DNA from: Bacteroides sp. ET71
GTDB lineage: Bacteria; Bacteroidota; Bacteroidia; Bacteroidales; Bacteroidaceae
Assembly (NCBI RefSeq): GCF_023336905.1
Contig: NZ_JAMBLS010000020.1
Location: 1 to 61,324 of the forward strand
Length of the DNA stretch: 61,324 nt
Direction of reading: 5' to 3'
The translations under genes and the position numbers were made by a program. The notes beneath the pieces are model-generated. The model had not been told where the DNA came from and ran no database searches. It saw only the letters and a list, made by a program, of their open reading frames with translations. Positions 1 to 61,324 of this stretch are shown here, piece after piece (within the stretch, counting starts at the first letter, position 1; every line of letters begins with the position of its first letter).

Positions 1-31
1 GGAGTAAGGTTAATAGGTTCAAAATTAGTTC

Positions 32-79
32 AGTGCAAGGTGCAAGCCTATTTATATATATAGGCTCGCACCTTGCACT
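32..79. repeat. Near-perfect 19-bp inverted repeat
   Basis: Arms 32-50 and 61-79 pair over 19 bp with one mismatch; in a transcript of the minus strand that position becomes a G-U pair. The loop is an AT-rich decamer. There is no clear T-run after it on either strand, although an A-run follows on the plus strand. It could end transcription of a gene left of the window or be a palindromic intergenic repeat. Confidence 0.6.
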
Positions 80-112
80 TGAAAAAAAGGCTGAAAAAAT
101 ATTGTCAAGAAC

Positions 113-143
113 TTGCATGTTTCAAAAATGTGTAGTACTTTTG
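113..143 (+). promoter_or_regulatory. Bacteroides-type promoter of the candidate small RNA
   Basis: TTG at 113-115, 20 bp, then TACTTTTG at 136-143, a full match to TAnnTTTG. Transcription should begin near 150. No open reading frame of useful length follows: the first ATG (199) is closed after three codons. The promoter therefore seems to drive a non-coding transcript or the leftover start of a lost gene. Confidence 0.55.
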
Positions 144-149
144 CACTCG

Positions 150-358
150 CAATCGAAAGGTGACACGATGGTGTCATAAGCTACGAAAATTGACAAAATG
201 AAATCGTAACCAAGTCGTAACCATTAAATTTTAGGTTACGCATAAGTTACTGATTAAAAAGATATTATAAGCGGCAGGTACGATTACCGTCCGCACCGCT
301 TCTGAAGAAGTAAGCACTAAGAAAAGCTCTGATTCCCAAGGGAATCGGAGCTTTTTAT
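150..358 (+). ncRNA. Candidate structured small RNA of about 210 nt
   Basis: The stretch lies between a good promoter (113-143) and a strong intrinsic terminator (322-358) and has no reading frame. CGTAACC occurs twice (205-211 and 216-222), and both copies can pair with GGTTACG at 234-240, giving two mutually exclusive hairpins. A second imperfect hairpin lies at 271-294 (GCGG..GGTA cgat TACC..CCGC). This is an inference from layout and pairing; no known RNA family was recognised. The alternative is the decayed start of a gene such as an integrase, since the ATG at 199 opens with Met-Lys-Ser before a stop. Confidence 0.35.
322..358 (+). terminator. Intrinsic terminator
   Basis: Arms 322-337 and 340-355 form a 16-bp stem with one G-U pair and a tiny loop, leading into a T-rich run (352-360). 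It ends whatever starts at 113-143 and lies upstream of the lipoprotein promoter at 425-455. Confidence 0.8.
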
Positions 359-424
359 TTGCTGTCCCCGGCAGCAGGTGGACGATGGCCCGATGTCTTT
401 TCCCTTCAAAATAGCCTTCCTTTC

Positions 425-455
425 TTGCTCAGATATTTAGGATTGTGTATTTTTG
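425..455 (+). promoter_or_regulatory. Promoter of the DUF5106 lipoprotein gene
   Basis: TTG at 425-427, 20 bp, then TATTTTTG at 448-455. The start site would fall near 462, giving a leader of under 20 nt before the ATG at 479. Confidence 0.65.
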
Positions 456-478
456 TCATTGCTTATTGAACAGTCGTG

Positions 479-1465
479 ATGAAACAGAATTTCTATAAAT
501 GCGTAAGGTTGGCGGCGGGGCTGCTGTTGTGTGTGTCGTTGACGTTTTGCTCCGGCAAGGCTGGCGGCAAGCCGGTCTCTTCTTCGTCCCGTTCCGTTGG
601 AGATGCGGAATCGACCCCGCAAAACGTTGCCGGACAAGATGCTTTCCCTTTCCCTGCCATTCCCGAAACGATGACCGAACCGCAGGAGCGCAGAAGTTAT
701 CTGCTGCTGCATTATTGGGACAACTACGATTTTGCCGATACGGTGTTGCTGCATCGTGCCGACGTGACGGAGCAAGGGCTGGTGAATTATGTGGCTTTGG
801 CCGGGACTCATCCTGACAAGGCGGAGGCCGACGAAGCATTGGGCGTCTTTTGCGAGAAAATAGTCCTTTCGGCCGAAGCTTGCAAGGAGATGCCTGCCTT
901 GGTGGAGAAATATTTGTATGACCCCATGTCACCCATGCGCGACGAGGAACTTTATGCACGTTTCCTCGATGCCTTGCTGGCTCATGCCCCAGCCGAAGAC
1001 GTGCGGCGTGAGCGTTGGACATTTTTGCGGAAACTGACTGGACGCAACAATCCCGGGCAGGCGGCGGAAGATTTCACCTATTATTTGCCCGATGGGCAAC
1101 GGCGGACTCTGTCGTCGACCCAGGTGGAAGCCCCGGTGCTGATACTCTTCTTCTACGACCCCGAGTGTGAGAACTGTCATGCCACGTTGCAGGAGATGAA
1201 AGGCAACACGCTCTTTGCCGAAGCTGTCAGCAGCGGGCAGGCCCAGGTGCTGTCCATTTATACGGAAGGGAATCTCCGAGTGTGGCGCGACCGCCTGGAT
1301 GAAATACCTGCTGACTGGACGGTAGGGACCGACCGCGAACTTATCAAGACGCAAGCTTTGTATGACCTGAAAGCCATGCCGGCGCTCTATCTGCTGGATG
1401 CCGACAAACGGGTGCTGCTGAAAGACGCTTCTTTCGCTCAAATCTGCGAAACAATGGGTTGGTGA
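479..1465 (+). CDS. DUF5106 thioredoxin-fold lipoprotein
   Basis: The product is a 328-residue lipoprotein. A hydrophobic signal peptide ends in Leu-Thr-Phe-Cys followed by Ser-Gly-Lys, a lipobox. The next section (about residues 60-180) has the DUF5106 pattern typical of Bacteroidales, including YLYDPxSPMRxEELY. The C-terminal half is a thioredoxin/TlpA-like domain with a Cys-Glu-Asn-Cys redox pair at about residues 230 and 233. Family knowledge suggests a periplasmic or inner-membrane-facing thiol protein; the substrate is unknown. The frame also opens at a GTG (476) directly before the ATG at 479; the ATG is preferred. It has its own promoter and stands alone before purB. Confidence 0.85.
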   Translation: MKQNFYKCVRLAAGLLLCVSLTFCSGKAGGKPVSSSSRSVGDAESTPQNVAGQDAFPFPAIPETMTEPQERRSYLLLHYWDNYDFADTVLLHRADVTEQGLVNYVALAGTHPDKAEADEALGVFCEKIVLSAEACKEMPALVEKYLYDPMSPMRDEELYARFLDALLAHAPAEDVRRERWTFLRKLTGRNNPGQAAEDFTYYLPDGQRRTLSSTQVEAPVLILFFYDPECENCHATLQEMKGNTLFAEAVSSGQAQVLSIYTEGNLRVWRDRLDEIPADWTVGTDRELIKTQALYDLKAMPALYLLDADKRVLLKDASFAQICETMGW

Positions 1466-1545
1466 AACCACGTCTCCATAGGAAAACGCCTTTGTTCTTA
1501 GCGTATTTTAATGACATTCTTTAGTCGTTTGTCGGGAAAAAAGCG

Positions 1546-1553
1546 TAATTTTG
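1546..1553 (+). promoter_or_regulatory. Probable -7 box of purB
   Basis: TAATTTTG matches TAnnTTTG, about 33 bp before the purB ATG. A TTTG at 1528-1531 is only 14 bp upstream, closer than usual, so the -33 element is uncertain. Confidence 0.45.
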
Positions 1554-1585
1554 CGCCCTGATAATTATCATCATAAATACGACGT

Positions 1586-2932
1586 ATGAAACTGGATGTT
1601 TTAACCGCCATCTCTCCGATTGACGGACGATATAGGGGGAAGACGGATGTCTTGGCCGCCTATTTTTCTGAGTATGCATTGATCAGATACCGCGTACGGG
1701 TAGAAGTGGAATACTTCATCGCTTTGTGCGAATTGCCCCTTCCTCAACTGAAAAACGTAGATAAAGGCGTATTCGAACGCCTTCGTGCCATCTATCAGAA
1801 CTTCTCGGAGGAAGATGCTGCCTGCATAAAGGAAATTGAAAGCGTGACGAACCACGACGTGAAGGCTGTCGAATATTTCCTGAAAGAACAGTTCGACAAA
1901 CTGGATGGCATGGAGCCATATAAGGAATTTATCCATTTCGGACTCACCTCGCAAGACATTAACAACACCTCCGTGCCCCTCTCGGTGAAAGAAGCATTGG
2001 AACAAGCCTACTATCCGCAGTTGGAGGAACTCATTGCGCAGTTGGAAGCCTATGCGGCCGAGTGGGCCAATATCCCGATGCTGGCCAAAACACATGGACA
2101 GCCCGCATCGCCCACACGCTTGGGAAAGGAAATTAACGTCTTCGCCTACCGCTTGAAACAGCAGTTGACCTTGCTGAAAGCTTGTCCCCTGACTGCCAAG
2201 TTCGGTGGAGCCACAGGCAATTACAATGCCCATCATGTAGCCTATCCCGCATATGATTGGAAGGCTTTCGGCAATCGTTTCGTCTCCGAGAAGTTAGGCC
2301 TGGAGCGTGAAGAATATACCACGCAGATTTCCAACTATGACAACCTGGCTGCCGTTTTTGACGCCCTGAAGCGCATCAACACTATCATGATAGACATGAA
2401 CCGTGACTTCTGGCAGTATATTTCGATGGAATATTTCAAACAGCGCATCAAAGCCGGCGAAGTAGGCTCGAGTGCTATGCCCCACAAGGTAAATCCCATT
2501 GACTTCGAAAACGCTGAAGGAAACCTCGGAGTGGCTAATGCCTTGTTGAACCACCTCGCCGTGAAACTGCCTGTATCGCGTTTGCAGCGTGATTTGACAG
2601 ACTCTACCGTGTTGCGCAATGTCGGAGTGCCTTTCGGCCATATACTGATAGCCATACAGAGCTCCTTGAAAGGGCTTCGCAAACTGTTGCTGAACGAGCC
2701 GGCCATTTCTCGTGACTTGGATAATTGCTGGAGTGTGGTAGCAGAAGCCATCCAGACCATTTTGCGTCGCGAAGGCTATCCGCATCCTTATGAAGCTTTG
2801 AAAGAGCTGACGCGCACGAACCACGTAGTCACCGAGTCTTCCATTAAGGAGTTCATTGAAGGCCTGAATGTCGGAGAAGACATTAAGCAGGAATTGCGGG
2901 CTATCACGCCGCATAATTATACTGGAATGTAA
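1586..2932 (+). CDS. purB: Adenylosuccinate lyase
   Basis: PurB splits SAICAR to AICAR plus fumarate and adenylosuccinate to AMP plus fumarate, so it acts twice in purine synthesis. The 448-residue length is normal. The fumarase/aspartase superfamily signature SSAMPHKVNP lies at about residues 295-304 and carries the catalytic serine; a conserved active-site histidine lies in THGQPASPT at about residue 170. The start MKLDVLTAISPIDGRY is the usual PurB beginning (substrate-binding S/T-P-x-D-GRY). The protein is cytosolic. The gene is followed 87 bp later by the pseudouridine synthase gene. Confidence 0.96.
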   Translation: MKLDVLTAISPIDGRYRGKTDVLAAYFSEYALIRYRVRVEVEYFIALCELPLPQLKNVDKGVFERLRAIYQNFSEEDAACIKEIESVTNHDVKAVEYFLKEQFDKLDGMEPYKEFIHFGLTSQDINNTSVPLSVKEALEQAYYPQLEELIAQLEAYAAEWANIPMLAKTHGQPASPTRLGKEINVFAYRLKQQLTLLKACPLTAKFGGATGNYNAHHVAYPAYDWKAFGNRFVSEKLGLEREEYTTQISNYDNLAAVFDALKRINTIMIDMNRDFWQYISMEYFKQRIKAGEVGSSAMPHKVNPIDFENAEGNLGVANALLNHLAVKLPVSRLQRDLTDSTVLRNVGVPFGHILIAIQSSLKGLRKLLLNEPAISRDLDNCWSVVAEAIQTILRREGYPHPYEALKELTRTNHVVTESSIKEFIEGLNVGEDIKQELRAITPHNYTGM

Positions 2933-3019
2933 ACGCTTGAAAGATTCTGATTCTAAAAAACTCAATCTACAATTCATAAGGCCGTGAGGCCAAAGGTTTA
3001 ATTTTATCTGAATAAAACA

Positions 3020-4432
3020 ATGACAACAGAAAACGAAAACTGGCAGGATGCTTCTCCATCAGCAGAGAACTCTGGTGCCGACCGTGAGGGAACCCAGTCT
3101 AATAAAGAGAATAACTATTCGCGTGTGCCTTATAACCGTGAGGGAGGAACCCGCCCTTACCGTCCGCGTTTTAACAGCGAGAATGGTGGCAGTCGCCCAC
3201 AGCGTGCGTATAGCAGCGACCGGCCCTATCGCCCTCGTTTTAACCCGAACAATGAAAACGGCGATCGGCCGCAGCGCCCTTATGGTGGCGACCGTGTTTA
3301 TAGCAGTGACCGCCCTTATCGTCCGCGGTATAACAGTCCGGAGAATGGGGGAAATGACCGTCCTCAGCGTCCGTTCCGCCCGCAGCAACGTCCCTACAAT
3401 GCTGAACAGCGTCCGAACCACCCGAGGTTTAACGGCGAGAATGGCGAGCAGCGTCCGCGCCCGTACAATAACGACCGTGCCGCTTACGGCAACGTAGACC
3501 GTACGCTTCGTCCGCGCTATAATTCTGCTTCTGGCGACCGTCCTCAGCGTCCGTTCGGCAACAATGCGGGACGTCCCCGTTTCAATAACTTCAATAACGC
3601 CGGCAACCGTCCGTATGGCAACGCTCCCCGTCGTCGTACAAACGATTACGACCCTAACGCAAAGTACAGCAAAAAGAAGCAGATAGAGTATAAGGAACAG
3701 TTCGTCGACCCGAACGAGCCGATTCGCTTGAACAAGTTCTTGGCCAATGCAGGTGTTTGCTCTCGTCGCGAAGCCGATGAATTTATCACGGCAGGTGTTG
3801 TTTCGGTCAACGGGGAAGTGATTACGGAGTTGGGAACCAAAATCAAGCGCGGAGACGAAGTGAAGTTCCACGACCAGCCTGTCAGCATCGAGCGCAAAAT
3901 CTACATCCTGCTGAACAAGCCGAAGGACACGGTGACGACTTCCGATGACCCGCAGGCCCGCCGTACGGTGATGGATCTGGTGAAAGGGGCTTGTCCTGAG
4001 CGCATTTATCCTGTGGGACGTTTGGACCGTAACACTACCGGTGTGCTGCTGTTGACAAACGACGGTGATTTGGCTTCGAAATTGACACATCCGAAGTATC
4101 TGAAGAAGAAAATCTATCACGTACATTTGGACAAAAACTTGACCAAGGCGGACATGGACCAGATTGCTTCCGGTATCCAACTGGACGATGGGGAAATCCA
4201 TGCCGATGCCATCAGCTACACCGATGAGAACAAGAAGAGCGACGTCGGCATCGAAATCCATTCGGGCAAGAACCGCATTGTCCGCCGTATCTTCGAGTCT
4301 TTGGGCTATAAGGTGCAGAAGCTGGACCGTGTTTACTTTGCCGGTCTGACCAAGAAGGGTCTGCGCCGTGGCGAATGGCGTTTCCTCACGGAGCAGGAGG
4401 TGAACTTCCTACGCATGGGGTCTTTTGAATGA
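3020..4432 (+). CDS. RluB-type 23S rRNA pseudouridine synthase with low-complexity N-terminal arm
   Basis: The enzyme turns a uridine in large-subunit rRNA into pseudouridine. Residues 1-225 are an unusual arm rich in Arg, Asn, Gly, Pro and Tyr, built on repeats like DRPYRPRFN; such arms are common on Bacteroidetes RNA-binding proteins and are likely disordered and RNA-binding. An S4 RNA-binding domain follows (about 233-280, IRLNKFLANAGVCSRREAD), then the RsuA/RluB/E/F catalytic domain with GRLDRNTTG, whose Asp336 is the catalytic residue. The C-terminus (KNRIVRRIFESLGY) fits the family. It is probably co-transcribed with asnS, which starts 24 bp downstream. The exact target uridine cannot be read from the sequence; RluB is the best guess over RluE or RluF. 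Confidence 0.9.
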   Translation: MTTENENWQDASPSAENSGADREGTQSNKENNYSRVPYNREGGTRPYRPRFNSENGGSRPQRAYSSDRPYRPRFNPNNENGDRPQRPYGGDRVYSSDRPYRPRYNSPENGGNDRPQRPFRPQQRPYNAEQRPNHPRFNGENGEQRPRPYNNDRAAYGNVDRTLRPRYNSASGDRPQRPFGNNAGRPRFNNFNNAGNRPYGNAPRRRTNDYDPNAKYSKKKQIEYKEQFVDPNEPIRLNKFLANAGVCSRREADEFITAGVVSVNGEVITELGTKIKRGDEVKFHDQPVSIERKIYILLNKPKDTVTTSDDPQARRTVMDLVKGACPERIYPVGRLDRNTTGVLLLTNDGDLASKLTHPKYLKKKIYHVHLDKNLTKADMDQIASGIQLDDGEIHADAISYTDENKKSDVGIEIHSGKNRIVRRIFESLGYKVQKLDRVYFAGLTKKGLRRGEWRFLTEQEVNFLRMGSFE

Positions 4433-4456
4433 TAAATATAATAATGTATAGAGAAG

Positions 4457-5860
4457 ATGGAAAAGATAAGTAGAACAAAGGTGGTTGACCTCTTGAAGCG
4501 CGACGATTTCGGGACTTCGGTCAACGTGAAAGGCTGGGTGCGTACCCGCCGGGGAAGCAAGCAAGTCAGCTTCATTGCGCTGAATGACGGTTCTACCATC
4601 AATAACGTACAGATTGTGGTCGATGTGGCCAACTTCGACGAGACGCTGCTGAAGGAGATAACCACGGGTGCCTGTCTGAGCGTGAACGGTGTGCTGACCG
4701 AGTCGGTCGGTTCCGGACAGAAAGTTGAGCTGCAAGCCCGCGAGATAGAGCTGCTGGGGGCATGTGACAATACCTACCCGCTGCAAAAGAAGGGGCACTC
4801 TATGGAGTTCCTGCGCGAAGTGGCCCATTTGCGCCCCCGTACCAATACGTTTGGTGCGGTGTTCCGTATCCGTCATAACATGGCCATTGCGATTCATAAG
4901 TTTTTCCACGAGAAGGGATTCTTCTATTTCCACACGCCTATCATCACGGCTTCCGACTGCGAGGGTGCCGGCCAGATGTTTCAGGTGACAACGATGAATC
5001 TCTACGATTTGAAGAAGGATGAGAATGGTTCCATCATCTATGACGATGATTTCTTTGGCAAGCAGGCCAGTCTGACGGTGTCCGGGCAGTTGGAAGGCGA
5101 ATTGGCGGCCACGGCTCTGGGTGCCATCTATACCTTCGGCCCCACGTTCCGTGCTGAAAATTCGAACACACCGCGCCATTTGGCCGAGTTCTGGATGGTC
5201 GAGCCGGAAGTGGCTTTTGCCGACCTGAAGGAGCTGATGGATTTGGAGGAAGAGTTCATTAAGTATTGCGTGCAATGGGCGCTGGACAACTGCAAGGATG
5301 ACTTGGAGTTCTTGAACAAGATGGTGGACAAGGGCTTGATAGAGCGTCTGCAGAGCGTGGTGAATACCGAATTCGTGCGTCTGCCTTATACGGAAGGTAT
5401 CAAGATTCTGGAAAAGGCGGTGGCTGCAGGGCGCAAGTTTGAGTTCCCCGTCTACTGGGGCTGCGACCTGGCCAGCGAGCACGAGCGTTACTTGGTGGAG
5501 GAGCACTTCCGCAAACCGGTCATCATGACCGATTATCCGAAGGAAATCAAGGCTTTCTACATGAAGCAGAACGAAGATGGGAAGACGGTGCAGGGCACCG
5601 ACGTGTTGTTCCCGCAGATTGGCGAAATCATCGGCGGCAGTGTCCGTGAAGAGGATTACGGCAAGCTGATGGCGCGCATCGAGGAGTTGCACATCCCGAT
5701 GAAAGACATGTGGTGGTATCTGGACACCCGCAAGTATGGCACTTGCCCGCACGCCGGTTTCGGTCTGGGTTTTGAACGCCTGCTGCTGTTCGTCACCGGC
5801 ATGGCCAACATCCGCGACGTCATCCCCTTCCCGCGTACGCCGCGCAATGCTGATTTCTAA
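4457..5860 (+). CDS. asnS: Asparaginyl-tRNA synthetase
   Basis: AsnS charges tRNA-Asn with asparagine. The 467-residue class IIb synthetase has an N-terminal OB-fold anticodon-binding domain (about residues 1-110, [17 protein letters not shown]) and a catalytic domain with motif 2 ([16 protein letters not shown] from residue 231) and motif 3 ([10 protein letters not shown], about 434-443). The [11 protein letters not shown] stretch distinguishes AsnRS from AspRS. The gene lies 24 bp after the pseudouridine synthase gene, so the two probably share a transcript that ends at the strong bidirectional terminator at 5874-5910. Confidence 0.96.
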
Positions 5861-5873
5861 GCCTTTTGGCAGA

Positions 5874-5910
5874 TAAAATAAAAGCCCGCTCAGAGCGGGC
5901 TTTTATTTTA
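5874..5910. terminator. Bidirectional intrinsic terminator
   Basis: A perfect 17-bp inverted repeat with a CAG loop has an A-run on one side and a T-run on the other. It serves asnS on the plus strand and the convergent lipoprotein gene on the minus strand. Confidence 0.92.
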
Positions 5911-5921
5911 AGTATCGGCGG

Positions 5922-6893
5922 TTAGCTGAAGAGCGTGATGCCCATAGGCATGTTCATCATTATGTCCAGTACGATGATGAGGTCTTCGGCCTGTTCGCGG
6001 GTGACTGGGCCTGCGATGATGGCTTTTACGGTCACCTGGTTGCCGTTGCGCGAGACTTCGGGGGCTTCACCAAAGATCTCGATGTAGTCTTCGGCCTGCT
6101 CGTTGAAGCTCTCCTCCAGAGCCCAGGCCCAGGTGGCGTTGGGCAGGGTCAGCGTGGTGGTGAAGTCGGTCAGGGCATCGCCGTCATACTGCGTGGAGAT
6201 TTCGTAGCGGCTGTTGGCCAGGCCCATGATGTTGTTGTTGGTGTACCGCCCGGTAGAGGCGTCGTAGGTCCCGAATATGGGTGCGTCGGGCAGGTTGTCT
6301 TGGCTGAGTCCGGTGTCCCAGGTTTGCATGACGTATTGCGTCGTTTCGCCGTCTTTTCCCTTGAAGCAATCCAGCTTGAACACGATAACCTTGCCGCTCT
6401 GCGTGCAACTGATGCCCAGCAAGTCGGCGCGCGTGGCGGGCACGGTCTTCGCCATTACTTTGCGGAGCGTCTGAAGGTAGCGCAGCGATTGGCCCAGCAA
6501 TGATTTCTGGTCGGTCGTTGCGGATGCCAGGCTGTATTCCTCGTCGCCCATCAGGTCTTCGAACGTGCCGTTGTTCAGCACATTGCTGATGTATTGGGCT
6601 TCCATTTCCGATTCACACACCAGGTCGTACACAGCTTCCTGACACACACCGTCTTTGAAGTCGAAGGCGTAGTAACCGGGGTAGTCTTGATAGTCAACAC
6701 CTTGCGGCGTGTAGGTGCAGACGCCGTTGTCGGTCGAGCCGGACCATCCGGGCGTGTCGGGCACTTGGTCACTTACCAACGCTCCGTTGTCCACGCCGCC
6801 ATTGCCGCCTTCGTCGTCGTCGCTGCAGGCACACAAACCAGTCATGACGCCGAACAGGGCGCCAAACATCCATAAAATAGCATTTTTCTTCAT
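5922..6893 (-). CDS. Hypothetical lipoprotein
   Basis: The start chosen is the ATG at 6893 (MKKNAILWMFGALFGVMTG), which gives a clean signal peptide and a lipobox Leu-Cys-Ala-Cys followed by Ser-Asp-Asp-Asp. The SDDDE sequence after the Cys is typical of Bacteroidetes lipoproteins, and acidic residues there often signal surface export. The mature protein of about 300 residues is acidic and rich in Asp, Thr and Tyr, with no enzyme motif I recognise. An upstream in-frame ATG at 6989 would put 32 non-hydrophobic residues before the signal peptide and is rejected. It stands alone on the minus strand, convergent with asnS. Function unknown. Confidence 0.75.
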   Translation of the reverse strand: MKKNAILWMFGALFGVMTGLCACSDDDEGGNGGVDNGALVSDQVPDTPGWSGSTDNGVCTYTPQGVDYQDYPGYYAFDFKDGVCQEAVYDLVCESEMEAQYISNVLNNGTFEDLMGDEEYSLASATTDQKSLLGQSLRYLQTLRKVMAKTVPATRADLLGISCTQSGKVIVFKLDCFKGKDGETTQYVMQTWDTGLSQDNLPDAPIFGTYDASTGRYTNNNIMGLANSRYEISTQYDGDALTDFTTTLTLPNATWAWALEESFNEQAEDYIEIFGEAPEVSRNGNQVTVKAIIAGPVTREQAEDLIIVLDIMMNMPMGITLFS

Positions 6894-7018
6894 TTTGATA
6901 TAGTTTTTCGTTCCCGGCTGCTTCCTCTGCCGGTGTGATGGATGAGGAGGCACAGAAGCTGGCCCGTAGGTAGTAAGGGCGTGTCTCACATGAAATTGTC
7001 TTGTGGTCTTATGAGCGG

Positions 7019-7026
7019 CAAAGTTA
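7019..7026 (-). promoter_or_regulatory. Probable -7 box for the lipoprotein gene at 5922-6893
   Basis: Read on the minus strand this is TAACTTTG, a TAnnTTTG match. The transcript would have a leader of about 120 nt. No clear -33 element stands at the right distance. Confidence 0.45.
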
Positions 7027-7434
7027 ACTATAAATTCTTATTATAAGAAATGAAATGTTTGAAAAAATGAGCTCTGTTTTTCTTACAAGTGCATCCGCCT
7101 CTTTTTCGGTTTTCACCCCTTTCGTTGCTCTTTTTCGTTGCCCTTTTGCTTGGTGTGCGTCAGAAGCCCGGCCGGTGCTCGAACGAGCCGCGCCTCTTGT
7201 TCGGACAAGGCATGGCCGTTTCGTACTCCGGCGTCGCTTTCCTTTTTAAGACTTTGTTTCTGATGCGAAAATCGGCTGTCTTTGTCCGCGGGTCTATCAT
7301 GTTGTTATTATGGAAATACACTTCCTAAATCGGATGGACGTGGCTTCTTCCTGTTCGTCCCCGCCGCTTTCGCGACCGACTGTTCGTGTCCGCTCGCTGC
7401 ATACAGACTGTCACTCAAAAAAATACGCAAAACA
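7027..7434. other. Gene-free spacer before the ribosomal protein genes
   Basis: About 400 bp separates the divergent lipoprotein promoter from the rplM promoter. Short open frames exist on the plus strand, but their compositions (runs of Phe, Leu and Arg) and lack of family resemblance argue against coding. A small perfect palindrome (GCTCGAACGAGC) lies at about 7178-7189. I see no RNA gene here. Confidence 0.5.
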
Positions 7435-7465
7435 TTTGCTGTTTGCCGGAAAATCCGTACCTTTG
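7435..7465 (+). promoter_or_regulatory. Promoter of the rplM-rpsI operon
   Basis: TTTG at 7435-7438, 19 bp, then TACCTTTG at 7458-7465. Both boxes match the consensus, as expected of a highly expressed ribosomal protein operon. The start site would be near 7472. Confidence 0.8.
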
Positions 7466-7471
7466 CAAGCC

Positions 7472-7587
7472 GATTATTATCAAAAAAGGTTAAGCGATTA
7501 ATTCATAGTAAGTTAATGGAGTGTGTCCAACCCATTGCCTGCTGTGAAAAGCGAATTAGTAGTAACAATTTTAAAAACATTTCAAGA
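7472..7587 (+). promoter_or_regulatory. 5' leader of rplM, possible autoregulatory RNA
   Basis: About 116 nt are transcribed before the rplM start. The leader is AT-rich with a short hairpin (AATGG..CCATT, about 7515-7536). Ribosomal protein leaders that bind their own product are common, and L13 leaders are known in other phyla, but I could not match a known structure. The regulatory role is a guess. Confidence 0.25.
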
Positions 7588-8049
7588 GTGGATACTTTAA
7601 GTTACAAGACCATTTCTGCCAACAAAACTACGGTGACCAAAGAATGGGTCGTCGTTGACGCTACGGACCAAGTGCTGGGCCGTCTGGGCGCGAAAGTTGC
7701 GAAACTGCTGAGAGGGAAGTACAAACCCAATTTTACCCCTCACGTAGATTGCGGCGATAATGTCATCATTATCAATGCCGATAAGGTGAAAATGACTGGA
7801 AACAAGTGGACGGACAAAGTCTACCTGTCTTACACGGGCTACCCCGGCGGTCAGCGTGAAATGACTCCCGCCCGCCTGATGGCAAAACCCAACGGCGAAG
7901 ACAAGCTGCTGAGAAAAGTAGTAAAAGGCATGCTGCCCAAGAACAAGCTGGGCGCCAAGCTGCTGGGCAATCTGTATGTATATGCAGGCAGTGAGCACAA
8001 ACATGAAGCTCAAAGCCCCAAAATGATTGATATTAACGCACTTAAATAA
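7588..8049 (+). CDS. rplM: 50S ribosomal protein L13
   Basis: L13 (uL13) is an early-assembly protein of the large subunit. The 153-residue protein begins at a GTG (MDTLSYKTISANK), the known beginning of Bacteroides L13; the frame stays open upstream to 7282, but those residues do not belong to the family. Hallmarks are WVVVDATDQVLGRLG, DNVIIINADKVKMTG and GMLPKNKLG. There is no Shine-Dalgarno sequence, as is normal in this phylum. The gene forms an operon with rpsI, six bases downstream. Confidence 0.96.
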   Translation: MDTLSYKTISANKTTVTKEWVVVDATDQVLGRLGAKVAKLLRGKYKPNFTPHVDCGDNVIIINADKVKMTGNKWTDKVYLSYTGYPGGQREMTPARLMAKPNGEDKLLRKVVKGMLPKNKLGAKLLGNLYVYAGSEHKHEAQSPKMIDINALK

Positions 8050-8055
8050 GAGATA

Positions 8056-8442
8056 ATGGAAGTAGTAAATGCATTAGGCAGACGTAAAAGTGCTATTGCA
8101 CGCGTTTTCGTAAGCGAAGGAACAGGCAAGATTACGATAAACAAACGGGATCTCGCAGAATACTTTCCCTCAAGCATCCTCCAGTATGTGGTAAAACAAC
8201 CGTTGAACAAGCTGGGCGTTGCCGAGAAATATGATATTAAAGTCAACCTTTGTGGCGGTGGCTTCACCGGACAGTCTCAGGCTCTTCGCCTTGCCATTGC
8301 CCGTGCCTTGGTAAAAATCAATCCCGAGGACAAGGCTGCCCTGCGTGCCGAAGGCTTCATGACGCGCGACCCCCGTGCCGTTGAACGTAAGAAACCGGGT
8401 CGTCCCAAAGCACGTCGCAGATTCCAGTTCAGTAAGCGTTAA
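8056..8442 (+). CDS. rpsI: 30S ribosomal protein S9
   Basis: S9 (uS9) sits in the head of the small subunit; its C-terminal tail reaches the P-site tRNA. The 128-residue protein shows the family start (VNALGRRKSAIARVFV), the central GGGFTGQSQALRLAIARAL and the basic tail ending in FQFSKR. It follows rplM closely, and the L13-S9 pair is conserved across bacteria. Confidence 0.97.
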   Translation: MEVVNALGRRKSAIARVFVSEGTGKITINKRDLAEYFPSSILQYVVKQPLNKLGVAEKYDIKVNLCGGGFTGQSQALRLAIARALVKINPEDKAALRAEGFMTRDPRAVERKKPGRPKARRRFQFSKR

Positions 8443-8450
8443 TCAGTTAC

Positions 8451-8510
8451 TCAAGTTAACAAGTGGACAGGTTAACAAGTTAACGAGGTTTTCCTTGTTG
8501 GCAAGTCAAC
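8451..8510. repeat. Copy of the dispersed GTTAACTTGT-type repeat
   Basis: Repeated and inverted versions of CAAGTTAAC and GTTAACAAG fill the first part of the rpsI-rpsB gap. Related repeats are at 15171-15231 and 51010-51150. An AACGAGG-tttt-CCTTGTT hairpin could weaken read-through from rpsI to rpsB. A separate CCGGG..CCCGG hairpin lies at 8552-8580, before rpsB. Confidence 0.6.
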
Positions 8511-8637
8511 TGATAACTCCGACAACTGAACAGCGTTTAGTATCTAAACTACCGGGACTCTTTCTCAGAAGGCTACCCGGCGGTTGGTTTAGAAGAAAAA
8601 CAAAAAAGAAAGTAAACGAATTAAAGAAACAAAGACT

Positions 8638-9477
8638 ATGTCAAGAACAAATTTTGATACACTGTTGGAAGCAGGTTGCCACTTCGGCCATCTGAAGCGT
8701 AAATGGAACCCTGCAATGGCTCCCTATATTTTCATGGAGCGCAATGGTATCCACATTATCGACCTCAACAAAACCGTTGCCAAAATAGACGAAGCTGCTG
8801 AAGCTTTGAAACAAATCGCTAAATCAGGAAAGAAAATCCTGTTTGTTGCTACTAAAAAACAAGCCAAGCAAGTGGTGGCCGACAAAGCTGCCTCTGTGAA
8901 TATGCCTTATGTAATCGAGCGTTGGCCGGGCGGTATGTTGACAAACTTCCCTACTATCCGTAAGGCAGTGAAAAAGATGGCTACTATCGACAAACTGTCG
9001 AACGACGGTACGTATGCCAACCTCTCCAAACGTGAAATCCTGCAGATCTCCCGTCAGCGTGCCAAGTTGGAAAAGAACCTCGGTTCCATCGCCGACCTGA
9101 CTCGTCTGCCCTCTGCTTTGTTCGTAGTGGACGTAATGAAAGAAAACATTGCCGTGCGCGAGGCCAATCGTCTGGGCATCCCCGTATTCGGCATTGTTGA
9201 TACGAACTCTGACCCGACTAACGTGGATTTTGTAATCCCCGCCAATGATGATGCAACCAAGTCGGTAGAGGTTATCCTTGATGCTTGCTGCGCTGCCATG
9301 CAAGAAGGCCTGGAAGAACGCAAGGCTGAAAAAGTGGACATGGAAGCTGCCGGCGAAGGAGCAGTTGTCAACAAAGGCAAGAAACGTGTTGCCAAAGCCC
9401 GCCTCGACAAGTCGGACGAAGAAGCTATCAACGCTTCCAAGGCTGCTGCTTTCATTAAGGAGGAAGAAGAAGCTTAA
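8638..9477 (+). CDS. rpsB: 30S ribosomal protein S2
   Basis: S2 (uS2) binds late between the head and body of the 30S subunit and is needed for S1 to bind. The 279-residue protein starts MSRTNFDTLLEAGCHFGHLKRKWNP and has FVATKKQAKQVV, ERWPGGMLTNF and the second S2 signature around GIPVFGIVDTNSDP. The C-terminus is longer than in E. coli and is charged and alanine-rich, as usual in Bacteroidales. It is followed by tsf, the conserved rpsB-tsf order. Confidence 0.97.
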   Translation: MSRTNFDTLLEAGCHFGHLKRKWNPAMAPYIFMERNGIHIIDLNKTVAKIDEAAEALKQIAKSGKKILFVATKKQAKQVVADKAASVNMPYVIERWPGGMLTNFPTIRKAVKKMATIDKLSNDGTYANLSKREILQISRQRAKLEKNLGSIADLTRLPSALFVVDVMKENIAVREANRLGIPVFGIVDTNSDPTNVDFVIPANDDATKSVEVILDACCAAMQEGLEERKAEKVDMEAAGEGAVVNKGKKRVAKARLDKSDEEAINASKAAAFIKEEEEA

Positions 9478-9486
9478 AACATACGG

Positions 9487-9590
9487 AAGTAGTTAGCAGT
9501 CAGAGGTCAGTAGCCGGTGGAAAAATCGTGCACCATGCGCGTGAAAATTCTCCTTACTGCTTCTTCTTGCTGCTGACTACTTCTTATTTT
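9487..9590 (+). terminator. Hairpin with T-run between rpsB and tsf
   Basis: The 13-nt arms 9487-9499 and 9570-9582 pair with one G-U and enclose a long loop. A T-rich stretch follows (9583-9590). It may be an attenuator that tunes tsf against rpsB rather than a full stop, since no separate tsf promoter is evident in the 30 bp that follow. Confidence 0.45.
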
Positions 9591-9619
9591 TATTAACCCA
9601 TATAAAAAGAAAAAAGATT

Positions 9620-10612
9620 ATGGCTGTAACAATGGCTGATATAACCAAGCTCCGCAAAATGACGGGCGCTGGTATGATGGATTGTAAAAACGCCTTGACA
9701 CAGGCTGAAGGCGATTTCGACCAAGCTATAAAGATTATCCGTGAGAAAGGACAGGCTGTTGCCGCAAAACGTTCGGACCGTGACGCTGCCGAAGGTTGCG
9801 TGCTGGTGAAAGCCGTAGATGGCTTTGGCGCTATGATTGCCTTGAAGTGTGAAACAGACTTCGTGGCTCAGAATGCCGATTTCGTGAAACTGGCTCAGGA
9901 TATCTTGGATGCTGCTGTTGCCAACAAGTGCAAGACTTTGGATGAAGTAAAGGCTCTGAAACTGGGCGATATGACTGTGGCTGAGGCTGTAACTGACCGT
10001 AGCGGCATCACGGGTGAAAAGATGGAACTGGATGGATACCAGACGGTAGAAGGTCCTTCTATCTCTACTTATAACCACCAGAACAAGAACTTCCTTTGCA
10101 CGATGGTAGTTCTGAACAAAGTGGTTGACGAGAAAGTAGGCCATGAAGTAGCCATGCAGATTGCTGCCATGAACCCGATTGCAGTGAACGAAGCTGGTGT
10201 TCCCGAAGATGTGAAGAATAACGAGATGCAAGTGGCTGTTGAAAAGACAAAGGCTGAACAGATTCAGAAAGCTGTAGAGGCTGCTTTGAAGAAGGCTGGT
10301 TTCAACCTCTACATTGCTGAAAACGAAGAGCACCTGAACGAAGGCATCATGAAGGGCAATATCACGGAAGCTCAAGCTCAGGAAATCCGTGACTTGAAAG
10401 AGAAAGTTGCTGCAGAAAAAGCTGCAAACTTGCCTGCTCAGATGATTGAGAACATTGCCAAGGGGCGTATGGCTAAGTTCTATAAAGAGAACTGTCTGTT
10501 GAACCAAGAGTATATTCAGGACGCCAAGATGACCATTGCCGACTATCTGAAGTCGCAAGACAAGGAGCTGACGGTATTGGATTTCAAACGCTTTACGTTG
10601 CGTGCTGAATAA
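9620..10612 (+). CDS. tsf: Translation elongation factor Ts
   Basis: EF-Ts releases GDP from EF-Tu so that it can be reloaded with GTP. The 330-residue protein has the N-terminal UBA-like domain (MADITKLRKMTGAGMMDCKNAL) with the first EF-Ts signature. The second signature is probably FGAMIALKCETDFVAQNADF, which contains the core TDFVA motif. A family-typical dimerisation part follows with several FNLYIAENEEHL-like turns. It begins at MAVTMAD, as in other Bacteroides. It is the last gene of the ribosomal protein block and is closed by the terminator at 10637-10679. Confidence 0.96.
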   Translation: MAVTMADITKLRKMTGAGMMDCKNALTQAEGDFDQAIKIIREKGQAVAAKRSDRDAAEGCVLVKAVDGFGAMIALKCETDFVAQNADFVKLAQDILDAAVANKCKTLDEVKALKLGDMTVAEAVTDRSGITGEKMELDGYQTVEGPSISTYNHQNKNFLCTMVVLNKVVDEKVGHEVAMQIAAMNPIAVNEAGVPEDVKNNEMQVAVEKTKAEQIQKAVEAALKKAGFNLYIAENEEHLNEGIMKGNITEAQAQEIRDLKEKVAAEKAANLPAQMIENIAKGRMAKFYKENCLLNQEYIQDAKMTIADYLKSQDKELTVLDFKRFTLRAE

Positions 10613-10636
10613 TAGTTCTTTCAGGACTATATGAGA

Positions 10637-10679
10637 TAAGAGGAGGGTGTGTCCGTTGGATATATCCTCCTCTCTTTTT
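10637..10679 (+). terminator. Intrinsic terminator of tsf
   Basis: Arms 10639-10646 and 10666-10673 (AGAGGAGG/CCTCCTCT) are followed by CTTTTT. It separates tsf from the convergent SUI1-family gene. Confidence 0.75.
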
Positions 10680-10733
10680 GATATGGATTGGCCTGATTGC
10701 GGAGTTTGGGGTGTCGATTGGCCTGATTTTTTC

Positions 10734-11093
10734 TTATCCGGCAGTTTTCGTCTGAGTGTATCCGGCTTTCAAAAGCAGTTCGGCTACTTTTTGTTTGAAG
10801 TCGCCTTGCACGATAATTTCTCCGTCTTTGGCTGATCCCCCTACGCCACATTTGCTTTTCAACATTTTGCCTAATTCTTTCAGGTCATCGTCAGTACCTA
10901 CAAAGCCGGTGACAAGGGTCACCACTTTCCCGCCGCGGTTCTTGCGGTCCAGGCTGACGCGTAGACGTTGCTGGGAAGGGGGGAGGGTGCTTTCTTCCTG
11001 TTCTGTTTCTGTTTCATAGTGGAAGTTCGGGTTGGTAGAGTATACGATGTTAAGCCGTTCTTTCCAATCGTTATTCTTGTTGTCTTTTCTCAT
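10734..11093 (-). CDS. SUI1/YciH-family translation factor homologue
   Basis: This 119-residue protein has a SUI1 (eIF1-like) domain in its second half: RLRVSLDRKNRGGKVVTLVTGF, then LGKMLKSKCGVGGSAKDGEIIVQGDF, the conserved core that contacts the ribosomal P site in eIF1. Bacterial YciH proteins have been linked to initiation fidelity or stress inhibition of translation; the role in Bacteroidetes is not settled. The first 45 residues are charged and probably flexible. It is monocistronic and divergent from rex. Confidence 0.88.
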   Translation of the reverse strand: MRKDNKNNDWKERLNIVYSTNPNFHYETETEQEESTLPPSQQRLRVSLDRKNRGGKVVTLVTGFVGTDDDLKELGKMLKSKCGVGGSAKDGEIIVQGDFKQKVAELLLKAGYTQTKTAG

Positions 11094-11193
11094 ATCGGTA
11101 AGGGAGTAGTTGGTTATTCTTCATAGCATTTATGCTCCCCCGGCAGTTCATTGGGGGAGAGCTTACGCTATCACGCTCCAAAAATAGCATATT

Positions 11194-11225
11194 TTTGCCA
11201 GAGTAGGAAAAAAAGTGTACCTTTG
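11194..11225 (+). promoter_or_regulatory. Promoter of rex
   Basis: TTTG at 11194-11197, 20 bp, then TACCTTTG at 11218-11225. The start site near 11232 leaves a leader of about 30 nt before the rex ATG. Confidence 0.75.
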
Positions 11226-11260
11226 CTCTACCATATACTATATATTAAAGGAAAAAGACC

Positions 11261-11920
11261 ATGAACTGCCTCTCGCTTAAAAAAGCTACTCTTCATGTTC
11301 CCGAACCGACGTTACGTCGATTACCGTGGTATCTTTCCAATGCCAAGCTGTTGAGAAAGAAAGGGGAGCGCTTTGTCTCGTCTACACGGATAGCGGCAGA
11401 AATAAACATTGATGCTTCTCAGGTGGCAAAAGATTTGTCGTATGTGCACATTGTAGGCCGTACACGGGTGGGGTATGAAGTGGATTCATTGATTGCTGTG
11501 CTGGAGGACTTCCTGGGGTTTAGCCAGATGCACAAAGCTTTCTTGTTCGGGGCCGGTAGCTTGGGCGGAGCGTTGTTGTGCGATTCCGGATTGCAACATT
11601 TCGGGTTGGAGATAGTGGCGGCTTTCGACGTCAATCCTCAACGGATAGGGACAGCGCCAGGAGGCATCCCGGTTTTTCATACCTCTGAGTTTGAGCGGAA
11701 GATGAAGGAGTATGACGTGCGCATTGGTGTGCTGACTGTACCTATCGAGATTGCTCAGGAGGTGACAGACATGATGGTGCAAGGAGGCATACGGGCGGTA
11801 TGGAATTTTACTCCTTTCCGTATCCGTGTGCCCGAGCATATTGTGGTACAGAATACTTCTCTTTATGCCCATTTGGCATTGATGTTTAATCGGTTGAATC
11901 TTATTGGTGATAAGGAATGA
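11261..11920 (+). CDS. rex: Redox-sensing transcriptional repressor Rex
   Basis: Rex binds DNA when NAD+ is plentiful and lets go when NADH rises, so it controls fermentation and electron-transport genes. The 219-residue protein has an N-terminal winged helix (about 1-80, with VSSTRIAAEINIDASQVAKDL as its recognition region) and a Rossmann domain with GAGSLGGAL at 97-105. The C-terminal helix (NTSLYAHLALMFNRLN) would swap between subunits of the dimer. Its stop overlaps the start of the next gene by four bases (ATGA), a sign of translational coupling. Confidence 0.93.
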   Translation: MNCLSLKKATLHVPEPTLRRLPWYLSNAKLLRKKGERFVSSTRIAAEINIDASQVAKDLSYVHIVGRTRVGYEVDSLIAVLEDFLGFSQMHKAFLFGAGSLGGALLCDSGLQHFGLEIVAAFDVNPQRIGTAPGGIPVFHTSEFERKMKEYDVRIGVLTVPIEIAQEVTDMMVQGGIRAVWNFTPFRIRVPEHIVVQNTSLYAHLALMFNRLNLIGDKE

Positions 11921-12534
11921 AAATAATAGCGGTAGGCATGAATTATGCCCGGCATAATGTGGAGCTGGGACATGCCGGGAATGATACGGAGCCGGTCATC
12001 TTCTTGAAACCGGATTCTGCGTTGCTGAAAGACGGGAAACCGTTTTTTTTACCTGATTTTTCTTCTGATGTGCAATATGAAGCGGAGGTGGTGGTGCATG
12101 TTTGCCGTCTGGGCAAGTGTATAGCTCCGCGTTTTGCCCGTCGGTATTATGATGCTGTGACGGTGGGTATTGATTTCACTGCGCGTGATTGGCAGAACCG
12201 TTTTCGTGCCGGGGGATTGCCTTGGGAGTTGTCGAAGGGGTTTGACAATTCGGCCGTTATCGGCCGTTTCCTGCCGTTGGAGCAGTTGGGAGGAGATGTG
12301 CAGCGGTTGGACTTCCATCTGGACATAGACGGCCAGACGGTGCAGCAGGGATGGACGGGCGACATGTTGTTCCGTGTGGATGACATCATCGCTTACGTCA
12401 GCCGATTTATGACACTGAAGATGGGCGACTTGATTTTCACCGGGACGCCTGCGGGTGTAGGCCCTGTGGCTGTGGGGCAACGTTTGCAAGGCTATTTGGG
12501 CGTGGAGAATGTTTTGGACTTTTATGTAAGATAA
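11917..12534 (+). CDS. Fumarylacetoacetate hydrolase-family protein
   Basis: The 205-residue protein is a short FAH-fold enzyme. The metal ligands are the Glu pair in QYEAEVVV (about residues 55 and 57) and the Asp in VGIDFTARDWQ (about 87). The C-terminal MKMGDLIFTGTPAGVGPV is the family hallmark. Short FAH proteins act as acylpyruvate hydrolases or oxaloacetate decarboxylases/tautomerases; the substrate cannot be told from sequence. It overlaps rex by four bases and precedes ispF by 18 bp, so the three are probably one operon. Confidence 0.88.
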   Translation: MKIIAVGMNYARHNVELGHAGNDTEPVIFLKPDSALLKDGKPFFLPDFSSDVQYEAEVVVHVCRLGKCIAPRFARRYYDAVTVGIDFTARDWQNRFRAGGLPWELSKGFDNSAVIGRFLPLEQLGGDVQRLDFHLDIDGQTVQQGWTGDMLFRVDDIIAYVSRFMTLKMGDLIFTGTPAGVGPVAVGQRLQGYLGVENVLDFYVR

Positions 12535-12552
12535 TAATGTTATAAGGGCTTT

Positions 12553-13065
12553 ATGGCAAAGATTCGCGTGGGATTCGGGTATGATGTCCATCGTTTGGTG
12601 GAGGGGCGTGAACTGTGGTTGGGTGGCATCCGTCTGGAGCATGACAGGGGCTTGTTGGGACATTCGGATGCGGATGTCCTGATTCATGCTGTTTGCGATG
12701 CCCTGTTGGGGGCGGCGAACATGCGTGACATCGGTTATCACTTTCCGGATACGGCCGGGGAGTATGAGAACATTGATAGCAAGGTGTTGCTGCGGAAGAC
12801 GGTGGCTCTGCTGGCTTCGAAGGGGTATGCCGTGGGCAATGTGGATGTGACGGTCTGTGCCGAACGTCCGAAGTTGAATCCGCATATTCCGCGTATGAAG
12901 CAGGTGCTGGCTGCCGTGATGGGGGTGGATGAGGAGGATGTTTCTATCAAGGCTACTACGACGGAGCGGCTGGGCTTTACGGGGCGCGAGGAGGGCATCG
13001 CGGCTTATGCCGTGGTGTTGGTAGAGCGGGCGGCCTTGGCTTGTGAGGGCGGGAAGCCTTTGTAG
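12553..13065 (+). CDS. ispF: 2-C-methyl-D-erythritol 2,4-cyclodiphosphate synthase
   Basis: IspF closes the cyclodiphosphate ring in the non-mevalonate isoprenoid pathway. Zinc ligands Asp11 and His13 are in GYDVHR and His45 is in HSDADVLIHA. The CDP-binding part KATTTERLGFTGREEGI is intact. The family usually ends around VVLVERA; here about nine extra residues (LACEGGKPL) are read before the stop. That DNA belongs to a decayed AraC-family gene on the opposite strand (13041-13215), so the original stop or downstream sequence has been replaced. The core is complete and should be active. Confidence 0.94.
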   Translation: MAKIRVGFGYDVHRLVEGRELWLGGIRLEHDRGLLGHSDADVLIHAVCDALLGAANMRDIGYHFPDTAGEYENIDSKVLLRKTVALLASKGYAVGNVDVTVCAERPKLNPHIPRMKQVLAAVMGVDEEDVSIKATTTERLGFTGREEGIAAYAVVLVERAALACEGGKPL

Positions 13066-13215
13066 CGGCGGAAGGTGCGGCAGAAGTAGGCCACGTCGTT
13101 GAAGCCGCAGGCGTAGCATGTCTGAAGCTCTACGACCTGTCCGTGCGCGAGTAGCTCAAGCGGCACTGGCTGATGAAGACGAAAAGCGCTGCGCCTGCCC
13201 GGGCGTGACGTGTGT
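13041..13215 (-). pseudogene. Remnant of an AraC-family regulator (C-terminal HTH)
   Basis: Read on the minus strand, one frame gives CYACGFNDVAYFCRTFRRY followed by KGFPPSQ, a textbook second helix-turn-helix of an AraC-family protein (GFxDxxYFxRxFxxxxGxxPS). Just upstream the same frame gives ELLAHGQ. A second frame carries VTPGQAQRF, the expected start of the preceding helix, before a stop. The pieces lie in different frames with no start codon, so the gene is broken, and its end overlaps the 3' end of ispF. The origin is unknown; it may be the lost regulator of the nearby 3-keto-sugar cassette. Confidence 0.75.
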
Positions 13216-13230
13216 GTTTATGAACGATGG

Positions 13231-13257
13231 GAGGGAGGCCGCAGGGTCTCCCTCTTT
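13231..13257 (+). terminator. Likely terminator after ispF
   Basis: GAGGGAG (13231-13237) pairs with CTCCCTC (13248-13254) and is followed by TTT. It is short but well placed to end the rex-FAH-ispF transcript. Confidence 0.5.
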
Positions 13258-13316
13258 CCGTTTCGGCCCCTTGCCTCCGGGCGGTGCGATTTTTCCGGAA
13301 ATATGTGGCTCGGAGA

Positions 13317-13348
13317 TTTGGATTTCTCCGGTCGATTGCCTATATTTG
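13317..13348 (+). promoter_or_regulatory. Promoter of the HU-like gene
   Basis: TTTG at 13317-13320, 20 bp, then TATATTTG at 13341-13348. The start near 13355 gives an unusually long leader of about 230 nt before the ATG at 13584. That leader contains the 22-bp tandem repeat at 13496-13539 and otherwise no gene. Confidence 0.7.
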
Positions 13349-13495
13349 CCTCGTGACCTTCGGACAATCGTCCCATGGTCATGCCAAGCCGGAATGGCGG
13401 TGAACCCGGTAACTTCTTGTTCTTTTTTTCTGACAAATTCGGAAGATTCGGGGAGAAAATCCTTCTATTGACCGGAATACTACGTAATCCTTCTG

Positions 13496-13539
13496 GGAAT
13501 GGTACGGAACGATTCCCGGAATGGTACGGAACGATTCCC
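13496..13539. repeat. Two exact tandem copies of a 22-bp repeat in the HU-like leader
   Basis: The 22-bp unit beginning GGAATGGTACGG is present twice without change (13496-13517 and 13518-13539). Each unit starts GGAAT and ends ATTCCC, so it can fold on itself. It lies within the predicted 5' leader of the HU-like gene. Confidence 0.85.
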
Positions 13540-13583
13540 CACCCCCTTCTGTAAGGTGTCAGGAGACGGCTAAACTTATAACT

Positions 13584-14054
13584 ATGCCCTACTATAAGAA
13601 AAAGAAGAAAAAAATTAACGGAAAGTGGTATCCACAATCCGTTACCGTGGGCGATCCTGTGACGACTGACGAGATTGCCCAGTTGCTCGCCGATTTCTCG
13701 TCGGCCAGCGTAGGCGATACGTACAACGTCCTGAAGAACCTGGCTCGGGCCATGAGCATCTACATGAGCAATGGCCGCTCGGTCAAGTTGGATGGCGTTG
13801 GCACGTTCTACTATACGCTGACAGCCGCCGGCCAGGGTGTCGATACCCCCGAGGAGGTGAATGCCAACCAGATCGTAGGCGTGCGCGTGCGTTTCTTGCC
13901 GGAATATTCGCGTGCGTCCGACCATACGGCCACGCGAGCCTTAGTGCCCGACAAACTGAAATGGGAAGAGTGGGGCGGCGAGGCGACCGGTTCCACCACC
14001 CCCGGCACCGGCGGCGAGGACGGCGACGACAGCGGCCAAGGCACCTTCGGCTGA
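13584..14054 (+). CDS. HU-like DNA-binding protein (HU/histone-like family)
   Basis: The start is MPYYKKKKKKINGKWYPQ at 13584; the 21 upstream in-frame residues do not fit the family. This Bacteroidetes subfamily of HU-like proteins has a central HU fold: TTDEIAQLLADFSSASVGDTY forms the dimer helices and MSIYMSNGRSVKLDGVGTFYYTL the base of the DNA-binding arms. The tail is Gly, Thr and Asp-rich and low in complexity. Such proteins bend DNA; some belong to mobile or surface-variation loci, but here the gene stands alone with a long leader. It is 156 residues long. Confidence 0.85.
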   Translation: MPYYKKKKKKINGKWYPQSVTVGDPVTTDEIAQLLADFSSASVGDTYNVLKNLARAMSIYMSNGRSVKLDGVGTFYYTLTAAGQGVDTPEEVNANQIVGVRVRFLPEYSRASDHTATRALVPDKLKWEEWGGEATGSTTPGTGGEDGDDSGQGTFG

Positions 14055-14073
14055 CCATAGCCGCATGAACAAG

Positions 14074-14125
14074 GAGAGGAGGATATGCTAATCCCCACCG
14101 CGGGGGGCATATCCTCCTCTCTTTT
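14074..14125. terminator. Strong intrinsic terminator
   Basis: A perfect 15-bp stem (14074-14088 with 14107-14121) encloses a further CCCC..GGGG pairing and leads into CTTTT. It sits between the HU-like gene and the convergent isomerase-like gene. Its outer arms resemble those of the tsf terminator. Confidence 0.85.
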
Positions 14126-14147
14126 CGTTCCAGCCTCCGGCTGCGTG

Positions 14148-15053
14148 TCACTTGCCGTACGACGCCGGTACGAACGGAGCTTCCAGCAAGTAGTCCAAAC
14201 TCTGCTCGACGCTCTCGATGACAGGCATCGAATAGCGTTCCACTTCCACCACGATGCCCTCCACGCCGGCCGTCTGCGCGTTGCGGAAGATGGCGTCGAA
14301 GCCCACCATGCCGCTCTGCCCGATTTCCATCTCATCCTTGATGTGCAGCAGGCGGAAGCGGCCGGGATACTTCTTGAAATATTCCACCGGGGCAGCCTGT
14401 CCGCGCACCACCCAATAGACGTCCATCTCGAAGAATACCAGCGACGGGTCGGTGTGTTGCAACATGTAGTCGTACATCACTTCCTTGTCCTCTATCTTCT
14501 GGAATTCGTGCGCATGGTTGTGATAGCCGAACTTCATCCCCGCAGCCTGGCAGCGGCGGCCTATCTCGTTGAAATAATCGCAATACGTCTGCATGTCTTT
14601 CAGCGTCTTGGGCACGTCCATCCACGGCATGACAATGTATTTCATGCCTGCGGCTTTGTGGGCGGCAATGGTCTGGTCCCACCATTTCAGCGACTCTTCG
14701 CAGTTGCCGCTGGCCAGCTCCTCGTCGCTCAGCGTGCGTCCCACGTGCGACGACAGCACCTCCATGCCATATTTCTCTATCAACGCCTTGAACTCTTCCG
14801 GCGTCCGTCCGTACAACTTCCCGTCGCCATAGTTGGCAGCCTCCACGCTCGTGTAGCCCATGGCAGCCAGTTGTTTCACTACCGGCTCCAAACTGTCGGG
14901 TTGCGACAACAAGTCGCGTACTGAGTAAAGCTGTACGCATATCTCCTTCTTCTCCTTCGGCGCATCGGTGGCAGCCGCCTGCGTCGTACATGCCGTCTGC
15001 ACCATGCCCATGCATGCTGCGGCGGCCATTATCATCATTTGTTTTATCTTCAT
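14148..15053 (-). CDS. Sugar phosphate isomerase/epimerase-like lipoprotein
   Basis: The protein is a secreted xylose isomerase-like TIM barrel. The start at 15053 (MKIKQMMIMAAAACMGMVQTAC) gives a lipobox (Gln-Thr-Ala-Cys), and an upstream in-frame ATG at 15125 is rejected. Family motifs: CVQLYSVRDLL at the first strand, YGMEVLSSHVGR, MKFGYHNHAHEFQK and EMDVYWVVRGQ carry the usual metal ligands (Glu, Asp and His), and GVEGIVVEVERY supplies the last. It is last in the four-gene cassette at 14148-18834. In B. thetaiotaomicron the equivalent gene (BT2156 by my recollection) works with DUF1080 and oxidoreductase partners on 3-keto sugars, probably as lyase or hydratase. Confidence 0.85.
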   Translation of the reverse strand: MKIKQMMIMAAAACMGMVQTACTTQAAATDAPKEKKEICVQLYSVRDLLSQPDSLEPVVKQLAAMGYTSVEAANYGDGKLYGRTPEEFKALIEKYGMEVLSSHVGRTLSDEELASGNCEESLKWWDQTIAAHKAAGMKYIVMPWMDVPKTLKDMQTYCDYFNEIGRRCQAAGMKFGYHNHAHEFQKIEDKEVMYDYMLQHTDPSLVFFEMDVYWVVRGQAAPVEYFKKYPGRFRLLHIKDEMEIGQSGMVGFDAIFRNAQTAGVEGIVVEVERYSMPVIESVEQSLDYLLEAPFVPASYGK

Positions 15054-15170
15054 AGTCTTCTGTCTGTTTATTAAGTTGTTTGTCAATAAATGATAACCTA
15101 TCGGACTGAAAGAACGTGGGGACAAGCTAACTGCCTATCTTGTCCGCTTGCCCCCACACTTTGTCTTTCT

Positions 15171-15231
15171 GTTAACTCGTTTCCTCGTCAACTCGTCTCC
15201 TTGTCAACTCGTCCACTCGTTAACTTGTCTC
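15171..15231. repeat. Copy of the dispersed GTTAACTTGT-type repeat
   Basis: Four to five degenerate copies of (T)CAACTCGTC/GTTAACTCGT in a row lie inside the cassette, between the DUF1080 and isomerase-like genes. Related repeats are at 8451-8510 and 51010-51150. Confidence 0.65.
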
Positions 15232-15237
15232 TTTCTA

Positions 15238-16107
15238 TTAGTCCAGAATCTTCACACGGATATTACGATACCATACATCGTCGCCATGGTCTTGCAGGCC
15301 GATGTAACCCTCGTGGTTCTCGCCGCCGCAGTTGTTCAGCAGTTCGAAAGCCAGCGGCCATGCCGTCTCGCTGAACTTGCTGGCCTGCAGCATCTCTGTC
15401 CATTTCGGAGTCCACAAGTGATATTCCAATACGTTTTGGTCATTTTGTCCGTGTACCACAGTGCCTTTGTACACCATGATTTTAGCCTTGTTCCATTCGC
15501 CGAAAGGTTTTGCGTTCTGCGGAACAGCGGGAATCATGTCATACAGCGAAGCCGACTGGCGGTTGTTGTCCTTGCCCAGCTTGGCATCCGGGTGATTCGC
15601 ATTGTCCAACACCTGGTATTCGGGAGCCGAGATGTAGATAGGTTCTACTACTGTGTTGCCGTCTTTGTCCTTCGTCGTTACTTCTTGTGCCAGGTAGAGG
15701 ATACCCGAGTTACCGCCTTTGGAAATCTTCCATTCCAGTTCCAGTTCGAAGTTCTTAAACTTGTGTGAGAAAATCAGGTCGCCACCGTCGCCGGCCTGAG
15801 CCTCGCCACCGCCGCTGCCGTTGAACTTGATGCAGCCGTCTTCTACTACCCAGCGTCCGGGCACGGTGTCGCGTCCATAACCACGCCATCCCTTCATGGT
15901 CTTGCCGTCGAAGATGGTGATGTAGCCGTCAGCGTCTTTCTGGAACTCGTCCAGATTGGCCTGAGGTTTGTCCATTAAGGCATATTCCGGTGCTGCGGGA
16001 GCTTTCGTTTGCGCTTCTGCTTCCGTGTTTTGTGCTTTTTTACCGCCGCATGCTGCCAATGAGAAGGCCAGTGCAGCGCATCCTAATGAATAAAGAACTT
16101 GTTTCAT
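15238..16107 (-). CDS. DUF1080 (3-keto-disaccharide hydrolase) lipoprotein
   Basis: The start at 16107 (MKQVLYSLGCAALAFSLAAC) gives a lipobox Leu-Ala-Ala-Cys. The rest is a DUF1080 jelly-roll domain, now named 3-keto-disaccharide hydrolase: ITIFDGKTMKGWRGYG near the start, NFELELEWKISKGGNSGILY in the middle, and GYIGLQDHGDDVWYRNIRVK at the end. Family enzymes cleave glycosides whose C3 hydroxyl has been oxidised, by elimination or hydrolysis. It sits in the middle of the cassette, 108 bp after the Tat-exported oxidoreductase gene, as expected if that enzyme makes its substrate in the periplasm. Confidence 0.9.
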   Translation of the reverse strand: MKQVLYSLGCAALAFSLAACGGKKAQNTEAEAQTKAPAAPEYALMDKPQANLDEFQKDADGYITIFDGKTMKGWRGYGRDTVPGRWVVEDGCIKFNGSGGGEAQAGDGGDLIFSHKFKNFELELEWKISKGGNSGILYLAQEVTTKDKDGNTVVEPIYISAPEYQVLDNANHPDAKLGKDNNRQSASLYDMIPAVPQNAKPFGEWNKAKIMVYKGTVVHGQNDQNVLEYHLWTPKWTEMLQASKFSETAWPLAFELLNNCGGENHEGYIGLQDHGDDVWYRNIRVKILD

Positions 16108-16155
16108 ACGATTGATTTTTGTTATGTATAAATTTGGTTGTCTGCTGTATGTTTT

Positions 16156-16190
16156 GTCTCGGCGAAACATTGTCTGTATTTCGCCGAGAC
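16156..16190. repeat. Perfect 12-bp inverted repeat inside the 3-keto cassette
   Basis: GTCTCGGCGAAA (16156-16167) pairs with TTTCGCCGAGAC (16179-16190) across an 11-base loop. It lies in the 108-bp gap between two genes of one operon and has no T-run on the minus strand, so it is more likely an mRNA-stability or processing hairpin than a terminator. Confidence 0.65.
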
Positions 16191-16215
16191 GTATTTGTGC
16201 TTTTTTATCAGCCTT

Positions 16216-17691
16216 TTATTTGGGCATGGCCGGCAGTGCCCAGCCTTCGCGGTAAGTGTGCTTGATAAGTTCTTGTGCGAAAGCTTGTGCGTTGACGGGG
16301 TCTGTCCACGTCTTGTCGAACGTCGGGTGTCCGTCGTGAATCTTGAAACCGTCTTTGATAACTGTGCGGATGGTTTCGTCCGGGCCGATGTTGGTGAAGC
16401 GCATGTTCTCGCCATCCCATTCCAGCGTGCGGTTCAGGGCTTGCAAGCGGATGGCCAATACGCCCATGACAACCATTTCATTCATCGGGCCGGCTTCCGA
16501 GAAGTCCGACTTACACGGAACGCGGTTTTCTTTGCTTTCTTTGCAGGCGCGTACCCAGTCCATTTCGTGTGATGTTTTCACGCGGCGGCATACTTTCGGT
16601 GCGTTGGGCACACGGCCGGAGAGTAACCATGGATTTTCGCCGTAGCATCCGCAAATCAGCGTGTCTTTGGTACCGTGGAAGATGGTCAGGCCACCGCCGC
16701 TCTGCATCAGTTGTTTGCCTTCGGGGAAGCCTTTCGGGCGTTCGGGCATCATGCCGCCGTCGTACCAGTGTACTTCGACTTCGGGCATGGCTACCTTCGG
16801 CATGTTCTCGCGGGCGGGGAATATCATCTTGACGTGCTGTGCTTGCGGCGCGCAGGCGTTCAGCAGCAGCGTAGAAGAGCCTTCTACTTTCGTGGGATAT
16901 TTCAATTTCAGTGCACGGAAGGGCTGGTGCAGGATGTGGCAAGCCATGTCGCCCAATGCGCCTGTTCCGTAGTCCCACCAGCCGCGCCAGTTCCAGGGGT
17001 GGTAGATGGGGTTGTAGGGGTTCAGCTTGGCCGGACCAGTGAAGAGATCCCAGTTCAGTGTCTTGGGGATGCGTTCTTCTTTCTCGGGCACGTTCAGACC
17101 TTGGGGCCAGATGGGGCGGTCTGTGGCACATTCTACCTTGTAGACGTCGCCTATTTCGCCGTTCCAAATCCATTCGCAGACGAGGTCGGTGCCTTCGCCG
17201 GACGAACCTTGGTTACCCATCTGCGTGACAACGCCTGTACTTTCTGCCAGTTTGGTCAGCAGACGTGATTCATATACAGAGTGGGTGAGGGGTTTCTGGC
17301 AGTAAACGTGTTTGCCCAATGTCATGGCATCGGCCGTGATGATGGCATGTGTGTGGTCGGCGGTGGCAATGATGACGCCGTCGATGCTCTTGCCCATTTC
17401 GTCAAACATCTTGCGGTAGTCCCAGTAGCGTTTTGCGTTGGGGAACTCGTCAAATACGCCTTTGGCATATTTCCAGTCTACGTCGCACAAGGCAACGATG
17501 TTCTCAGTGCCTTTCACTGCGTTGATGTTGGCGTGTCCCATGCCTCCGATACCGACGGCGGCAATGTTCATTTTGTCGCTGGGAGGAATGTGTCCGTGAC
17601 TGCGCCCCAGGATGCTGCTCGGGGCAATGGTCAGACCGGCCAAGGCTAAGCCTCCGGTCTTCAGAAATTCTCTGCGTGTGAATTTCGACAT
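16216..17691 (-). CDS. Tat-exported Gfo/Idh/MocA-family oxidoreductase
   Basis: A twin-arginine signal (RREFLKTGGLALAG) at residues 6-19 sends the folded, cofactor-loaded enzyme to the periplasm. The Rossmann motif is GIGGMGHAN (about 48-56). The usual EKP motif appears as CQKPLT, and the HPWNWRGWWDYGTGALGDMACH block is typical of the long (about 490-residue) secreted subfamily. In the BT2156-2159-type cassette the corresponding protein oxidises the C3 hydroxyl of a glycoside. It lies 54 bp after the second oxidoreductase gene. I infer the 3-dehydrogenase role; the sugar specificity is unknown. Confidence 0.88.
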   Translation of the reverse strand: MSKFTRREFLKTGGLALAGLTIAPSSILGRSHGHIPPSDKMNIAAVGIGGMGHANINAVKGTENIVALCDVDWKYAKGVFDEFPNAKRYWDYRKMFDEMGKSIDGVIIATADHTHAIITADAMTLGKHVYCQKPLTHSVYESRLLTKLAESTGVVTQMGNQGSSGEGTDLVCEWIWNGEIGDVYKVECATDRPIWPQGLNVPEKEERIPKTLNWDLFTGPAKLNPYNPIYHPWNWRGWWDYGTGALGDMACHILHQPFRALKLKYPTKVEGSSTLLLNACAPQAQHVKMIFPARENMPKVAMPEVEVHWYDGGMMPERPKGFPEGKQLMQSGGGLTIFHGTKDTLICGCYGENPWLLSGRVPNAPKVCRRVKTSHEMDWVRACKESKENRVPCKSDFSEAGPMNEMVVMGVLAIRLQALNRTLEWDGENMRFTNIGPDETIRTVIKDGFKIHDGHPTFDKTWTDPVNAQAFAQELIKHTYREGWALPAMPK

Positions 17692-17745
17692 GTTCGTTAG
17701 TTTTTAAAAGTTAGTTTGATTATTGATTTAGTACAATTTGGTTTC

Positions 17746-18834
17746 TTATTCTTTGTTGTGTCTCAGCAGTCCGTAGCCGTTGGTCATGTGGCGGCGGCGT
17801 TCCCTGATTTCTTCCAGCGTTTCCAGGTTGCCTATGGCGGGCAGGTCATGGGCGCGGGCATCGTCCAGGAAGTCCCACGCGTGTTGTGAGGCGATGGCCG
17901 AGTCACGCATCCGCGGCATCCGAGGGTCGCGTTGGCCGCTCAGGATGGACTCCGCCATCAGGGCGCACAGCTTGTCCAGGTTCTTCCCTCCGAAGGGCTT
18001 TTCAATGCGCAGCGTACGGTTGACCCCGTGCAGGTCGACAACGGCTGTCTTGAAGTCGTGCGTCATGCGCACGATGCCTTTGGTGCCGATGATGTCTGTA
18101 TAGGAGTTGTGGGTTTGCTGTTGGGAGAGTTGCCCGTAGACGAAGCCTTGTGTGATGTCGTAGACGATGCCGTTTTCGAACGTGCCATGGCATTGCAGCC
18201 ACCAGGGGTCTTTGTAGGACCACATGCGCAGCCCTTGGGCGTGCCAGGTTTTGTATTCGCTGCCGGCATACCAGCGTGCGATGTCGACGTAGTGCATGCC
18301 GCAATCGTGGAAGGCGGGGCCTTCGTATTCGTGCCCTTCGCCGGGGGCCAGTCCAGGAGTCATGTGGCAGATGCGTATGATGGCCAATTCACCTATTTCG
18401 CCTTCTTCGATGAACTGCTTCATGGTTTGATGGTACCACGAGTTGCGCAGATAGAGGTTGACGGTGGCAAACACGCCGCTGTCTTTCACCAAGTCTACTA
18501 CTTCCCATTCGTGTTCGATGGTGTCGGCCACGGGCTTTTCAGCGATGATGTGTTTATGGGTTCTGACAGCTTTTTCGATTTGTTCTTTTCGGGAATCAGC
18601 CAGTGCGCAAAGGGCGACTGCCCGGATGCTGTCGTCGTTGAAGATTATGTTTTCGTCGGTAATTGTCCGGGTGTTGGGAAACATCTTCTGGGCTTCGGCG
18701 CGCGAAGACGGCGAAGGGTCGCAGACGTAGGCTATCTCCCAACGGTTGCTTTGCGCCATAGCCTCCCCGTACATTTTCCCCATTCGGCCAAACCCAATAA
18801 GGGCTGCCTTGATCTTAGTCGTGTCTTTCAACAT
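17746..18834 (-). CDS. Gfo/Idh/MocA-family oxidoreductase, cytosolic
   Basis: This first gene of the cassette encodes a 362-residue NAD(P)-dependent enzyme without a signal peptide. It has GFGRMGKMYGEAM as the nucleotide-binding turn, AEKPVADT as the EKP motif, and GPAFHDCGMHYVDIARWY as the active-site segment with Asp and His. Since its partners are exported, it could reduce the released 3-keto sugar after import and so close the cycle; that is an inference from the cassette. The enzyme family also includes inositol and glucose dehydrogenases. Confidence 0.85.
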   Translation of the reverse strand: MLKDTTKIKAALIGFGRMGKMYGEAMAQSNRWEIAYVCDPSPSSRAEAQKMFPNTRTITDENIIFNDDSIRAVALCALADSRKEQIEKAVRTHKHIIAEKPVADTIEHEWEVVDLVKDSGVFATVNLYLRNSWYHQTMKQFIEEGEIGELAIIRICHMTPGLAPGEGHEYEGPAFHDCGMHYVDIARWYAGSEYKTWHAQGLRMWSYKDPWWLQCHGTFENGIVYDITQGFVYGQLSQQQTHNSYTDIIGTKGIVRMTHDFKTAVVDLHGVNRTLRIEKPFGGKNLDKLCALMAESILSGQRDPRMPRMRDSAIASQHAWDFLDDARAHDLPAIGNLETLEEIRERRRHMTNGYGLLRHNKE

Positions 18835-18863
18835 AAGTTCTCTTGTTTATGATTGTGTGGGGA

Positions 18864-18871
18864 CAAATATA
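18864..18871 (-). promoter_or_regulatory. -7 box of the 3-keto-sugar cassette
   Basis: TATATTTG on the minus strand, about 30 bp before the first ATG of the cassette. A TTG stands 23 bp further upstream, slightly farther than ideal. Confidence 0.55.
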
Positions 18872-18943
18872 GGACAAAACTTTCGATAAGTTGACAATAA
18901 GAGTGCTAAAGAAAATAAAAAGAAAGAAGATTCCTGCGCTCTT

Positions 18944-19426
18944 TCAGACCAATGCTGCGACAAACTGCCAGATGAAGTAGCCGCAGACAACGCATTTCAG
19001 CACAGTTCCCAGCAGGAATCCCAGCACGGAGCCCAGTCCCGACTTGAGGGCTTGGGCTGTTTCACGGCCTCCCAGCAGCTCGCCCACCACGGCACCGATG
19101 AACGGGCCGAGGATGATGCCCCACGGCATGAAGAACAGTCCGATGATGGTACCTACCAGGCAGCCGCGCGTCCCCCACTTGGTGCCGCCCGTATATTTGG
19201 TGCCCAGCAGCGGGATGAAGTAGTCCAGCACTTGGATGATGACGACGATGCCCAGCCATACCAGCAGTTGGGTGGTGGTGAACTGGACGCGGTCGGTGAT
19301 GTGCAGCAACAGCATGCCGCCGTATGCCAGAGGTACGCCGGGCAATACGGGCAGTACGCAGCCCGCCAGTCCGGTGAGCAGGCAGAGGATGCCTACGATG
19401 ATGAGAAAGATGTCCATAATCGGCAA
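18944..19426 (-). CDS. DUF456 membrane protein
   Basis: This is a 160-residue integral membrane protein with about four hydrophobic segments and the DUF456 pattern: GILCLLTGLAGCVLPVLPGVPL at the N-terminus, then a run of Gly-spaced helices (GCLVGTIIGLF, GPFIGAVVGELLGG, GLGSVLGFLLGT) of the glycine-zipper kind. It is widespread in bacteria with no defined function. It is monocistronic and divergent from surE across a 400-bp gap. Confidence 0.85.
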   Translation of the reverse strand: MPIMDIFLIIVGILCLLTGLAGCVLPVLPGVPLAYGGMLLLHITDRVQFTTTQLLVWLGIVVIIQVLDYFIPLLGTKYTGGTKWGTRGCLVGTIIGLFFMPWGIILGPFIGAVVGELLGGRETAQALKSGLGSVLGFLLGTVLKCVVCGYFIWQFVAALV

Positions 19427-19558
19427 GATTTAAGTTTACCGTCGGCAAAGATAAGCATTTGTGGCAGGAAGATGGTGCGGAAGGAGGGAAAAAAGTGAGG
19501 CGGTGCGTCGCTTTTTCGGTTTGGATGCGGAAGAGGCTCCGCCTTTGTCCGGACAGAG

Positions 19559-19630
19559 CGGCTGGTTCCGGAGCTGCTCTCCAGCCTGCACGGCTGGTTC
19601 CGGAGCTGCTCTCCAGCCTGCACGGCTGGT
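19559..19630. repeat. Tandem 32-bp repeat, 2.25 copies, each a stem-loop
   Basis: A 32-bp unit (19559-19590) is repeated exactly at 19591-19622 and begins a third time at 19623. Each unit holds GGCTGG..CCAGCC, so each can form its own hairpin. It sits in the 400-bp DUF456-surE gap, which otherwise holds the surE promoter and no gene. Confidence 0.85.
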
Positions 19631-19785
19631 ATCCTTCTCCAAGCATATCTCTGTTCGGCGCAAGAAGAATTTATACCAAGCAAACGAAAGTCTGAAAAGC
19701 ACTCTTTGCGCTTGATGTTGCCTCTTTCCGCTACGATTCCTGCGAAAGAAGTCTTCTTACGTTTCCGTTTTTCACCTCAAACTTC

Positions 19786-19793
19786 TATCTTTG
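19786..19793 (+). promoter_or_regulatory. -7 box of surE-lpxB
   Basis: TATCTTTG, about 35 bp before the surE ATG. A GTTTCCG near 19761 is at the right distance for a weak -33 box. Confidence 0.55.
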
Positions 19794-19828
19794 CGGCATA
19801 GTAACAGATATATCAAAAAAAGAGAACA

Positions 19829-20593
19829 ATGGAAAATCAAAGACCTTTGATACTCGTCTCTAACGACGATGGCATCACTGCCAAAGGAATCAGCGAACTG
19901 ATTAAGTTTCTGCGCCCGCTGGGCGAAATCGTAGTAATGGCTCCCGACACGCCCCGTTCGGGCACGGCTTGCTCGCTGACGGTGAAAGAGCCCATTCATT
20001 ACCAACTCTTGCGCAAAGAAGTGGGCCTGACTGTCTACAAATGTTCGGGAACACCGACCGATTGCGTCAAGCTGGCTTTCCACACCGTGCTCGAACGCAA
20101 ACCCGACCTCGTCATTGGCGGCATCAACCACGGAGACAATTCTGCCGTCAATGTGCACTATTCCGGCACGATGGGTGTCGTGATGGAAGGCTGCCTGAAA
20201 GGAGTGCCTTCGGTTGCATTCTCCCTGTGCAGCCACGAGGCGGATGCTGATTTCGAACCCGCCGGTGAATACATTCGCGACATTGTGCGCAAACTGTTGG
20301 AAAAAGGACTTCCGCCTTTGACCTGCCTCAATGTCAACATTCCCAACACCAAGGAACTGAAAGGAGTGAGAATATGCCAGCAGAGCCAGGGACAGTGGGT
20401 GAATGAATGGGAACACTTTGCCCATCGCGAAGATACGCAGTATTATTGGCTGACAGGCGAGTTCCAGCAGACCGACACTGAAAACGAAAAGAGCGACCGC
20501 TGGGCCTTGGCCAATGACTACATCGCCATCACACCTACCACCGCAGATATGACGGCTTATGAACTGATGGACGAACTGCAAACCTGGTTCTAA
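19829..20593 (+). CDS. surE: 5'-nucleotidase SurE
   Basis: SurE is a metal-dependent phosphatase of nucleoside monophosphates and a stationary-phase survival protein. The N-terminal [14 protein letters not shown] carries metal ligands Asp13 and Asp14. [14 protein letters not shown] and [20 protein letters not shown] complete the active site, including the conserved Asn. Length (254) is normal. lpxB begins four bases after the stop, so the two are co-transcribed, a frequent pairing in Bacteroidetes. Confidence 0.95.
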
Positions 20594-20597
20594 CCCC

Positions 20598-21749
20598 ATG
20601 AAGTATTACCTCATAGTCGGCGAAGCCTCCGGCGATTTGCACGCCTCGCATCTCATGGCAGCCTTGCAGGCAGAAGACCCGCAGGCGGAATTCCGCTTCT
20701 TCGGGGGAGACCTGATGACGGCCGTGGGCGGCACCCGGGTGAAGCATTATAAGGAACTGGCCTATATGGGCTTCGTCCCCGTGCTGTTGCACCTGCGTAC
20801 CATTTTTGCTGCCATGAAACAGTGCAAGGCCGATATTACGGCTTGGCGTCCCGACGTGGTGATACTGGTAGACTATCCGGGATTCAACCTGAAGATTGCC
20901 CGTTATGTGCATGCACACACCCATATTCCAGTCTATTATTACATCTCACCTAAAATATGGGCGTGGAAAGAATACCGCATCAAGAATATCAAGCGCGATG
21001 TGGATGAGCTCTTCTCTATTTTACCTTTCGAGGTAGATTTCTTTGAGAACAAGCACGACTATCCCATTCATTACGTTGGCAACCCGACGGTAGATGAAAT
21101 AGCGGCTTTCAAAAAGACTTACGTCGAGACATTTGAGGAATTTTCCGCTTCCAATGGCCTGAGCCGGCAGCCTGTCATTGCCTTATTGGCCGGCAGCCGC
21201 AAACAGGAAATCAAAGACAATCTTCCCGATATGATTCGGGCTGCTTCTTCCATCCCCGGCATGCAGATGGTCGTGGCCGGAGCGCCAGGCATTACCTCCG
21301 AGTTCTATCAGCCGTACTTAAACCATGCTCATGTGAAAGTGCTGTTTGGCCGCACTTATCCGTTGTTGGCTCATGCTACGGTTGCTTTGGTCACTTCGGG
21401 GACTGCAACCTTGGAGACAGCTCTCTTCGGAGTGCCGCAAGCCGTTTGTTACCATACCCCCGTGCCTAAATTGATAGCTTTCTTGAAACGCCACATCCTG
21501 AAGGTTCCTTATATCTCGTTGGTGAACCTGATAGCAGGCAAAGAAGTCGTGAAAGAATTGGTGGCAGACAAGATGACGGTAGAGCAGATGACGGATGAAC
21601 TGCAACGTTTGCTGTACGACACACAACGGAAAGAATCTGTCCGTATGGGTTACGATGAAATGGCCCGCTGTCTGGGGGCACCAGGTGCGCCAGTCCGGGC
21701 TGCCCGTATGATGGTGGAGCTTCTGACCAGGAGACGGCACGAATCCTGA
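20598..21749 (+). CDS. lpxB: Lipid-A-disaccharide synthase
   Basis: LpxB joins UDP-2,3-diacylglucosamine and lipid X into the lipid A disaccharide at the inner face of the membrane. The 383-residue GT19 enzyme shows YYLIVGEASGDLHASHLMAAL at the start, DYPGFNLKIARY and ISPKIWAWKEYRIKNIKRDVD in the N-domain, YVGNPTVDEI and LAGSRKQEI at the interdomain nucleotide site, and LVTSGTATLETALFGVPQAVCY near the end. It follows surE directly and is closed by the terminator at 21774-21813. Confidence 0.96.
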   Translation: MKYYLIVGEASGDLHASHLMAALQAEDPQAEFRFFGGDLMTAVGGTRVKHYKELAYMGFVPVLLHLRTIFAAMKQCKADITAWRPDVVILVDYPGFNLKIARYVHAHTHIPVYYYISPKIWAWKEYRIKNIKRDVDELFSILPFEVDFFENKHDYPIHYVGNPTVDEIAAFKKTYVETFEEFSASNGLSRQPVIALLAGSRKQEIKDNLPDMIRAASSIPGMQMVVAGAPGITSEFYQPYLNHAHVKVLFGRTYPLLAHATVALVTSGTATLETALFGVPQAVCYHTPVPKLIAFLKRHILKVPYISLVNLIAGKEVVKELVADKMTVEQMTDELQRLLYDTQRKESVRMGYDEMARCLGAPGAPVRAARMMVELLTRRRHES

Positions 21750-21773
21750 GTGTGTAATTATATGTTAAACCTT

Positions 21774-21813
21774 CACGAGCCGGTGCAGTAAATGCCCGGC
21801 TCGTGTGTTTTTT
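21774..21813 (+). terminator. Intrinsic terminator of surE-lpxB
   Basis: The ten-base arms CACGAGCCGG (21774-21783) and CCGGCTCGTG (21796-21805) are followed by TGTTTTTT. Confidence 0.88.
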
Positions 21814-21842
21814 CAGTAAACGGTTGTTATATAGGATTGTTT

Positions 21843-22577
21843 ATGAAAAAGATTGTTTATCTGTGGGGCATTGTTTGCCTGGTCGCGATGTTGAGCTTGC
21901 AGTCTTGCAGCGATGATGAAGGATATTCGTTGGGCGATTTTACTGCTCCTCAATTGGCTACTGTGCGTACCATATCGGGCACGGGTTTTTATTTGGATTG
22001 CGATGTCTGGGGAACTTGTTGGCCGGTCAATACCAATATGGGATGGTATGTTCCTATCGACGGACAGCGGGTGGTAGTAACCTTTAACCCTTTGTGGGAT
22101 GACTATGGCGGGTTTGACCATGCAGTGATGATTCTGGATATGACGGATGTGCTGACCAGTTGTGTAGAATCCATGTCGCCTGCTGACGAAGAGGAAATGG
22201 GCCATGAAGCTATTCCTACCACTGCCGGTGACATAACCATCAGTAACGGGTATCTGAATGTATGGTTCCTTCGCCGCCTGCCGTTTTCTACCGCCGTCAG
22301 ATTAGTATATCCACAACCAGATGCTGCCCAGACAACTTCTATGGGTGCATCGGACGACGGCTACATCCATTTGGAGCTGCGTTGCAATACACAGACCGAT
22401 ACGGATACACCCGGCACTTACAGCCTTATCTCTTACAGCCTGAACGAATTGCAGGTGACGGCCGAAACCAAAGGGATAAAACTGAAATTGAATATGGAAG
22501 GTGCCGGTGAAGAAGAACTGACCTTCGATCTGGTGACCGTATCAGAGAGTCAGAATAATCTGACTGCGCATAGGTAA
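21843..22577 (+). CDS. NigD-like lipoprotein
   Basis: The start at 21843 (MKKIVYLWGIVCLVAMLSL) leads to the lipobox Leu-Gln-Ser-Cys followed by Ser-Asp-Asp-Glu. The mature part resembles NigD-like proteins: an N-terminal OB-like section (GDFTAPQLATVRTISGTGFYL, then PVNTNMGWYVPIDGQRVVV) and a C-terminal beta-sandwich. NigD proteins were first seen in Bacteroides bacteriocin loci but are mostly of unknown function. Its last 28 bases overlap the 3' end of cdsA on the other strand. The 17 in-frame residues upstream are not part of the protein. Confidence 0.75.
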   Translation: MKKIVYLWGIVCLVAMLSLQSCSDDEGYSLGDFTAPQLATVRTISGTGFYLDCDVWGTCWPVNTNMGWYVPIDGQRVVVTFNPLWDDYGGFDHAVMILDMTDVLTSCVESMSPADEEEMGHEAIPTTAGDITISNGYLNVWFLRRLPFSTAVRLVYPQPDAAQTTSMGASDDGYIHLELRCNTQTDTDTPGTYSLISYSLNELQVTAETKGIKLKLNMEGAGEEELTFDLVTVSESQNNLTAHR

Positions 22578-23389
22578 ATCACCGCAGCCGGGATGGCCAT
22601 TAACGCGCTGTCAAAGCGGTCCAGCATGCCGCCATGTCCCGGCAATATGTTGCCTGAATCCTTTATTCCCAGTTGGCGTTTCATGAGCGATTCTGTCAGG
22701 TCGCCCCATGTGCCGAAAACAACGACGGTAAAGGCCAGTCCCATCCACTCGGCTAAGTGGAGGAAGGGAAAGTAATGGGCGAATACGAGTGAGGAAGCAA
22801 TGGAAAAGGCTCCCCCGCCAATGCTGCCTTCCCACGACTTCTTGGGCGAGATGCGTTCAAACAAGCGGTGTTTCCCGATAAGTGAACCTACGCAATAAGC
22901 CCCCGTGTCGCTGAGCCAGATGAAAACGAATACCGAGAGCGGTAAAACAGGATTATAGCTTACACTGCTGGATGCCACATCGTTGTGGAAGGCCAAAATG
23001 TTGAGCAAGGCAAAAGGCAAAGCTATATACAACTGGCTCAACATTGTAAAGGCCCAGTTTCCCAGTGGATTTTCTTTCTTCAGGTATAATTCTGTAATCA
23101 TCAGGTAGAGCAGCAACAGCAAGTAAGGCAGAAATACTTGTGCATCTGTCGCCCCGGTGCAAAAAGCCATCACAGCCAGAAACAAGTAGGCTCCGGCCAG
23201 GCTGGTGATTTTTTTGTTGATTGCCACTTGCTTGCTTTTGTCCATCAGTTGCCCGAACTCATATACAGACAATGCGCTGATGAGGGCGAACAAGATGCCA
23301 AACGAAATGGGGGTCAGTAAGATGCACCCCACCAATATAACAACGAACAAGATGCCTGTGATGGTGCGTTGCACGAAATTGCTCTTCAT
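22550..23389 (-). CDS. cdsA: Phosphatidate cytidylyltransferase
   Basis: CdsA makes CDP-diacylglycerol from phosphatidic acid and CTP, the branch point of phospholipid synthesis. The 279-residue protein has about seven to eight membrane segments. The cytoplasmic signature is complete: SDTGAYCVGSLIGKHRLFER, ISPKKSWEGSIGG, then GIKDSGNILPGHGGMLDRFD. It follows ftsH by 16 bp in the order rsfS-ftsH-cdsA. Its 3' end overlaps the convergent NigD-like gene by 28 bp. Confidence 0.95.
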   Translation of the reverse strand: MKSNFVQRTITGILFVVILVGCILLTPISFGILFALISALSVYEFGQLMDKSKQVAINKKITSLAGAYLFLAVMAFCTGATDAQVFLPYLLLLLYLMITELYLKKENPLGNWAFTMLSQLYIALPFALLNILAFHNDVASSSVSYNPVLPLSVFVFIWLSDTGAYCVGSLIGKHRLFERISPKKSWEGSIGGGAFSIASSLVFAHYFPFLHLAEWMGLAFTVVVFGTWGDLTESLMKRQLGIKDSGNILPGHGGMLDRFDSALMAIPAAVIYLCAVRLF

Positions 23390-23405
23390 GATTACGGTCT
23401 AAATA

Positions 23406-25487
23406 TTATTGAGGTTCATTCGACAAAGTTTCTCCTTCCCCTTCGGGTTGTGTCTTGCTTTTATCCGGCAAGGCTTTCCCCTTTTGAGCTTCTACGTCTT
23501 TCTCCGTCTGAGTGGCATTTTGGGCTTCTTGTTCTGCCAGTTCTTTCATTTCTTTAGAAGTCTTGTTGGCAGCCATGATTTCTTCTGAACGTGAAGTCCA
23601 AGGACGGGGACCGAAAATCTGTTCCACGTCGTCGGCAAAGATGACTTCCTTGTCTATCAGTATTTGAGCCAGTCTTTGGTGTCCTTCCTTGTGCTCAGAC
23701 AAAATCTGTTTGGCACGGTCATATTGTTCGTTGACCATCCTCTTCACTTCTTCGTCAATCAGTTCTGCCGTCTTTTCACTATACGGGCGGTTGAAGGAAT
23801 ATTCATCGTTGCTGTAATAGCATAAGTTGGGCAACCTTTCGCTCATGCCGAAATAGGCTATCATGCTGTAAGCCTGTTTCGTCACACGCTCCAGGTCGTT
23901 CATGGCTCCGGTCGATATCCGTCCTAAGAACAATTCTTCGGCAGCCCGTCCGCCTAAGGTGGCGCACATTTCGTCCAGCATTTGTTCTTTGGTGGTCAAC
24001 TGGCGTTCTTCCGGCAGATACCAGGCGGCGCCCAATGCCCGGCCACGCGGAACAATGGTTACTTTGATAAGCGGGTTGGCATATTCCAACAGCCAGGAGA
24101 TGGACGCATGTCCGGCCTCGTGTGTGGCGATGGAGCGGCGTTCTTCTTCGGTGGTAATTTTGGTTTTCTTTTCCAGGCCGCCCACAATGCGGTCAATGGC
24201 TTCCAGGAAATCTTGCTTGCCCACGAACTTTCTGCTGTGCCGTGCAGCTATGAGGGCAGCCTCGTTGCATACGTTAGCAATGTCTGCACCCGAGAAGCCC
24301 GGCGTTTGCCGTGCCAAGAGGTCGATGTCCACACTGTTGTCTATCTTGATGGGACGCAGGTGTACGCCGAATATTTCTTTCCGTTCATTCAGGTCGGGCA
24401 AGTCTACGTGAATTTGTCTGTCGAAACGTCCGGCACGCAGCAGGGCTTTGTCCAGCACGTCCACGCGGTTGGTGGCAGCCAGGATGATGACTCCACTGTT
24501 TGAACCGAAACCGTCCATCTCTGTCAACAGTTGGTTCAGCGTGTTTTCACGTTCGTCGTTTCCACCCATGGCAGCGGCTTTTGAGCGGGCGCGGCCTACG
24601 GCATCTATCTCGTCAATGAAGACGATGCACGGGGCTTTTTCTTTGGCTTGCCGGAAGAGGTCGCGTACACGCGAGGCTCCTACGCCCACGAACATTTCTA
24701 CGAAGTCGGAACCTGCCAGCGAGAAAAACGGTACGTCAGCCTCACCAGCCACAGCTTTGGCCAGCAGGGTCTTACCTGTGCCCGGAGGGCCTACCAGCAA
24801 GGCACCCTTGGGTATCTTGCCGCCCAAGTCTGTGTATTTTTGCGGTTCTTTCAGAAATTCTACAATCTCTTCCACCTCTTGTTTGGCGCCGGCCAGGCCT
24901 GCCACGTCTTTGAACGTGACTTTGGTCGAGTTGCCTCCTTTTTCAAACAGTTGTGCCTTCGACTTGCCCACGTTGAAGATGCCTCCACCGCCCATGCCGC
25001 CTCCGCCGCTCCAACGGCGTGAGATGAATATCCAGAAACCTATGATAAAGGCAATGGGGAGCACTTGCCAGAGGATGATGCCGATGTAGTTCTGTTTCTT
25101 CTTATAGCTGATGGTGCCGTCGAAGTGCGACTCGTTCTTTTCTTTTTCCAGAAACTCGTTCAGGCTGTCGTTCGAGGGTGCTTCGGTGACGACCATGGGG
25201 CTTTTGCCCACGCGGGTGGAGTCTTGCCCGAAGATGTTTCCCACGTGCTGAGGCTTGACGTACGCTTCCACGGAGTTGTCGTCGTAGCCGATAACTTCGC
25301 TGATGTAGCCCTTCTGCACGTATTGTTGGAACTCACTGTAAGAGATTTCCTTCGTGTTCAGCCCTTTGTCGCCTGTAAACACCAGAAACAGCAGCATCAG
25401 GGCTATGATGGAGAACATCCAGTTCAGGTTGAACTTAGGCATGTTCGGCTTGTTGGCAGGCTTTTGGTTTATATTTTTCTTGTCCAT
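23406..25487 (-). CDS. ftsH: ATP-dependent zinc metalloprotease FtsH
   Basis: FtsH is a membrane-bound hexameric AAA+ protease that removes misassembled membrane proteins and regulates lipopolysaccharide synthesis. The 693-residue protein has two membrane segments (about 22-38 and 135-155) around a periplasmic domain, Walker A GPPGTGKT at 233-240, Walker [12 protein letters not shown], the second region of homology [21 protein letters not shown], and the zinc motif HEAGH at 456-460. The Gly-rich linker after the second segment is common in the phylum. It is preceded by rsfS and followed by cdsA. Confidence 0.97.
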
Positions 25488-25494
25488 ACGTCTG

Positions 25495-25854
25495 TTAATC
25501 GAGGTCGGGGATTGAGGTTAGTTTGGCATCAGCCCAGAGAGTCTCCAGGTTATAAAAATCTCTTGCTTCCGGCAGGAACACGTGCACCAGCACATCGCTA
25601 TAATCCATGGCCACCCATTCGGCATTGCGTAAGCCGTCAATGGAATAAGGCTTGACATGTGCTCCTTTACGGGCGAAATCCTTTACCGATTCCACAATGG
25701 CTGTGACTTGGCTGGGAGAGTTTCCTTGGCAGATGACGAAATAACTGCAAATGGTATCGTCTATTTTAGTCAGATCGGCAATGACGATCTTTTTTCCTTT
25801 TTTATCTTGAATTCCTTCTGTGATTTGTTGAATAAGTTTTTCTGCTTCGTTCAT
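25495..25854 (-). CDS. rsfS: Ribosomal silencing factor RsfS
   Basis: RsfS binds L14 on the 50S subunit and blocks 30S joining when nutrients are short. The 119-residue protein begins at 25854 (MNEAEKLIQQITEGIQDKKG); the longer frame to 26025 adds 57 residues that fit nothing and lie upstream of the promoter. Family motifs are VIADLTKIDDTICSYFVICQG, HVKPYSIDG and EWVAMDYSDVLVHVFLPEAR. It heads the rsfS-ftsH-cdsA operon, with ftsH starting seven bases after its stop. Confidence 0.93.
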   Translation of the reverse strand: MNEAEKLIQQITEGIQDKKGKKIVIADLTKIDDTICSYFVICQGNSPSQVTAIVESVKDFARKGAHVKPYSIDGLRNAEWVAMDYSDVLVHVFLPEARDFYNLETLWADAKLTSIPDLD

Positions 25855-25883
25855 TCTATATTGAATCTGGTTAAAATTAAGGG

Positions 25884-25891
25884 CAAAGATA
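25884..25891 (-). promoter_or_regulatory. -7 box of rsfS-ftsH-cdsA
   Basis: TATCTTTG on the minus strand, 30 bp before the rsfS ATG. A TTTT-containing stretch stands about 20 bp upstream in place of TTTG. Confidence 0.6.
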
Positions 25892-26134
25892 CGCTGATTT
25901 CCTGTATCGAGCACGTAAAACAGCGAAAGACTTCGTTTTTTTACTTTTTTTAGGTAATGCAACCGGTTTGCATCGGTTTCTCTATTTGATTCATTATCGG
26001 CAGGGTATAAACAAAAACTAAACAAACCCTAATGCTGCCACCGGTATGTGCCTGTTTTTTTTATTGAATCCTCCTTTGGGGTGTTTATGGTTCTCTGTTT
26101 CCAAACAGAGGATTTCCATGGACTTTATTCGTAC

Positions 26135-26195
26135 CTCCTCCCTACCTGGTCCTTGTCATATAACAGGGACGAGGTAGGGAGCAGGTAGGGAGGAG
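26135..26195. repeat. Nested, competing hairpins
   Basis: CTCCTCCCTACCTG (26135-26148) is the exact reverse complement of 26182-26195. The inner segment 26140-26157 also pairs with 26164-26179, because AGGTAGGGA occurs twice in the right arm. The two folds exclude each other, as in an attenuator, and the promoter at 26203-26236 follows. Confidence 0.6.
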
Positions 26196-26202
26196 AAACG
26201 AG

Positions 26203-26236
26203 TTTGGTAGGTGGAAAAGCGGTGGGGATACTTTTG
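26203..26236 (+). promoter_or_regulatory. Promoter before the 29-codon frame
   Basis: TTTG at 26203-26206, 22 bp, then TACTTTTG at 26229-26236. The transcript would begin near 26243, about 40 nt before the ATG at 26284. Confidence 0.5.
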
Positions 26237-26283
26237 TAGAATTTAAGACAGTATTTTTCTTTTAAGGAAAACGAGACTATATC

Positions 26284-26373
26284 ATGAGTTGTCTGACATT
26301 TCAGGAAATCAATGAGCTTTGGCAGGAAAGTGGCTTGGGTTATGGCGGTGAATTACCGTTGAAGTGCAGTTAA
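26284..26373 (+). CDS. Possible 29-residue microprotein or truncated gene start
   Basis: The frame runs ATG to TAA and encodes a 29-residue peptide starting MSCLTFQEINELWQE. It has a promoter at the expected distance and an AAGGAAAACGAG purine-rich stretch upstream. No family was recognised. The start looks like the first helix of a globular protein, so it could equally be the intact beginning of a gene whose rest has been lost. Low confidence. Confidence 0.25.
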   Translation: MSCLTFQEINELWQESGLGYGGELPLKCS

Positions 26374-26500
26374 ACTACGGATTGGTGGTCGGCTGTTTAA
26401 ATATGTTTACATTGTACAGGTGTCCGTCTCTTTGTGTCTTTATTGCACACTGCTGCATCATTGCTATTCCTCTGATGTCGAATCGGACAAATAGCAGTGT

Positions 26501-26550
26501 TGTAGCGAAGGTGTAGCGAAGGTGAAGCGAAGGTGTAGCGAAGGTGAAGT
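26501..26550. repeat. 11-bp tandem repeat, about 4.5 copies
   Basis: The unit GTGTAGCGAAG alternates with GTGAAGCGAAG in direct tandem. The 11-bp period is half of the 22-bp period seen in other arrays of this window. Confidence 0.75.
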
Positions 26551-26869
26551 GGAGAATTGTTTGGAGAATGTAAGAAATGTTTTTTTGGTGGGGAGTTGTA
26601 TAAATCCTTGATAAATAATGCAATATTTGTTTTCGATGGAAAGTCTGATAGTTTGTATGGACTTCGGTTTTTATTTGTTTCATGGCTCGTTGGGGGCGTT
26701 TGACGTTTGCACACCGGTTCGGAGAATGGTTGCTCATATCATTTTTTGTATTGGTAAAATAATTGTACTTATTGCAGACGGTACCCCTTAGTCAGCCTCT
26801 ATCGTTCTATACGGAGAATCCTAAAAGGAGCTTTTTTTCTATACTTTTTCGAGAAAAAGTCTTCAAAAG

Positions 26870-26900
26870 TTTGCTATATCCAAAAACGTTCGTACCTTTG
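26870..26900 (+). promoter_or_regulatory. Promoter of tRNA-Gln
   Basis: TTTG at 26870-26873, 19 bp, then TACCTTTG at 26893-26900. The start near 26907 leaves a short leader before the tRNA at 26931. Confidence 0.75.
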
Positions 26901-26930
26901 CAACCGCAAAACCGAAAGGGATAGCAAGTT

Positions 26931-27001
26931 TGGGCTATGGTGTAATGGTAACACTACAGATTCTGGTCCTGTCATTCCTGGTTCGAATCCAGGTAGCCCA
27001 A
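26931..27001 (+). tRNA. tRNA-Gln (anticodon CTG)
   Basis: The cloverleaf is complete: acceptor TGGGCTA/TAGCCCA, a D-arm with GTGT..ACAC, anticodon loop TTCTGGT with CTG at 26963-26965, and T-arm CCTGG-TTCGAAT-CCAGG. The discriminator is A (27001) and CCA is encoded at 27002-27004. The last pair of the anticodon stem is an A-C mismatch (26960/26968); in a TTG isoacceptor a T at 26968 would pair, so the mismatch may be a by-product of the CTG version. A terminator follows at once. Confidence 0.93.
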
Positions 27002-27007
27002 CCAAAC

Positions 27008-27044
27008 AAAAAGGAAGCCATACGCAGTGATGGCTTCCTTTTTT
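27008..27044 (+). terminator. Terminator of tRNA-Gln
   Basis: A 14-bp stem (27008-27021 with 27030-27043) and an eight-base loop, with the T-run forming part of the 3' arm. Confidence 0.9.
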
Positions 27045-27114
27045 GTATATGGACAAAGCTCTCCCGGTTCCGTGGAAAGGGTCCGGCTGACAACCGGTGT
27101 CCGCTTTGATAGGA

Positions 27115-27179
27115 GGCGCGGATCCCGCAGGTCGCACAAAGCTGATGGCGCTGTGCAAACCGCGGAATCCGCGCCTTTT
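27115..27179. terminator. Large two-level hairpin between tRNA-Gln and the GH3 gene
   Basis: The outer arm GGCGCGGATCCCGC (27115-27128) pairs with 27162-27175 with one mismatch. Inside, GCACA pairs with TGTGC. On the plus strand TTTT follows, so it may be a second stop for the tRNA transcript. The GH3 gene ends ten bases away on the other strand, and the structure could stop it too. Confidence 0.55.
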
Positions 27180-27185
27180 GTTTGC

Positions 27186-29483
27186 TTATTTATATGTCTG
27201 CGTACGTTCGTCGTTGATGACGCCCGACCAGTTCAGGCCATAGGCGAAGTCGTACGTATGCCCGTCGGCATCCGTGTGGCAACGCATGTCGCGCGGCGTG
27301 TCTTCGGCTTGTGCCTCGACGGTCTCCATGTCGGCCGGCATCTGGAAGGGCAACAGGCCGGAAGGCTCATGCTTGCCGCAGACAAGCTCCAGGACGACTT
27401 GGTTCTGCACGTCGAACGTGAGGAACAGGGCGTCGGCGTAGGGTTCGATTTCCTTCAGCACGGGCGGGTTGCTTATGTTGATGGCTACCACCACCGGACG
27501 GTTGCCCATGGCCTTCTTGGTGTTTCTCACCAGGTCCATGTCGCCTTTGTTGATGGTGCGTACGGTCTTGCCGCGGTAGCTGCGGTTGTCGAACTTCTCG
27601 AAGGGGTCGCCTCCGGCCAGGCTTTTGGCGCGTGCCGTGGTGGCGGTGTAGTCGCTGTACTGCAGGCTGATGGGCACATATCCGTTGCCGCCGCGCTTCA
27701 GGTCGGCCATGTCATAGCCCCAGCCGCTGTTGGGCGAGTCGATGAAGACGATGGCCAGGTCGGCCTCGGCGGGCGTATCCACCACGTCGAAGTAGCGGGA
27801 GGCCAGTTCGCGGCTGACAGGCGTGATGTCACGAGCCTCTATCGGGTTGTGCCAGAAGCCCGTGTAGGCCGGGTAGTGGCGTTGCGGGATGTAGACTTTT
27901 TTCTTGCCTTTCACGGGCAGTACGTTGTCGTGGTTCTTCAGCATGATGGTGCTTTTCACCTGGGCGTCGTAGCCCTCGGTCATGTAGTCGGGGCAACCTA
28001 CCACTTGTGCGGTGTGTGCCGGGTCGAGGTACGGGTTTTCGAAGAGGCCCGTGTGGAAGATATTCGTCAGCAGGCGACGTGCCGAGGTGCGCATGCGTTC
28101 CGTCATCCATTCTTCACCGTGTTCCTTGATTCCCATCTCATAAGCTTCCAGGATGGGCTGCTTGTCGTTGTTGCCGCCGAACTGGTCCACGCCGGCCATC
28201 AGGGCCTTGTAGTGCCGCTGTGCCACGGTCAGGCCTTCCACACCCCAAGGTTTGCCGGCGTGGATGCCCGGGTGCGTCACGTCGGCCGTCACTCCCCAGT
28301 CTGTGCAGACAATGCCGTCGAAGCCGGCTTCTTCACGCAGCTGGCGTGTGATGATGTCTGGGTCGTAGCAGTTGGCTACTTTCTCGCTGCCCTGTCCTAC
28401 GGAGATGGTGTAGTAGGGCATCACGGCCGATGCTTTCCGCGTCTTTCCCTCCAGTTTGAATGCACCTTCCACGAAAGCCTTCTTGTGGAGCGGTAGGTTG
28501 TTGTTGGGGAAGACGGCGTATTTGCCGAAGCCGTAGTGGGCGTCGCGTCCGGCCTCACCGGAACCGCCTCCGGGCCAGTGCTTCACCATCGTGTTCACGC
28601 TTTGGTAGCCCCAGCCGTCGGCAATCTCCGCGTCGCCCTCCGAGGTCTGGAAACCGTCGCAGTAGGCACGGGCCAGGTCGGTGACCAGTTTGGGGTCTTC
28701 TCCCATCGTGCCGTTGAAGCGATTCCAGCGCGGGTCGGTGGCAATGTCTACCTGGGGCGACAGGCTGGTGGCGAATCCTAAGGCTCTGTACTCTTCGGAA
28801 GCAATCTGTCCGAAACGCTTCATCAGTTGGGGCGAGAACGTGGCCGCCATGCCTAGCGAGCTGGGCCAGGTGGAAATCTGGCCGCCACCGCCGGCGTTGT
28901 ACTCTGCGTCGGCACGTGCCGAGTGGCGCGGGTCGGACGAGTTGTTGGCGGGAATGCCGTGCTCCAGTCCTTCCACATAGGCTTGCAGGGCATTGTTCCA
29001 GCGGGCAGCGATTTCGGGCGATTCTACGGAAGTTACCAGTACATGGCGCAGGTGGTCTTCTTTTAAGAACTTTTTCTGCTGGTCGGTCAGTTCCCAAGGC
29101 TGGGCGCCGCTTTCGGCATACGGCTTCCCGCTGTAGGTGAACTGGTCGGAATTGTTGGCGGGGATGGCCTGGTGATTGCTGTAAAGCATCAGTCCGGCAA
29201 TCTCTTCGATGGAGAGTTGGTCGGCCAGATTCTTTACGCGTTGTTCCAGAGGCTGGCGCCAGTCTTCGTAGATGTCCAGCTTCCCGTTGCGGTTAAGGTC
29301 TTTGAAGGCATAGCCATCCTCATGCAGGATGGTAATGCCCGATTCGGGCGAATAGCCTAGCGTGGCACCGCCTTTTTGGGTGATAAGACGGTAACCGTCA
29401 CACTCTTGTTCGTTCCACTTCTGCGTGTTGCAGGAGCTTAAAGCTAGGGCAGCCGCGCAGGCTGCTAAGAAAATAGGTTTCAT
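27186..29483 (-). CDS. Glycoside hydrolase family 3 lipoprotein
   Basis: The product is a 765-residue GH3 enzyme. A signal peptide (MKPIFLAACAAALALSSC) ends in a lipobox, so it is membrane-anchored. The N-terminal TIM-like domain carries the nucleophile in GIVCTDWG (Asp395), with the GH3 block RWNRFNGTMGEDPKLV and MVKHWPGGGSGEAGRD further upstream. The alpha/beta sandwich (KNHDNVLPVKGKKKVYIP onward) and a short C-terminal part follow. The N-terminus has an insert, DLNRNGKLDIYEDWRQP, that looks like a calcium-binding dockerin-type loop and is known from related Bacteroidetes GH3 proteins. Beta-glucosidase or similar is likely; the substrate is not resolved. It lies 33 bp after the acyl-CoA synthetase gene. 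Confidence 0.9.
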   Translation of the reverse strand: MKPIFLAACAAALALSSCNTQKWNEQECDGYRLITQKGGATLGYSPESGITILHEDGYAFKDLNRNGKLDIYEDWRQPLEQRVKNLADQLSIEEIAGLMLYSNHQAIPANNSDQFTYSGKPYAESGAQPWELTDQQKKFLKEDHLRHVLVTSVESPEIAARWNNALQAYVEGLEHGIPANNSSDPRHSARADAEYNAGGGGQISTWPSSLGMAATFSPQLMKRFGQIASEEYRALGFATSLSPQVDIATDPRWNRFNGTMGEDPKLVTDLARAYCDGFQTSEGDAEIADGWGYQSVNTMVKHWPGGGSGEAGRDAHYGFGKYAVFPNNNLPLHKKAFVEGAFKLEGKTRKASAVMPYYTISVGQGSEKVANCYDPDIITRQLREEAGFDGIVCTDWGVTADVTHPGIHAGKPWGVEGLTVAQRHYKALMAGVDQFGGNNDKQPILEAYEMGIKEHGEEWMTERMRTSARRLLTNIFHTGLFENPYLDPAHTAQVVGCPDYMTEGYDAQVKSTIMLKNHDNVLPVKGKKKVYIPQRHYPAYTGFWHNPIEARDITPVSRELASRYFDVVDTPAEADLAIVFIDSPNSGWGYDMADLKRGGNGYVPISLQYSDYTATTARAKSLAGGDPFEKFDNRSYRGKTVRTINKGDMDLVRNTKKAMGNRPVVVAINISNPPVLKEIEPYADALFLTFDVQNQVVLELVCGKHEPSGLLPFQMPADMETVEAQAEDTPRDMRCHTDADGHTYDFAYGLNWSGVINDERTQTYK

Positions 29484-29516
29484 GGTCGTATTTGGTTGTT
29501 AATGGTAATATGTTTG

Positions 29517-31172
29517 TTATTTTTGGTCGTTCTCTCGGATTTCCACGCGACGGATTTTTCCGCTGATGGTCTTGGGCAGTTCGTCCACAAACTCTATGAC
29601 GCGCGGATACTTGTAGGGGGCGGTCACCTTTTTCACGTGGTTCTGCAGCTCCTTCACCAGTGCGTCGCCAGCCTTGTCCTTGTAGTCTTTGGAGAGGACG
29701 ATGGTGGCCTTGACAACCTGGCCTCGTATCTCGTCGGGCACGCCGGTGATGGCACATTCCACCACGGCGGGGTGGGTCATCAGGGCGCTTTCCACTTCGA
29801 ACGGGCCGATGCGGTAGCCCGAACTCTTGATGACATCGTCGGCACGGCCCACGAACCACAGGTAGCCGTCTTCGTCCTTCCAGGCCACGTCGCCCGTGTA
29901 GTAGATGCCGTCGTGCCAGGCCTCGCGGGTGCGCTCCGGGTCGCGGTAGTATTCCTTGAAGAGGCCGAGGGGTTTGCCCTTGTCTGTGCGGATGACAATC
30001 TGGCCTTGCTCACCGGCTTCGACGGAGCGGCCGTCGTTGTCGATGAGGTCTACGTCATATTGCGGGTTGGGCAGGCCCATGCTGCCGGGTTTGGGTTCCA
30101 TCCAGGGCATGGTGGCCACGGTCAGGGTGGTCTCCGTCTGTCCGAAGCCTTCCATCAGCTTGATGCCTGTCAGTTTCTTGAAGGTCTCGAATACGGCGGG
30201 GTTCAGTGCCTCGCCGGCGATGGTGCAGTATTGCAGGTGGCTGAGGTCGAACTTCGTCAGGTCTTCGTGGATGAGGAAGCGGAAGATGGTGGGCGGAGCG
30301 CAGAGCGAGGTGACGTGATAGTCTTGTATCTTCTGCAGGATGTCGTGGGGCGTGAACTTCTCGTGGTCATAGACGAAGACCGTGGCGCCGGCTATCCATT
30401 GTCCGTACAACTTGCCCCAGACGGCTTTGCCCCAGCCGGTATCGGCGATGGTGAGGTGGAGGCTGTCTTTGTGGAGGTTGTGCCAGAAGACGCCTGTGAC
30501 GATGTGTCCGAGGGGATAGGTGAAGTCATGCGCCACCATCTTGGGTTCGCCCGTGGTGCCGCTGGTGAAGTACATCAGCGAGATGTCGTCGTTGGTGTTG
30601 GGGTGTTCGGGACGGACGAAGGGGGCGGCGTGGTCGATGCCTTGGTGGAAGTCCTCGTAGCCTTCGGGCACTTCGGGACCTACGCTGACCAGGGTCTTCA
30701 CGCTGGGCGACTGGGGCATGGCGGCGGTGATGTGGTCGGTGATGACCGTCTCGCCGGCGCAGACTATCATCTTGATGTCCGCGGCATTGCAGCGGTAGAC
30801 GATGTCCTTCTTCGTCAGCAGGTGGGTGGCGGGGATGACCACGGCACCCAGCTTGTGGAGGGCGATGATGCTGAACCAGAACTCGTAGCGGCGTTTCAGG
30901 ATGAGCATCACCATGTCGCCGTGGCCGATGCCGAGGCTTTGGAAGTAGGCGGCGGTGCGGTCGGTCTCGCGTTTCATGTCGGCGAAGGTGAAGCGGCGGC
31001 ACTCGCCCTTGTCGTTGGTCCAGAGCAGGGCCAGTTTGTCGGGCTCTTCGGCAGCCCAGGCGTCTACGACGTCATAGCCGAAGTTGAAGTTTTCCGGCAC
31101 ACGGATGTGCAGGTTCTTGATGAAATCTTCTTGCGATGTAAATGTGGTTTGAGTCAGAAATCTTTCTACCAT
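29517..31172 (-). CDS. AMP-binding acyl-CoA synthetase
   Basis: This 551-residue enzyme activates a carboxylic acid to an acyl-AMP and then an acyl-CoA. The adenylation P-loop is [11 protein letters not shown] (201-211). [21 protein letters not shown] and [14 protein letters not shown] are core motifs A4, A5 and A7, and the catalytic lysine is Lys539 in ISGKIRR. Overall similarity is to the medium-chain/acetyl-CoA synthetase-like (Acs/AcsM) group. It pairs with the upstream XRE-cupin regulator gene (121 bp away), a conserved arrangement in Bacteroides, so that protein probably controls it. The acid used is unknown. Confidence 0.88.
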
Positions 31173-31185
31173 TGTTCAATTGAAA

Positions 31186-31292
31186 ATTGAGAGTTGAGAA
31201 TTAAAAAAATGAGAGTTGAGAATTGAAAAATAGAAGTATATGAGATATTGCCTGTCGCTTCTATTTCTTAATTCTCAATTCTCCATTTTTAA
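31186..31292. repeat. GAGAATTGAGAATT-type intergenic repeat, inverted
   Basis: Several ATTGAGAGTTGAGAATT units at the left and TTCTTAATTCTCAATTCTCC at the right face each other around about 50 bp. The same repeat fills 38526-38636. The inverted ends could form a long hairpin in the synthetase-regulator gap. Confidence 0.7.
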
Positions 31293-31293
31293 T

Positions 31294-31842
31294 TTATAGG
31301 ATGATTGCCAGGAAGCGCACGGTCTGTCCGTCGAGCGCCTTCATGCCGTGGGGCAGGCGGGAGTCGAAGTAGATGCTGTCGCCTGGGTTGAGTGTCAGCT
31401 CTTTGCCGCCGATGCTCAGGAGCAGGCGGCCTTCGATGACGAGGTTGAACTCTTGTCCGTCGTGCGTGTTGTAGTGCATGGGGCGGTCGCCGGGTTCGAC
31501 GGTGACGATGAAGGGGTCGGCCTTGCGGTTGCGGAAGCCGGCGGCCAGGGCTTGGTACTTGTAGACCTTGGTGCGCTCTACGCTGACGCCATGTCCGGCG
31601 CGGGTGAGGAAGTAGGTGCTCATCTTGGGCTCTTCGCCAAACATGAGGGCGTCGAGTGCGATGCCGTAGTGGCGGGCTATCTGCTGGAGCATGCTGACGG
31701 AGATGTCGTGCTCGCCGGATTCGGCGCGTTCATACTCGGCTTGGTTGATGCCGCAGTCGGCGGCCACTTCGGCGGTGGATAGCTCCATGGCGTCGCGCAG
31801 GCCACGGAGTCGTTCGGCTATTTGTCTGATTTGTTCGTCCAC
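31294..31842 (-). CDS. XRE-family regulator with cupin domain
   Basis: The 182-residue protein has an N-terminal helix-turn-helix (about 1-65: LRGLRDAMELSTAEVAADCG, then QAEYERAESGEHDISVSMLQ) and a C-terminal small cupin barrel (about 105-182: VTVEPGDRPMHYNTHDGQEF, LNPGDSIYFDSRLPHGM). This two-domain layout senses a small ligand in the cupin and is often encoded next to the genes it controls, here the acyl-CoA synthetase. The cupin His residues suggest metal binding. The identity of the ligand is open. Confidence 0.88.
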   Translation of the reverse strand: MDEQIRQIAERLRGLRDAMELSTAEVAADCGINQAEYERAESGEHDISVSMLQQIARHYGIALDALMFGEEPKMSTYFLTRAGHGVSVERTKVYKYQALAAGFRNRKADPFIVTVEPGDRPMHYNTHDGQEFNLVIEGRLLLSIGGKELTLNPGDSIYFDSRLPHGMKALDGQTVRFLAIIL

Positions 31843-31891
31843 TTTGTTAATGGTTAATTGTTAATGATAAATGGTTAATATGTGTGGAGGG

Positions 31892-32257
31892 TTACTCCGT
31901 TCTTATTTTTCGTTTGGCGGTTTTTATACTTGCCGTTAGGATTTTGATAAGATCCGTCGCATCGTCTAATATGCTCTTATAGGCTTTTGCTTCCAAGTAG
32001 TTGGTTGCATGAAGAAGTTTTAGCCAGTAGATGGTTTCATTGGCTTCTTTCTGAGCGATGGCCAGCTTATGTATAAAATCCATTTTGCTTTCACTGTGTT
32101 CACTTTCACTAATCATGGCACCGATTGATGTACCGGAGCGTAGGATTTGCTCGGATAGGACTTGTTCATTTTGTTCTTTGGTCAGGAACTTATAAAGGTT
32201 GACAATCCTGATTGCAAATTCAAAGCTCTTTTCCCCTAAGATGTTGGCGGTGCTCAT
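31892..32257 (-). CDS. Four-helix bundle protein (S23/23S rRNA intervening-sequence family)
   Basis: The 121-residue protein begins at 32257 (MSTANILGEKSFEFAIRIVNLYKFL); the seven residues upstream come from TTAATGGTTA-type repeat DNA and are dropped. It is all-helical and belongs to the four-helix bundle family first found inside 23S rRNA intervening sequences: LSEQILRSGTSIGAMISESEHS and MDFIHKLAIAQKEANETIYWL are its hallmarks. Copies are common and mobile-looking in Bacteroidetes, often flanked by repeats as here. A role in rRNA or RNA binding is suspected, not shown. Confidence 0.88.
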   Translation of the reverse strand: MSTANILGEKSFEFAIRIVNLYKFLTKEQNEQVLSEQILRSGTSIGAMISESEHSESKMDFIHKLAIAQKEANETIYWLKLLHATNYLEAKAYKSILDDATDLIKILTASIKTAKRKIRTE

Positions 32258-32447
32258 GTAATTAATGGTTAGTGACAAATGGTTAATGGTTAATGTTAAA
32301 TGGTTAATGGTAAGTGGTTAATGGTTAATGATATTCAGGAACGGCTCCTCGTGCGCAACCTGATTAACCATTAACCGTTAACCATTAATCTTTAACTATT
32401 CGTGCGCAGCCTAATCAACCATTAATCATTAACCATTAACCATTGCA
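32258..32447. repeat. TTAATGGTTAAT repeat array, inverted
   Basis: Direct GGTTAATG/GGTTAGTG/GGTTAATGT units on the left meet ATTAACCATTAACCGTTAACC units on the right. The array is a large imperfect inverted repeat in the proC-four-helix-bundle gap; a shorter patch lies at about 31848-31882. The four-helix-bundle gene is thus flanked on both sides by this repeat. Confidence 0.75.
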
Positions 32448-32449
32448 TA

Positions 32450-33247
32450 TTACACGCTTGCCTTGATGGCCCGGATGATGGCGCTGGCGAACCCGGCGTG
32501 CTCCAGTTCGTTGATGCCGCGGATGGTGTAGCCGCCCGGTGTGCAGACTTTCTCTATCTCTGTGGCGGGATGGGTGTCGGGGTTGTCTTGCAGGAGGGCG
32601 GCGGCGCCCATCACGCATTGGGTCACCATCTGGAGGGCGTCTTGAGGGGTGAGGCCCAGCTCGATGCCTGCCTGGGTGGCGGCCTGGATGTATCGCATGG
32701 CGTAGGCTGTGCCGCACGAGGCCAGGGCGGTGGCGGCGGGCAGCTTGTCTTCGGGTACGAGCATGGTGGGGCCGAGGGGGTTGAGGAGGTCGAGCATGAG
32801 TTGTTGTTGCTTGGGGTTGGCGGCCATGGAGGAGATGAGGGTCATGCTTTGTCCGATGGCGGCGGCGGTGTTGGGCACGATGCGGAAGTAGGTGAGGTCG
32901 GGCATCTGTGTGCGCTCGTATTTGACGGACAGGATGCTGACGATGGAGTGGATGCTTCGCCCGGCTACGACGGAGGCCAGCATTTGTCCGTCGCGCCAGG
33001 GGAGTTCCATGAGTACGTCGTCCAGCACCCAGGGTTTGACGGCCAGGATGATGATGTCGGCGTCGCCGGCGGCTTTGATGTTGGAGGGGGTGGTGGTGAG
33101 GTCGGGGATGTCGGCCTGCAGGGCGTCGAGTTTGCCCTGTGAGGGGTTGGAGACGGTGATGTCTTCTGGCTGTACCTGCTTGCTTCGGGCCAGCCCGCGG
33201 GTGATGGCGCTGCCCATGTTGCCCGCTCCGATGATGGCTATTTTCAT
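32450..33247 (-). CDS. proC: Pyrroline-5-carboxylate reductase
   Basis: ProC reduces pyrroline-5-carboxylate to proline with NAD(P)H. The start at 33247 (MKIAIIGAGNMGSAITRGLA) places the Rossmann GxGxxG at the extreme N-terminus as usual; the longer frame is rejected because it crosses the promoter. AVKPWVLDDVL and ASVVAGRSIHSI are in the first domain, and FRIVPNTAAAIGQSMTLI and CTPGGYTIRGINELEHAGF in the dimerisation domain. Length (265) is normal. It is a separate transcription unit next to the arginine cluster. Confidence 0.94.
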   Translation of the reverse strand: MKIAIIGAGNMGSAITRGLARSKQVQPEDITVSNPSQGKLDALQADIPDLTTTPSNIKAAGDADIIILAVKPWVLDDVLMELPWRDGQMLASVVAGRSIHSIVSILSVKYERTQMPDLTYFRIVPNTAAAIGQSMTLISSMAANPKQQQLMLDLLNPLGPTMLVPEDKLPAATALASCGTAYAMRYIQAATQAGIELGLTPQDALQMVTQCVMGAAALLQDNPDTHPATEIEKVCTPGGYTIRGINELEHAGFASAIIRAIKASV

Positions 33248-33275
33248 ATCTTTGTACTGTTTGGTATTATGCTTG

Positions 33276-33305
33276 CAAAGGTAGGAAATCTGGATGATAA
33301 TGCAA
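33276..33305 (-). promoter_or_regulatory. Promoter of proC
   Basis: On the minus strand: TTG (33305-33303), 19 bp, TACCTTTG (33283-33276). The start would be near 33269, about 22 nt before the ATG. Confidence 0.7.
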
Positions 33306-33325
33306 GGAAGATGGGGTAATTTGCG

Positions 33326-33333
33326 TATATTTG
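33326..33333 (+). promoter_or_regulatory. -7 box of the DUF6078 gene
   Basis: TATATTTG, 21 bp before the DUF6078 ATG at 33354. It points away from the proC promoter 43 bp off, so the two share one compact divergent control region. Confidence 0.5.
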
Positions 33334-33353
33334 TCCACAAAAAGCGAGAATTT

Positions 33354-33788
33354 ATGGATGAAACTTTCGACTATGGCCAGGTTCCGGGCTATTTCGTGCA
33401 TTGCTTCAACGGCGGGTGCCGGCGGGCGGGGGAGTGTCTGAGGCAGTTGGCGGCGCGGCATGTGGAGGCCACGAGGCCGACGATTGAGGTGGTCAGTCCC
33501 GCCGTGTGGCCTGCCGACGGCGCGGCGTGCGCGTGGTTCAAGCCCATCCGCCGTGTCCGCATGGCCTGGGGCGTGCGCGATGCCATCGGGCGGCTGCCTT
33601 ACAATGAGGGGCGGTTGGTGGTGAGGGCGTTGAACCAGATGTATCCGAAGGTGACGCTGAACCGTATTTCGACCCACGAGCGGCCCCTGCCGCCTGCCGA
33701 GCAGAGGCGGATTGAGGCCTTGTTTGCCCGCTACGGGGTGACGGGTGGACAGGTGTTCGACCGTGTGGAGATGGGGTATGAGTGGTAG
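33354..33788 (+). CDS. DUF6078 family protein
   Basis: The 144-residue protein begins at 33354 (MDETFDYGQVPGYFVHCFN). It matches the pattern of DUF6078, a small family found almost only in Bacteroidales: several Cys spaced as FNGGCRRAGECLRQLA, then WFKPIRRVRMAWGV and a C-terminal helix ending GYEW. The Cys spacing could bind a metal, but no function is known. It is transcribed divergently from proC and converges on argD; a 22-bp tandem repeat lies just after it. Confidence 0.75.
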   Translation: MDETFDYGQVPGYFVHCFNGGCRRAGECLRQLAARHVEATRPTIEVVSPAVWPADGAACAWFKPIRRVRMAWGVRDAIGRLPYNEGRLVVRALNQMYPKVTLNRISTHERPLPPAEQRRIEALFARYGVTGGQVFDRVEMGYEW

Positions 33789-33820
33789 GGTGAGGCGGTG
33801 TGGGTGCCGGGGTGTGAGGA

Positions 33821-33886
33821 GTTCCGTGCCGGATGGAACTTGGTTTCGTGCGGGATGGAACTTAGTTCCATGCCGGATGGAACTGT
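33821..33886. repeat. Three tandem copies of a 22-bp repeat
   Basis: Units at 33821-33842, 33843-33864 and 33865-33886 follow the pattern GTTCCGTGCCGGATGGAACT with a few changes. Each holds GTTCC..GGAAC and can form a small hairpin. They lie between the convergent DUF6078 and argD genes. A GCCCCGCCGGG..CGGCGGGGC hairpin further on (about 33942-33969) is a likely terminator. Confidence 0.8.
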
Positions 33887-33998
33887 TGTCGACCTGCGTG
33901 TGATGTGCGGACACTTGCCGTCTGACGCGGGAAGCCCCGCCGGGAGTGCATGGCTCGCACGGCGGGGCTTTGTCGTAGGGTGCTGATTATTAATCGTC

Positions 33999-35120
33999 TT
34001 ACAACACCTTCCTGAACCGTTCGAGGAACGTGTCAGCCTCCTCCATCGACAGGCACAGCGGCGGAAGCAGCCGGATGACGTTCGTCCCGCTGACGCCCGT
34101 AAACACCTTCTGCTCGTGCAAGAGGCGCGAACGCAGCTCCTTGATGGGCCGCTCGAACTCCAGGCCAATCATCAACCCCCGGCCCCGCACCTCGCGAATC
34201 TGCGGCAGCTTCCTCAGCTCCTCCAGCAGATGCGTGCCCACGCGGCCGGCGTTTTCTATCAATCCCTCGCCCTCGATGACATCCAGCACCGCCAGCGCCG
34301 CCGCGCACGCCAGGTGGTTGCCGCCGAACGTCGTGCCCAGTTGCCCGTAGACAGGCCGGAACATCGGGCTGATGAGCACGCCGCCCATCGGGAACCCGTT
34401 GCCAATGCCCTTGGCCACGGTGATGATGTCCGGCCGCACCCCCGTCCACTGGTGGGCAAAGAAGCGCCCCGTCCGCCCGTAGCCACTCTGAATCTCATCC
34501 AAGATGAGCACCGTCCCCGTCTGCGTACACTCCTCGCGCAAGGCCTGCATGAACGCCGTGTCGGGCACGCAGATGCCACCTACGCCCTGGATTCCCTCCA
34601 CGACGACGGCGCAGACATCGCCCTTGCGAAGCTCCGTCCGCATGGCCTCCACATCATTCAGCGGCAAGAACGTCGTATGCCCGTTGGCATTGATAGGCGC
34701 GATGATTTTCGGATTGTCCGTCACCTCCACCGCCAGCGACGTGCGCCCGTGGAACGCCTTTCCGAACGACACCACCCGGGTGCGCCCGTTATGGAACGAG
34801 GCCAACTTCAGCGCATTCTCGTTCGCTTCCGCCCCCGAGTTGATGAGGAACAACTGATAGTCGTCATATCCGCAGGCCCGACCCAGCCGCTCGGCCAGCT
34901 CCACCTGCAGTTTGTTGATGACCGAGTTGGAGTAGAAGCCCAACTGCGCCACCTGCTTACTAATCATCTCCACATAATGCGGATGGGCATGGCCGATGGA
35001 AATGACGGCATGCCCGCCGTAAAGGTCGAGGTACTCCGTGCCCCCTTCGTCCCATACGTGGCAACCTTTGCCCCGCACGATGCAGATGTCGAATAATGGA
35101 TATACGTCAAAGAGTTTCAT
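33999..35120 (-). CDS. argD: Acetylornithine (or succinylornithine) aminotransferase
   Basis: ArgD moves an amino group from glutamate to N-acylglutamate semialdehyde. The 373-residue class III aminotransferase has the PLP lysine in VAKGIGNGFPMGG (Lys237), LILDEIQSGYGRTGRFFAHQ around the pyridine-binding Asp, and NSGAEANENALKLA for phosphate binding. Some Bacteroides use N-succinyl rather than N-acetyl intermediates, so the acyl group is uncertain. It is separated from argC by the GIY-YIG unit and the 110-bp array, which may weaken co-transcription. Confidence 0.92.
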   Translation of the reverse strand: MKLFDVYPLFDICIVRGKGCHVWDEGGTEYLDLYGGHAVISIGHAHPHYVEMISKQVAQLGFYSNSVINKLQVELAERLGRACGYDDYQLFLINSGAEANENALKLASFHNGRTRVVSFGKAFHGRTSLAVEVTDNPKIIAPINANGHTTFLPLNDVEAMRTELRKGDVCAVVVEGIQGVGGICVPDTAFMQALREECTQTGTVLILDEIQSGYGRTGRFFAHQWTGVRPDIITVAKGIGNGFPMGGVLISPMFRPVYGQLGTTFGGNHLACAAALAVLDVIEGEGLIENAGRVGTHLLEELRKLPQIREVRGRGLMIGLEFERPIKELRSRLLHEQKVFTGVSGTNVIRLLPPLCLSMEEADTFLERFRKVL

Positions 35121-35151
35121 TGTCTTAGTATTTTAGTTTTAATTGATTCTT

Positions 35152-35481
35152 GTTCGTCCTGTCATCCCGAGCGCAGCCGAGGGATCTCACCATCAGTTTC
35201 AGTCGTGTTAGTAAGATGTCTCGGCTTCGCTCGACATGACAGGGCTGATTGTTTTCCTCCCGTTCGTCCTGTCATCCCGAGCGTAGTCGAGGGATCTCAC
35301 CATCAGTTTCAGTCGTGTTAGTAAGCTGTCTCGGCTTCGCTCGACATGACAGGGCTGATTGGTTTCCTCCCGTTCGTCCTGTCATCCCGAGCGTAGTCGA
35401 GGGATCTCACCATCAGTTTCAGTCGTGTTAGTAAGCTGTCTCGGCTTCGTTCGACATGACAGGGCTGATTGTTTTCCTCCC
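35152..35481. repeat. Three tandem 110-bp units built from a dispersed palindromic repeat
   Basis: Units begin at 35152, 35262 and 35372 with only a few base changes; a partial fourth from 35482 forms the left end of the GIY-YIG unit. Each unit opens with GTCATCCCGAGCGCAGCCGA and closes with a near-inverse CTCGGCTTCGCTCGACATGA, so each can fold into a long hairpin around a central 25-30 bp. Translated, it yields the well-known spurious peptide CHPERSRGIS. It lies in the predicted upstream region of argD. Confidence 0.92.
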
Positions 35482-35519
35482 GTTCGTCCTGTCATCCCGA
35501 GCGCAGTCGAGGGATCTCA
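35479..35519 (+). repeat. Left 41-bp inverted repeat of the GIY-YIG unit
   Basis: It begins CCCGTTCGTCC and ends GGGATCTCA. It is also the start of the fourth, truncated 110-bp unit, so array and gene unit share the same repeat end. Confidence 0.8.
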
Positions 35520-35533
35520 AGAAGGACTTTGTA

Positions 35534-35818
35534 TCAAAAGAAAAAAGCACCTAAGTCTTCCATCTTCGGGTTCAGACGCCTTATCAGAACATATTTCTTT
35601 GCCCTTGACCAGTTTTTCAACTGCTTCTCTCGCGCTATGGCATCTTCTATCCGTTGGTATTCTTCGTAATAAACCAAGCAATGGCAGTTGTATTTCTTGG
35701 TAAAGCCTTCCAGCATGCCATTCCGATGCTCTTGATAACGGCGGGGCAGGTTGTTGGTCACGCCGATGTAGAGAACATACCTGTAAGCATTGGTCATGAT
35801 GTAAACCCAGTATGACAT
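35534..35818 (-). CDS. GIY-YIG nuclease family protein
   Basis: The 94-residue protein is a single GIY-YIG domain: WVYIMTN (first strand), YIGVTNNLPRRYQEHRNG (second strand with the catalytic Tyr and Arg), YYEEYQRIEDAIAREKQLKNW (the metal-binding Glu in the helix) and a basic tail ending in three Phe. Stand-alone domains of this size resemble UPF0213/YhbQ-like proteins and are multicopy in Bacteroidetes. The gene lies exactly between two inverted 41-bp repeats, with its stop 15 bases from the left copy and its start 20 bases from the right copy. The target is unknown; cutting or nicking the flanking repeat is a testable idea. Confidence 0.88.
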   Translation of the reverse strand: MSYWVYIMTNAYRYVLYIGVTNNLPRRYQEHRNGMLEGFTKKYNCHCLVYYEEYQRIEDAIAREKQLKNWSRAKKYVLIRRLNPKMEDLGAFFF

Positions 35819-35837
35819 GCAGACGTCTTTACGTTAG

Positions 35838-35878
35838 TGAGATCCCTCGACTTCGCTCGGGATGACAGCGCAAACGGG
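35838..35878 (-). repeat. Right 41-bp inverted repeat of the GIY-YIG unit
   Basis: The inverse of 35479-35519 with four differences. It lies 24 bp from the 3' end of argC (35903). Confidence 0.8.
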
Positions 35879-35902
35879 AATTATTGTTTACTTCATTCTT
35901 CA

Positions 35903-36871
35903 TTAAAAAGCGCTTGGCTTCAGCCTCAGCCCCACCGTCTCCTCCAGGTTGAACATCAGGTTCATGTTGTGAACGGCCTGGCCGCTGGCACCCTTCAGCA
36001 GATTGTCGATGCAGGAGATGATGAGCAACTTGTCCCCGTGCTTCTCCAGGTGGAGGAGGCACTTGTTCGTGTTCACCACCTGCTTCAGGTCGATGTTCTT
36101 GTCAACGAGGAAGGTAAAGGAATCCTCCGCATAATACTCCTCGTAGATGCGCGTCAGCTCCTCGATGCTGCACTTGTTCTTCACCACGATGGTCGCGAAG
36201 ATGCCCCGGGGGAAGTCGCCGCGGTAGGGGATGAAGTCGATGCTGGAGTCGAAGCTGTTCTGCAACTGCTTCAGGCTCTGCCGTATCTCCGGCACGTGCT
36301 GGTGCTCGAACGCCTTGTAGACGCTCAGGTTATTGTTGCGCCAACTGAAGTGGCTCGTCGCGCCCGGCTTGACACCCGCTCCGGTGCTGCCCGTGATGGC
36401 GTTCACCATGATGTCGTCGTTCAGCATCAGGTGCTTGGCCAGGGGGAGCAGTCCCAGTTGGATGCAGGTGGCGAAGCAGCCAGGGTTGGCCACGTGCAGG
36501 GCGGTGCAGGTGGCGCGGCGGTTCAGTTCCGGCAGGCCGTAGACGAAGTCGTTGCCCTCGGCCTTCAGCCGGTAGTCCATGGAGAGGTCGATGACCCGCA
36601 GCCCTTCCGGCAGGTTGTGGCTTTCGATGAACTTGCGCGTGTCGCCGTGGGCGGTGCAGAAGAAGAGACAGTCTATCTCGTCCAGCGGCAGGCGGTCGGT
36701 GAAGCGCAGGTCCGTTTCGCCATAGAGACCCTCGTGCACGTCGGTCACGCGGTTGCCCGCATGGCTGGAGCTGTTGATGAAGACAATCTCTGCCTCCGGG
36801 TGGTTGATGAGCAGGCGGATAAGCTCGCCAGCCGTGTAGCCGGCCCCGCCGATGATTCCTATCTTTATCAT
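35903..36871 (-). CDS. argC: N-acetyl-gamma-glutamyl-phosphate reductase
   Basis: ArgC reduces N-acylglutamyl phosphate to the semialdehyde with NADPH. The 322-residue protein has GIIGGAGYTAGELIRLL at the nucleotide site, the catalytic Cys122 in VANPGCFATCIQLG, and SHFSWRNNNLSVYKAFEHQH with the active-site His. The C-terminal NLLKGASGQAVHNMNLM is the family ending. It follows the pspC gene by 54 bp in the arginine cluster. Confidence 0.94.
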   Translation of the reverse strand: MIKIGIIGGAGYTAGELIRLLINHPEAEIVFINSSSHAGNRVTDVHEGLYGETDLRFTDRLPLDEIDCLFFCTAHGDTRKFIESHNLPEGLRVIDLSMDYRLKAEGNDFVYGLPELNRRATCTALHVANPGCFATCIQLGLLPLAKHLMLNDDIMVNAITGSTGAGVKPGATSHFSWRNNNLSVYKAFEHQHVPEIRQSLKQLQNSFDSSIDFIPYRGDFPRGIFATIVVKNKCSIEELTRIYEEYYAEDSFTFLVDKNIDLKQVVNTNKCLLHLEKHGDKLLIISCIDNLLKGASGQAVHNMNLMFNLEETVGLRLKPSAF

Positions 36872-36925
36872 GGGTTTAATGAAGAATTAAGAATGATGAA
36901 TGAAGAATTATGCTGCCGTGCGGCC

Positions 36926-37135
36926 TTACAGCGTGTCCTGGTAGCTCTCCGACGGGATGACCATCCACAATACCAGGTAGAGGATGATGCCCGTGAAGAG
37001 GGTGAATACGGTGAACACAGCGAAGCCTACCCGCATGACAGTCGAGTCGATGCTGAAGAACTTGGCCAGGCCGGCGCATACGCCTCCCACCTTGCGGTCG
37101 TTCATGGAGCGGCGGAGTTTCCTTGGTTCGTTCAT
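36926..37135 (-). CDS. PspC domain-containing small membrane protein
   Basis: The 69-residue protein has a PspC domain (DRKVGGVCAGLAKFFSIDST) and one membrane helix (VFTVFTLFTGIILYLVLWMVI). PspC proteins take part in envelope-stress signalling in enterobacteria; short forms like this are common in Bacteroidetes with no known partner. It lies between argG and argC and may be a passenger in the cluster. Confidence 0.85.
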   Translation of the reverse strand: MNEPRKLRRSMNDRKVGGVCAGLAKFFSIDSTVMRVGFAVFTVFTLFTGIILYLVLWMVIPSESYQDTL

Positions 37136-37228
37136 GTGATGATGTTTTTATGGTTGTTGATAAATGTTTACACTTGGTTCGTCCGGCCATCGGACGGCGT
37201 CCGTGGCAGTCACAAACGGCGTCCGTGT

Positions 37229-37287
37229 CCGGCAACCTCGCCACCCGTTCCACAGATGCTCCCGGGGCGGGTGGGGAGGTTTGCCGG
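37229..37287. repeat. Long hairpin between argG and pspC
   Basis: Left arm 37229-37247 pairs with 37268-37287 over 19-20 bases with one bulge and one mismatch (CCGGCAA..CCACCCG). No T-run follows on the minus strand, so it might slow or process the argG transcript rather than end it. Confidence 0.6.
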
Positions 37288-37316
37288 TCCGTTTGGAATC
37301 TTTTACAGGTGTAGGC

Positions 37317-38525
37317 TTACTCCATCTCGTCGCGGTGGCAGGCGTAGTAGGCGCGCAGCGGGGTTGAGAGCACCTTGATGAAGCCCTTGGCATCCTCGGC
37401 CGTCCAGCCCTTCTGCATCTCGCCGTATTCGCCGAACTTGTTCTTCACCAGGTCGTCCGCGCTCTCCACGCCCACGGTGTGGAAGCCGTAGGGGCGCAGT
37501 TCGAGGATGGCCGTGCCGTTGACGTTGCGCTGGCTGGAGGTGAGCATGGCCTCGATGTCGCGCATCACCGGCTCCAGGTATTCGCTCTCGTGCAGGAACA
37601 TGCCGTACCAGTTGGCCACCTGGTCCTTCCAGTACTGCTGCCATTTGCTCAGCGTGTACTTCTCCAAGAACCTGTGCGCGCCAATAATCAACATCGGTGC
37701 GGCGGCCTCGAAGCCCACGCGTCCCTTGATGCCGATGATGGTGTCGCCCACGTGCATGTCGCGGCCGATGGCATAGGCGGCTCCAATCTCCTCCACCTTC
37801 TGGATGGCCCGGATGGGGTCGTCGATGCGTTCGCCGTTCACGGCCTTCAGTTCGCCCTGCTCGAAGGTCAGCTTCAACTGTTCCGTGCCTTCCTTGGTGC
37901 AGTGCTTCAGGTAGGCACTCTCCGGCAGTCCTTGTGCCGAGTCGAGGATTTCTCCTCCGCAGATGCTCGTGCCCCAGATGCCTACGTTATAGGAATACTT
38001 CAGCTTGGCAAAGTCGGCGGCAAAGCCGTGCTTGTTCAGGTAGTCAATCTCCTCCTGGCGGCTCAGGGCCATGTCGCGGGTCAGGGTGATAATCTCCACG
38101 CCCGGTGCCATCACGAGGAACGTCATGTCGAAGCGCACCTGGTCGTTGCCCGCGCCTGTCGAGCCGTGGGCAATGGCGTCCGCGCCTATCTCGTTGGCAT
38201 AGCGGGCGATGGCCAGTGCCTGGAAGATGCGCTCCGAGCTGACCGAGATGGGGTAGGTGCCGTTGCGCAGCACGTTGCCGAAGACCATGTACTTCAGGCT
38301 CTTCTCGTAATACTCGTGCGTCACGTCCAGGGTGACATATTTCGTGGCGCCCAGCTTGTAGGCGTTCTCCTCGTTGGTCTTGAGCTGTTCGGCACTGAAT
38401 CCGCCCGTGTTGGCGCAGGCCGCATGTACTTCATATCCTTTCTCCTTGGCCAGATACATCACGGTGAACGAGGTGTCCAGCCCGCCGCTGAAGGCGACTA
38501 CTACTTTCTTTTTCTTCTGTTCCAT
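37317..38525 (-). CDS. argG: Argininosuccinate synthase
   Basis: ArgG joins citrulline and aspartate using ATP. The N-terminal VVVAFSGGLDTSFTVMYLAKE (from residue 8) is the PP-loop. AIAHGSTGAGNDQVRFD and RDMHVGDTIIGIKGRVGFEA are substrate and ATP contacts. The 402-residue length is normal for the Bacteroidetes version. It follows the GNAT gene by 111 bp, across repeat DNA. Confidence 0.95.
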   Translation of the reverse strand: MEQKKKKVVVAFSGGLDTSFTVMYLAKEKGYEVHAACANTGGFSAEQLKTNEENAYKLGATKYVTLDVTHEYYEKSLKYMVFGNVLRNGTYPISVSSERIFQALAIARYANEIGADAIAHGSTGAGNDQVRFDMTFLVMAPGVEIITLTRDMALSRQEEIDYLNKHGFAADFAKLKYSYNVGIWGTSICGGEILDSAQGLPESAYLKHCTKEGTEQLKLTFEQGELKAVNGERIDDPIRAIQKVEEIGAAYAIGRDMHVGDTIIGIKGRVGFEAAAPMLIIGAHRFLEKYTLSKWQQYWKDQVANWYGMFLHESEYLEPVMRDIEAMLTSSQRNVNGTAILELRPYGFHTVGVESADDLVKNKFGEYGEMQKGWTAEDAKGFIKVLSTPLRAYYACHRDEME

Positions 38526-38636
38526 ACTTATTGAATTGAGAATTGAGAATTGAGAATTGAGAAATAATGCCTGTTTGGGGTGGGGGGTGTCCCGCTCTCC
38601 TTACGTATTTTTCAATTTTTAATTCTCAATTTATAA
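38526..38636. repeat. GAGAATTGAGAATT-type intergenic repeat, inverted
   Basis: Four GAATTGA units at the left face TTTTTCAATTTTTAATTCTCAATT at the right, as at 31186-31292. It fills the whole argG-GNAT gap. Confidence 0.7.
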
Positions 38637-39194
38637 TTAAATCTTGTCTTCCTCGTGCAGCTTGGGGTCGTAGAGCATGGCCGTGCAGATGCAGAACTTG
38701 CGGTTTTTGGCCACCAGAATGTCGTGGTTGATGCAGCCCTCGCACCCTTTCCAGAATGCCTCGTCGTCGGTCAGCTCGTTGAAGGTGACGGGCACGTATC
38801 CCAGCTCGGTGTTCATCTTCATCACGGCCGCGCCGCTGGTCAGGCTGAATATCTTGGCCCAAGGCCAGCGCAGCCGTGCCAGCCGGAACGACGCCTGCTT
38901 GATGCGCTTGGCCAGGCCGATGCCCTGGTACTTGGGGTGTACGATGAGGCCCGACGTGGCCACATACTGCTTGTTTCCCCAGCTCTCTATGTAGGTGAAG
39001 CCGGCAAACTCGTCGCCGTTCAGGGCGATGATGGCCTTGCCTTCTTTCATCTTGGTTGCTAAATACTCGTGTGTGCGTTCGGCGATGCCGGTGCCGCGTT
39101 TTTTGGCCGCCTCTCTGATGGTGTCCAGAATTGTATCTACATAAACTTCGTGTGAGGCATCTGCCACCATCACGTCAATCTGCATTACGTCCAT
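38637..39194 (-). CDS. GNAT acyltransferase, probable N-acylglutamate synthase
   Basis: The 185-residue protein is a GNAT fold (GFTYIESWGNKQYVATSGLIV, then HPKYQGIGLAKRIKQAS as the CoA-binding loop). It extends past the GNAT core with a Cys-containing tail (FWKGCEGCINHDILV). Its fixed place between argR and argG matches the B. thetaiotaomicron gene BT3761, which genetic work linked to the first, otherwise missing, step of arginine synthesis. I therefore infer N-acetyl- or N-succinylglutamate synthase; the acyl donor is unproven. It lies 51 bp after argR. Confidence 0.8.
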   Translation of the reverse strand: MDVMQIDVMVADASHEVYVDTILDTIREAAKKRGTGIAERTHEYLATKMKEGKAIIALNGDEFAGFTYIESWGNKQYVATSGLIVHPKYQGIGLAKRIKQASFRLARLRWPWAKIFSLTSGAAVMKMNTELGYVPVTFNELTDDEAFWKGCEGCINHDILVAKNRKFCICTAMLYDPKLHEEDKI

Positions 39195-39245
39195 TTCTTT
39201 ATTTTGCTAAATCTTATGTTTGTCCTATTCTTGTTGTCAGTCCGG

Positions 39246-39731
39246 TCAGTCCCTCAGGTTGGGGATGACGCCGGCCAGGAATTGCCTTATCTCGCCGTGT
39301 GTCACCTGCTCGGCCAGCACCAGCATGATGGTGTCGTCGCCCGCGATGGTCCCGAGGATGGCGGGGCAGTCGCGGTTGTCGATGTCGTAGGCGATGCTGC
39401 TGGCATAGCCCGGCCGTGTGCGTACGACGGCGATGTTGTGCGAGAATTGCAAGGAGATGAAGCCGTTGCTCTGCATCATCTCTGCGGCCGTCTGGTGGCT
39501 CGGGCGCTTGTACAGGATGTCGTTGGGCAGCACGTAGACGTAGCGGCCGTACACGTTGGCCGCTTTGGCCACTTTCAGTTGCTTCAAGTCGCGCGACAGG
39601 GTGGCCTGCGTCAGCTCGAAGCCTTCCTGTGCCAGTGCTTGCAGCAGCTCTTCCTGCGAGCCGATTTCCTGGCTCGAGATAAGCATCTTGATAGCATCCT
39701 GCCTGTCGGCTTTTTTCTTGTTGTTCTGCAT
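39246..39731 (-). CDS. argR: Arginine repressor ArgR
   Basis: ArgR is an arginine-sensing hexamer that represses the arginine genes. The 161-residue protein has an N-terminal winged helix (about 9-75: RQDAIKMLISSQEIGSQEEL, FELTQATLSRDLKQL) and a C-terminal domain with GTIAGDDTIMLVLAE, which binds arginine through the paired Asp residues. It is the first gene of the cluster and its promoter region holds an ARG-box-like site, so it may control itself and its neighbours. Confidence 0.94.
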   Translation of the reverse strand: MQNNKKKADRQDAIKMLISSQEIGSQEELLQALAQEGFELTQATLSRDLKQLKVAKAANVYGRYVYVLPNDILYKRPSHQTAAEMMQSNGFISLQFSHNIAVVRTRPGYASSIAYDIDNRDCPAILGTIAGDDTIMLVLAEQVTHGEIRQFLAGVIPNLRD

Positions 39732-39740
39732 AAATATTCC
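39727..39740. promoter_or_regulatory. Possible ARG box at the argR start
   Basis: TGCATAAATATTCC matches the E. coli half-site pattern TGAATwwwwATTCA in 12 of 14 positions. It overlaps the start codon of argR, just downstream of the predicted transcription start. A match of this size in AT-rich DNA may be chance. Confidence 0.3.
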
Positions 39741-39752
39741 TTATTTGCGCTG

Positions 39753-39784
39753 CAAAAGTAGTTATTATTGGAAGAATATGCAAA
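39753..39784 (-). promoter_or_regulatory. Promoter of argR and the arginine cluster
   Basis: On the minus strand: TTTG (39784-39781), 20 bp, TACTTTTG (39760-39753). The start is near 39746, 15 nt before the argR ATG. Confidence 0.75.
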
Positions 39785-39953
39785 CATTGCCCGCGTTTTT
39801 GTCGGCTGTATGCAATTTTAACGTTCTTTCTGCCGGGACAGGCCGGAGGAAGGGGTGCACGGCGGCTTTGCTCCTTCCGGACAAGAAGCACGCTTCTTCC
39901 GCACAAGAGCCGGGCTTTTGTTTCGGCGTTTGCAAACAATCTGTGCCGAAAGC

Positions 39954-39984
39954 TTGCATGCTTCAAGAAATCTATCTATATTTG
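39954..39984 (+). promoter_or_regulatory. Promoter of the GH78 gene
   Basis: TTG at 39954-39956, 20 bp, TATATTTG at 39977-39984. A start near 39991 leaves nine bases before an ATG at 40000 but 36 before the ATG at 40027, which supports the latter as the real start. Confidence 0.7.
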
Positions 39985-40026
39985 CTTCGTTGTTAGATTA
40001 TGAAACACAAACCCACAGACAGAACC

Positions 40027-42774
40027 ATGAAAGGCAAACTGCTTTGGATGACTTTCGCAGTCATCATCTTTGGCATGCTTCCGGCATGTGCCCGGGGAGT
40101 GCATGTCGTTTCCTTGAAAACGGAAATGCGCGTCAATCCGGTGGGGATAGACAATCCTGCCCCTATGTTGAGTTGGCAACTGGCCTCCGACCGCAATGAT
40201 GTTTCCCAACAATCTTACCGCATCCTGGTAGCTTCGTCACTCCGCAATTTGTCCGACGACGTGGGCGACTTGTGGGATTCGGGCGAAGTCCGTTCCTCGC
40301 AGACACTCTACATCCCCTACGGCGGACGCCCGCTGGAAGGCGGCATGAAGTGCTATTGGAAGGTTCAGGTGCGTACCAATCGCGGACGCTCGGCCTGGAG
40401 CGTGCCCGCCACGTGGGTCACCGGCATGATGGCTCCCCTGTCGTGGAAAGCACATTGGCTGGGCGGAAGCTTCCCCGGCGATGACCGCATGAGCCACGTG
40501 CCCGCCCGTCATTTCCGCAAGACTTTCACCCTCGACGGACCGGTCCGCCAGGCCACTCTCTTCGTCTGCGGGCAAGGACTGTACGAAGCTTGGGTGAACG
40601 GCCGGAAGACAGGGAACTACGAGTTGGCTCCCGCCTCCACTGAATACGAGAAGAAACTATATTATAATGTGTATGACGTGACCCGCCACCTCTGCAAAGG
40701 TTGGAACACCTTGGGCGTGTTGGTGGGCAACGGCCCTTTCGTGAAAGAGCGCATCCAGAACCGGGGCGATGGTTACGGCCTGCCTACGATGCTGGCACAA
40801 CTGGAGCTGGTGTACGAAGACGGAAGGCGCGAGACCATCGTGTCGGACACCAGTTGGAAGTGCACCGTCGACGGCCCCATCCGCGCCAACAGCGAGTTTG
40901 ACGGCGAGGTCTATGACGCCCGCCGCGAGATGTCTGGCTGGACGCGGTCAGGGTTCGACGATTCCTCCTGGGAGGCAGCCCGGCCGGTCAATGCCCCTTC
41001 GGGCGGGCAACTGGCCTACCAGTTCAGTCCGCTCATGAAGGTGCAAGCCACCCTCCGACCCCTCAGCATCCGCCCGTTGCGTCCCGGCGTCTACGTCATG
41101 GACATGGGGCAGAACATGACCGGCTGGGTACGTGCCCGCCTGAAAGGCACGCAGGCAGGTGACACCCTGCGTATGCGCTTTGCCGAGACGCTCCGTCCCG
41201 ACGGTTCGCTCTACACGGACAACCTGCGCTCGGCCCGTCCTTGCGATGTCTACATAGCCAAAGGAGCCGAAGAAGAAACCTGGCGGCCCACGTTCACCTA
41301 CCACGGCTTCCGCTACGTCGAGCTGCAAGGCTTCCGTACCCCGCCCGAACCCGCAGACTTCGAAGGAGAGATGGTCTACGACGAAATGCCCACTACCGGA
41401 CACATCGAAACCTCGGATACACTGTTCAACCAAATCTGCCGCAACGCCTGGTGGAGCATAGCAGGCAACTACAAGGGCTTGCCCCTCGACTGTCCGCAGC
41501 GCGACGAGCGGATGGGTTGGTTGGGCGACCGCGTTACCGGCTCCTTGGGCGAAGCCTATTTCTTCGACAACCACCTGCTCTACGCCAAGTGGCTGGACGA
41601 CATCCGCGATGCCCAGCGCGACAACGGCAGCATCAGCGATGTTTCCCCCAGCTATTGGGATGTCTACAACGATGACGTCAGTTGGCCCGCCGCCTACTTC
41701 ACCGTGGCGCAGATGCTCTACCACCAATACGGCGACCTCCGCCCCCTGCACCGCCACTACTCCTCCATGAAGAAGTGGATGGACTACATGCGCGATGGCT
41801 ACCTGAAAGACGGCCTGATGCCCCGCGATACCTACGGCGACTGGTGTCTGCCGCCCGAACGTCAGGAACTGATACATTCGCAAGACTCGACCCGCATCAC
41901 CGACGGCACCCTTATCGGTACCGCTTTCTACTATCATTTGTCGTGCTTGATGGCGCGCAATGCCGGCTTGTTGGGACAATCGGCCGATTCTGTTGCCTTT
42001 GCGGCTCAGGCCGGGCAGGTTAAGGCCGCTTTCAACCGCACCTTCTTCCACCCCGAACAAGGTTGTTACGACAACAACACCGTTACGGCCAACATCCTTC
42101 CCCTGCGCTTCGGCATGGTGCCCGAAGGATATGAGCGTCAAGTCTTCGGCCACATTGTCCAAAAGACTGAAAACGATTGGCAAAGCCATATCAGTACAGG
42201 CGTCGTAGGCGGCCAGCATTTGATGCGCGGCCTTTCGGACTACGGGCGTACTGACCTGGCGTGGCGTATCGCCACCAACGATACTTACCCCAGTTGGGGC
42301 TACATGGCTCGCAACGGGGCCACCACCATCTGGGAATTGTGGAACGGAAACACGGCCGATCCCTCCATGAACTCCGGTAACCATGTGATGTTGTTGGGCG
42401 ATCTCATGCTCTGGGCCTACCATTACTTGGGCGGCATAGGCAATGCGCCGGGGTACGTCGGTTTCGAACGCTTGCAACTGAAGCCCTACCTTACGCCGGG
42501 GCTGGACTACGTAAACGCTTCTTATGAATCGGTACACGGACGTATCGTCAGTTCTTGGCGGGTGGAGAACGGATACTTCCATTGGGAGATACAGATTCCG
42601 TGCAATACCTCCGCCTTCGTCTACATTCCTCTGGAAGACGGAAATCTGGCCGATGCCGACCGTCGTCAGGTGGAAAAAGCAGGCGGGGTTTTCCTTCGGA
42701 CGGAGCACGGATATGCTGTTTTCACCTTCCCTTCGGGACACTATCGGCTGAAAATTTCCTATAAAAAACGCTAA
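40027..42774 (+). CDS. GH78 alpha-L-rhamnosidase
   Basis: The enzyme removes terminal alpha-L-rhamnose from plant glycans or glycosides. The start MKGKLLWMTFAVIIFGMLPAC (40027) gives a normal signal and a lipobox (Leu-Pro-Ala-Cys); the in-frame ATG at 40000 would add nine residues. Beta domains fill the N-terminal 400 residues. The (alpha/alpha)6 barrel begins near GHIETSDTLFNQICRNAWWS. The general acid Glu is in LDCPQRDERMGWLGD (about residue 494) and the base Glu is probably in TTIWELWNGN. It heads the polysaccharide locus but has its own promoter and a 200-bp gap before susC. Confidence 0.9.
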   Translation: MKGKLLWMTFAVIIFGMLPACARGVHVVSLKTEMRVNPVGIDNPAPMLSWQLASDRNDVSQQSYRILVASSLRNLSDDVGDLWDSGEVRSSQTLYIPYGGRPLEGGMKCYWKVQVRTNRGRSAWSVPATWVTGMMAPLSWKAHWLGGSFPGDDRMSHVPARHFRKTFTLDGPVRQATLFVCGQGLYEAWVNGRKTGNYELAPASTEYEKKLYYNVYDVTRHLCKGWNTLGVLVGNGPFVKERIQNRGDGYGLPTMLAQLELVYEDGRRETIVSDTSWKCTVDGPIRANSEFDGEVYDARREMSGWTRSGFDDSSWEAARPVNAPSGGQLAYQFSPLMKVQATLRPLSIRPLRPGVYVMDMGQNMTGWVRARLKGTQAGDTLRMRFAETLRPDGSLYTDNLRSARPCDVYIAKGAEEETWRPTFTYHGFRYVELQGFRTPPEPADFEGEMVYDEMPTTGHIETSDTLFNQICRNAWWSIAGNYKGLPLDCPQRDERMGWLGDRVTGSLGEAYFFDNHLLYAKWLDDIRDAQRDNGSISDVSPSYWDVYNDDVSWPAAYFTVAQMLYHQYGDLRPLHRHYSSMKKWMDYMRDGYLKDGLMPRDTYGDWCLPPERQELIHSQDSTRITDGTLIGTAFYYHLSCLMARNAGLLGQSADSVAFAAQAGQVKAAFNRTFFHPEQGCYDNNTVTANILPLRFGMVPEGYERQVFGHIVQKTENDWQSHISTGVVGGQHLMRGLSDYGRTDLAWRIATNDTYPSWGYMARNGATTIWELWNGNTADPSMNSGNHVMLLGDLMLWAYHYLGGIGNAPGYVGFERLQLKPYLTPGLDYVNASYESVHGRIVSSWRVENGYFHWEIQIPCNTSAFVYIPLEDGNLADADRRQVEKAGGVFLRTEHGYAVFTFPSGHYRLKISYKKR

Positions 42775-42903
42775 GGAATACCACAAATTGTGCGTGAAAA
42801 AGGTAGTAAAATGAAAGAAAACTATTAAAAAAAAGAAAAAATGCTTCTGAGAAACAGGCAATTAACTTTCTAAGAACAAAAACTGTTATTTTTTGACCAA
42901 TTT

Positions 42904-42938
42904 TTTGCATAGACGCAGAGGCGGTTATGTTACTTTTG
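42904..42938 (+). promoter_or_regulatory. Promoter of the susC-susD operon
   Basis: TTTG at 42904-42907, 23 bp, TACTTTTG at 42931-42938. The -33 box is a little too far, which fits a promoter that needs an activator such as the HTCS at 54036-58025. The start near 42945 is about 30 nt before the susC ATG. Confidence 0.6.
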
Positions 42939-42975
42939 CCGAGTCAAATTAATGTAGGTTCTTAAATTTTTTATC

Positions 42976-45900
42976 ATGAATCTAAAGAAAGTTTTAATTG
43001 TTTGTTTTCTATGCTACGGAGCTGGCGCACTCGCTTTGCCGCCGGCTTATGCAGAAGCTCCCGCCACGGTGAATGTACCGGATCAGGCGCGGGGTAGTAT
43101 CCAAATCAGTGGTACAGTCATGGACAAGGAGAAGTTTCCGCTTCCCGGAGTAAACATCGTTGTCGAAGGACAAAACGCAGCGACTGGCGTTGTGACCGAT
43201 ATCGATGGACACTTCTACATGAAAGTGCCGAGTGAAGAATCTGCTATTATTATCAGTTATGTGGGCTTCAAGTCACAACGCATTGTGGTGGGCAACAACA
43301 TCAACTTCAATGTCGTGCTTGAAGAAGATGTGGAAACCCTCGATGAAGTAGTAGTAACGGGTTACGGCAGCCAGAAGCGTATGTCGGTTATCGGTTCGGT
43401 GGAAACCCTCGAACCTGCCCGCTTGCAGACGGGGTCGACGCGCTCGTTGTCTAACAATCTGGCAGGACAGTTGGCGGGCGTCATCGCTGTGCAGCGTTCG
43501 GGTGAACCGGGTTATGATTCGTCCAATTTCTGGATTCGAGGCATCGCCTCCTTCTCGGGCAATCAGAATCCTTTGGTGTTGGTCGACGGTATCGAACGCG
43601 ACCTGAACAACATCGACCCGGCGGAAATCGAGTCTTTCTCGGTGCTGAAAGACGCATCTGCCAGCGCCATGTACGGTGTGCGCGGTGCCAACGGTGTCAT
43701 CGTCATTAACACGAAGCGTGGTAAAATCGGTGCCCCGCAGGTGAATTTCCGCGTGGAGCACTCCATTACCGAGCCAACCAAATTGCCTGAGTTCATCGGA
43801 GCCGCCGACTACATGCAGTTGCTTAACGACTTGGCCGACCCCTCGCGTCGTCCTTTCACCGATGAACAAATCTATCGTACGCGCATCGGCTATGACCGCG
43901 ACCTCTATCCGGATGTCGATTGGATGGATGCCATAACGAAAGATTATGCGTACTCTACCCGTGCCAATATCGATGTGTCCGGCGGTTCGGATTTCCTGCG
44001 CTATTCGTTGGTGGGTTCGTACTTCGGTGAAAAAGGTATCATGGAGACTGACCAGGATTTACCTTACGATACTGGTACAAAGTTGACGCGTTACAATCTT
44101 CGCGCCAATGTTGACCTTGATGTGACCAAAACTACTACCTTGCGCGTTAATGTCGGTGGCTATTTGCAGACCTTACGCAAACAAAACTATTCTACGGAGC
44201 AGGCCTTTGAACAAGCCTTTATGACGCCGCCTCATGTTCACCCCATCCGTTACAGTGATGGTGCTATTCCTGTGGTAACCAACCGTGAGAATCCTTGGGC
44301 GAATGTTACGCAGCGTGGTTATGAGACAGAGACCCAGTCGCAAATCCAGTCTTTGTTCGCAGTCGAGCAGAACTTGAAAATGCTGACGCCGGGCTTGAAG
44401 GCCAAGATTACCTTCTCGTTCGACCGTTGGAACAAGAGCACGATGGAACGTGGTATGCAACCTACTTTTTATAACGTAGCCACGGGGCGCGATGTGGAGG
44501 GCAACTTGTTGCATACCATCCTGTCTTACGGTGATGAAGCTTTAGGCCACAGCAGTGGAGGTGAGTATGGTAACACACGCGTGTATTTCGAAGGAACATT
44601 GACCTATAATCGTACTTTCGGTGGCAAGCATGATGTGGACGCTCTCTTCCTTTACAATCAGCAGAGTTACGACGACGGTGGCATCCAGCCCTACCGCAAA
44701 CAGGGTATTGCCGGACGTCTGTCTTACACTTTCGACCGCCGTTATATCAGTGAGTTCAACTTCGGTTACAATGGTTCCGAGAACTTCGCCAAAGGTCAGC
44801 GTTTTGGCTTCTTCCCCTCCATCGCTTTGGGATGGTTGATTTCAGAAGAGCCTTTCATGGAACGCTTCAGAGGTACGTTGAGCAAACTGAAAATCAGAGG
44901 CTCTATCGGTAAGGTTGGTAATGACAACATTGGTGGGAACCGTCGCTTTGCTTATATCACGACGCTGAATACAAATGCAGACAGCTACAACTGGGGTGAA
45001 ACAGGTCAGATTGGCCGTACAGGTATTGCGGAAGGTGAGGTTGGCGTAGAAAACCTGACGTGGGAAACTGCTCTCAAGATGAATTTAGGCTTTGAAGTGG
45101 GGCTGTGGGATGCACTGAATTTGCAAGTGGATATCTTCAAGGAAAGACGTACTGACATCTTCATGCAACGTGCTACCATTCCTACACAGACCGGTTTCCT
45201 GACCAATCCGTGGGCAAACTACGGAGAAGTGACCAATCGTGGCACCGAGTTCTCGTTAAACTTCAATAAACAGCTCAACAAAGACTGGTATGTGGGTTTC
45301 TATGCAAACTTTACCTATGCTATCAACCGTGTGGAAGAACGTGACGAACCGGCTAGTGTGAAAGGTACTTACCGTGCTATGACGGGGCGTTCGCTTAATA
45401 CCCTTTGGGGCTTGCAGGCTGAAAGATTGTTTACAGAAGACGACTTCGATGCCAATGGTAACCTGAAGTTTGGTATCCCGACACAAGATGTCGGATCTGC
45501 TACGGTTCGTCCGGGTGATATCAAGTACAAGGATATGAACGGTGACGGTGTCATCACCGATGCCGACGAAGGTTACATTGGTGGTACAGTCGATCCCCGT
45601 ATTGTCTATGGTTTCGGTGGTAACGTTAGTTATAAGAATTGGGACTTAAACTTCTTCTTCCAAGGAGTAGGCGATACGTGGCGCGTCATCGGTAATACAC
45701 AATATTTCATTCCGGGTAGCGGACAAGGTGTTCAAGGCAATGTTTACAGTAATTACTTGGATCGCTGGACGGAAGACAATCCTTCGCAAGACGTATTCTG
45801 GCCCCGTCTCTCCGAGACATCCAATCAGAACAACTATCGTGCTTCTACGTGGTGGAAGAAGAACATGAGCTTCTTGCGCTTGAAGACCTTGGAAATCGGT

Positions 45901-46083
45901 TATACCTTGCCCAAGGAAATCACCGACAAGATTTGCTCGAAGGGCATCCGTATCTACTTGAGCGGAAACAACTTGTTCTGCTTCTCGCCGTTTGACATGT
46001 GGGATCCGGAATTGGATTCTAATACAGGTCTGAAGTATCCGACCATGCGCTCGTTCATGGTAGGCGTTAACTTGAATTTCTAA
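42976..46083 (+). CDS. SusC-like TonB-dependent outer-membrane transporter
   Basis: This is a 1035-residue SusC/RagA transporter that imports oligosaccharides using TonB energy. A signal peptide (to about AYAEA) is followed by the carboxypeptidase D-like N-terminal domain (about 40-125: ISGTVMDKEKFPLPGVNIVV), the TonB box region LDEVVVTGYG, a plug (SLSNNLAGQLAGVIAVQRSG, VLVDGIERDLNNIDPAEIES) and a long beta-barrel that ends in a Phe (GVNLNF), as outer-membrane proteins do. It is encoded 23 bp before its SusD partner. There is no anti-sigma (FecR-type) extension, consistent with HTCS control. Confidence 0.96.
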   Translation: MNLKKVLIVCFLCYGAGALALPPAYAEAPATVNVPDQARGSIQISGTVMDKEKFPLPGVNIVVEGQNAATGVVTDIDGHFYMKVPSEESAIIISYVGFKSQRIVVGNNINFNVVLEEDVETLDEVVVTGYGSQKRMSVIGSVETLEPARLQTGSTRSLSNNLAGQLAGVIAVQRSGEPGYDSSNFWIRGIASFSGNQNPLVLVDGIERDLNNIDPAEIESFSVLKDASASAMYGVRGANGVIVINTKRGKIGAPQVNFRVEHSITEPTKLPEFIGAADYMQLLNDLADPSRRPFTDEQIYRTRIGYDRDLYPDVDWMDAITKDYAYSTRANIDVSGGSDFLRYSLVGSYFGEKGIMETDQDLPYDTGTKLTRYNLRANVDLDVTKTTTLRVNVGGYLQTLRKQNYSTEQAFEQAFMTPPHVHPIRYSDGAIPVVTNRENPWANVTQRGYETETQSQIQSLFAVEQNLKMLTPGLKAKITFSFDRWNKSTMERGMQPTFYNVATGRDVEGNLLHTILSYGDEALGHSSGGEYGNTRVYFEGTLTYNRTFGGKHDVDALFLYNQQSYDDGGIQPYRKQGIAGRLSYTFDRRYISEFNFGYNGSENFAKGQRFGFFPSIALGWLISEEPFMERFRGTLSKLKIRGSIGKVGNDNIGGNRRFAYITTLNTNADSYNWGETGQIGRTGIAEGEVGVENLTWETALKMNLGFEVGLWDALNLQVDIFKERRTDIFMQRATIPTQTGFLTNPWANYGEVTNRGTEFSLNFNKQLNKDWYVGFYANFTYAINRVEERDEPASVKGTYRAMTGRSLNTLWGLQAERLFTEDDFDANGNLKFGIPTQDVGSATVRPGDIKYKDMNGDGVITDADEGYIGGTVDPRIVYGFGGNVSYKNWDLNFFFQGVGDTWRVIGNTQYFIPGSGQGVQGNVYSNYLDRWTEDNPSQDVFWPRLSETSNQNNYRASTWWKKNMSFLRLKTLEIGYTLPKEITDKICSKGIRIYLSGNNLFCFSPFDMWDPELDSNTGLKYPTMRSFMVGVNLNF

Positions 46084-46106
46084 TCAACATTAAAAACGGA
46101 CAACAA

Positions 46107-48035
46107 ATGAAACTGAATAAATACATCGCCATGGGACTGTTGGCGTGTCTGCCGTTTTCGTCTTGTTCTTACTTGGACAAAGAACCGGACACGGAAATCA
46201 CTATCGACATGGTGTTTGAGAATAAGAGAAATGTAGAATCTTGGTTGGCTAATATCTACGATGGTATTCCCAATCCGAGTAGAGGTTGGTTGGTTGGCGA
46301 AAGTTGGGAAATCTTTGCCGACGACTTGACACCTTCTTATCGTTGGTATCAGTGGGAGTTCAGCGATTTGACTAAGATGGTTAATGGCGGTACGTGGACG
46401 CCCAACACGAAGTGGGGTGGAAATCTGTGGCAACGCATGCCGCAAAAGATTCGTGAGGCTTATATTTTTATAGAACGTGTACACGCTCTGCCTTCAGACG
46501 ACCTGTCGGAAGAAGAGGTGAACTACATGAAGGCCGAAGCCCGCTTCCTGGCTGCTTATTACTGGTGGCAGTTGGCCGAAACCTACGGTCCCATTCCCTT
46601 CAAGCCTGACTACATCGCTCCGACTGATTTCGACCTGACCGAGTTGATGGTGGGACAACGTCCATTCGATGAAGTGGTCGACTATTGCGATAAAGAAATG
46701 CTGGCTGCCGCCCAGCAGTTACCTCCCGTATGGCAGACCAATGAGAAATATGGACGAATTACTTCTGTTATGGCACTGACCATCCGTGCCAAGATGCTGC
46801 TTTTTGCTGCCAGCCCCTTGGTCAACGGCAATGAGTGGTATGCCAGCCATAAGAACCGGGAAGGCGAAAACTTGTTCAGCACGACTTATGACCCCAACAA
46901 GTGGGTGCGTGCAGCCGAAGCTTGCAAGATGTTGATAGATGAGGCTGAAGGTGCCGGCTACGAATTATTTAAGGTGTACAATGATGATGGAACCATCGAC
47001 CCCTTCTTGTCGGCTACGGAAGTCTGGTTTACTTCTTTCCAGGACGGTAACCGAGAAATATTGTTCCCTTATACCAAGAACAATAATGACGGAAATTTCG
47101 AGTTCTATTCTACTAAAGTCATTACGAAAGAATTCGGTGGTGGCGGTGGCCTGGGTGTATACCAAGGCTTGGTAGATGCTTTCTTTATGAAGAACGGCTT
47201 GCCCATTGACGATCCTAATTCGGGCTATGTAGAAGAAGGATTCTCTACGGAAAAGGAAACTCGTAACACGGCTTGGAAATATGGTACAGGCGTAGAAGGT
47301 GAGATCACCGACACACATACTTATAATATGTATTGTAACCGTGAGCCTCGCTTCTATACTACCGTCAGCTACAATGGTTCTTGGTATGACCTGGCCGGTC
47401 GTAAGTATGACTTCTTGAATGGAGGTAAGGACAATGACTACACGCATGATGCTCCGCAAAACGGCTATTTGGTGCGTAAGAAAGTACATCCGGAAGATAA
47501 CAAACGCGATGGAAACTTCCCTTGGCGTCAAGCCTTCCTCTACCGCTTGGCTTCTGTCTATTTGGACTATGCCGAGGCTTTGAACGAAGCGTATGATGAC
47601 AATACACATCGCCGCGAGGCACTGGAATACGTGAATCGTATTCGCGAACGTGCCGGTGTGCGCCAATACACAACCGACGGGGTGTCTGTGAGTGATGAGA
47701 AATACATCCACGTGGATGACACGAAAGAGGCTGTGCGCAAAGTCATCCGTATGGAGCGTCGTGTGGAACTTTGTTGCGAAGGTTCACGCTGGATGGACAT
47801 CCGCCGCTGGAGAACTGTTGCCCAGGGTGATAATCCGTATGACCCGAATGATTATCTGCCTGAAATGTGCGGTGAAGATTATGGTATGGATTATAGCGCC
47901 AGAACCGAAGAAGACTTTTACAAGCGTACCGTTTACCAGACCCGTACGTGGAGGCAATGTTACTATTGGATGCCTGTTTACATCGACGAGATTAACAAGA
48001 ACCCGAACTTGGTTCAGGCTCCTTTCTGGAATTAA
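46107..48035 (+). CDS. SusD/RagB-family outer-membrane lipoprotein
   Basis: The 642-residue glycan-binding lid of the SusC transporter. The signal ends in FSSCSYLDKEPD, where the Cys is lipidated. SusD signatures are AEARFLAAYYWWQLAETYGPIPF, RMERRVELCCEGSRWMDIRRW and the tetratricopeptide-like helical core. The length is at the long end for the family. It is surface-exposed and pairs with SusC; the sugar bound is unknown, but aromatic residues near WQWEFSDLTKMV could stack on it. Confidence 0.95.
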   Translation: MKLNKYIAMGLLACLPFSSCSYLDKEPDTEITIDMVFENKRNVESWLANIYDGIPNPSRGWLVGESWEIFADDLTPSYRWYQWEFSDLTKMVNGGTWTPNTKWGGNLWQRMPQKIREAYIFIERVHALPSDDLSEEEVNYMKAEARFLAAYYWWQLAETYGPIPFKPDYIAPTDFDLTELMVGQRPFDEVVDYCDKEMLAAAQQLPPVWQTNEKYGRITSVMALTIRAKMLLFAASPLVNGNEWYASHKNREGENLFSTTYDPNKWVRAAEACKMLIDEAEGAGYELFKVYNDDGTIDPFLSATEVWFTSFQDGNREILFPYTKNNNDGNFEFYSTKVITKEFGGGGGLGVYQGLVDAFFMKNGLPIDDPNSGYVEEGFSTEKETRNTAWKYGTGVEGEITDTHTYNMYCNREPRFYTTVSYNGSWYDLAGRKYDFLNGGKDNDYTHDAPQNGYLVRKKVHPEDNKRDGNFPWRQAFLYRLASVYLDYAEALNEAYDDNTHRREALEYVNRIRERAGVRQYTTDGVSVSDEKYIHVDDTKEAVRKVIRMERRVELCCEGSRWMDIRRWRTVAQGDNPYDPNDYLPEMCGEDYGMDYSARTEEDFYKRTVYQTRTWRQCYYWMPVYIDEINKNPNLVQAPFWN

Positions 48036-48057
48036 CCTTTAAGAACGAATCGAGATT

Positions 48058-49212
48058 ATGAAGACAATATTGAAATATACAGGGTTGCTATGCCTGTTGC
48101 TGGGGATGGCAAGCTGCAACGAAGAACAAGAATACTATACACTGGAGGTTCCTGCCGACCAGATGTTTCTGACTGCCTCGTCTACCGACATTGTGTTGAC
48201 GAAGCCTCAGGAGGCAGAGACGGCTGTCACCTTCACGTGGAACGAAGCCACCAACCGTGGCGAGGGTACGTCCATCACCTACCTGTTTCGCATGTGGATG
48301 GTGGAACAGACTACCAATGTGAGTGAAACATTTGAAATTCCTGCCGGCGAACGTAGCATTAGTTTCACGCACCTGCAATTGAACGACATTTTGGCCGAAT
48401 GGAACATAACGCCCGGTGACGTGACAACCATCGAAGCCGAAGTTATTGCACAAGTGAACTGCGATACGCAATATATGAAACCGGAACTTTCTACTACGCG
48501 TCTGGACGTGACGGGTTATGCGAAGAATCTCGAAGCTCTTTACTTGACTATGACGGACGAGGCCGGTGCTGTCAGCACAATGCGCATGGCAGAGGTACGG
48601 ACGGGTACGGGTATTTACCGTACGACGGTGGAGAACTTGGTTCCCTGCTCTTATTTCTTCGCCACCAGTTCGGAGGAATCTTACCCGGCTTACGTGAGGG
48701 GTGAAGACGATAATACGCTGGCATATGCCGTGGACGAGAGTGCAGCTTCTCCGTTTGAGAACACGCTGACCGGTGCTTACGACATCATCGTCGACCTGAA
48801 CGCTCTGACCGTGCGCGTCATTCCGAAGATTTATGACTTGCCGGCCGATGGCATGTGGCTGGTGGGTGACGCCGTACCATCCATCGGTTACGATATGCCG
48901 ACGGCTTATGCCAACGGCGCCTTTACGAATGATGATTTGGCTTATCCGGAAATCTGGAAGTTTACGGGCGAGTTCTCTTCTTCCAACGGCGAACATTCCT
49001 TCAAGATTTTTGCCACGGCCAGCGGCGGATGGAACGATGTCTGCTTCTTCGCTCCGTTCAACGGTGCCGACCCGATGGAGGAACACACATTCCTGCCCGC
49101 ACGTAGCCAAGGCGACGGCGGTGACCTGAAATGGTTCTCCAACGTCGATGGCATGTACACCGTCGTCATCGACCTGAGCCAGATGACCATTGACATGGTG
49201 TCTGCCGAATAA
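48058..49212 (+). CDS. SusE/SusF-like outer-membrane glycan-binding lipoprotein
   Basis: The 384-residue lipoprotein has a signal ending in LLGMASCNEEQEYY. It carries an N-terminal Ig-like SusE domain (VLTKPQEAETAVTFTWNEAT) and a C-terminal carbohydrate-binding part (MWLVGDAVPSIGYDMPTAY, then WNDVCFFAPFNG) of the SusE/SusF type. Such proteins bind glycan at the cell surface and help pass it to SusD-SusC. It follows susD by 22 bp. Confidence 0.85.
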   Translation: MKTILKYTGLLCLLLGMASCNEEQEYYTLEVPADQMFLTASSTDIVLTKPQEAETAVTFTWNEATNRGEGTSITYLFRMWMVEQTTNVSETFEIPAGERSISFTHLQLNDILAEWNITPGDVTTIEAEVIAQVNCDTQYMKPELSTTRLDVTGYAKNLEALYLTMTDEAGAVSTMRMAEVRTGTGIYRTTVENLVPCSYFFATSSEESYPAYVRGEDDNTLAYAVDESAASPFENTLTGAYDIIVDLNALTVRVIPKIYDLPADGMWLVGDAVPSIGYDMPTAYANGAFTNDDLAYPEIWKFTGEFSSSNGEHSFKIFATASGGWNDVCFFAPFNGADPMEEHTFLPARSQGDGGDLKWFSNVDGMYTVVIDLSQMTIDMVSAE

Positions 49213-49245
49213 ACAAGAGTAGTAATCCTTGAAAATACCAATGAA

Positions 49246-49770
49246 ATGAAGAAGATACAAACAACTTTATTTAAACTGATGGCGTTCGCTGCCTTGCTCC
49301 TGACTTGGACGGCGTGTGGCGACGTGGAACACGAGGGGACCCCTCAGCCGCGCAATCCGGAAATTACGGTAGAAGCGGAAGAGTATTATGTGCAAATTGC
49401 GACGGAGAACGTGGACGGTTATGCCTTCATCTACCGCTGGCTCGATTTGGACGGCGTGACGTGGCACATCACCGTCAGCAACGTCAGCCCTGATGAGGCC
49501 GACCCGGACAACACGGGCGCAGTGCCAGAAGGCATCGAGATAACCGACCAAAGCATCCTGACTTATAACGGTGTGCGCGAATTGCAAATAAACAACCGCG
49601 ACATCCTGAACTATTTGCAAGAACTTGGTTTGTTCCAGGCCGACTCGAAGAGCACGCTTTACCTCTATCTGGCCGGAACCAATGCCGACGGTACGTCTGT
49701 CCTTACTGCCGACGGGCTGCCTTCATACTGTTCAACCATCCATGTCACGGTAGGTCCGGGCGTTGAGTAA
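49246..49770 (+). CDS. Small lipoprotein of the polysaccharide locus
   Basis: The 174-residue protein has a signal ending in LLTWTACGDVEHEG, so it is a lipoprotein. The rest resembles a single beta-sandwich, loosely like the first SusE domain (DGYAFIYRWLDLDGVTWHIT). It lacks the C-terminal binding domains of the gene before it and could be a second surface glycan-binding protein or a scaffold. It lies 33 bp after the SusE-like gene. Function is inferred from position only. Confidence 0.7.
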   Translation: MKKIQTTLFKLMAFAALLLTWTACGDVEHEGTPQPRNPEITVEAEEYYVQIATENVDGYAFIYRWLDLDGVTWHITVSNVSPDEADPDNTGAVPEGIEITDQSILTYNGVRELQINNRDILNYLQELGLFQADSKSTLYLYLAGTNADGTSVLTADGLPSYCSTIHVTVGPGVE

Positions 49771-49785
49771 AAACAACAGGTGCAG

Positions 49786-49868
49786 GCGTTCGGCCGCCCC
49801 TAACCTGGTAGCTTCTCCACCCCTAACCGGGTGGTTCGGCCATCCCTAACCGGGTGGTTCGGCCGGAC
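49786..49868. repeat. 23-bp tandem repeat, about 3 copies
   Basis: CCCTAACC recurs at 49798, 49821 and 49844, an exact 23-bp spacing, within units like GGTTCGGCCATCCCTAACCG. The array fills the gap between the small lipoprotein gene and the GH43 gene, inside the presumed operon mRNA. Confidence 0.8.
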
Positions 49869-49926
49869 CGGATGCCTGTGCCGTCCATTTGATAACAACC
49901 ATTTTTTACAGATAAACAGAAAAACA

Positions 49927-51000
49927 ATGAAACCCATGTTACTATCCATAGGACAATTGGCAGCCGCCAGCCTCTTCACTTTCATGGCCGCCGGATGCAG
50001 CGACAACGACAACAAAGGCGGGGCAGTGCAAGAACCCCTGGCCGACACCAAGACTTATTACACCAACCCCGTCATTGGCCCTGACACGCCCGACCCCACG
50101 GTCATCAAGGCTGACGACGGCTACTTCTACCTTTACAACACGGGCGGAAACTGCTATTTCGACCGCTCTAAAGACTTGGTGAACTGGGAGTTCCTGGGCA
50201 CCGCTTTTACGGAAGAAGACAAACCCGCTTGGGAACCCGATGCCGGCATATGGGCCCCGGATATTAATTACATCAACGGCAAATACGTGCTTTACTACGC
50301 CATGTCGAAGTGGGGCGGAGGTGCAACGTGCGGTATTGGCGTAGCTGTGGCCGACACGCCGACGGGGCCTTTCACCGACTTGGGCAAAATGTTCCGCAGC
50401 AATGAAATAGACGTGCACAACAGCATCGACCCCTTCTACATCGAAGACAACGGCAAGAAGTACCTCTTCTGGGGTAGCTGGTGGGGCATCTGGGGGGTAG
50501 AACTCACCGAAGACGGCCTCGCTCTGGCCGGCGGCATCGAACAGGCCAAAGCCAACAAGTTCCAGGTGGCCTGGGGCTCGGAAGGTACCGATTCTTACGA
50601 GGCACCCTACATCTTGAAGCGTGGTGATTACTACTACCTGTTCTGCTCGACAGGCACTTGCTGCGATGGCCTGAACAGTACTTATACTACGGTCGTAGCC
50701 CGCTCCACCAGCCTTTTCGGCCCCTACGTCAATGCCGAAGGCAAAAGCATGCTCGAAGGCCGCAATCACGAAGTGGTCATCTTGAAGAATGAAGACTTTG
50801 TGGGCACGGGTCACAATGCTGAAATCGTGCAGGACGATGCCGGCAATGATTGGATAATCTACCATGCTTATGTAGCTGGTGTCGACCAAGGCCGCGTCAT
50901 CTGCCTCGACCGCCTCTATTGGGATGAAGACGGCTGGCCTTATGTATTGGGCAATGGTCCGGCTGTGAAAGCAGAAGCACCGGTGTTTAATAATAAATAA
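49927..51000 (+). CDS. GH43 family lipoprotein
   Basis: The 357-residue enzyme is a five-bladed beta-propeller glycoside hydrolase of family 43, related to arabinanases and arabinofuranosidases. The start at 49927 (MKPMLLSIGQLAAASLFTFM) leads to a lipobox Ala-Ala-Gly-Cys. The catalytic base is Asp56 in DTPDPTVI, the helper Asp is in NSIDPFYIED, and the acid Glu is in DSYEAPYILK. A GHNAEIVQDDAGNDWIIYHAY stretch resembles the calcium/His site of arabinan-active members. The longer frame from 49831 crosses the repeat DNA and is rejected. Confidence 0.88.
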   Translation: MKPMLLSIGQLAAASLFTFMAAGCSDNDNKGGAVQEPLADTKTYYTNPVIGPDTPDPTVIKADDGYFYLYNTGGNCYFDRSKDLVNWEFLGTAFTEEDKPAWEPDAGIWAPDINYINGKYVLYYAMSKWGGGATCGIGVAVADTPTGPFTDLGKMFRSNEIDVHNSIDPFYIEDNGKKYLFWGSWWGIWGVELTEDGLALAGGIEQAKANKFQVAWGSEGTDSYEAPYILKRGDYYYLFCSTGTCCDGLNSTYTTVVARSTSLFGPYVNAEGKSMLEGRNHEVVILKNEDFVGTGHNAEIVQDDAGNDWIIYHAYVAGVDQGRVICLDRLYWDEDGWPYVLGNGPAVKAEAPVFNNK

Positions 51001-51009
51001 ATGGGAATT

Positions 51010-51150
51010 TAGTTGACGAGGAGACAAGTTAACGAGGCTACAAGGACAGGACTTATCCCTTTTCAACTACACAAGACCTGGTTGACTCGTTAACTTGTCC
51101 TTTTTTCAACTACAACAAGACCTCGTTGACTCGTTAACTTGTCCCCTTGT
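51010..51150 (+). terminator. GTTAACTTGT repeat forming a terminator
   Basis: GACAAGTTAACGAG (51023-51036) pairs with CTCGTTAACTTGTC (51086-51099) and CTTTTTT follows at once, a convincing terminator shape after GH43. A 44-bp unit holding GTTGACTCGTTAACTTGTCC is repeated (51081 and 51125). Related repeats are at 8451-8510 and 15171-15231. Whether it stops or only dampens transcription into GH31 is open. Confidence 0.6.
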
Positions 51151-51169
51151 CAACTTATAAATTAACAAC

Positions 51170-53707
51170 ATGAAAAAGATACTTATCTCTCTGCTGTGCT
51201 TCTTGGCATTTTGTGGTTGCCTGGATGCGCAAAACTTGCAGAAGAACATTGCTTACGAAGACGCGAATGTGCGCTTCACTGTTATCTCCGACGGCGTTAT
51301 TCGCATGGAATATGCTCCCGACGGCCAATTTGTCGACGATAAATCATTTATTGTCGTCAACCGCCAATATCCGGCTGTGGACTACAAACTGAAGACGCGT
51401 GGCCGTTGGGTGGAAATAGCCACGGCGAAAATGGTGATGCGTTACAAGAAAGGCAGCGGCGCTTTTTCGGCCGAGAATCTCAGTATCGTGTCCGCCAAAG
51501 GTACACGGCCTTTCAGTTGGAAGCCTGGCATGAAGCAGACGGAGAATTTGAAGGGAACCTTCCGCACGTTGGACGGGTTTGACGGCGACGTGCAGACGCA
51601 GGGATATGTGAGAGACTCTAAACCCGGTGAGAAACTACAATTGGAAGACGGCCTGTTGGCTAAAGATGGCTGGACGCTTATCGACGATTCGAAGGGATTG
51701 CTTTTCGATGGAGATGCCGACTGGGAATGGGTGAAGCAACGTCCCGATAACGGTGGGCAAGACTGGTATTTCATGGCTTATGGGCACGATTATAAGGCTG
51801 CGCTGAAGGACTATACGCTTTTTGCCGGACAAGTGCCCCTGCCGCCGCGCTTTGTTTTCGGATACTGGTGGTCACGCTATTGGATGTATTCCGACCGCGA
51901 GTTCCGTGAGTTGGTAAAGAATTTCCAGTCTTACCGTATCCCGTTGGATGTATTGGTGGTGGATATGGACTGGCATTATACGGAGCCGGGCAAAGGCGGC
52001 TGGACGGGCTGGACATGGAATCGCGACCTCTTCCCCAATCCCGCAGGTTTCTTGGGCTATTTGAAAGACAATGGCCTGAAGATTACACTGAACCTGCATC
52101 CTGCTGACGGCGTGGCCTCGTATGATGAGCAATACCCCCTGTTGGCCAAGGATATGGGCATCGACCCGGCCAGCAAACAGACTGTGCCTTGGGTCAACTC
52201 CAGTAAGCGTTTCATGACCAATATCTTCAAAGATGTGCTGACGCCGATGGAGAAAGACGGGGTGGACTTCTGGTGGCTCGACTGGCAGCAAGACCTCTTC
52301 GACTCGAAGATGAAGAATCTGAACAATACGTGGTGGATTAACTACGCGTTCTTCAGCCAGATGGAACGGACACGCGACACACGCCCCCTTATCTACCACC
52401 GTTGGGGCGGCCTGGGCAACCACCGCTATCAGATTGGCTTTTCGGGCGATGCCACGGCCACGTGGAAATCGCTGGACTATCAGCCGTATTTCAACTCAAC
52501 GGCCTCGAACGTGCTCTACGGCTATTGGGGGCATGACATCGGCGGACACATCGGCAACCACATCGACCCGGAACTGTATGTGCGTTGGATGCAGTTCGGC
52601 GCATTGACGCCCATCATGCGCACCCATTCGCAGAAAAATGCGGGGATGAACAAAGAGCCGTGGGTGTTCGACACGGAGCATAGCCGCATCATCACCCGGA
52701 CCATTCGTCAGCGTTACGAGATGGCACCTTACATCTATACGATGGCACGCAAGGCGTATGACGAAGGCCTGTCGTTGTGCCGTCCCATGTATTACGATTA
52801 TCCCGAAGACAACGAGGCGTACGATTTCCGTAACCAATACATGTTCGGTGATGACATGCTGGTGGCTCCCATCACTGCTCCCGGACAGGATGGATATGCC
52901 ACGTTGAAGATTTGGTTGCCCCAGGGTGAGTGGTATGAGATGTCTACCGGAACGCTGTTGCAGGGCGGACAAGTGGTAGAACGCTCGTTTGCTCTTGACG
53001 AATATCCTGTCTATGTGAAGGCCGGTGCCGTGCTGCCCATGTACACCGACGAGGTGATGAACCTGAGCGGCAACGACGAGACGGTAGTCGTGACGGTATT
53101 TCCCGGTGCGGCGGCAGATACTTTCCAACTGTATGAAGACAATGGCAACGACAAAGACTATGCTTCGGCTTATGCCACGACGACTCTCTCTGCTTCTTGC
53201 TCGGGAAGGGAACAGACCATCGTCGTTGGCCGGCGCGAAGGCCGCTTCGACGGCATGAAGGCGGCCCGCAAGTTGCAGGTGAAGGTCCTGCCTGCTCAGG
53301 CTCCGCAGAGCGTGACGATGGATGGTCGGGCTGTGGACTATGATTATGCGGGCGAAGAGTTCGCCATCGTTGTCGACCTGGGCGAAGTGCCCAACGACCG
53401 GGAAACCGTGGTCAAGATAACTTATCCTGCCGAGACGGCAGACATGAACGGCCTGCTGGGTGCCACCCGCCGCATGGCCCGTGCCATGGAAGGCTTGAAG
53501 TACCGCGATGCCGGCATCATCTTCAAGGAAGAGTTCGGGCGGATGGGCAGTCTGAGTGAGGCCGTCATGTATGCTCCCGGGCAGATGCCTGAACGGGTCG
53601 GTGAGTTCTGGACGGGCTTCCGCAACCTGCCGCAAGTGCTCCAACGCCAGGGATTGAACGAGGAACATACGAAATGGTTCCTGAAATCTGTCCACTGGCA
53701 GAACTGA
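51170..53707 (+). CDS. GH31 family glycosidase
   Basis: The 845-residue GH31 enzyme is probably an alpha-glycosidase. A signal peptide (MKKILISLLCFLAFCGC) precedes an N-terminal beta domain, and the catalytic barrel holds FGYWWSRYWMYSDREFRELV, the nucleophile Asp371 in FWWLDWQQD and the acid/base Asp427 in GFSGDATATW. The C-terminal part has the DUF5110-type beta domain and about 130 extra residues ending in helices (LGATRRMARAMEGLKYRDAG). It could be lipidated at Cys15 or Cys17. The substrate is uncertain: alpha-glucose, xylose or galactose linkages are possible in this family. Confidence 0.9.
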   Translation: MKKILISLLCFLAFCGCLDAQNLQKNIAYEDANVRFTVISDGVIRMEYAPDGQFVDDKSFIVVNRQYPAVDYKLKTRGRWVEIATAKMVMRYKKGSGAFSAENLSIVSAKGTRPFSWKPGMKQTENLKGTFRTLDGFDGDVQTQGYVRDSKPGEKLQLEDGLLAKDGWTLIDDSKGLLFDGDADWEWVKQRPDNGGQDWYFMAYGHDYKAALKDYTLFAGQVPLPPRFVFGYWWSRYWMYSDREFRELVKNFQSYRIPLDVLVVDMDWHYTEPGKGGWTGWTWNRDLFPNPAGFLGYLKDNGLKITLNLHPADGVASYDEQYPLLAKDMGIDPASKQTVPWVNSSKRFMTNIFKDVLTPMEKDGVDFWWLDWQQDLFDSKMKNLNNTWWINYAFFSQMERTRDTRPLIYHRWGGLGNHRYQIGFSGDATATWKSLDYQPYFNSTASNVLYGYWGHDIGGHIGNHIDPELYVRWMQFGALTPIMRTHSQKNAGMNKEPWVFDTEHSRIITRTIRQRYEMAPYIYTMARKAYDEGLSLCRPMYYDYPEDNEAYDFRNQYMFGDDMLVAPITAPGQDGYATLKIWLPQGEWYEMSTGTLLQGGQVVERSFALDEYPVYVKAGAVLPMYTDEVMNLSGNDETVVVTVFPGAAADTFQLYEDNGNDKDYASAYATTTLSASCSGREQTIVVGRREGRFDGMKAARKLQVKVLPAQAPQSVTMDGRAVDYDYAGEEFAIVVDLGEVPNDRETVVKITYPAETADMNGLLGATRRMARAMEGLKYRDAGIIFKEEFGRMGSLSEAVMYAPGQMPERVGEFWTGFRNLPQVLQRQGLNEEHTKWFLKSVHWQN

Positions 53708-53749
53708 TAACGATACACGTACACGAATAGCACGAGAAAACTGACGGAA

Positions 53750-53785
53750 CAGGGGAGGAGGCATTGGACTGAATCCCCTGTTTTT
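53750..53785 (+). terminator. Terminator of the GH31 gene, nested with the HTCS promoter
   Basis: CAGGGGA (53750-53756) pairs with TCCCCTG (53774-53780), then TTTTT. Its loop contains the -33 TTG of the HTCS promoter. Confidence 0.75.
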
Positions 53786-53794
53786 GTATCTTTG
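53764..53794 (+). promoter_or_regulatory. Promoter of the HTCS gene
   Basis: TTG at 53764-53766, 20 bp, TATCTTTG at 53787-53794. The start near 53801 gives a 235-nt leader to the ATG at 54036, which contains the 23-bp array. Confidence 0.7.
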
Positions 53795-53829
53795 CCCGAG
53801 GTTGGGAGGAACAATAGACCGGAATGACG

Positions 53830-53967
53830 ATGCGGAACGTTTCCTCCTCCCAATGCGGAACGTTTCCTCCTTCCGATGCGGAATGTTTCCTCCTTCCGAT
53901 GCGGAATGTTTCCTCCTCTCAATGCGGAACGTTTCCTCCTCCTAATGGAGAACATTTCTTCCGGAAG
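53830..53967. repeat. Six tandem 23-bp repeats in the HTCS leader
   Basis: Units start at 53830, 53853, 53876, 53899, 53922 and 53945. Each runs ATGCGGAACGTTTCCTCCT plus four variable bases; the last is the most diverged. The changes (AACG/AATG, CCCA/TCCG/CTCA) hint at old rather than recent duplication. All lie in the predicted 5' leader of the HTCS. Confidence 0.9.
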
Positions 53968-54035
53968 AGGAAGGGAAATAAAAAAGAAACTTTGAGCTTG
54001 AGAAGAATATAAACGATAACTAAAAACATAGATTT

Positions 54036-57000
54036 ATGACCATCCTCCGCCGCTTTCTCCTACTCCTGTTGCCGGGACTGCTGTGTGCCGGCTTTGTGCG
54101 CTCCGCCTCGACCGACGACGCCCAATATGTTTTCCGTTCCATCGACAGCAGCCGGGGCCTGTCCAACAATTCGGTCAACGCCATCCTGCAAGACCGCTTC
54201 GGTTTCATGTGGTTCGGCACCAAAGACGGGCTGGACCGCTATGACGGCCTGTCCTTCCTGTCGTTCACCAAAGAAAAAGGCACGCTGGGCAACAACTTCG
54301 TCACCTCGCTGTATGAGGACGAGCAAGGCTTCATCTGGATAGGAACCGACCTGGGGGTATATATCTATTCGCCGCAAACGGAAAGCATCCGCCGCTTCAC
54401 ACACCGGAGCAACCGGAACACACTGGTCGACAATGCCGTGAACTACATCACCGGCGATAAAAGCGGGCGCGTCTGGATGGCTGTCCAGTCGCAAGGCATC
54501 TTCTGTTACGACTCCTCGGCCGACAGCCTGGTGCATCGGCAGACAGACGGGAGCGGGAACATCGTGTTCCACGGGTTGGAACGCATCTGTTTTGACAACG
54601 ATAACGTGTGCTGGCTGGACCTGCATGACGGGAACCTGTATTATTCAGACAACAATCTGGAGACACTGACTCCGGTCGCCTGGCAGGGAGAAAAGCCTCG
54701 TTGGAGCTATTCGACCAAAATCATAGCCGGCCCTTACAATTGCCTTTACCTGGGCACGGTGGCCGGACTGCAAGAAATCAACCTGACCACCAAAAGCGTC
54801 CGGACTTTGTTGGGGAAAGCACGCTCTGGCAGAGACGATATCTTTGTGCGCGACATGTATTTCTATTCCGACGACAAGCTGTGGGCAGGCACCGAATCGG
54901 GTGTTTATATCTACAACCTGCGCACGAACAAAACCACCCACCTGCCTTGTGTCGAGGGCGACCCCTATTCCATTTCGGACAATGCCGTTTATGCACTTTG
55001 CAAAGATAAGGAAGGAGGCATGTGGATAGGTACCTATTTCGGAGGCGTGAACTATTTCCCAAAGACGTATACTTGTTTCCATAAGTTCTATCCCAATGCT
55101 CTTACAGACAGTTTCGGGAAACGGGTGCGTGAGTTTTGCGCCGATTCCGATGGCCAATTGTGGATTGGCACCGAAGACAAGGGGCTTTTCCATTACAATC
55201 CCCGCACAGACGAGGCGACACCTTTCCGCCATCCGGCCATCACGCACAACGTGCACGGGCTTTGCCTGGACGGGAAATACCTTTGGGTCAGCAACTTCGC
55301 CGGCATCCTGCACCGCATAGACCTGAATACTTCCAGCGTGAAGAACTACGACAACTGCAAGGACGTTTTCTCCATCTGCCGCACTCATACCGGGCAGATA
55401 TATCTGGGCACCACCAATGGAGTGATGTGTTATGATGCCTCTTCCGATTCATTCTCTTACATCTCCAAGCTGTCGGGAGTGTTCATCTATTATATAAAAG
55501 AAGACAAGCAAGGCAATCTCTGGGTAGCCACTTACGTGGACGGGCTTTACAAATGGAATGTGCGCACCGACGAATGGAAACACTTTGTCTATGACGCCGG
55601 CAATCCGAAAAGCCTTTCGTCCAACAAAGTGTTGAATGTCTTCGAGGACAGCCGGCACCGCATCTGGATTACCACGCAGGGAGGAGGCTTTTGCCTGTTC
55701 AACCCGGAGACAGAAGACTTCACCCGTTATGATTCCGATTTAGGATTGCCCAGCAACGTGGCCTACCGGATAGAGGAAGACGATGAAGGCTGCCTTTGGG
55801 TGACGACCAACAAAGGTCTGTTGCATTTTACCCCAGATACCCGGGAGTTCAAAGTCTATACCATGAGCAACGGATTGTTGAGTGACCAGTTCAATTACCA
55901 GTCCAGCTACAAGGACAAAGACGGGCGCATCTATTTCGGTTGCATCAATGGTTTCATTTCCTTTGAGCCCCGTTCTTTCTCCAGTAACAATTATTTGCCA
56001 CCGGTGGTGATAACCAGTTTCTCCCTGTTCAACAAAGAAGTGCCGGTAGGCAAAGACGATTCGCCTCTGAAAACCAGCATTACCCTGACCGACTATCTGG
56101 AATTGAAATCCAACCAGAATACCTTTTCTTTCCGGGTGGCGGCACTGAGCTATCAATCGCCCGACATGAACAAACTGCTTTATAAACTGGATGGTTATGA
56201 TACAGAGTGGTATGCAGCAGGCAAGATTCCTATCACCTATTCCAACCTGCCATACCGCACCTATACACTGATGGTGAAAGGAGCCAACAGTGACGGTGTC
56301 TGGAATCCGGAAATGCGCATGCTGAAAATCCGGATACTGCCGCCCTTTTATCTTTCCGTTTGGGCTTATGTCTTCTATGTCTTGCTGGCTGTCGGGCTAT
56401 TGTTTGGCCTCATTACCTACTTCCGGCGGCGTACCTTGACCAAGCACCGGTATGAGATGGAGAAATTCGAGCAAAAGAAAGAACGAGAGCTTTATATGGC
56501 CAAGATAGACTTCTTTACCAACGTGGCACACGAAATCCGAACGCCACTTACCTTGATAAAGAGTCCGTTGGAAAGCATCCTGAAAGACAATGTACTGTCC
56601 GACGAAGTGAAGGTGGAATTGGAAATCATGGACCAGAACGCCCAGCGCTTGCTGAACTTGGTGAACCAGTTGCTCGACTTCCGCAAGACCGAGAACAAAG
56701 GCTTTAAGTTGAATCCCGAGGAATGTAACTTGTGCGGGCTGATGCAATTTACCTGCAAACGCTTCACTGCCTTGGCCAAGCAGAGAGGGGTGAACTTGAC
56801 TTGCCAAGTGCCGGAAAAGGAGGTCTGGGCCTCGGTAGATAAGGAGGCCTTGACCAAGATTATCAGTAATCTGCTGACCAATGCCTTGAAATACGGGAAG
56901 ACTTTTGCCCGTTTCCAATTGACGGTGGACGAAAAGGAAGAGCATTTCCGGGTAACGGCAAGCAACGATGGAAAGATTATACCTTTGGACATGCGTGAAG

Positions 57001-58025
57001 AAATATTCCGGCCTTTCGTGCGGTATAGGGATGGGAAGAACATTGTGCAGGGAACAGGCATCGGACTGGCTTTGGCACGCTCTCTGGCAGAGTTGCACCA
57101 CGGCAAACTGGCTATGGATGACAATATGGAGATGAATTGTTTCGTATTGGACATTCCCATCGTCCACCAGGTGGCCCCACATAGAGAATCGGAACCGGTC
57201 GAGACAAGCGGCCGTGCCGATGTACCGGACAACATAGAAGTGATGCCGGACGTGGATAAAGAAGAAAAGGAAGAACGTCCTTGCATCTTGATTGTGGAAG
57301 ACAATAAAGATATGCAGGATTTCATTGCACGCCAATTATCATCCCTATACAATGTATTGACAGCCGGAAATGGTCATGAAGCCTGGGACTTGTTAGAGCA
57401 GTATGACGTGGATTTGGTGGTGAGTGACATCATGATGCCGGAGATGGATGGCTTGGAGTTGTGCGGCAAGTTGAAGTCTGATTTGAATTACAACCATATT
57501 CCCATTATCCTTCTGACAGCCAAGACTGCCCTCGAGTCGAAAATCGAAGGCCTGGAGCAAGGGGCGGATGCCTATATCGAGAAACCTTTCTCGGTGGAGT
57601 ACCTGCGTGTGAACATTGCCAACCTGTTAAGCAACCGTGAGCGTTTGCGCCGCCGGTTTATTGAGTCACCGTTTGTAAAGGCCGAGACCGTTGCGCAGAG
57701 CAAGACCGACAAAGCGTTTATGCAAAAGCTGAATGAATATGTCAACAGCCATTTGCAGGAGTCCGAACTGACCATCGACGACCTGGCCGATGTCATGCAC
57801 ATGGGCCGCTCCAATTTCTATCGGAAGCTGAAAGGCATGTTGGGCATAAGCCCCAATGAATACTTGCGGCTGGAACGTCTGAAAAAAGCTGCCCAGTTGC
57901 TGAAGGAGGGAAAATGTGGCATTGTCGAGATTGCTTACATGGTGGGCTTCAGTTCACCATCCTATTTCTCCAGTTGTTTCAAGAAACAGTTTGGCGTATT
58001 ACCCAAGGACTTTGTGCAGCAATAG
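54036..58025 (+). CDS. Hybrid two-component system sensor-regulator (HTCS)
   Basis: This single protein of 1329 residues senses a sugar in the periplasm and activates the locus. Order: signal peptide (1-24); two seven-bladed propellers of two-component-propeller repeats (about 30-690, for example RFGFMWFGTKDGLDRYDG); a Y_Y_Y domain (about 700-770); one membrane helix (about 773-795); histidine kinase with His832 in NVAHEIRTPLTLIKSP; ATPase (NLLTNALKYGK, GTGIGLALARSLAEL); receiver with Asp1131 in VVSDIMMPEMDG; and an AraC-type DNA-binding domain (about 1227-1329, ending MVGFSSPSYFSSCFKKQF). It follows the genes it probably controls, with its own promoter. Confidence 0.96.
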   Translation: MTILRRFLLLLLPGLLCAGFVRSASTDDAQYVFRSIDSSRGLSNNSVNAILQDRFGFMWFGTKDGLDRYDGLSFLSFTKEKGTLGNNFVTSLYEDEQGFIWIGTDLGVYIYSPQTESIRRFTHRSNRNTLVDNAVNYITGDKSGRVWMAVQSQGIFCYDSSADSLVHRQTDGSGNIVFHGLERICFDNDNVCWLDLHDGNLYYSDNNLETLTPVAWQGEKPRWSYSTKIIAGPYNCLYLGTVAGLQEINLTTKSVRTLLGKARSGRDDIFVRDMYFYSDDKLWAGTESGVYIYNLRTNKTTHLPCVEGDPYSISDNAVYALCKDKEGGMWIGTYFGGVNYFPKTYTCFHKFYPNALTDSFGKRVREFCADSDGQLWIGTEDKGLFHYNPRTDEATPFRHPAITHNVHGLCLDGKYLWVSNFAGILHRIDLNTSSVKNYDNCKDVFSICRTHTGQIYLGTTNGVMCYDASSDSFSYISKLSGVFIYYIKEDKQGNLWVATYVDGLYKWNVRTDEWKHFVYDAGNPKSLSSNKVLNVFEDSRHRIWITTQGGGFCLFNPETEDFTRYDSDLGLPSNVAYRIEEDDEGCLWVTTNKGLLHFTPDTREFKVYTMSNGLLSDQFNYQSSYKDKDGRIYFGCINGFISFEPRSFSSNNYLPPVVITSFSLFNKEVPVGKDDSPLKTSITLTDYLELKSNQNTFSFRVAALSYQSPDMNKLLYKLDGYDTEWYAAGKIPITYSNLPYRTYTLMVKGANSDGVWNPEMRMLKIRILPPFYLSVWAYVFYVLLAVGLLFGLITYFRRRTLTKHRYEMEKFEQKKERELYMAKIDFFTNVAHEIRTPLTLIKSPLESILKDNVLSDEVKVELEIMDQNAQRLLNLVNQLLDFRKTENKGFKLNPEECNLCGLMQFTCKRFTALAKQRGVNLTCQVPEKEVWASVDKEALTKIISNLLTNALKYGKTFARFQLTVDEKEEHFRVTASNDGKIIPLDMREEIFRPFVRYRDGKNIVQGTGIGLALARSLAELHHGKLAMDDNMEMNCFVLDIPIVHQVAPHRESEPVETSGRADVPDNIEVMPDVDKEEKEERPCILIVEDNKDMQDFIARQLSSLYNVLTAGNGHEAWDLLEQYDVDLVVSDIMMPEMDGLELCGKLKSDLNYNHIPIILLTAKTALESKIEGLEQGADAYIEKPFSVEYLRVNIANLLSNRERLRRRFIESPFVKAETVAQSKTDKAFMQKLNEYVNSHLQESELTIDDLADVMHMGRSNFYRKLKGMLGISPNEYLRLERLKKAAQLLKEGKCGIVEIAYMVGFSSPSYFSSCFKKQFGVLPKDFVQQ

Positions 58026-58114
58026 ACGACCTATTAGCCTCGTAATAGACTGCCTATTTGCCTCGTAATAGACCTCCTATTAGCCTCGTAATAGACTGCC
58101 TATTAGCCTCGGGA
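58023..58114. repeat. Four tandem 23-bp repeats overlapping the HTCS stop codon
   Basis: Units at 58023, 58046, 58069 and 58092 follow the pattern TAGACTGCCTATTAGCCTCG plus TAA. The first unit supplies the stop codon of the HTCS. Each unit contains further in-frame or out-of-frame stops. Confidence 0.88.
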
Positions 58115-58351
58115 TAACAACAGCAGGGGTACCGAAGTATGAAATGGCACGCAGATAACGCTGATTCGATGGATTCCCACAGATTTCTTCAGTGATATAA
58201 GTAGGTACTGAAATTTAGTTTATACATTGTGTTGTATCTGTCATGTTGAGCATTGTTCTCCCCCGACAAACGGGGGAGGTAAGAGGGGGTGCGCAGCGAA
58301 GTCGAAACACCTCCTTCTTGCGCTGCCAGACGGACAGAGCCCTTAGGAGGT
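58115..58351. other. Gap after the HTCS with a palindrome and repeat fragments
   Basis: No gene is seen. A perfect hairpin CTCCCCCG-acaaa-CGGGGGAG lies at 58258-58278. It interrupts a TCATGTTGAGC..AGCGAAGTCGAAACACCTC element that resembles the palindromic repeat of the 35152-35878 region. A GGCACGCAGATAACGCTGATT stretch near 58145 also looks like a dispersed repeat. Base composition drops sharply from about 58340 on. Confidence 0.5.
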
Positions 58352-59044
58352 TTAATTTGAGCACTGATTTACACACATACCAATACCCCCAAATATAATA
58401 AATGCTATAACTATTTTTATGATCATTTCAAGACATCCATTTCCCATCGCTTTGGCACTATCACCGACTTTTTGTTCAGGAGTTCGCAAATCATAGTTAT
58501 ATTTTATAGCCAAATCATGCAATACAGATTCACATTCAGATAGTCCAAAATCATAGACATTACCATAGATGCGGTGTATTTCGTTCTTTATTCCCTTAAC
58601 CAACATATATGTTTTTCCAACATTATAAGATGTATGGAGCTGCAAATAGGCATCAGAATTTCTACCATACATTTTTATATTATTGTTTAAGCCGGTAAAT
58701 AGAGGAGTCAAGAATAAGAAAATAAAGTATATATCTTTTTTCAGAAGTTCATCATTGAATAGACCATACATACGGTTGAATACATCTACATCATTTGGAT
58801 TTCTAATCAAGAAACCTCCTAAGCATAGTTCGCTTTTTCTGCACTGATTGAAGAAGTCAAAATTCATGCTAAGCCCTTTCAATCTAAGTTCTGATGAGGA
58901 CTTTTGTAAATATTTTTCCATCTTGTCAATATACAAAAAGTCTCCTTTATCTTTTGAAATTTTTTGTAATAGGGGTAAGATGTTCTTTTTAAAATCCTGT
59001 ATGAAATTATCTATTTTCTCTATATCTATCAATTTTATTTCCAT
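58352..59044 (-). CDS. Unknown helical protein with C-terminal membrane anchor
   Basis: The 230-residue protein starts at 59044 (MEIKLIDIEKIDNFIQDFKK), 25 bp after the WG-repeat gene; the longer frame would run inside that gene. The N-terminal 180 residues look mostly helical and are rich in Lys, Asn and Ile. The last 25 residues (MIIKIVIAFIIFGGIGMCVN) form one hydrophobic helix, so it may be tail-anchored. No family was recognised. Codon use is AT-rich like its partner and unlike the rest of the window, a sign of transfer. Confidence 0.7.
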   Translation of the reverse strand: MEIKLIDIEKIDNFIQDFKKNILPLLQKISKDKGDFLYIDKMEKYLQKSSSELRLKGLSMNFDFFNQCRKSELCLGGFLIRNPNDVDVFNRMYGLFNDELLKKDIYFIFLFLTPLFTGLNNNIKMYGRNSDAYLQLHTSYNVGKTYMLVKGIKNEIHRIYGNVYDFGLSECESVLHDLAIKYNYDLRTPEQKVGDSAKAMGNGCLEMIIKIVIAFIIFGGIGMCVNQCSN

Positions 59045-59069
59045 AAAGACTGAACTTATAGCTTCATTT

Positions 59070-61199
59070 TTAATCAATATTCCAATAAGCATCAGGGTCG
59101 CCATCCAATATTGTATCAATATCTTCATCACTATACCCCATCTCATCTTGAGCGTAAGACCCGGCATATCTTGAATAATGTGGTGATTCTTCAAGCACGT
59201 CGAAAGAATCATCGTCTTGGAAACCTGTTGTATGGTTATATTTGGCTTCCTTTTCAATACCATTTTCAGTAACTAACGCCGACCAAGGTGTTACCTGCTG
59301 AATATCGTCATAAATACAAGGAAATAGCACTTTTCTTTTGGCATTTAGCAATCCCATCTTACCTCCTTTATACGTTAAGTAATAAAAAGGTCTATGTCTA
59401 ACGACTTCTACCGGTTTTATTTCGTCAAAAGTCTCTGAACTTATAACTATTCCATCTTCATTTACAAACCCTTCTATTTTGTTCTTTTTGAATCGTACAT
59501 ATGGATAGTCATTTTTTAATCCATATGATGAAGTTTCAGCCTCAATAAATTCCATCTCATCGCAATCTGAGATAATTAATTTTGCTTCCTGCGAGTTTTT
59601 TAAGGATGTGACACTATACAAATAATATTTATTTTCTATCAAACCAATTAAAAATGTTTCAGAAAGCGGACAGCCCAAACGTCGGCATCTACTCAGTGCT
59701 CCGGATATTGAATTCATTGTTTTTTTTGCAAAAAACATTTCATCTAATAGTGGTATAGCTATCTCATCACATCGATGATTTAATAATCTATATTTTCCTT
59801 TTGTTTTGACTATGTAATAGTTATTGAAGAATTTACCTCCTATTCGTATGCAAGAGTCATATTTGTCAACAGGAACTTTGCCGTAAAACTTATTGTTTTC
59901 TATATAAAAACCATATTTACGACCATGAAATATTTCTTGAAAATAAGCGTGTCCTCGTTCAATCCTATCTCGCTCTCCAAAATCAATTTTATATAAATCA
60001 AATTTAGCCTCAATTATAACATTCCCTTCGGGTGAAAGTAATCCAAATTTGCCATATTCCTCATAAACTAAATAATCTCGATAGAACCCTGATATGTATA
60101 TATCGTCATGCCATGCCAATGAATCATATAATTGTGTTTGCATACCTGTTTCTGCATTATAAAGAAATTGACCATTTTGGCAAGTCACTACAAATAATGG
60201 CATTTCTTCTAATTGAGAAAAACAAACTAAGCTAATATTTTCATATAATACATCTAATATCGTATGAAATTCATCGTCAATCAAACCGTACTTGTTGTTT
60301 TTTATAATCAAATAGAAATTTCTTGTTGCATGAGTAACTACATCATATTTTCTACAATCAAACAAATTGTAAAAATATCCGTACATATTGATGGGTATTT
60401 GTTTCCTCTGGGCTGTATAGTATAAATAATGCACGTAAACTTCATTAGTTCTACCATGCTTAACCAACTCCCCATTTCCGCCCCATTTGTTTTTTACTAT
60501 TTTATTTGCATCAATAATATAAGAACAGTGTTGCTCAGGAACAGCAATCTGCTTTAACTGTAATTTCGCATTTGTTATATATAAATCTTTTGTATATTTT
60601 TCAATGTTATATTTGTACTGTTTGCACAGTTCTTCTATAGAAACATATGTGGGTTCAACATATTCTTCTAAAGAATATATATCTATAAATCCATATCGTC
60701 CACTTTGACATACAATAAATTGTTCCAATGGTTGTATTGGAGTATAAATATAGTCATAATCTTTGTTGTTATTATATTTCTCCGTACCATGAATTAAAGA
60801 ATATCTATCATTTTTCCTCAACTTTACGATATCATTGTTTACAAAAACATTACTTGGCAAAAAAGTAATTTCATCAAATACACAACTAAGTATTTCCGTT
60901 TCATTATAATATGAATTTATTATGCCATATTTTTTATTCTTTTTCACCTTATATATTGGATGTAAAGGAATCAATTCGCATACGATATCATATTCTTTAT
61001 AAGAATATTTATCAAAATATAGACCTAAAGAATTGATACATGAATATTCGTTATCCTTAGTCATGAATCGAATAATCGTATCGTTTTCAGAACGATTAAA
61101 TTCTTCCACGTTATGAATATCTCCAACTATTATATTTCCAAAGTTATCTATAATAGAATATTCTTCATTACTATATTGTAGTCTAACAATTGAATTCAT
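59070..61199 (-). CDS. WG-repeat protein, AT-rich and probably acquired
   Basis: The 709-residue protein has no signal peptide or membrane segment, so it appears cytosolic. It contains many degenerate WG-like repeats of the form KKYGIINSYY, GRYGFIDIYS, NKYGLIDDEF, GKFGLLSPEG and GKMGLLNAKR, which fold as short beta units. The acidic C-terminus (YSDEDIDTILDGDPDAYWNID) is distinct. WG-repeat proteins have no general function; some lie in accessory islands. With the gene at 58352 it forms a two-gene unit with strongly AT-rich codon use. Confidence 0.8.
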   Translation of the reverse strand: MNSIVRLQYSNEEYSIIDNFGNIIVGDIHNVEEFNRSENDTIIRFMTKDNEYSCINSLGLYFDKYSYKEYDIVCELIPLHPIYKVKKNKKYGIINSYYNETEILSCVFDEITFLPSNVFVNNDIVKLRKNDRYSLIHGTEKYNNNKDYDYIYTPIQPLEQFIVCQSGRYGFIDIYSLEEYVEPTYVSIEELCKQYKYNIEKYTKDLYITNAKLQLKQIAVPEQHCSYIIDANKIVKNKWGGNGELVKHGRTNEVYVHYLYYTAQRKQIPINMYGYFYNLFDCRKYDVVTHATRNFYLIIKNNKYGLIDDEFHTILDVLYENISLVCFSQLEEMPLFVVTCQNGQFLYNAETGMQTQLYDSLAWHDDIYISGFYRDYLVYEEYGKFGLLSPEGNVIIEAKFDLYKIDFGERDRIERGHAYFQEIFHGRKYGFYIENNKFYGKVPVDKYDSCIRIGGKFFNNYYIVKTKGKYRLLNHRCDEIAIPLLDEMFFAKKTMNSISGALSRCRRLGCPLSETFLIGLIENKYYLYSVTSLKNSQEAKLIISDCDEMEFIEAETSSYGLKNDYPYVRFKKNKIEGFVNEDGIVISSETFDEIKPVEVVRHRPFYYLTYKGGKMGLLNAKRKVLFPCIYDDIQQVTPWSALVTENGIEKEAKYNHTTGFQDDDSFDVLEESPHYSRYAGSYAQDEMGYSDEDIDTILDGDPDAYWNID

Positions 61200-61256
61200 A
61201 AAACTATTAGTTTATTGGATATCATAATTCCCGTCTATAAAAGATAATGATTTTGT

Positions 61257-61264
61257 CAAAGGTA
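61257..61264 (-). promoter_or_regulatory. -7 box of the WG-repeat module
   Basis: TACCTTTG on the minus strand, about 58 bp before the ATG at 61199. A TTTG stands 25 bp upstream, wider than usual. Confidence 0.45.
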
Positions 61265-61324
61265 GTAAATTCCTGTGAAATACAGACTACAAAAGCAGAA
61301 TGAATTTATAGTTATCCACATTAT

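Follow-up and report, generated by a model that had tools for sequence, protein, structure and literature searches.

A stand-alone GIY-YIG nuclease gene and its framing tagged hairpins in Bacteroides sp. ET71: candidate partners in a RAYT/REPIN-like arrangement

On the enzyme side, the closest described system is that of the Ssn proteins, site-specific single-strand nucleases that reportedly belong to the GIY-YIG superfamily. In the work of Chenal et al. (Nature Communications, 2025), a Neisseria GIY-YIG nuclease is reported to cut single strands at a repeat present in hundreds of copies, and many Ssn homologues reportedly exist, each with its own target sequence. The locus described here lies in the window, i.e. 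the whole stretch of 61,324 nucleotides of Bacteroides sp. ET71 DNA that was analysed. It resembles the Ssn system in combining a small stand-alone GIY-YIG enzyme, with intact active-site residues, and a short multi-copy repeat, and the gene's cognate repeat type lies next to it as well as at scattered sites across the chromosome contigs. It differs in its host, Neisseria there and, judging by its relatives, a Bacteroidales bacterium here, and the likeness of the window protein to Ssn is a putative one.

On the repeat side, the nearest relatives are the CGTC-tagged REPs. The survey of Di Nocera et al. 2013 (PMC3733652) describes them in five phyla including Bacteroidetes, apparently without a dedicated transposase, with an 8-9-bp stem starting with AT, a loop of 4-5 and mostly CCA tails, and with dimers nested in outer palindromes in H. 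neapolitanus. With the REPs so described (PMC3733652), our repeats share a C/TGTC tag that is unpaired beside the stem, a stem starting with AT, Bacteroidetes among the phyla, and dimers inside outer palindromes, which occur there in one species. The window type departs from them in its 5-bp outer stem, in the G-A positions that it has in tandem and in its tail, which is CT where theirs is CCA; the 8-9-bp stem beginning with AT and the loop of 4-5 are matched by type A and D relatives (e.g. ATCCTGAACTTGTTTCAGGAT), and the CCA tail is found in some relatives (e.g. L100, L106, L110). The arrangement as a whole resembles RAYTs and REPINs, in that an enzyme gene is flanked by inverted tagged hairpins while many enzyme-free doublets lie elsewhere, but the enzyme here is GIY-YIG, not Y1/HUH, and the tag is GTC, not GTAG; with a strict motif, a GTAG tag was found beside the 80 homologues analysed below 2 times near and 13 times far. 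A RAYT was also considered as the enzyme in this assembly (99.58% complete) and rejected, PF01797 (Y1) having 0 matches at E 0.001.

The gene (35534..35818, minus strand) was recognised as an open reading frame with a Pfam GIY-YIG domain (E 7e-15) and encodes a stand-alone protein of 94 aa. Residues Y6, Y17, G19, R27, H31, E64, K65, K68 and N83 are invariant across 65 aligned proteins, and the active-site residues typical of GIY-YIG enzymes are presumably complete. An AlphaFold2 model of the protein has a mean pLDDT of 96.2. NCBIfam has no family for it, and the nearest solved structures, related through their sequence profile, are the UPF0213 proteins 1zg2 (E 6e-9) and 1ywl (E 1e-6), both named hypothetical in their entries. 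A phage or defence identity was rejected, with no PADLOC match at E 0.1 and weak PHROG matches (E 0.002-0.009).

According to a domain search, one neighbour is an argC-type gene with Semialdhyde_dh domains (35903..36871, minus strand) and the neighbour on the opposite side is an argD-type gene with an Aminotran_3 domain (33999..35120, minus strand), so that the claim of the initial annotation that the unit splits argC from argD is borne out by these domains. Its description of the gene as placed between inverted repeats also proved correct: the 94-codon frame is enclosed by arms of 42 nt each, 90% complementary, with 14 bp between the stop codon and the stop-side arm (35478..35519, plus strand, tagged hairpin core 35491-35517) and 19 bp between the start and the start-side arm (35838..35879, minus strand, core 35840-35866). 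The view of these arms as two single copies holds for the start-side arm and fails for the argD-side arm, which is the end of a tandem array of 3.3 units of 110 bp (35152..35519). This array has three full units, each composed of one plus and one minus hairpin with tails inward; plus hairpins lie at 35161, 35271 and 35381 and a minus hairpin at 35214, and two more minus hairpins were placed by the 110-bp register at about 35324 and about 35434. Since the argD-side arm is the last array unit, about seven hairpins lie on one side of the gene and one on the opposite side.

The core repeat has 27 bp (TGTC-ATCCC-GAGCGNAGNCGA-GGGAT-CT). Five core matches were found in the window with up to 3 mismatches allowed, all of them mismatch-free, and 0 in 100 shuffles; the whole 3.6-Mb assembly contains 45 copies, a set defined by the same limit of 3 mismatches, which restricts the variation that can appear, and 0 matches to a reversed control pattern. 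Among these 45 copies, both sides of the stem changed at pairs 4-23 (T-A 41, C-G 4), 5-22 (C-G 40, T-A 4, C-A 1) and 7-20 (C-G 42, T-A 3), one side changed at pair 6-21 (C-G 43, T-G 2), and the outermost pair 3-24 is A-T in 36 copies and broken in 9. The inner positions read G-A in 43 copies, A-G in all 45 and then a G-C pair in 43; tandem G-A mismatches are able to stack well in DNA. GTC is kept in 43 of the 45, the search pattern itself beginning with GTC, and the copies mostly end in CT. When folded as DNA, the four window hairpins did not stand out in stability (z +0.3 to +0.6), and these copies fold with a 5-bp outer stem and, in three of the four, a 12-nt interior; a type-A sequence gave a good fold (z -3.6). 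The surroundings were read for 25 of the 40 copies outside the window, and 22 of these 25 loci have an inverted partner hairpin with tails inward, at a spacing of 25-27 nt in 19; 15 of 16 close pairs in the distant genome G084 show the same doublet geometry, a predominance of inverted dimers that is shared with the CGTC-tagged REPs (PMC3733652). Five loci (L298, L301, L302, L303 and L018) carry an extra G+C-rich palindrome, about CTCCCCCG...CGGGGGAG, between the hairpin stem arms.

A contig scan yielded at least 580 relatives of the protein, the best 80 of which were kept for flank analysis. Without any motif, an inverted-repeat test (score of at least 15) was positive at 43 of these 80 homologues versus 1 of 434 shifted intervals from these loci. 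When upstream and downstream flanks were paired across different loci, 53 of 800 combinations were still positive, a result to be expected from a repeat that the loci have partly in common. A strict perfect-stem motif gave a similar picture, occurring 96 times in 23.8 kb near the homologues versus 71 times in 371.6 kb far from them, on both sides of 26 of the 80 and on neither side of 39. Because this motif missed the hairpin type of the window, it was loosened to a [C/T]GTC-tagged hairpin with a 5-bp stem within 150 bp of the gene. With this rule, 59 homologues have a tagged hairpin upstream, 57 downstream and 48 on both sides, and 12 of the 80 have none within 150 bp. GTC was the most enriched of the 64 three-base tags (184 near, 289 far, 9.9-fold; median 36 near) in a comparison that did not require the stem to begin with A.

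Taken together, these counts strongly support the functional link between gene and repeat that the initial annotation had proposed. It had envisaged, as the opposite outcomes, homologues mostly lacking the flanking repeat and repeats equally common beside other genes; instead, 68 of the 80 homologues are flanked on at least one side, and tagged hairpins are about 30 times denser at the homologues than away from them at the same loci (165 in 23.8 kb versus 84 in 371.5 kb). The RAYT-like geometry, in which tags point outward and tails face the gene, predominates: the closest copy turns its tag away from the gene in 48 of the 59 cases upstream and in 43 of the 57 downstream. The expectation of finding this exact repeat beside the homologues did not hold, each homologue having its own version of the hairpin.

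A second set was drawn from 198 genomes of the order, in which the 20 best matches after the window (one of them, L250, a duplicate of a first-set locus) were compared with 20 weaker GIY-YIG matches of our own choosing, mostly from other subfamilies. On one side or both, a tagged hairpin was found no more than 150 bp away at 14 of the 20 best versus 3 of the 20 weaker matches (p 0.001), the hits at L250 and L280 resembling chance by eye, and repeats on both sides at 5 versus 1 (p 0.18). Of 15 additional GIY-YIG loci, including two that are the same places, one has a tagged hairpin. The hits at two loci of the weaker set (L284, L286) are, by eye, a different palindrome with the GTC tag inside the stem, e.g. 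GTCACCCT...AGGGTGAC.

Two main hairpin types can be distinguished, type A with a full stem and a short CTTG-like loop, and type B, that of the window, with the tandem G-A positions. On the enzyme tree, which is poorly resolved (of 62 inner branches, 35 are open and 6 starred), hairpin type changes 5 times versus 18.4 in shuffles, with 0 of 500 as low, under a typing rule that we wrote ourselves and that typed 51 of 65 rows; within Bacteroidota there are 2 changes versus 6.3, a number again reached by 0 of 500 shuffles. Across 55 loci, more similar proteins modestly tend to have more similar hairpins (Mantel rho 0.188, 2 of 1000 permutations). Genome-wide, with gene-adjacent copies included in the counts, pattern A was present in all 18 genomes with a type-A-flanked enzyme (1 to 199 copies) versus 6 of 32 others, and pattern B, which is too narrow, discriminated weakly (11 of 14 matching genomes versus 18 of 36 others).

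Gene and repeat were also followed among relatives. In 36 congeners, several of them incomplete assemblies, no homologue was found at E 0.001, and the core repeat has 0 copies in 32 of these gene-less genomes and 1-4 in the other 4, compared with 45 in the own genome. Throughout the order, pattern B (up to 2 mismatches) occurs in 10 of 198 genomes, all but two with at most 5 copies, and a strong homologue (E 1e-30 or better) is present in 6 of these 10 versus 16 of the 188 others (p 1.5e-4), or in 5 of 9 when the own genome is excluded (p 8e-4). Genome G060 has 42 to 47 copies of the window-type repeat without a close homologue. Its only GIY-YIG matches, of another kind, lie at L118 (G060:C20:12475-15062), where a GIY-YIG gene and a stretch resembling a tRNA 3' end together form a unit that occurs three times in tandem, at intervals of about 354 bp.

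Many copies in the own genome (L003-L032, L290-L305) belong to a dispersed element of about 145 bp, in which two inverted tagged hairpins lie inside TAAGAGCCTGTTTAAAA terminal inverted repeats. Around the own doublets, these ends were found on the left at 15, on the right at 11 and on both sides at 8 of 25 loci, and in genome G084 (L227-L240) the doublets are built likewise, with GAGGCTGTCTAAAAAGT ends on the left at 9, on the right at 8 and on both sides at 6 of 14 loci. There are no such terminal ends near the window gene, and the own copies L022, L023, L026 and L027 lack them as well. Sixteen further own stretches matching an end were fetched: six have a mate end, all six enclosing tagged hairpins (recognised by motif in five and by eye in L290), four contain one or more tags but no clear mate, and six have neither mate nor tag. 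The element of about 140 bp at the own site L012 has no counterpart in G015, where its two flanks align. At L004 and L029, G015 lacks the element too, with different sequence between the flanks that align. On its left, the Bacteroides propionicigenes GIY-YIG unit (L036, about 2868-2887, aaggtatagtctgtcattc) has a flank like that of the own repeat site L026, a likeness that suggests a second, longer type of element.

At the level of sequence comparison, the analysis establishes the co-occurrence of gene and hairpin, the geometry with tags out and tails in, the prediction of hairpin type by enzyme clade and the co-variation of inner stem pairs, and it suggests that the GIY-YIG enzyme and the hairpin repeat are partners. 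We consider it probable that the gene encodes a small Ssn-like site-specific single-strand nuclease whose substrate would be the tagged hairpin that frames it, in a RAYT/REPIN-like arrangement. The common tag, the paired stem changes, the outward tags and the match between clade and type point to a nuclease reading tag and hairpin in single strands, and its cutting is suggested by the conserved residues together with the reported Ssn work. The protein would bind the unpaired TGTC tag and the hairpin in single-stranded DNA, supplied perhaps by the lagging strand or by DNA under uptake, and would cut there. With less certainty, cuts at the repeats might trigger repair that copies hairpins, doublets and sometimes a gene-bearing doublet elsewhere, and the gene might behave as an autonomous member of a REPIN-like population, occupying the place of the spacer of about 26 nt in a doublet. 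Once at the argC-argD junction, the unit would have been kept there with its array. Spread of the repeat, or mobility, through the GIY-YIG enzyme may occur, with evidence on both sides. Against the reading as a whole count the 47 window-type copies of G060, whose only GIY-YIG genes are tRNA-linked and of another kind, the elements of about 145 bp with their own ends, the poorly resolved enzyme tree and the self-written typing rule, as well as the ordinary folding stability, the outermost pair broken in 9 of 45 copies, the weak pattern B, the both-side p of 0.18 and the 12 of 80 unflanked homologues.

A broader reading would make stand-alone GIY-YIG nucleases the dedicated enzymes that the CGTC-tagged REP superfamily as a whole has been missing, an independent second invention of the RAYT/REPIN kind in which each enzyme would read the GTC tag and its own hairpin in single strands and would drive the spread of doublets and occasionally of the gene; we regard this as quite possible, with our judgement leaning slightly against it. 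A literature search found, among the papers listed, none tying GIY-YIG enzymes to such repeats. The statement of the initial annotation that the pairing is undescribed was nonetheless too strong, given the reported Ssn family (2025). The repeats, too, resemble the CGTC-tagged REPs of 2013, some of them from Bacteroidetes (PMC3733652). The points to check for novelty are the connection with the CGTC superfamily, the agreement of enzyme clade and hairpin type, and doublets of REPIN-like form in which the gene replaces the spacer. The 2013 survey left the enzyme of the CGTC-tagged superfamily open (PMC3733652), and a candidate now stands beside such repeats in many phyla. The enzyme family tree predicts the hairpin type, so the question can be reduced to a cutting assay with paired enzymes and hairpins, which would also provide numerous pairs of enzyme and substrate for cutting single-stranded DNA at specific sequences.

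Since many copies sit in elements of about 145 bp with ends of their own and the window gene has none, another transposase may spread them. In the full form of this explanation, an unrelated transposase would move the hairpins inside a short terminal-inverted-repeat element (GAGCCTGTTTAAAA type) and the GIY-YIG protein would only use them as binding or cutting sites, for example in restricting incoming single-stranded DNA or in resolving hairpins. The doublets within terminal repeats (both ends at 8 of 25 own loci and 6 of 14 in G084), the tagged hairpins in 6 of 6 mate-end stretches (of 16 fetched) and the element of about 140 bp absent from G015 between aligned flanks all agree with it, and we rate it as possible, if rather doubtful. 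In the own assembly, ends that face inward at a distance of 1-3 kb occur once (contig C7, positions 112599 and 115162), and these two belong to separate short elements; hence no autonomous element was seen, though assemblies break at repeats. Such a transposase would moreover account neither for the own copies without ends nor for hairpins that flank the nuclease across phyla and track the enzyme tree, and in H. neapolitanus the outer palindromes enclose CGTC dimers, none being reported without REPs (PMC3733652). A far simpler explanation, that intergenic repeats collect by chance or hitch-hiking around any small dispensable gene, could appeal to their number (45 places) and to G060, where they are numerous without a close enzyme. 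It is very improbable, and chance flanking repeats were rejected on the shifted intervals (1 of 434), on the tag enrichment, the 63 other tags being less enriched than GTC, and on the contrast in the second set (3 of 20 weaker GIY-YIG matches), to which the 1 of 15 further GIY-YIG loci can be added.

The argC-argD junction bears on another alternative, a homing-like gene, in which the nuclease would cut gene-less doublets and repair would copy the gene in, with the hairpins as homology arms. Gene and hairpins occupy the same argC-argD junction in three other species (L033, L034 and L035, the last being the culturable Mediterranea sp. An20). An empty site, of the kind that the initial annotation proposed to look for in relatives, was found in G015 (ArgC 97% identical), where a junction of 150 bp has neither gene nor hairpins; 855 kb of this genome searched at up to 5 mismatches contained no tagged repeat. 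On the tree, G015 is placed among the gene-bearing species with a support of 0.276, and both loss in G015 and a gene never present there fit, the unit having either arrived at the junction in the species group or been lost from one lineage. Homing would agree with the absence of the gene from the junction in all 20 congeners with adjacent argC and argD (G015 and 19 others), with the patchy occurrence of homologues in many phyla, and with the tails-inward geometry usual for gene units and doublets alike. We nevertheless think it unlikely: no site was found as a plain doublet in one genome and gene-bearing in a relative, the palindrome at the argC-argD junction of G024 (L140, TTCTGTCATTCC...GGAATGACAGAA) has a tagged-hairpin-like look that may be chance, and arms of 27-42 bp are short for recombinational repair. 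The argC-argD junction of G005 (L143) measures 318 bp and contains a long G+C-rich inverted repeat.
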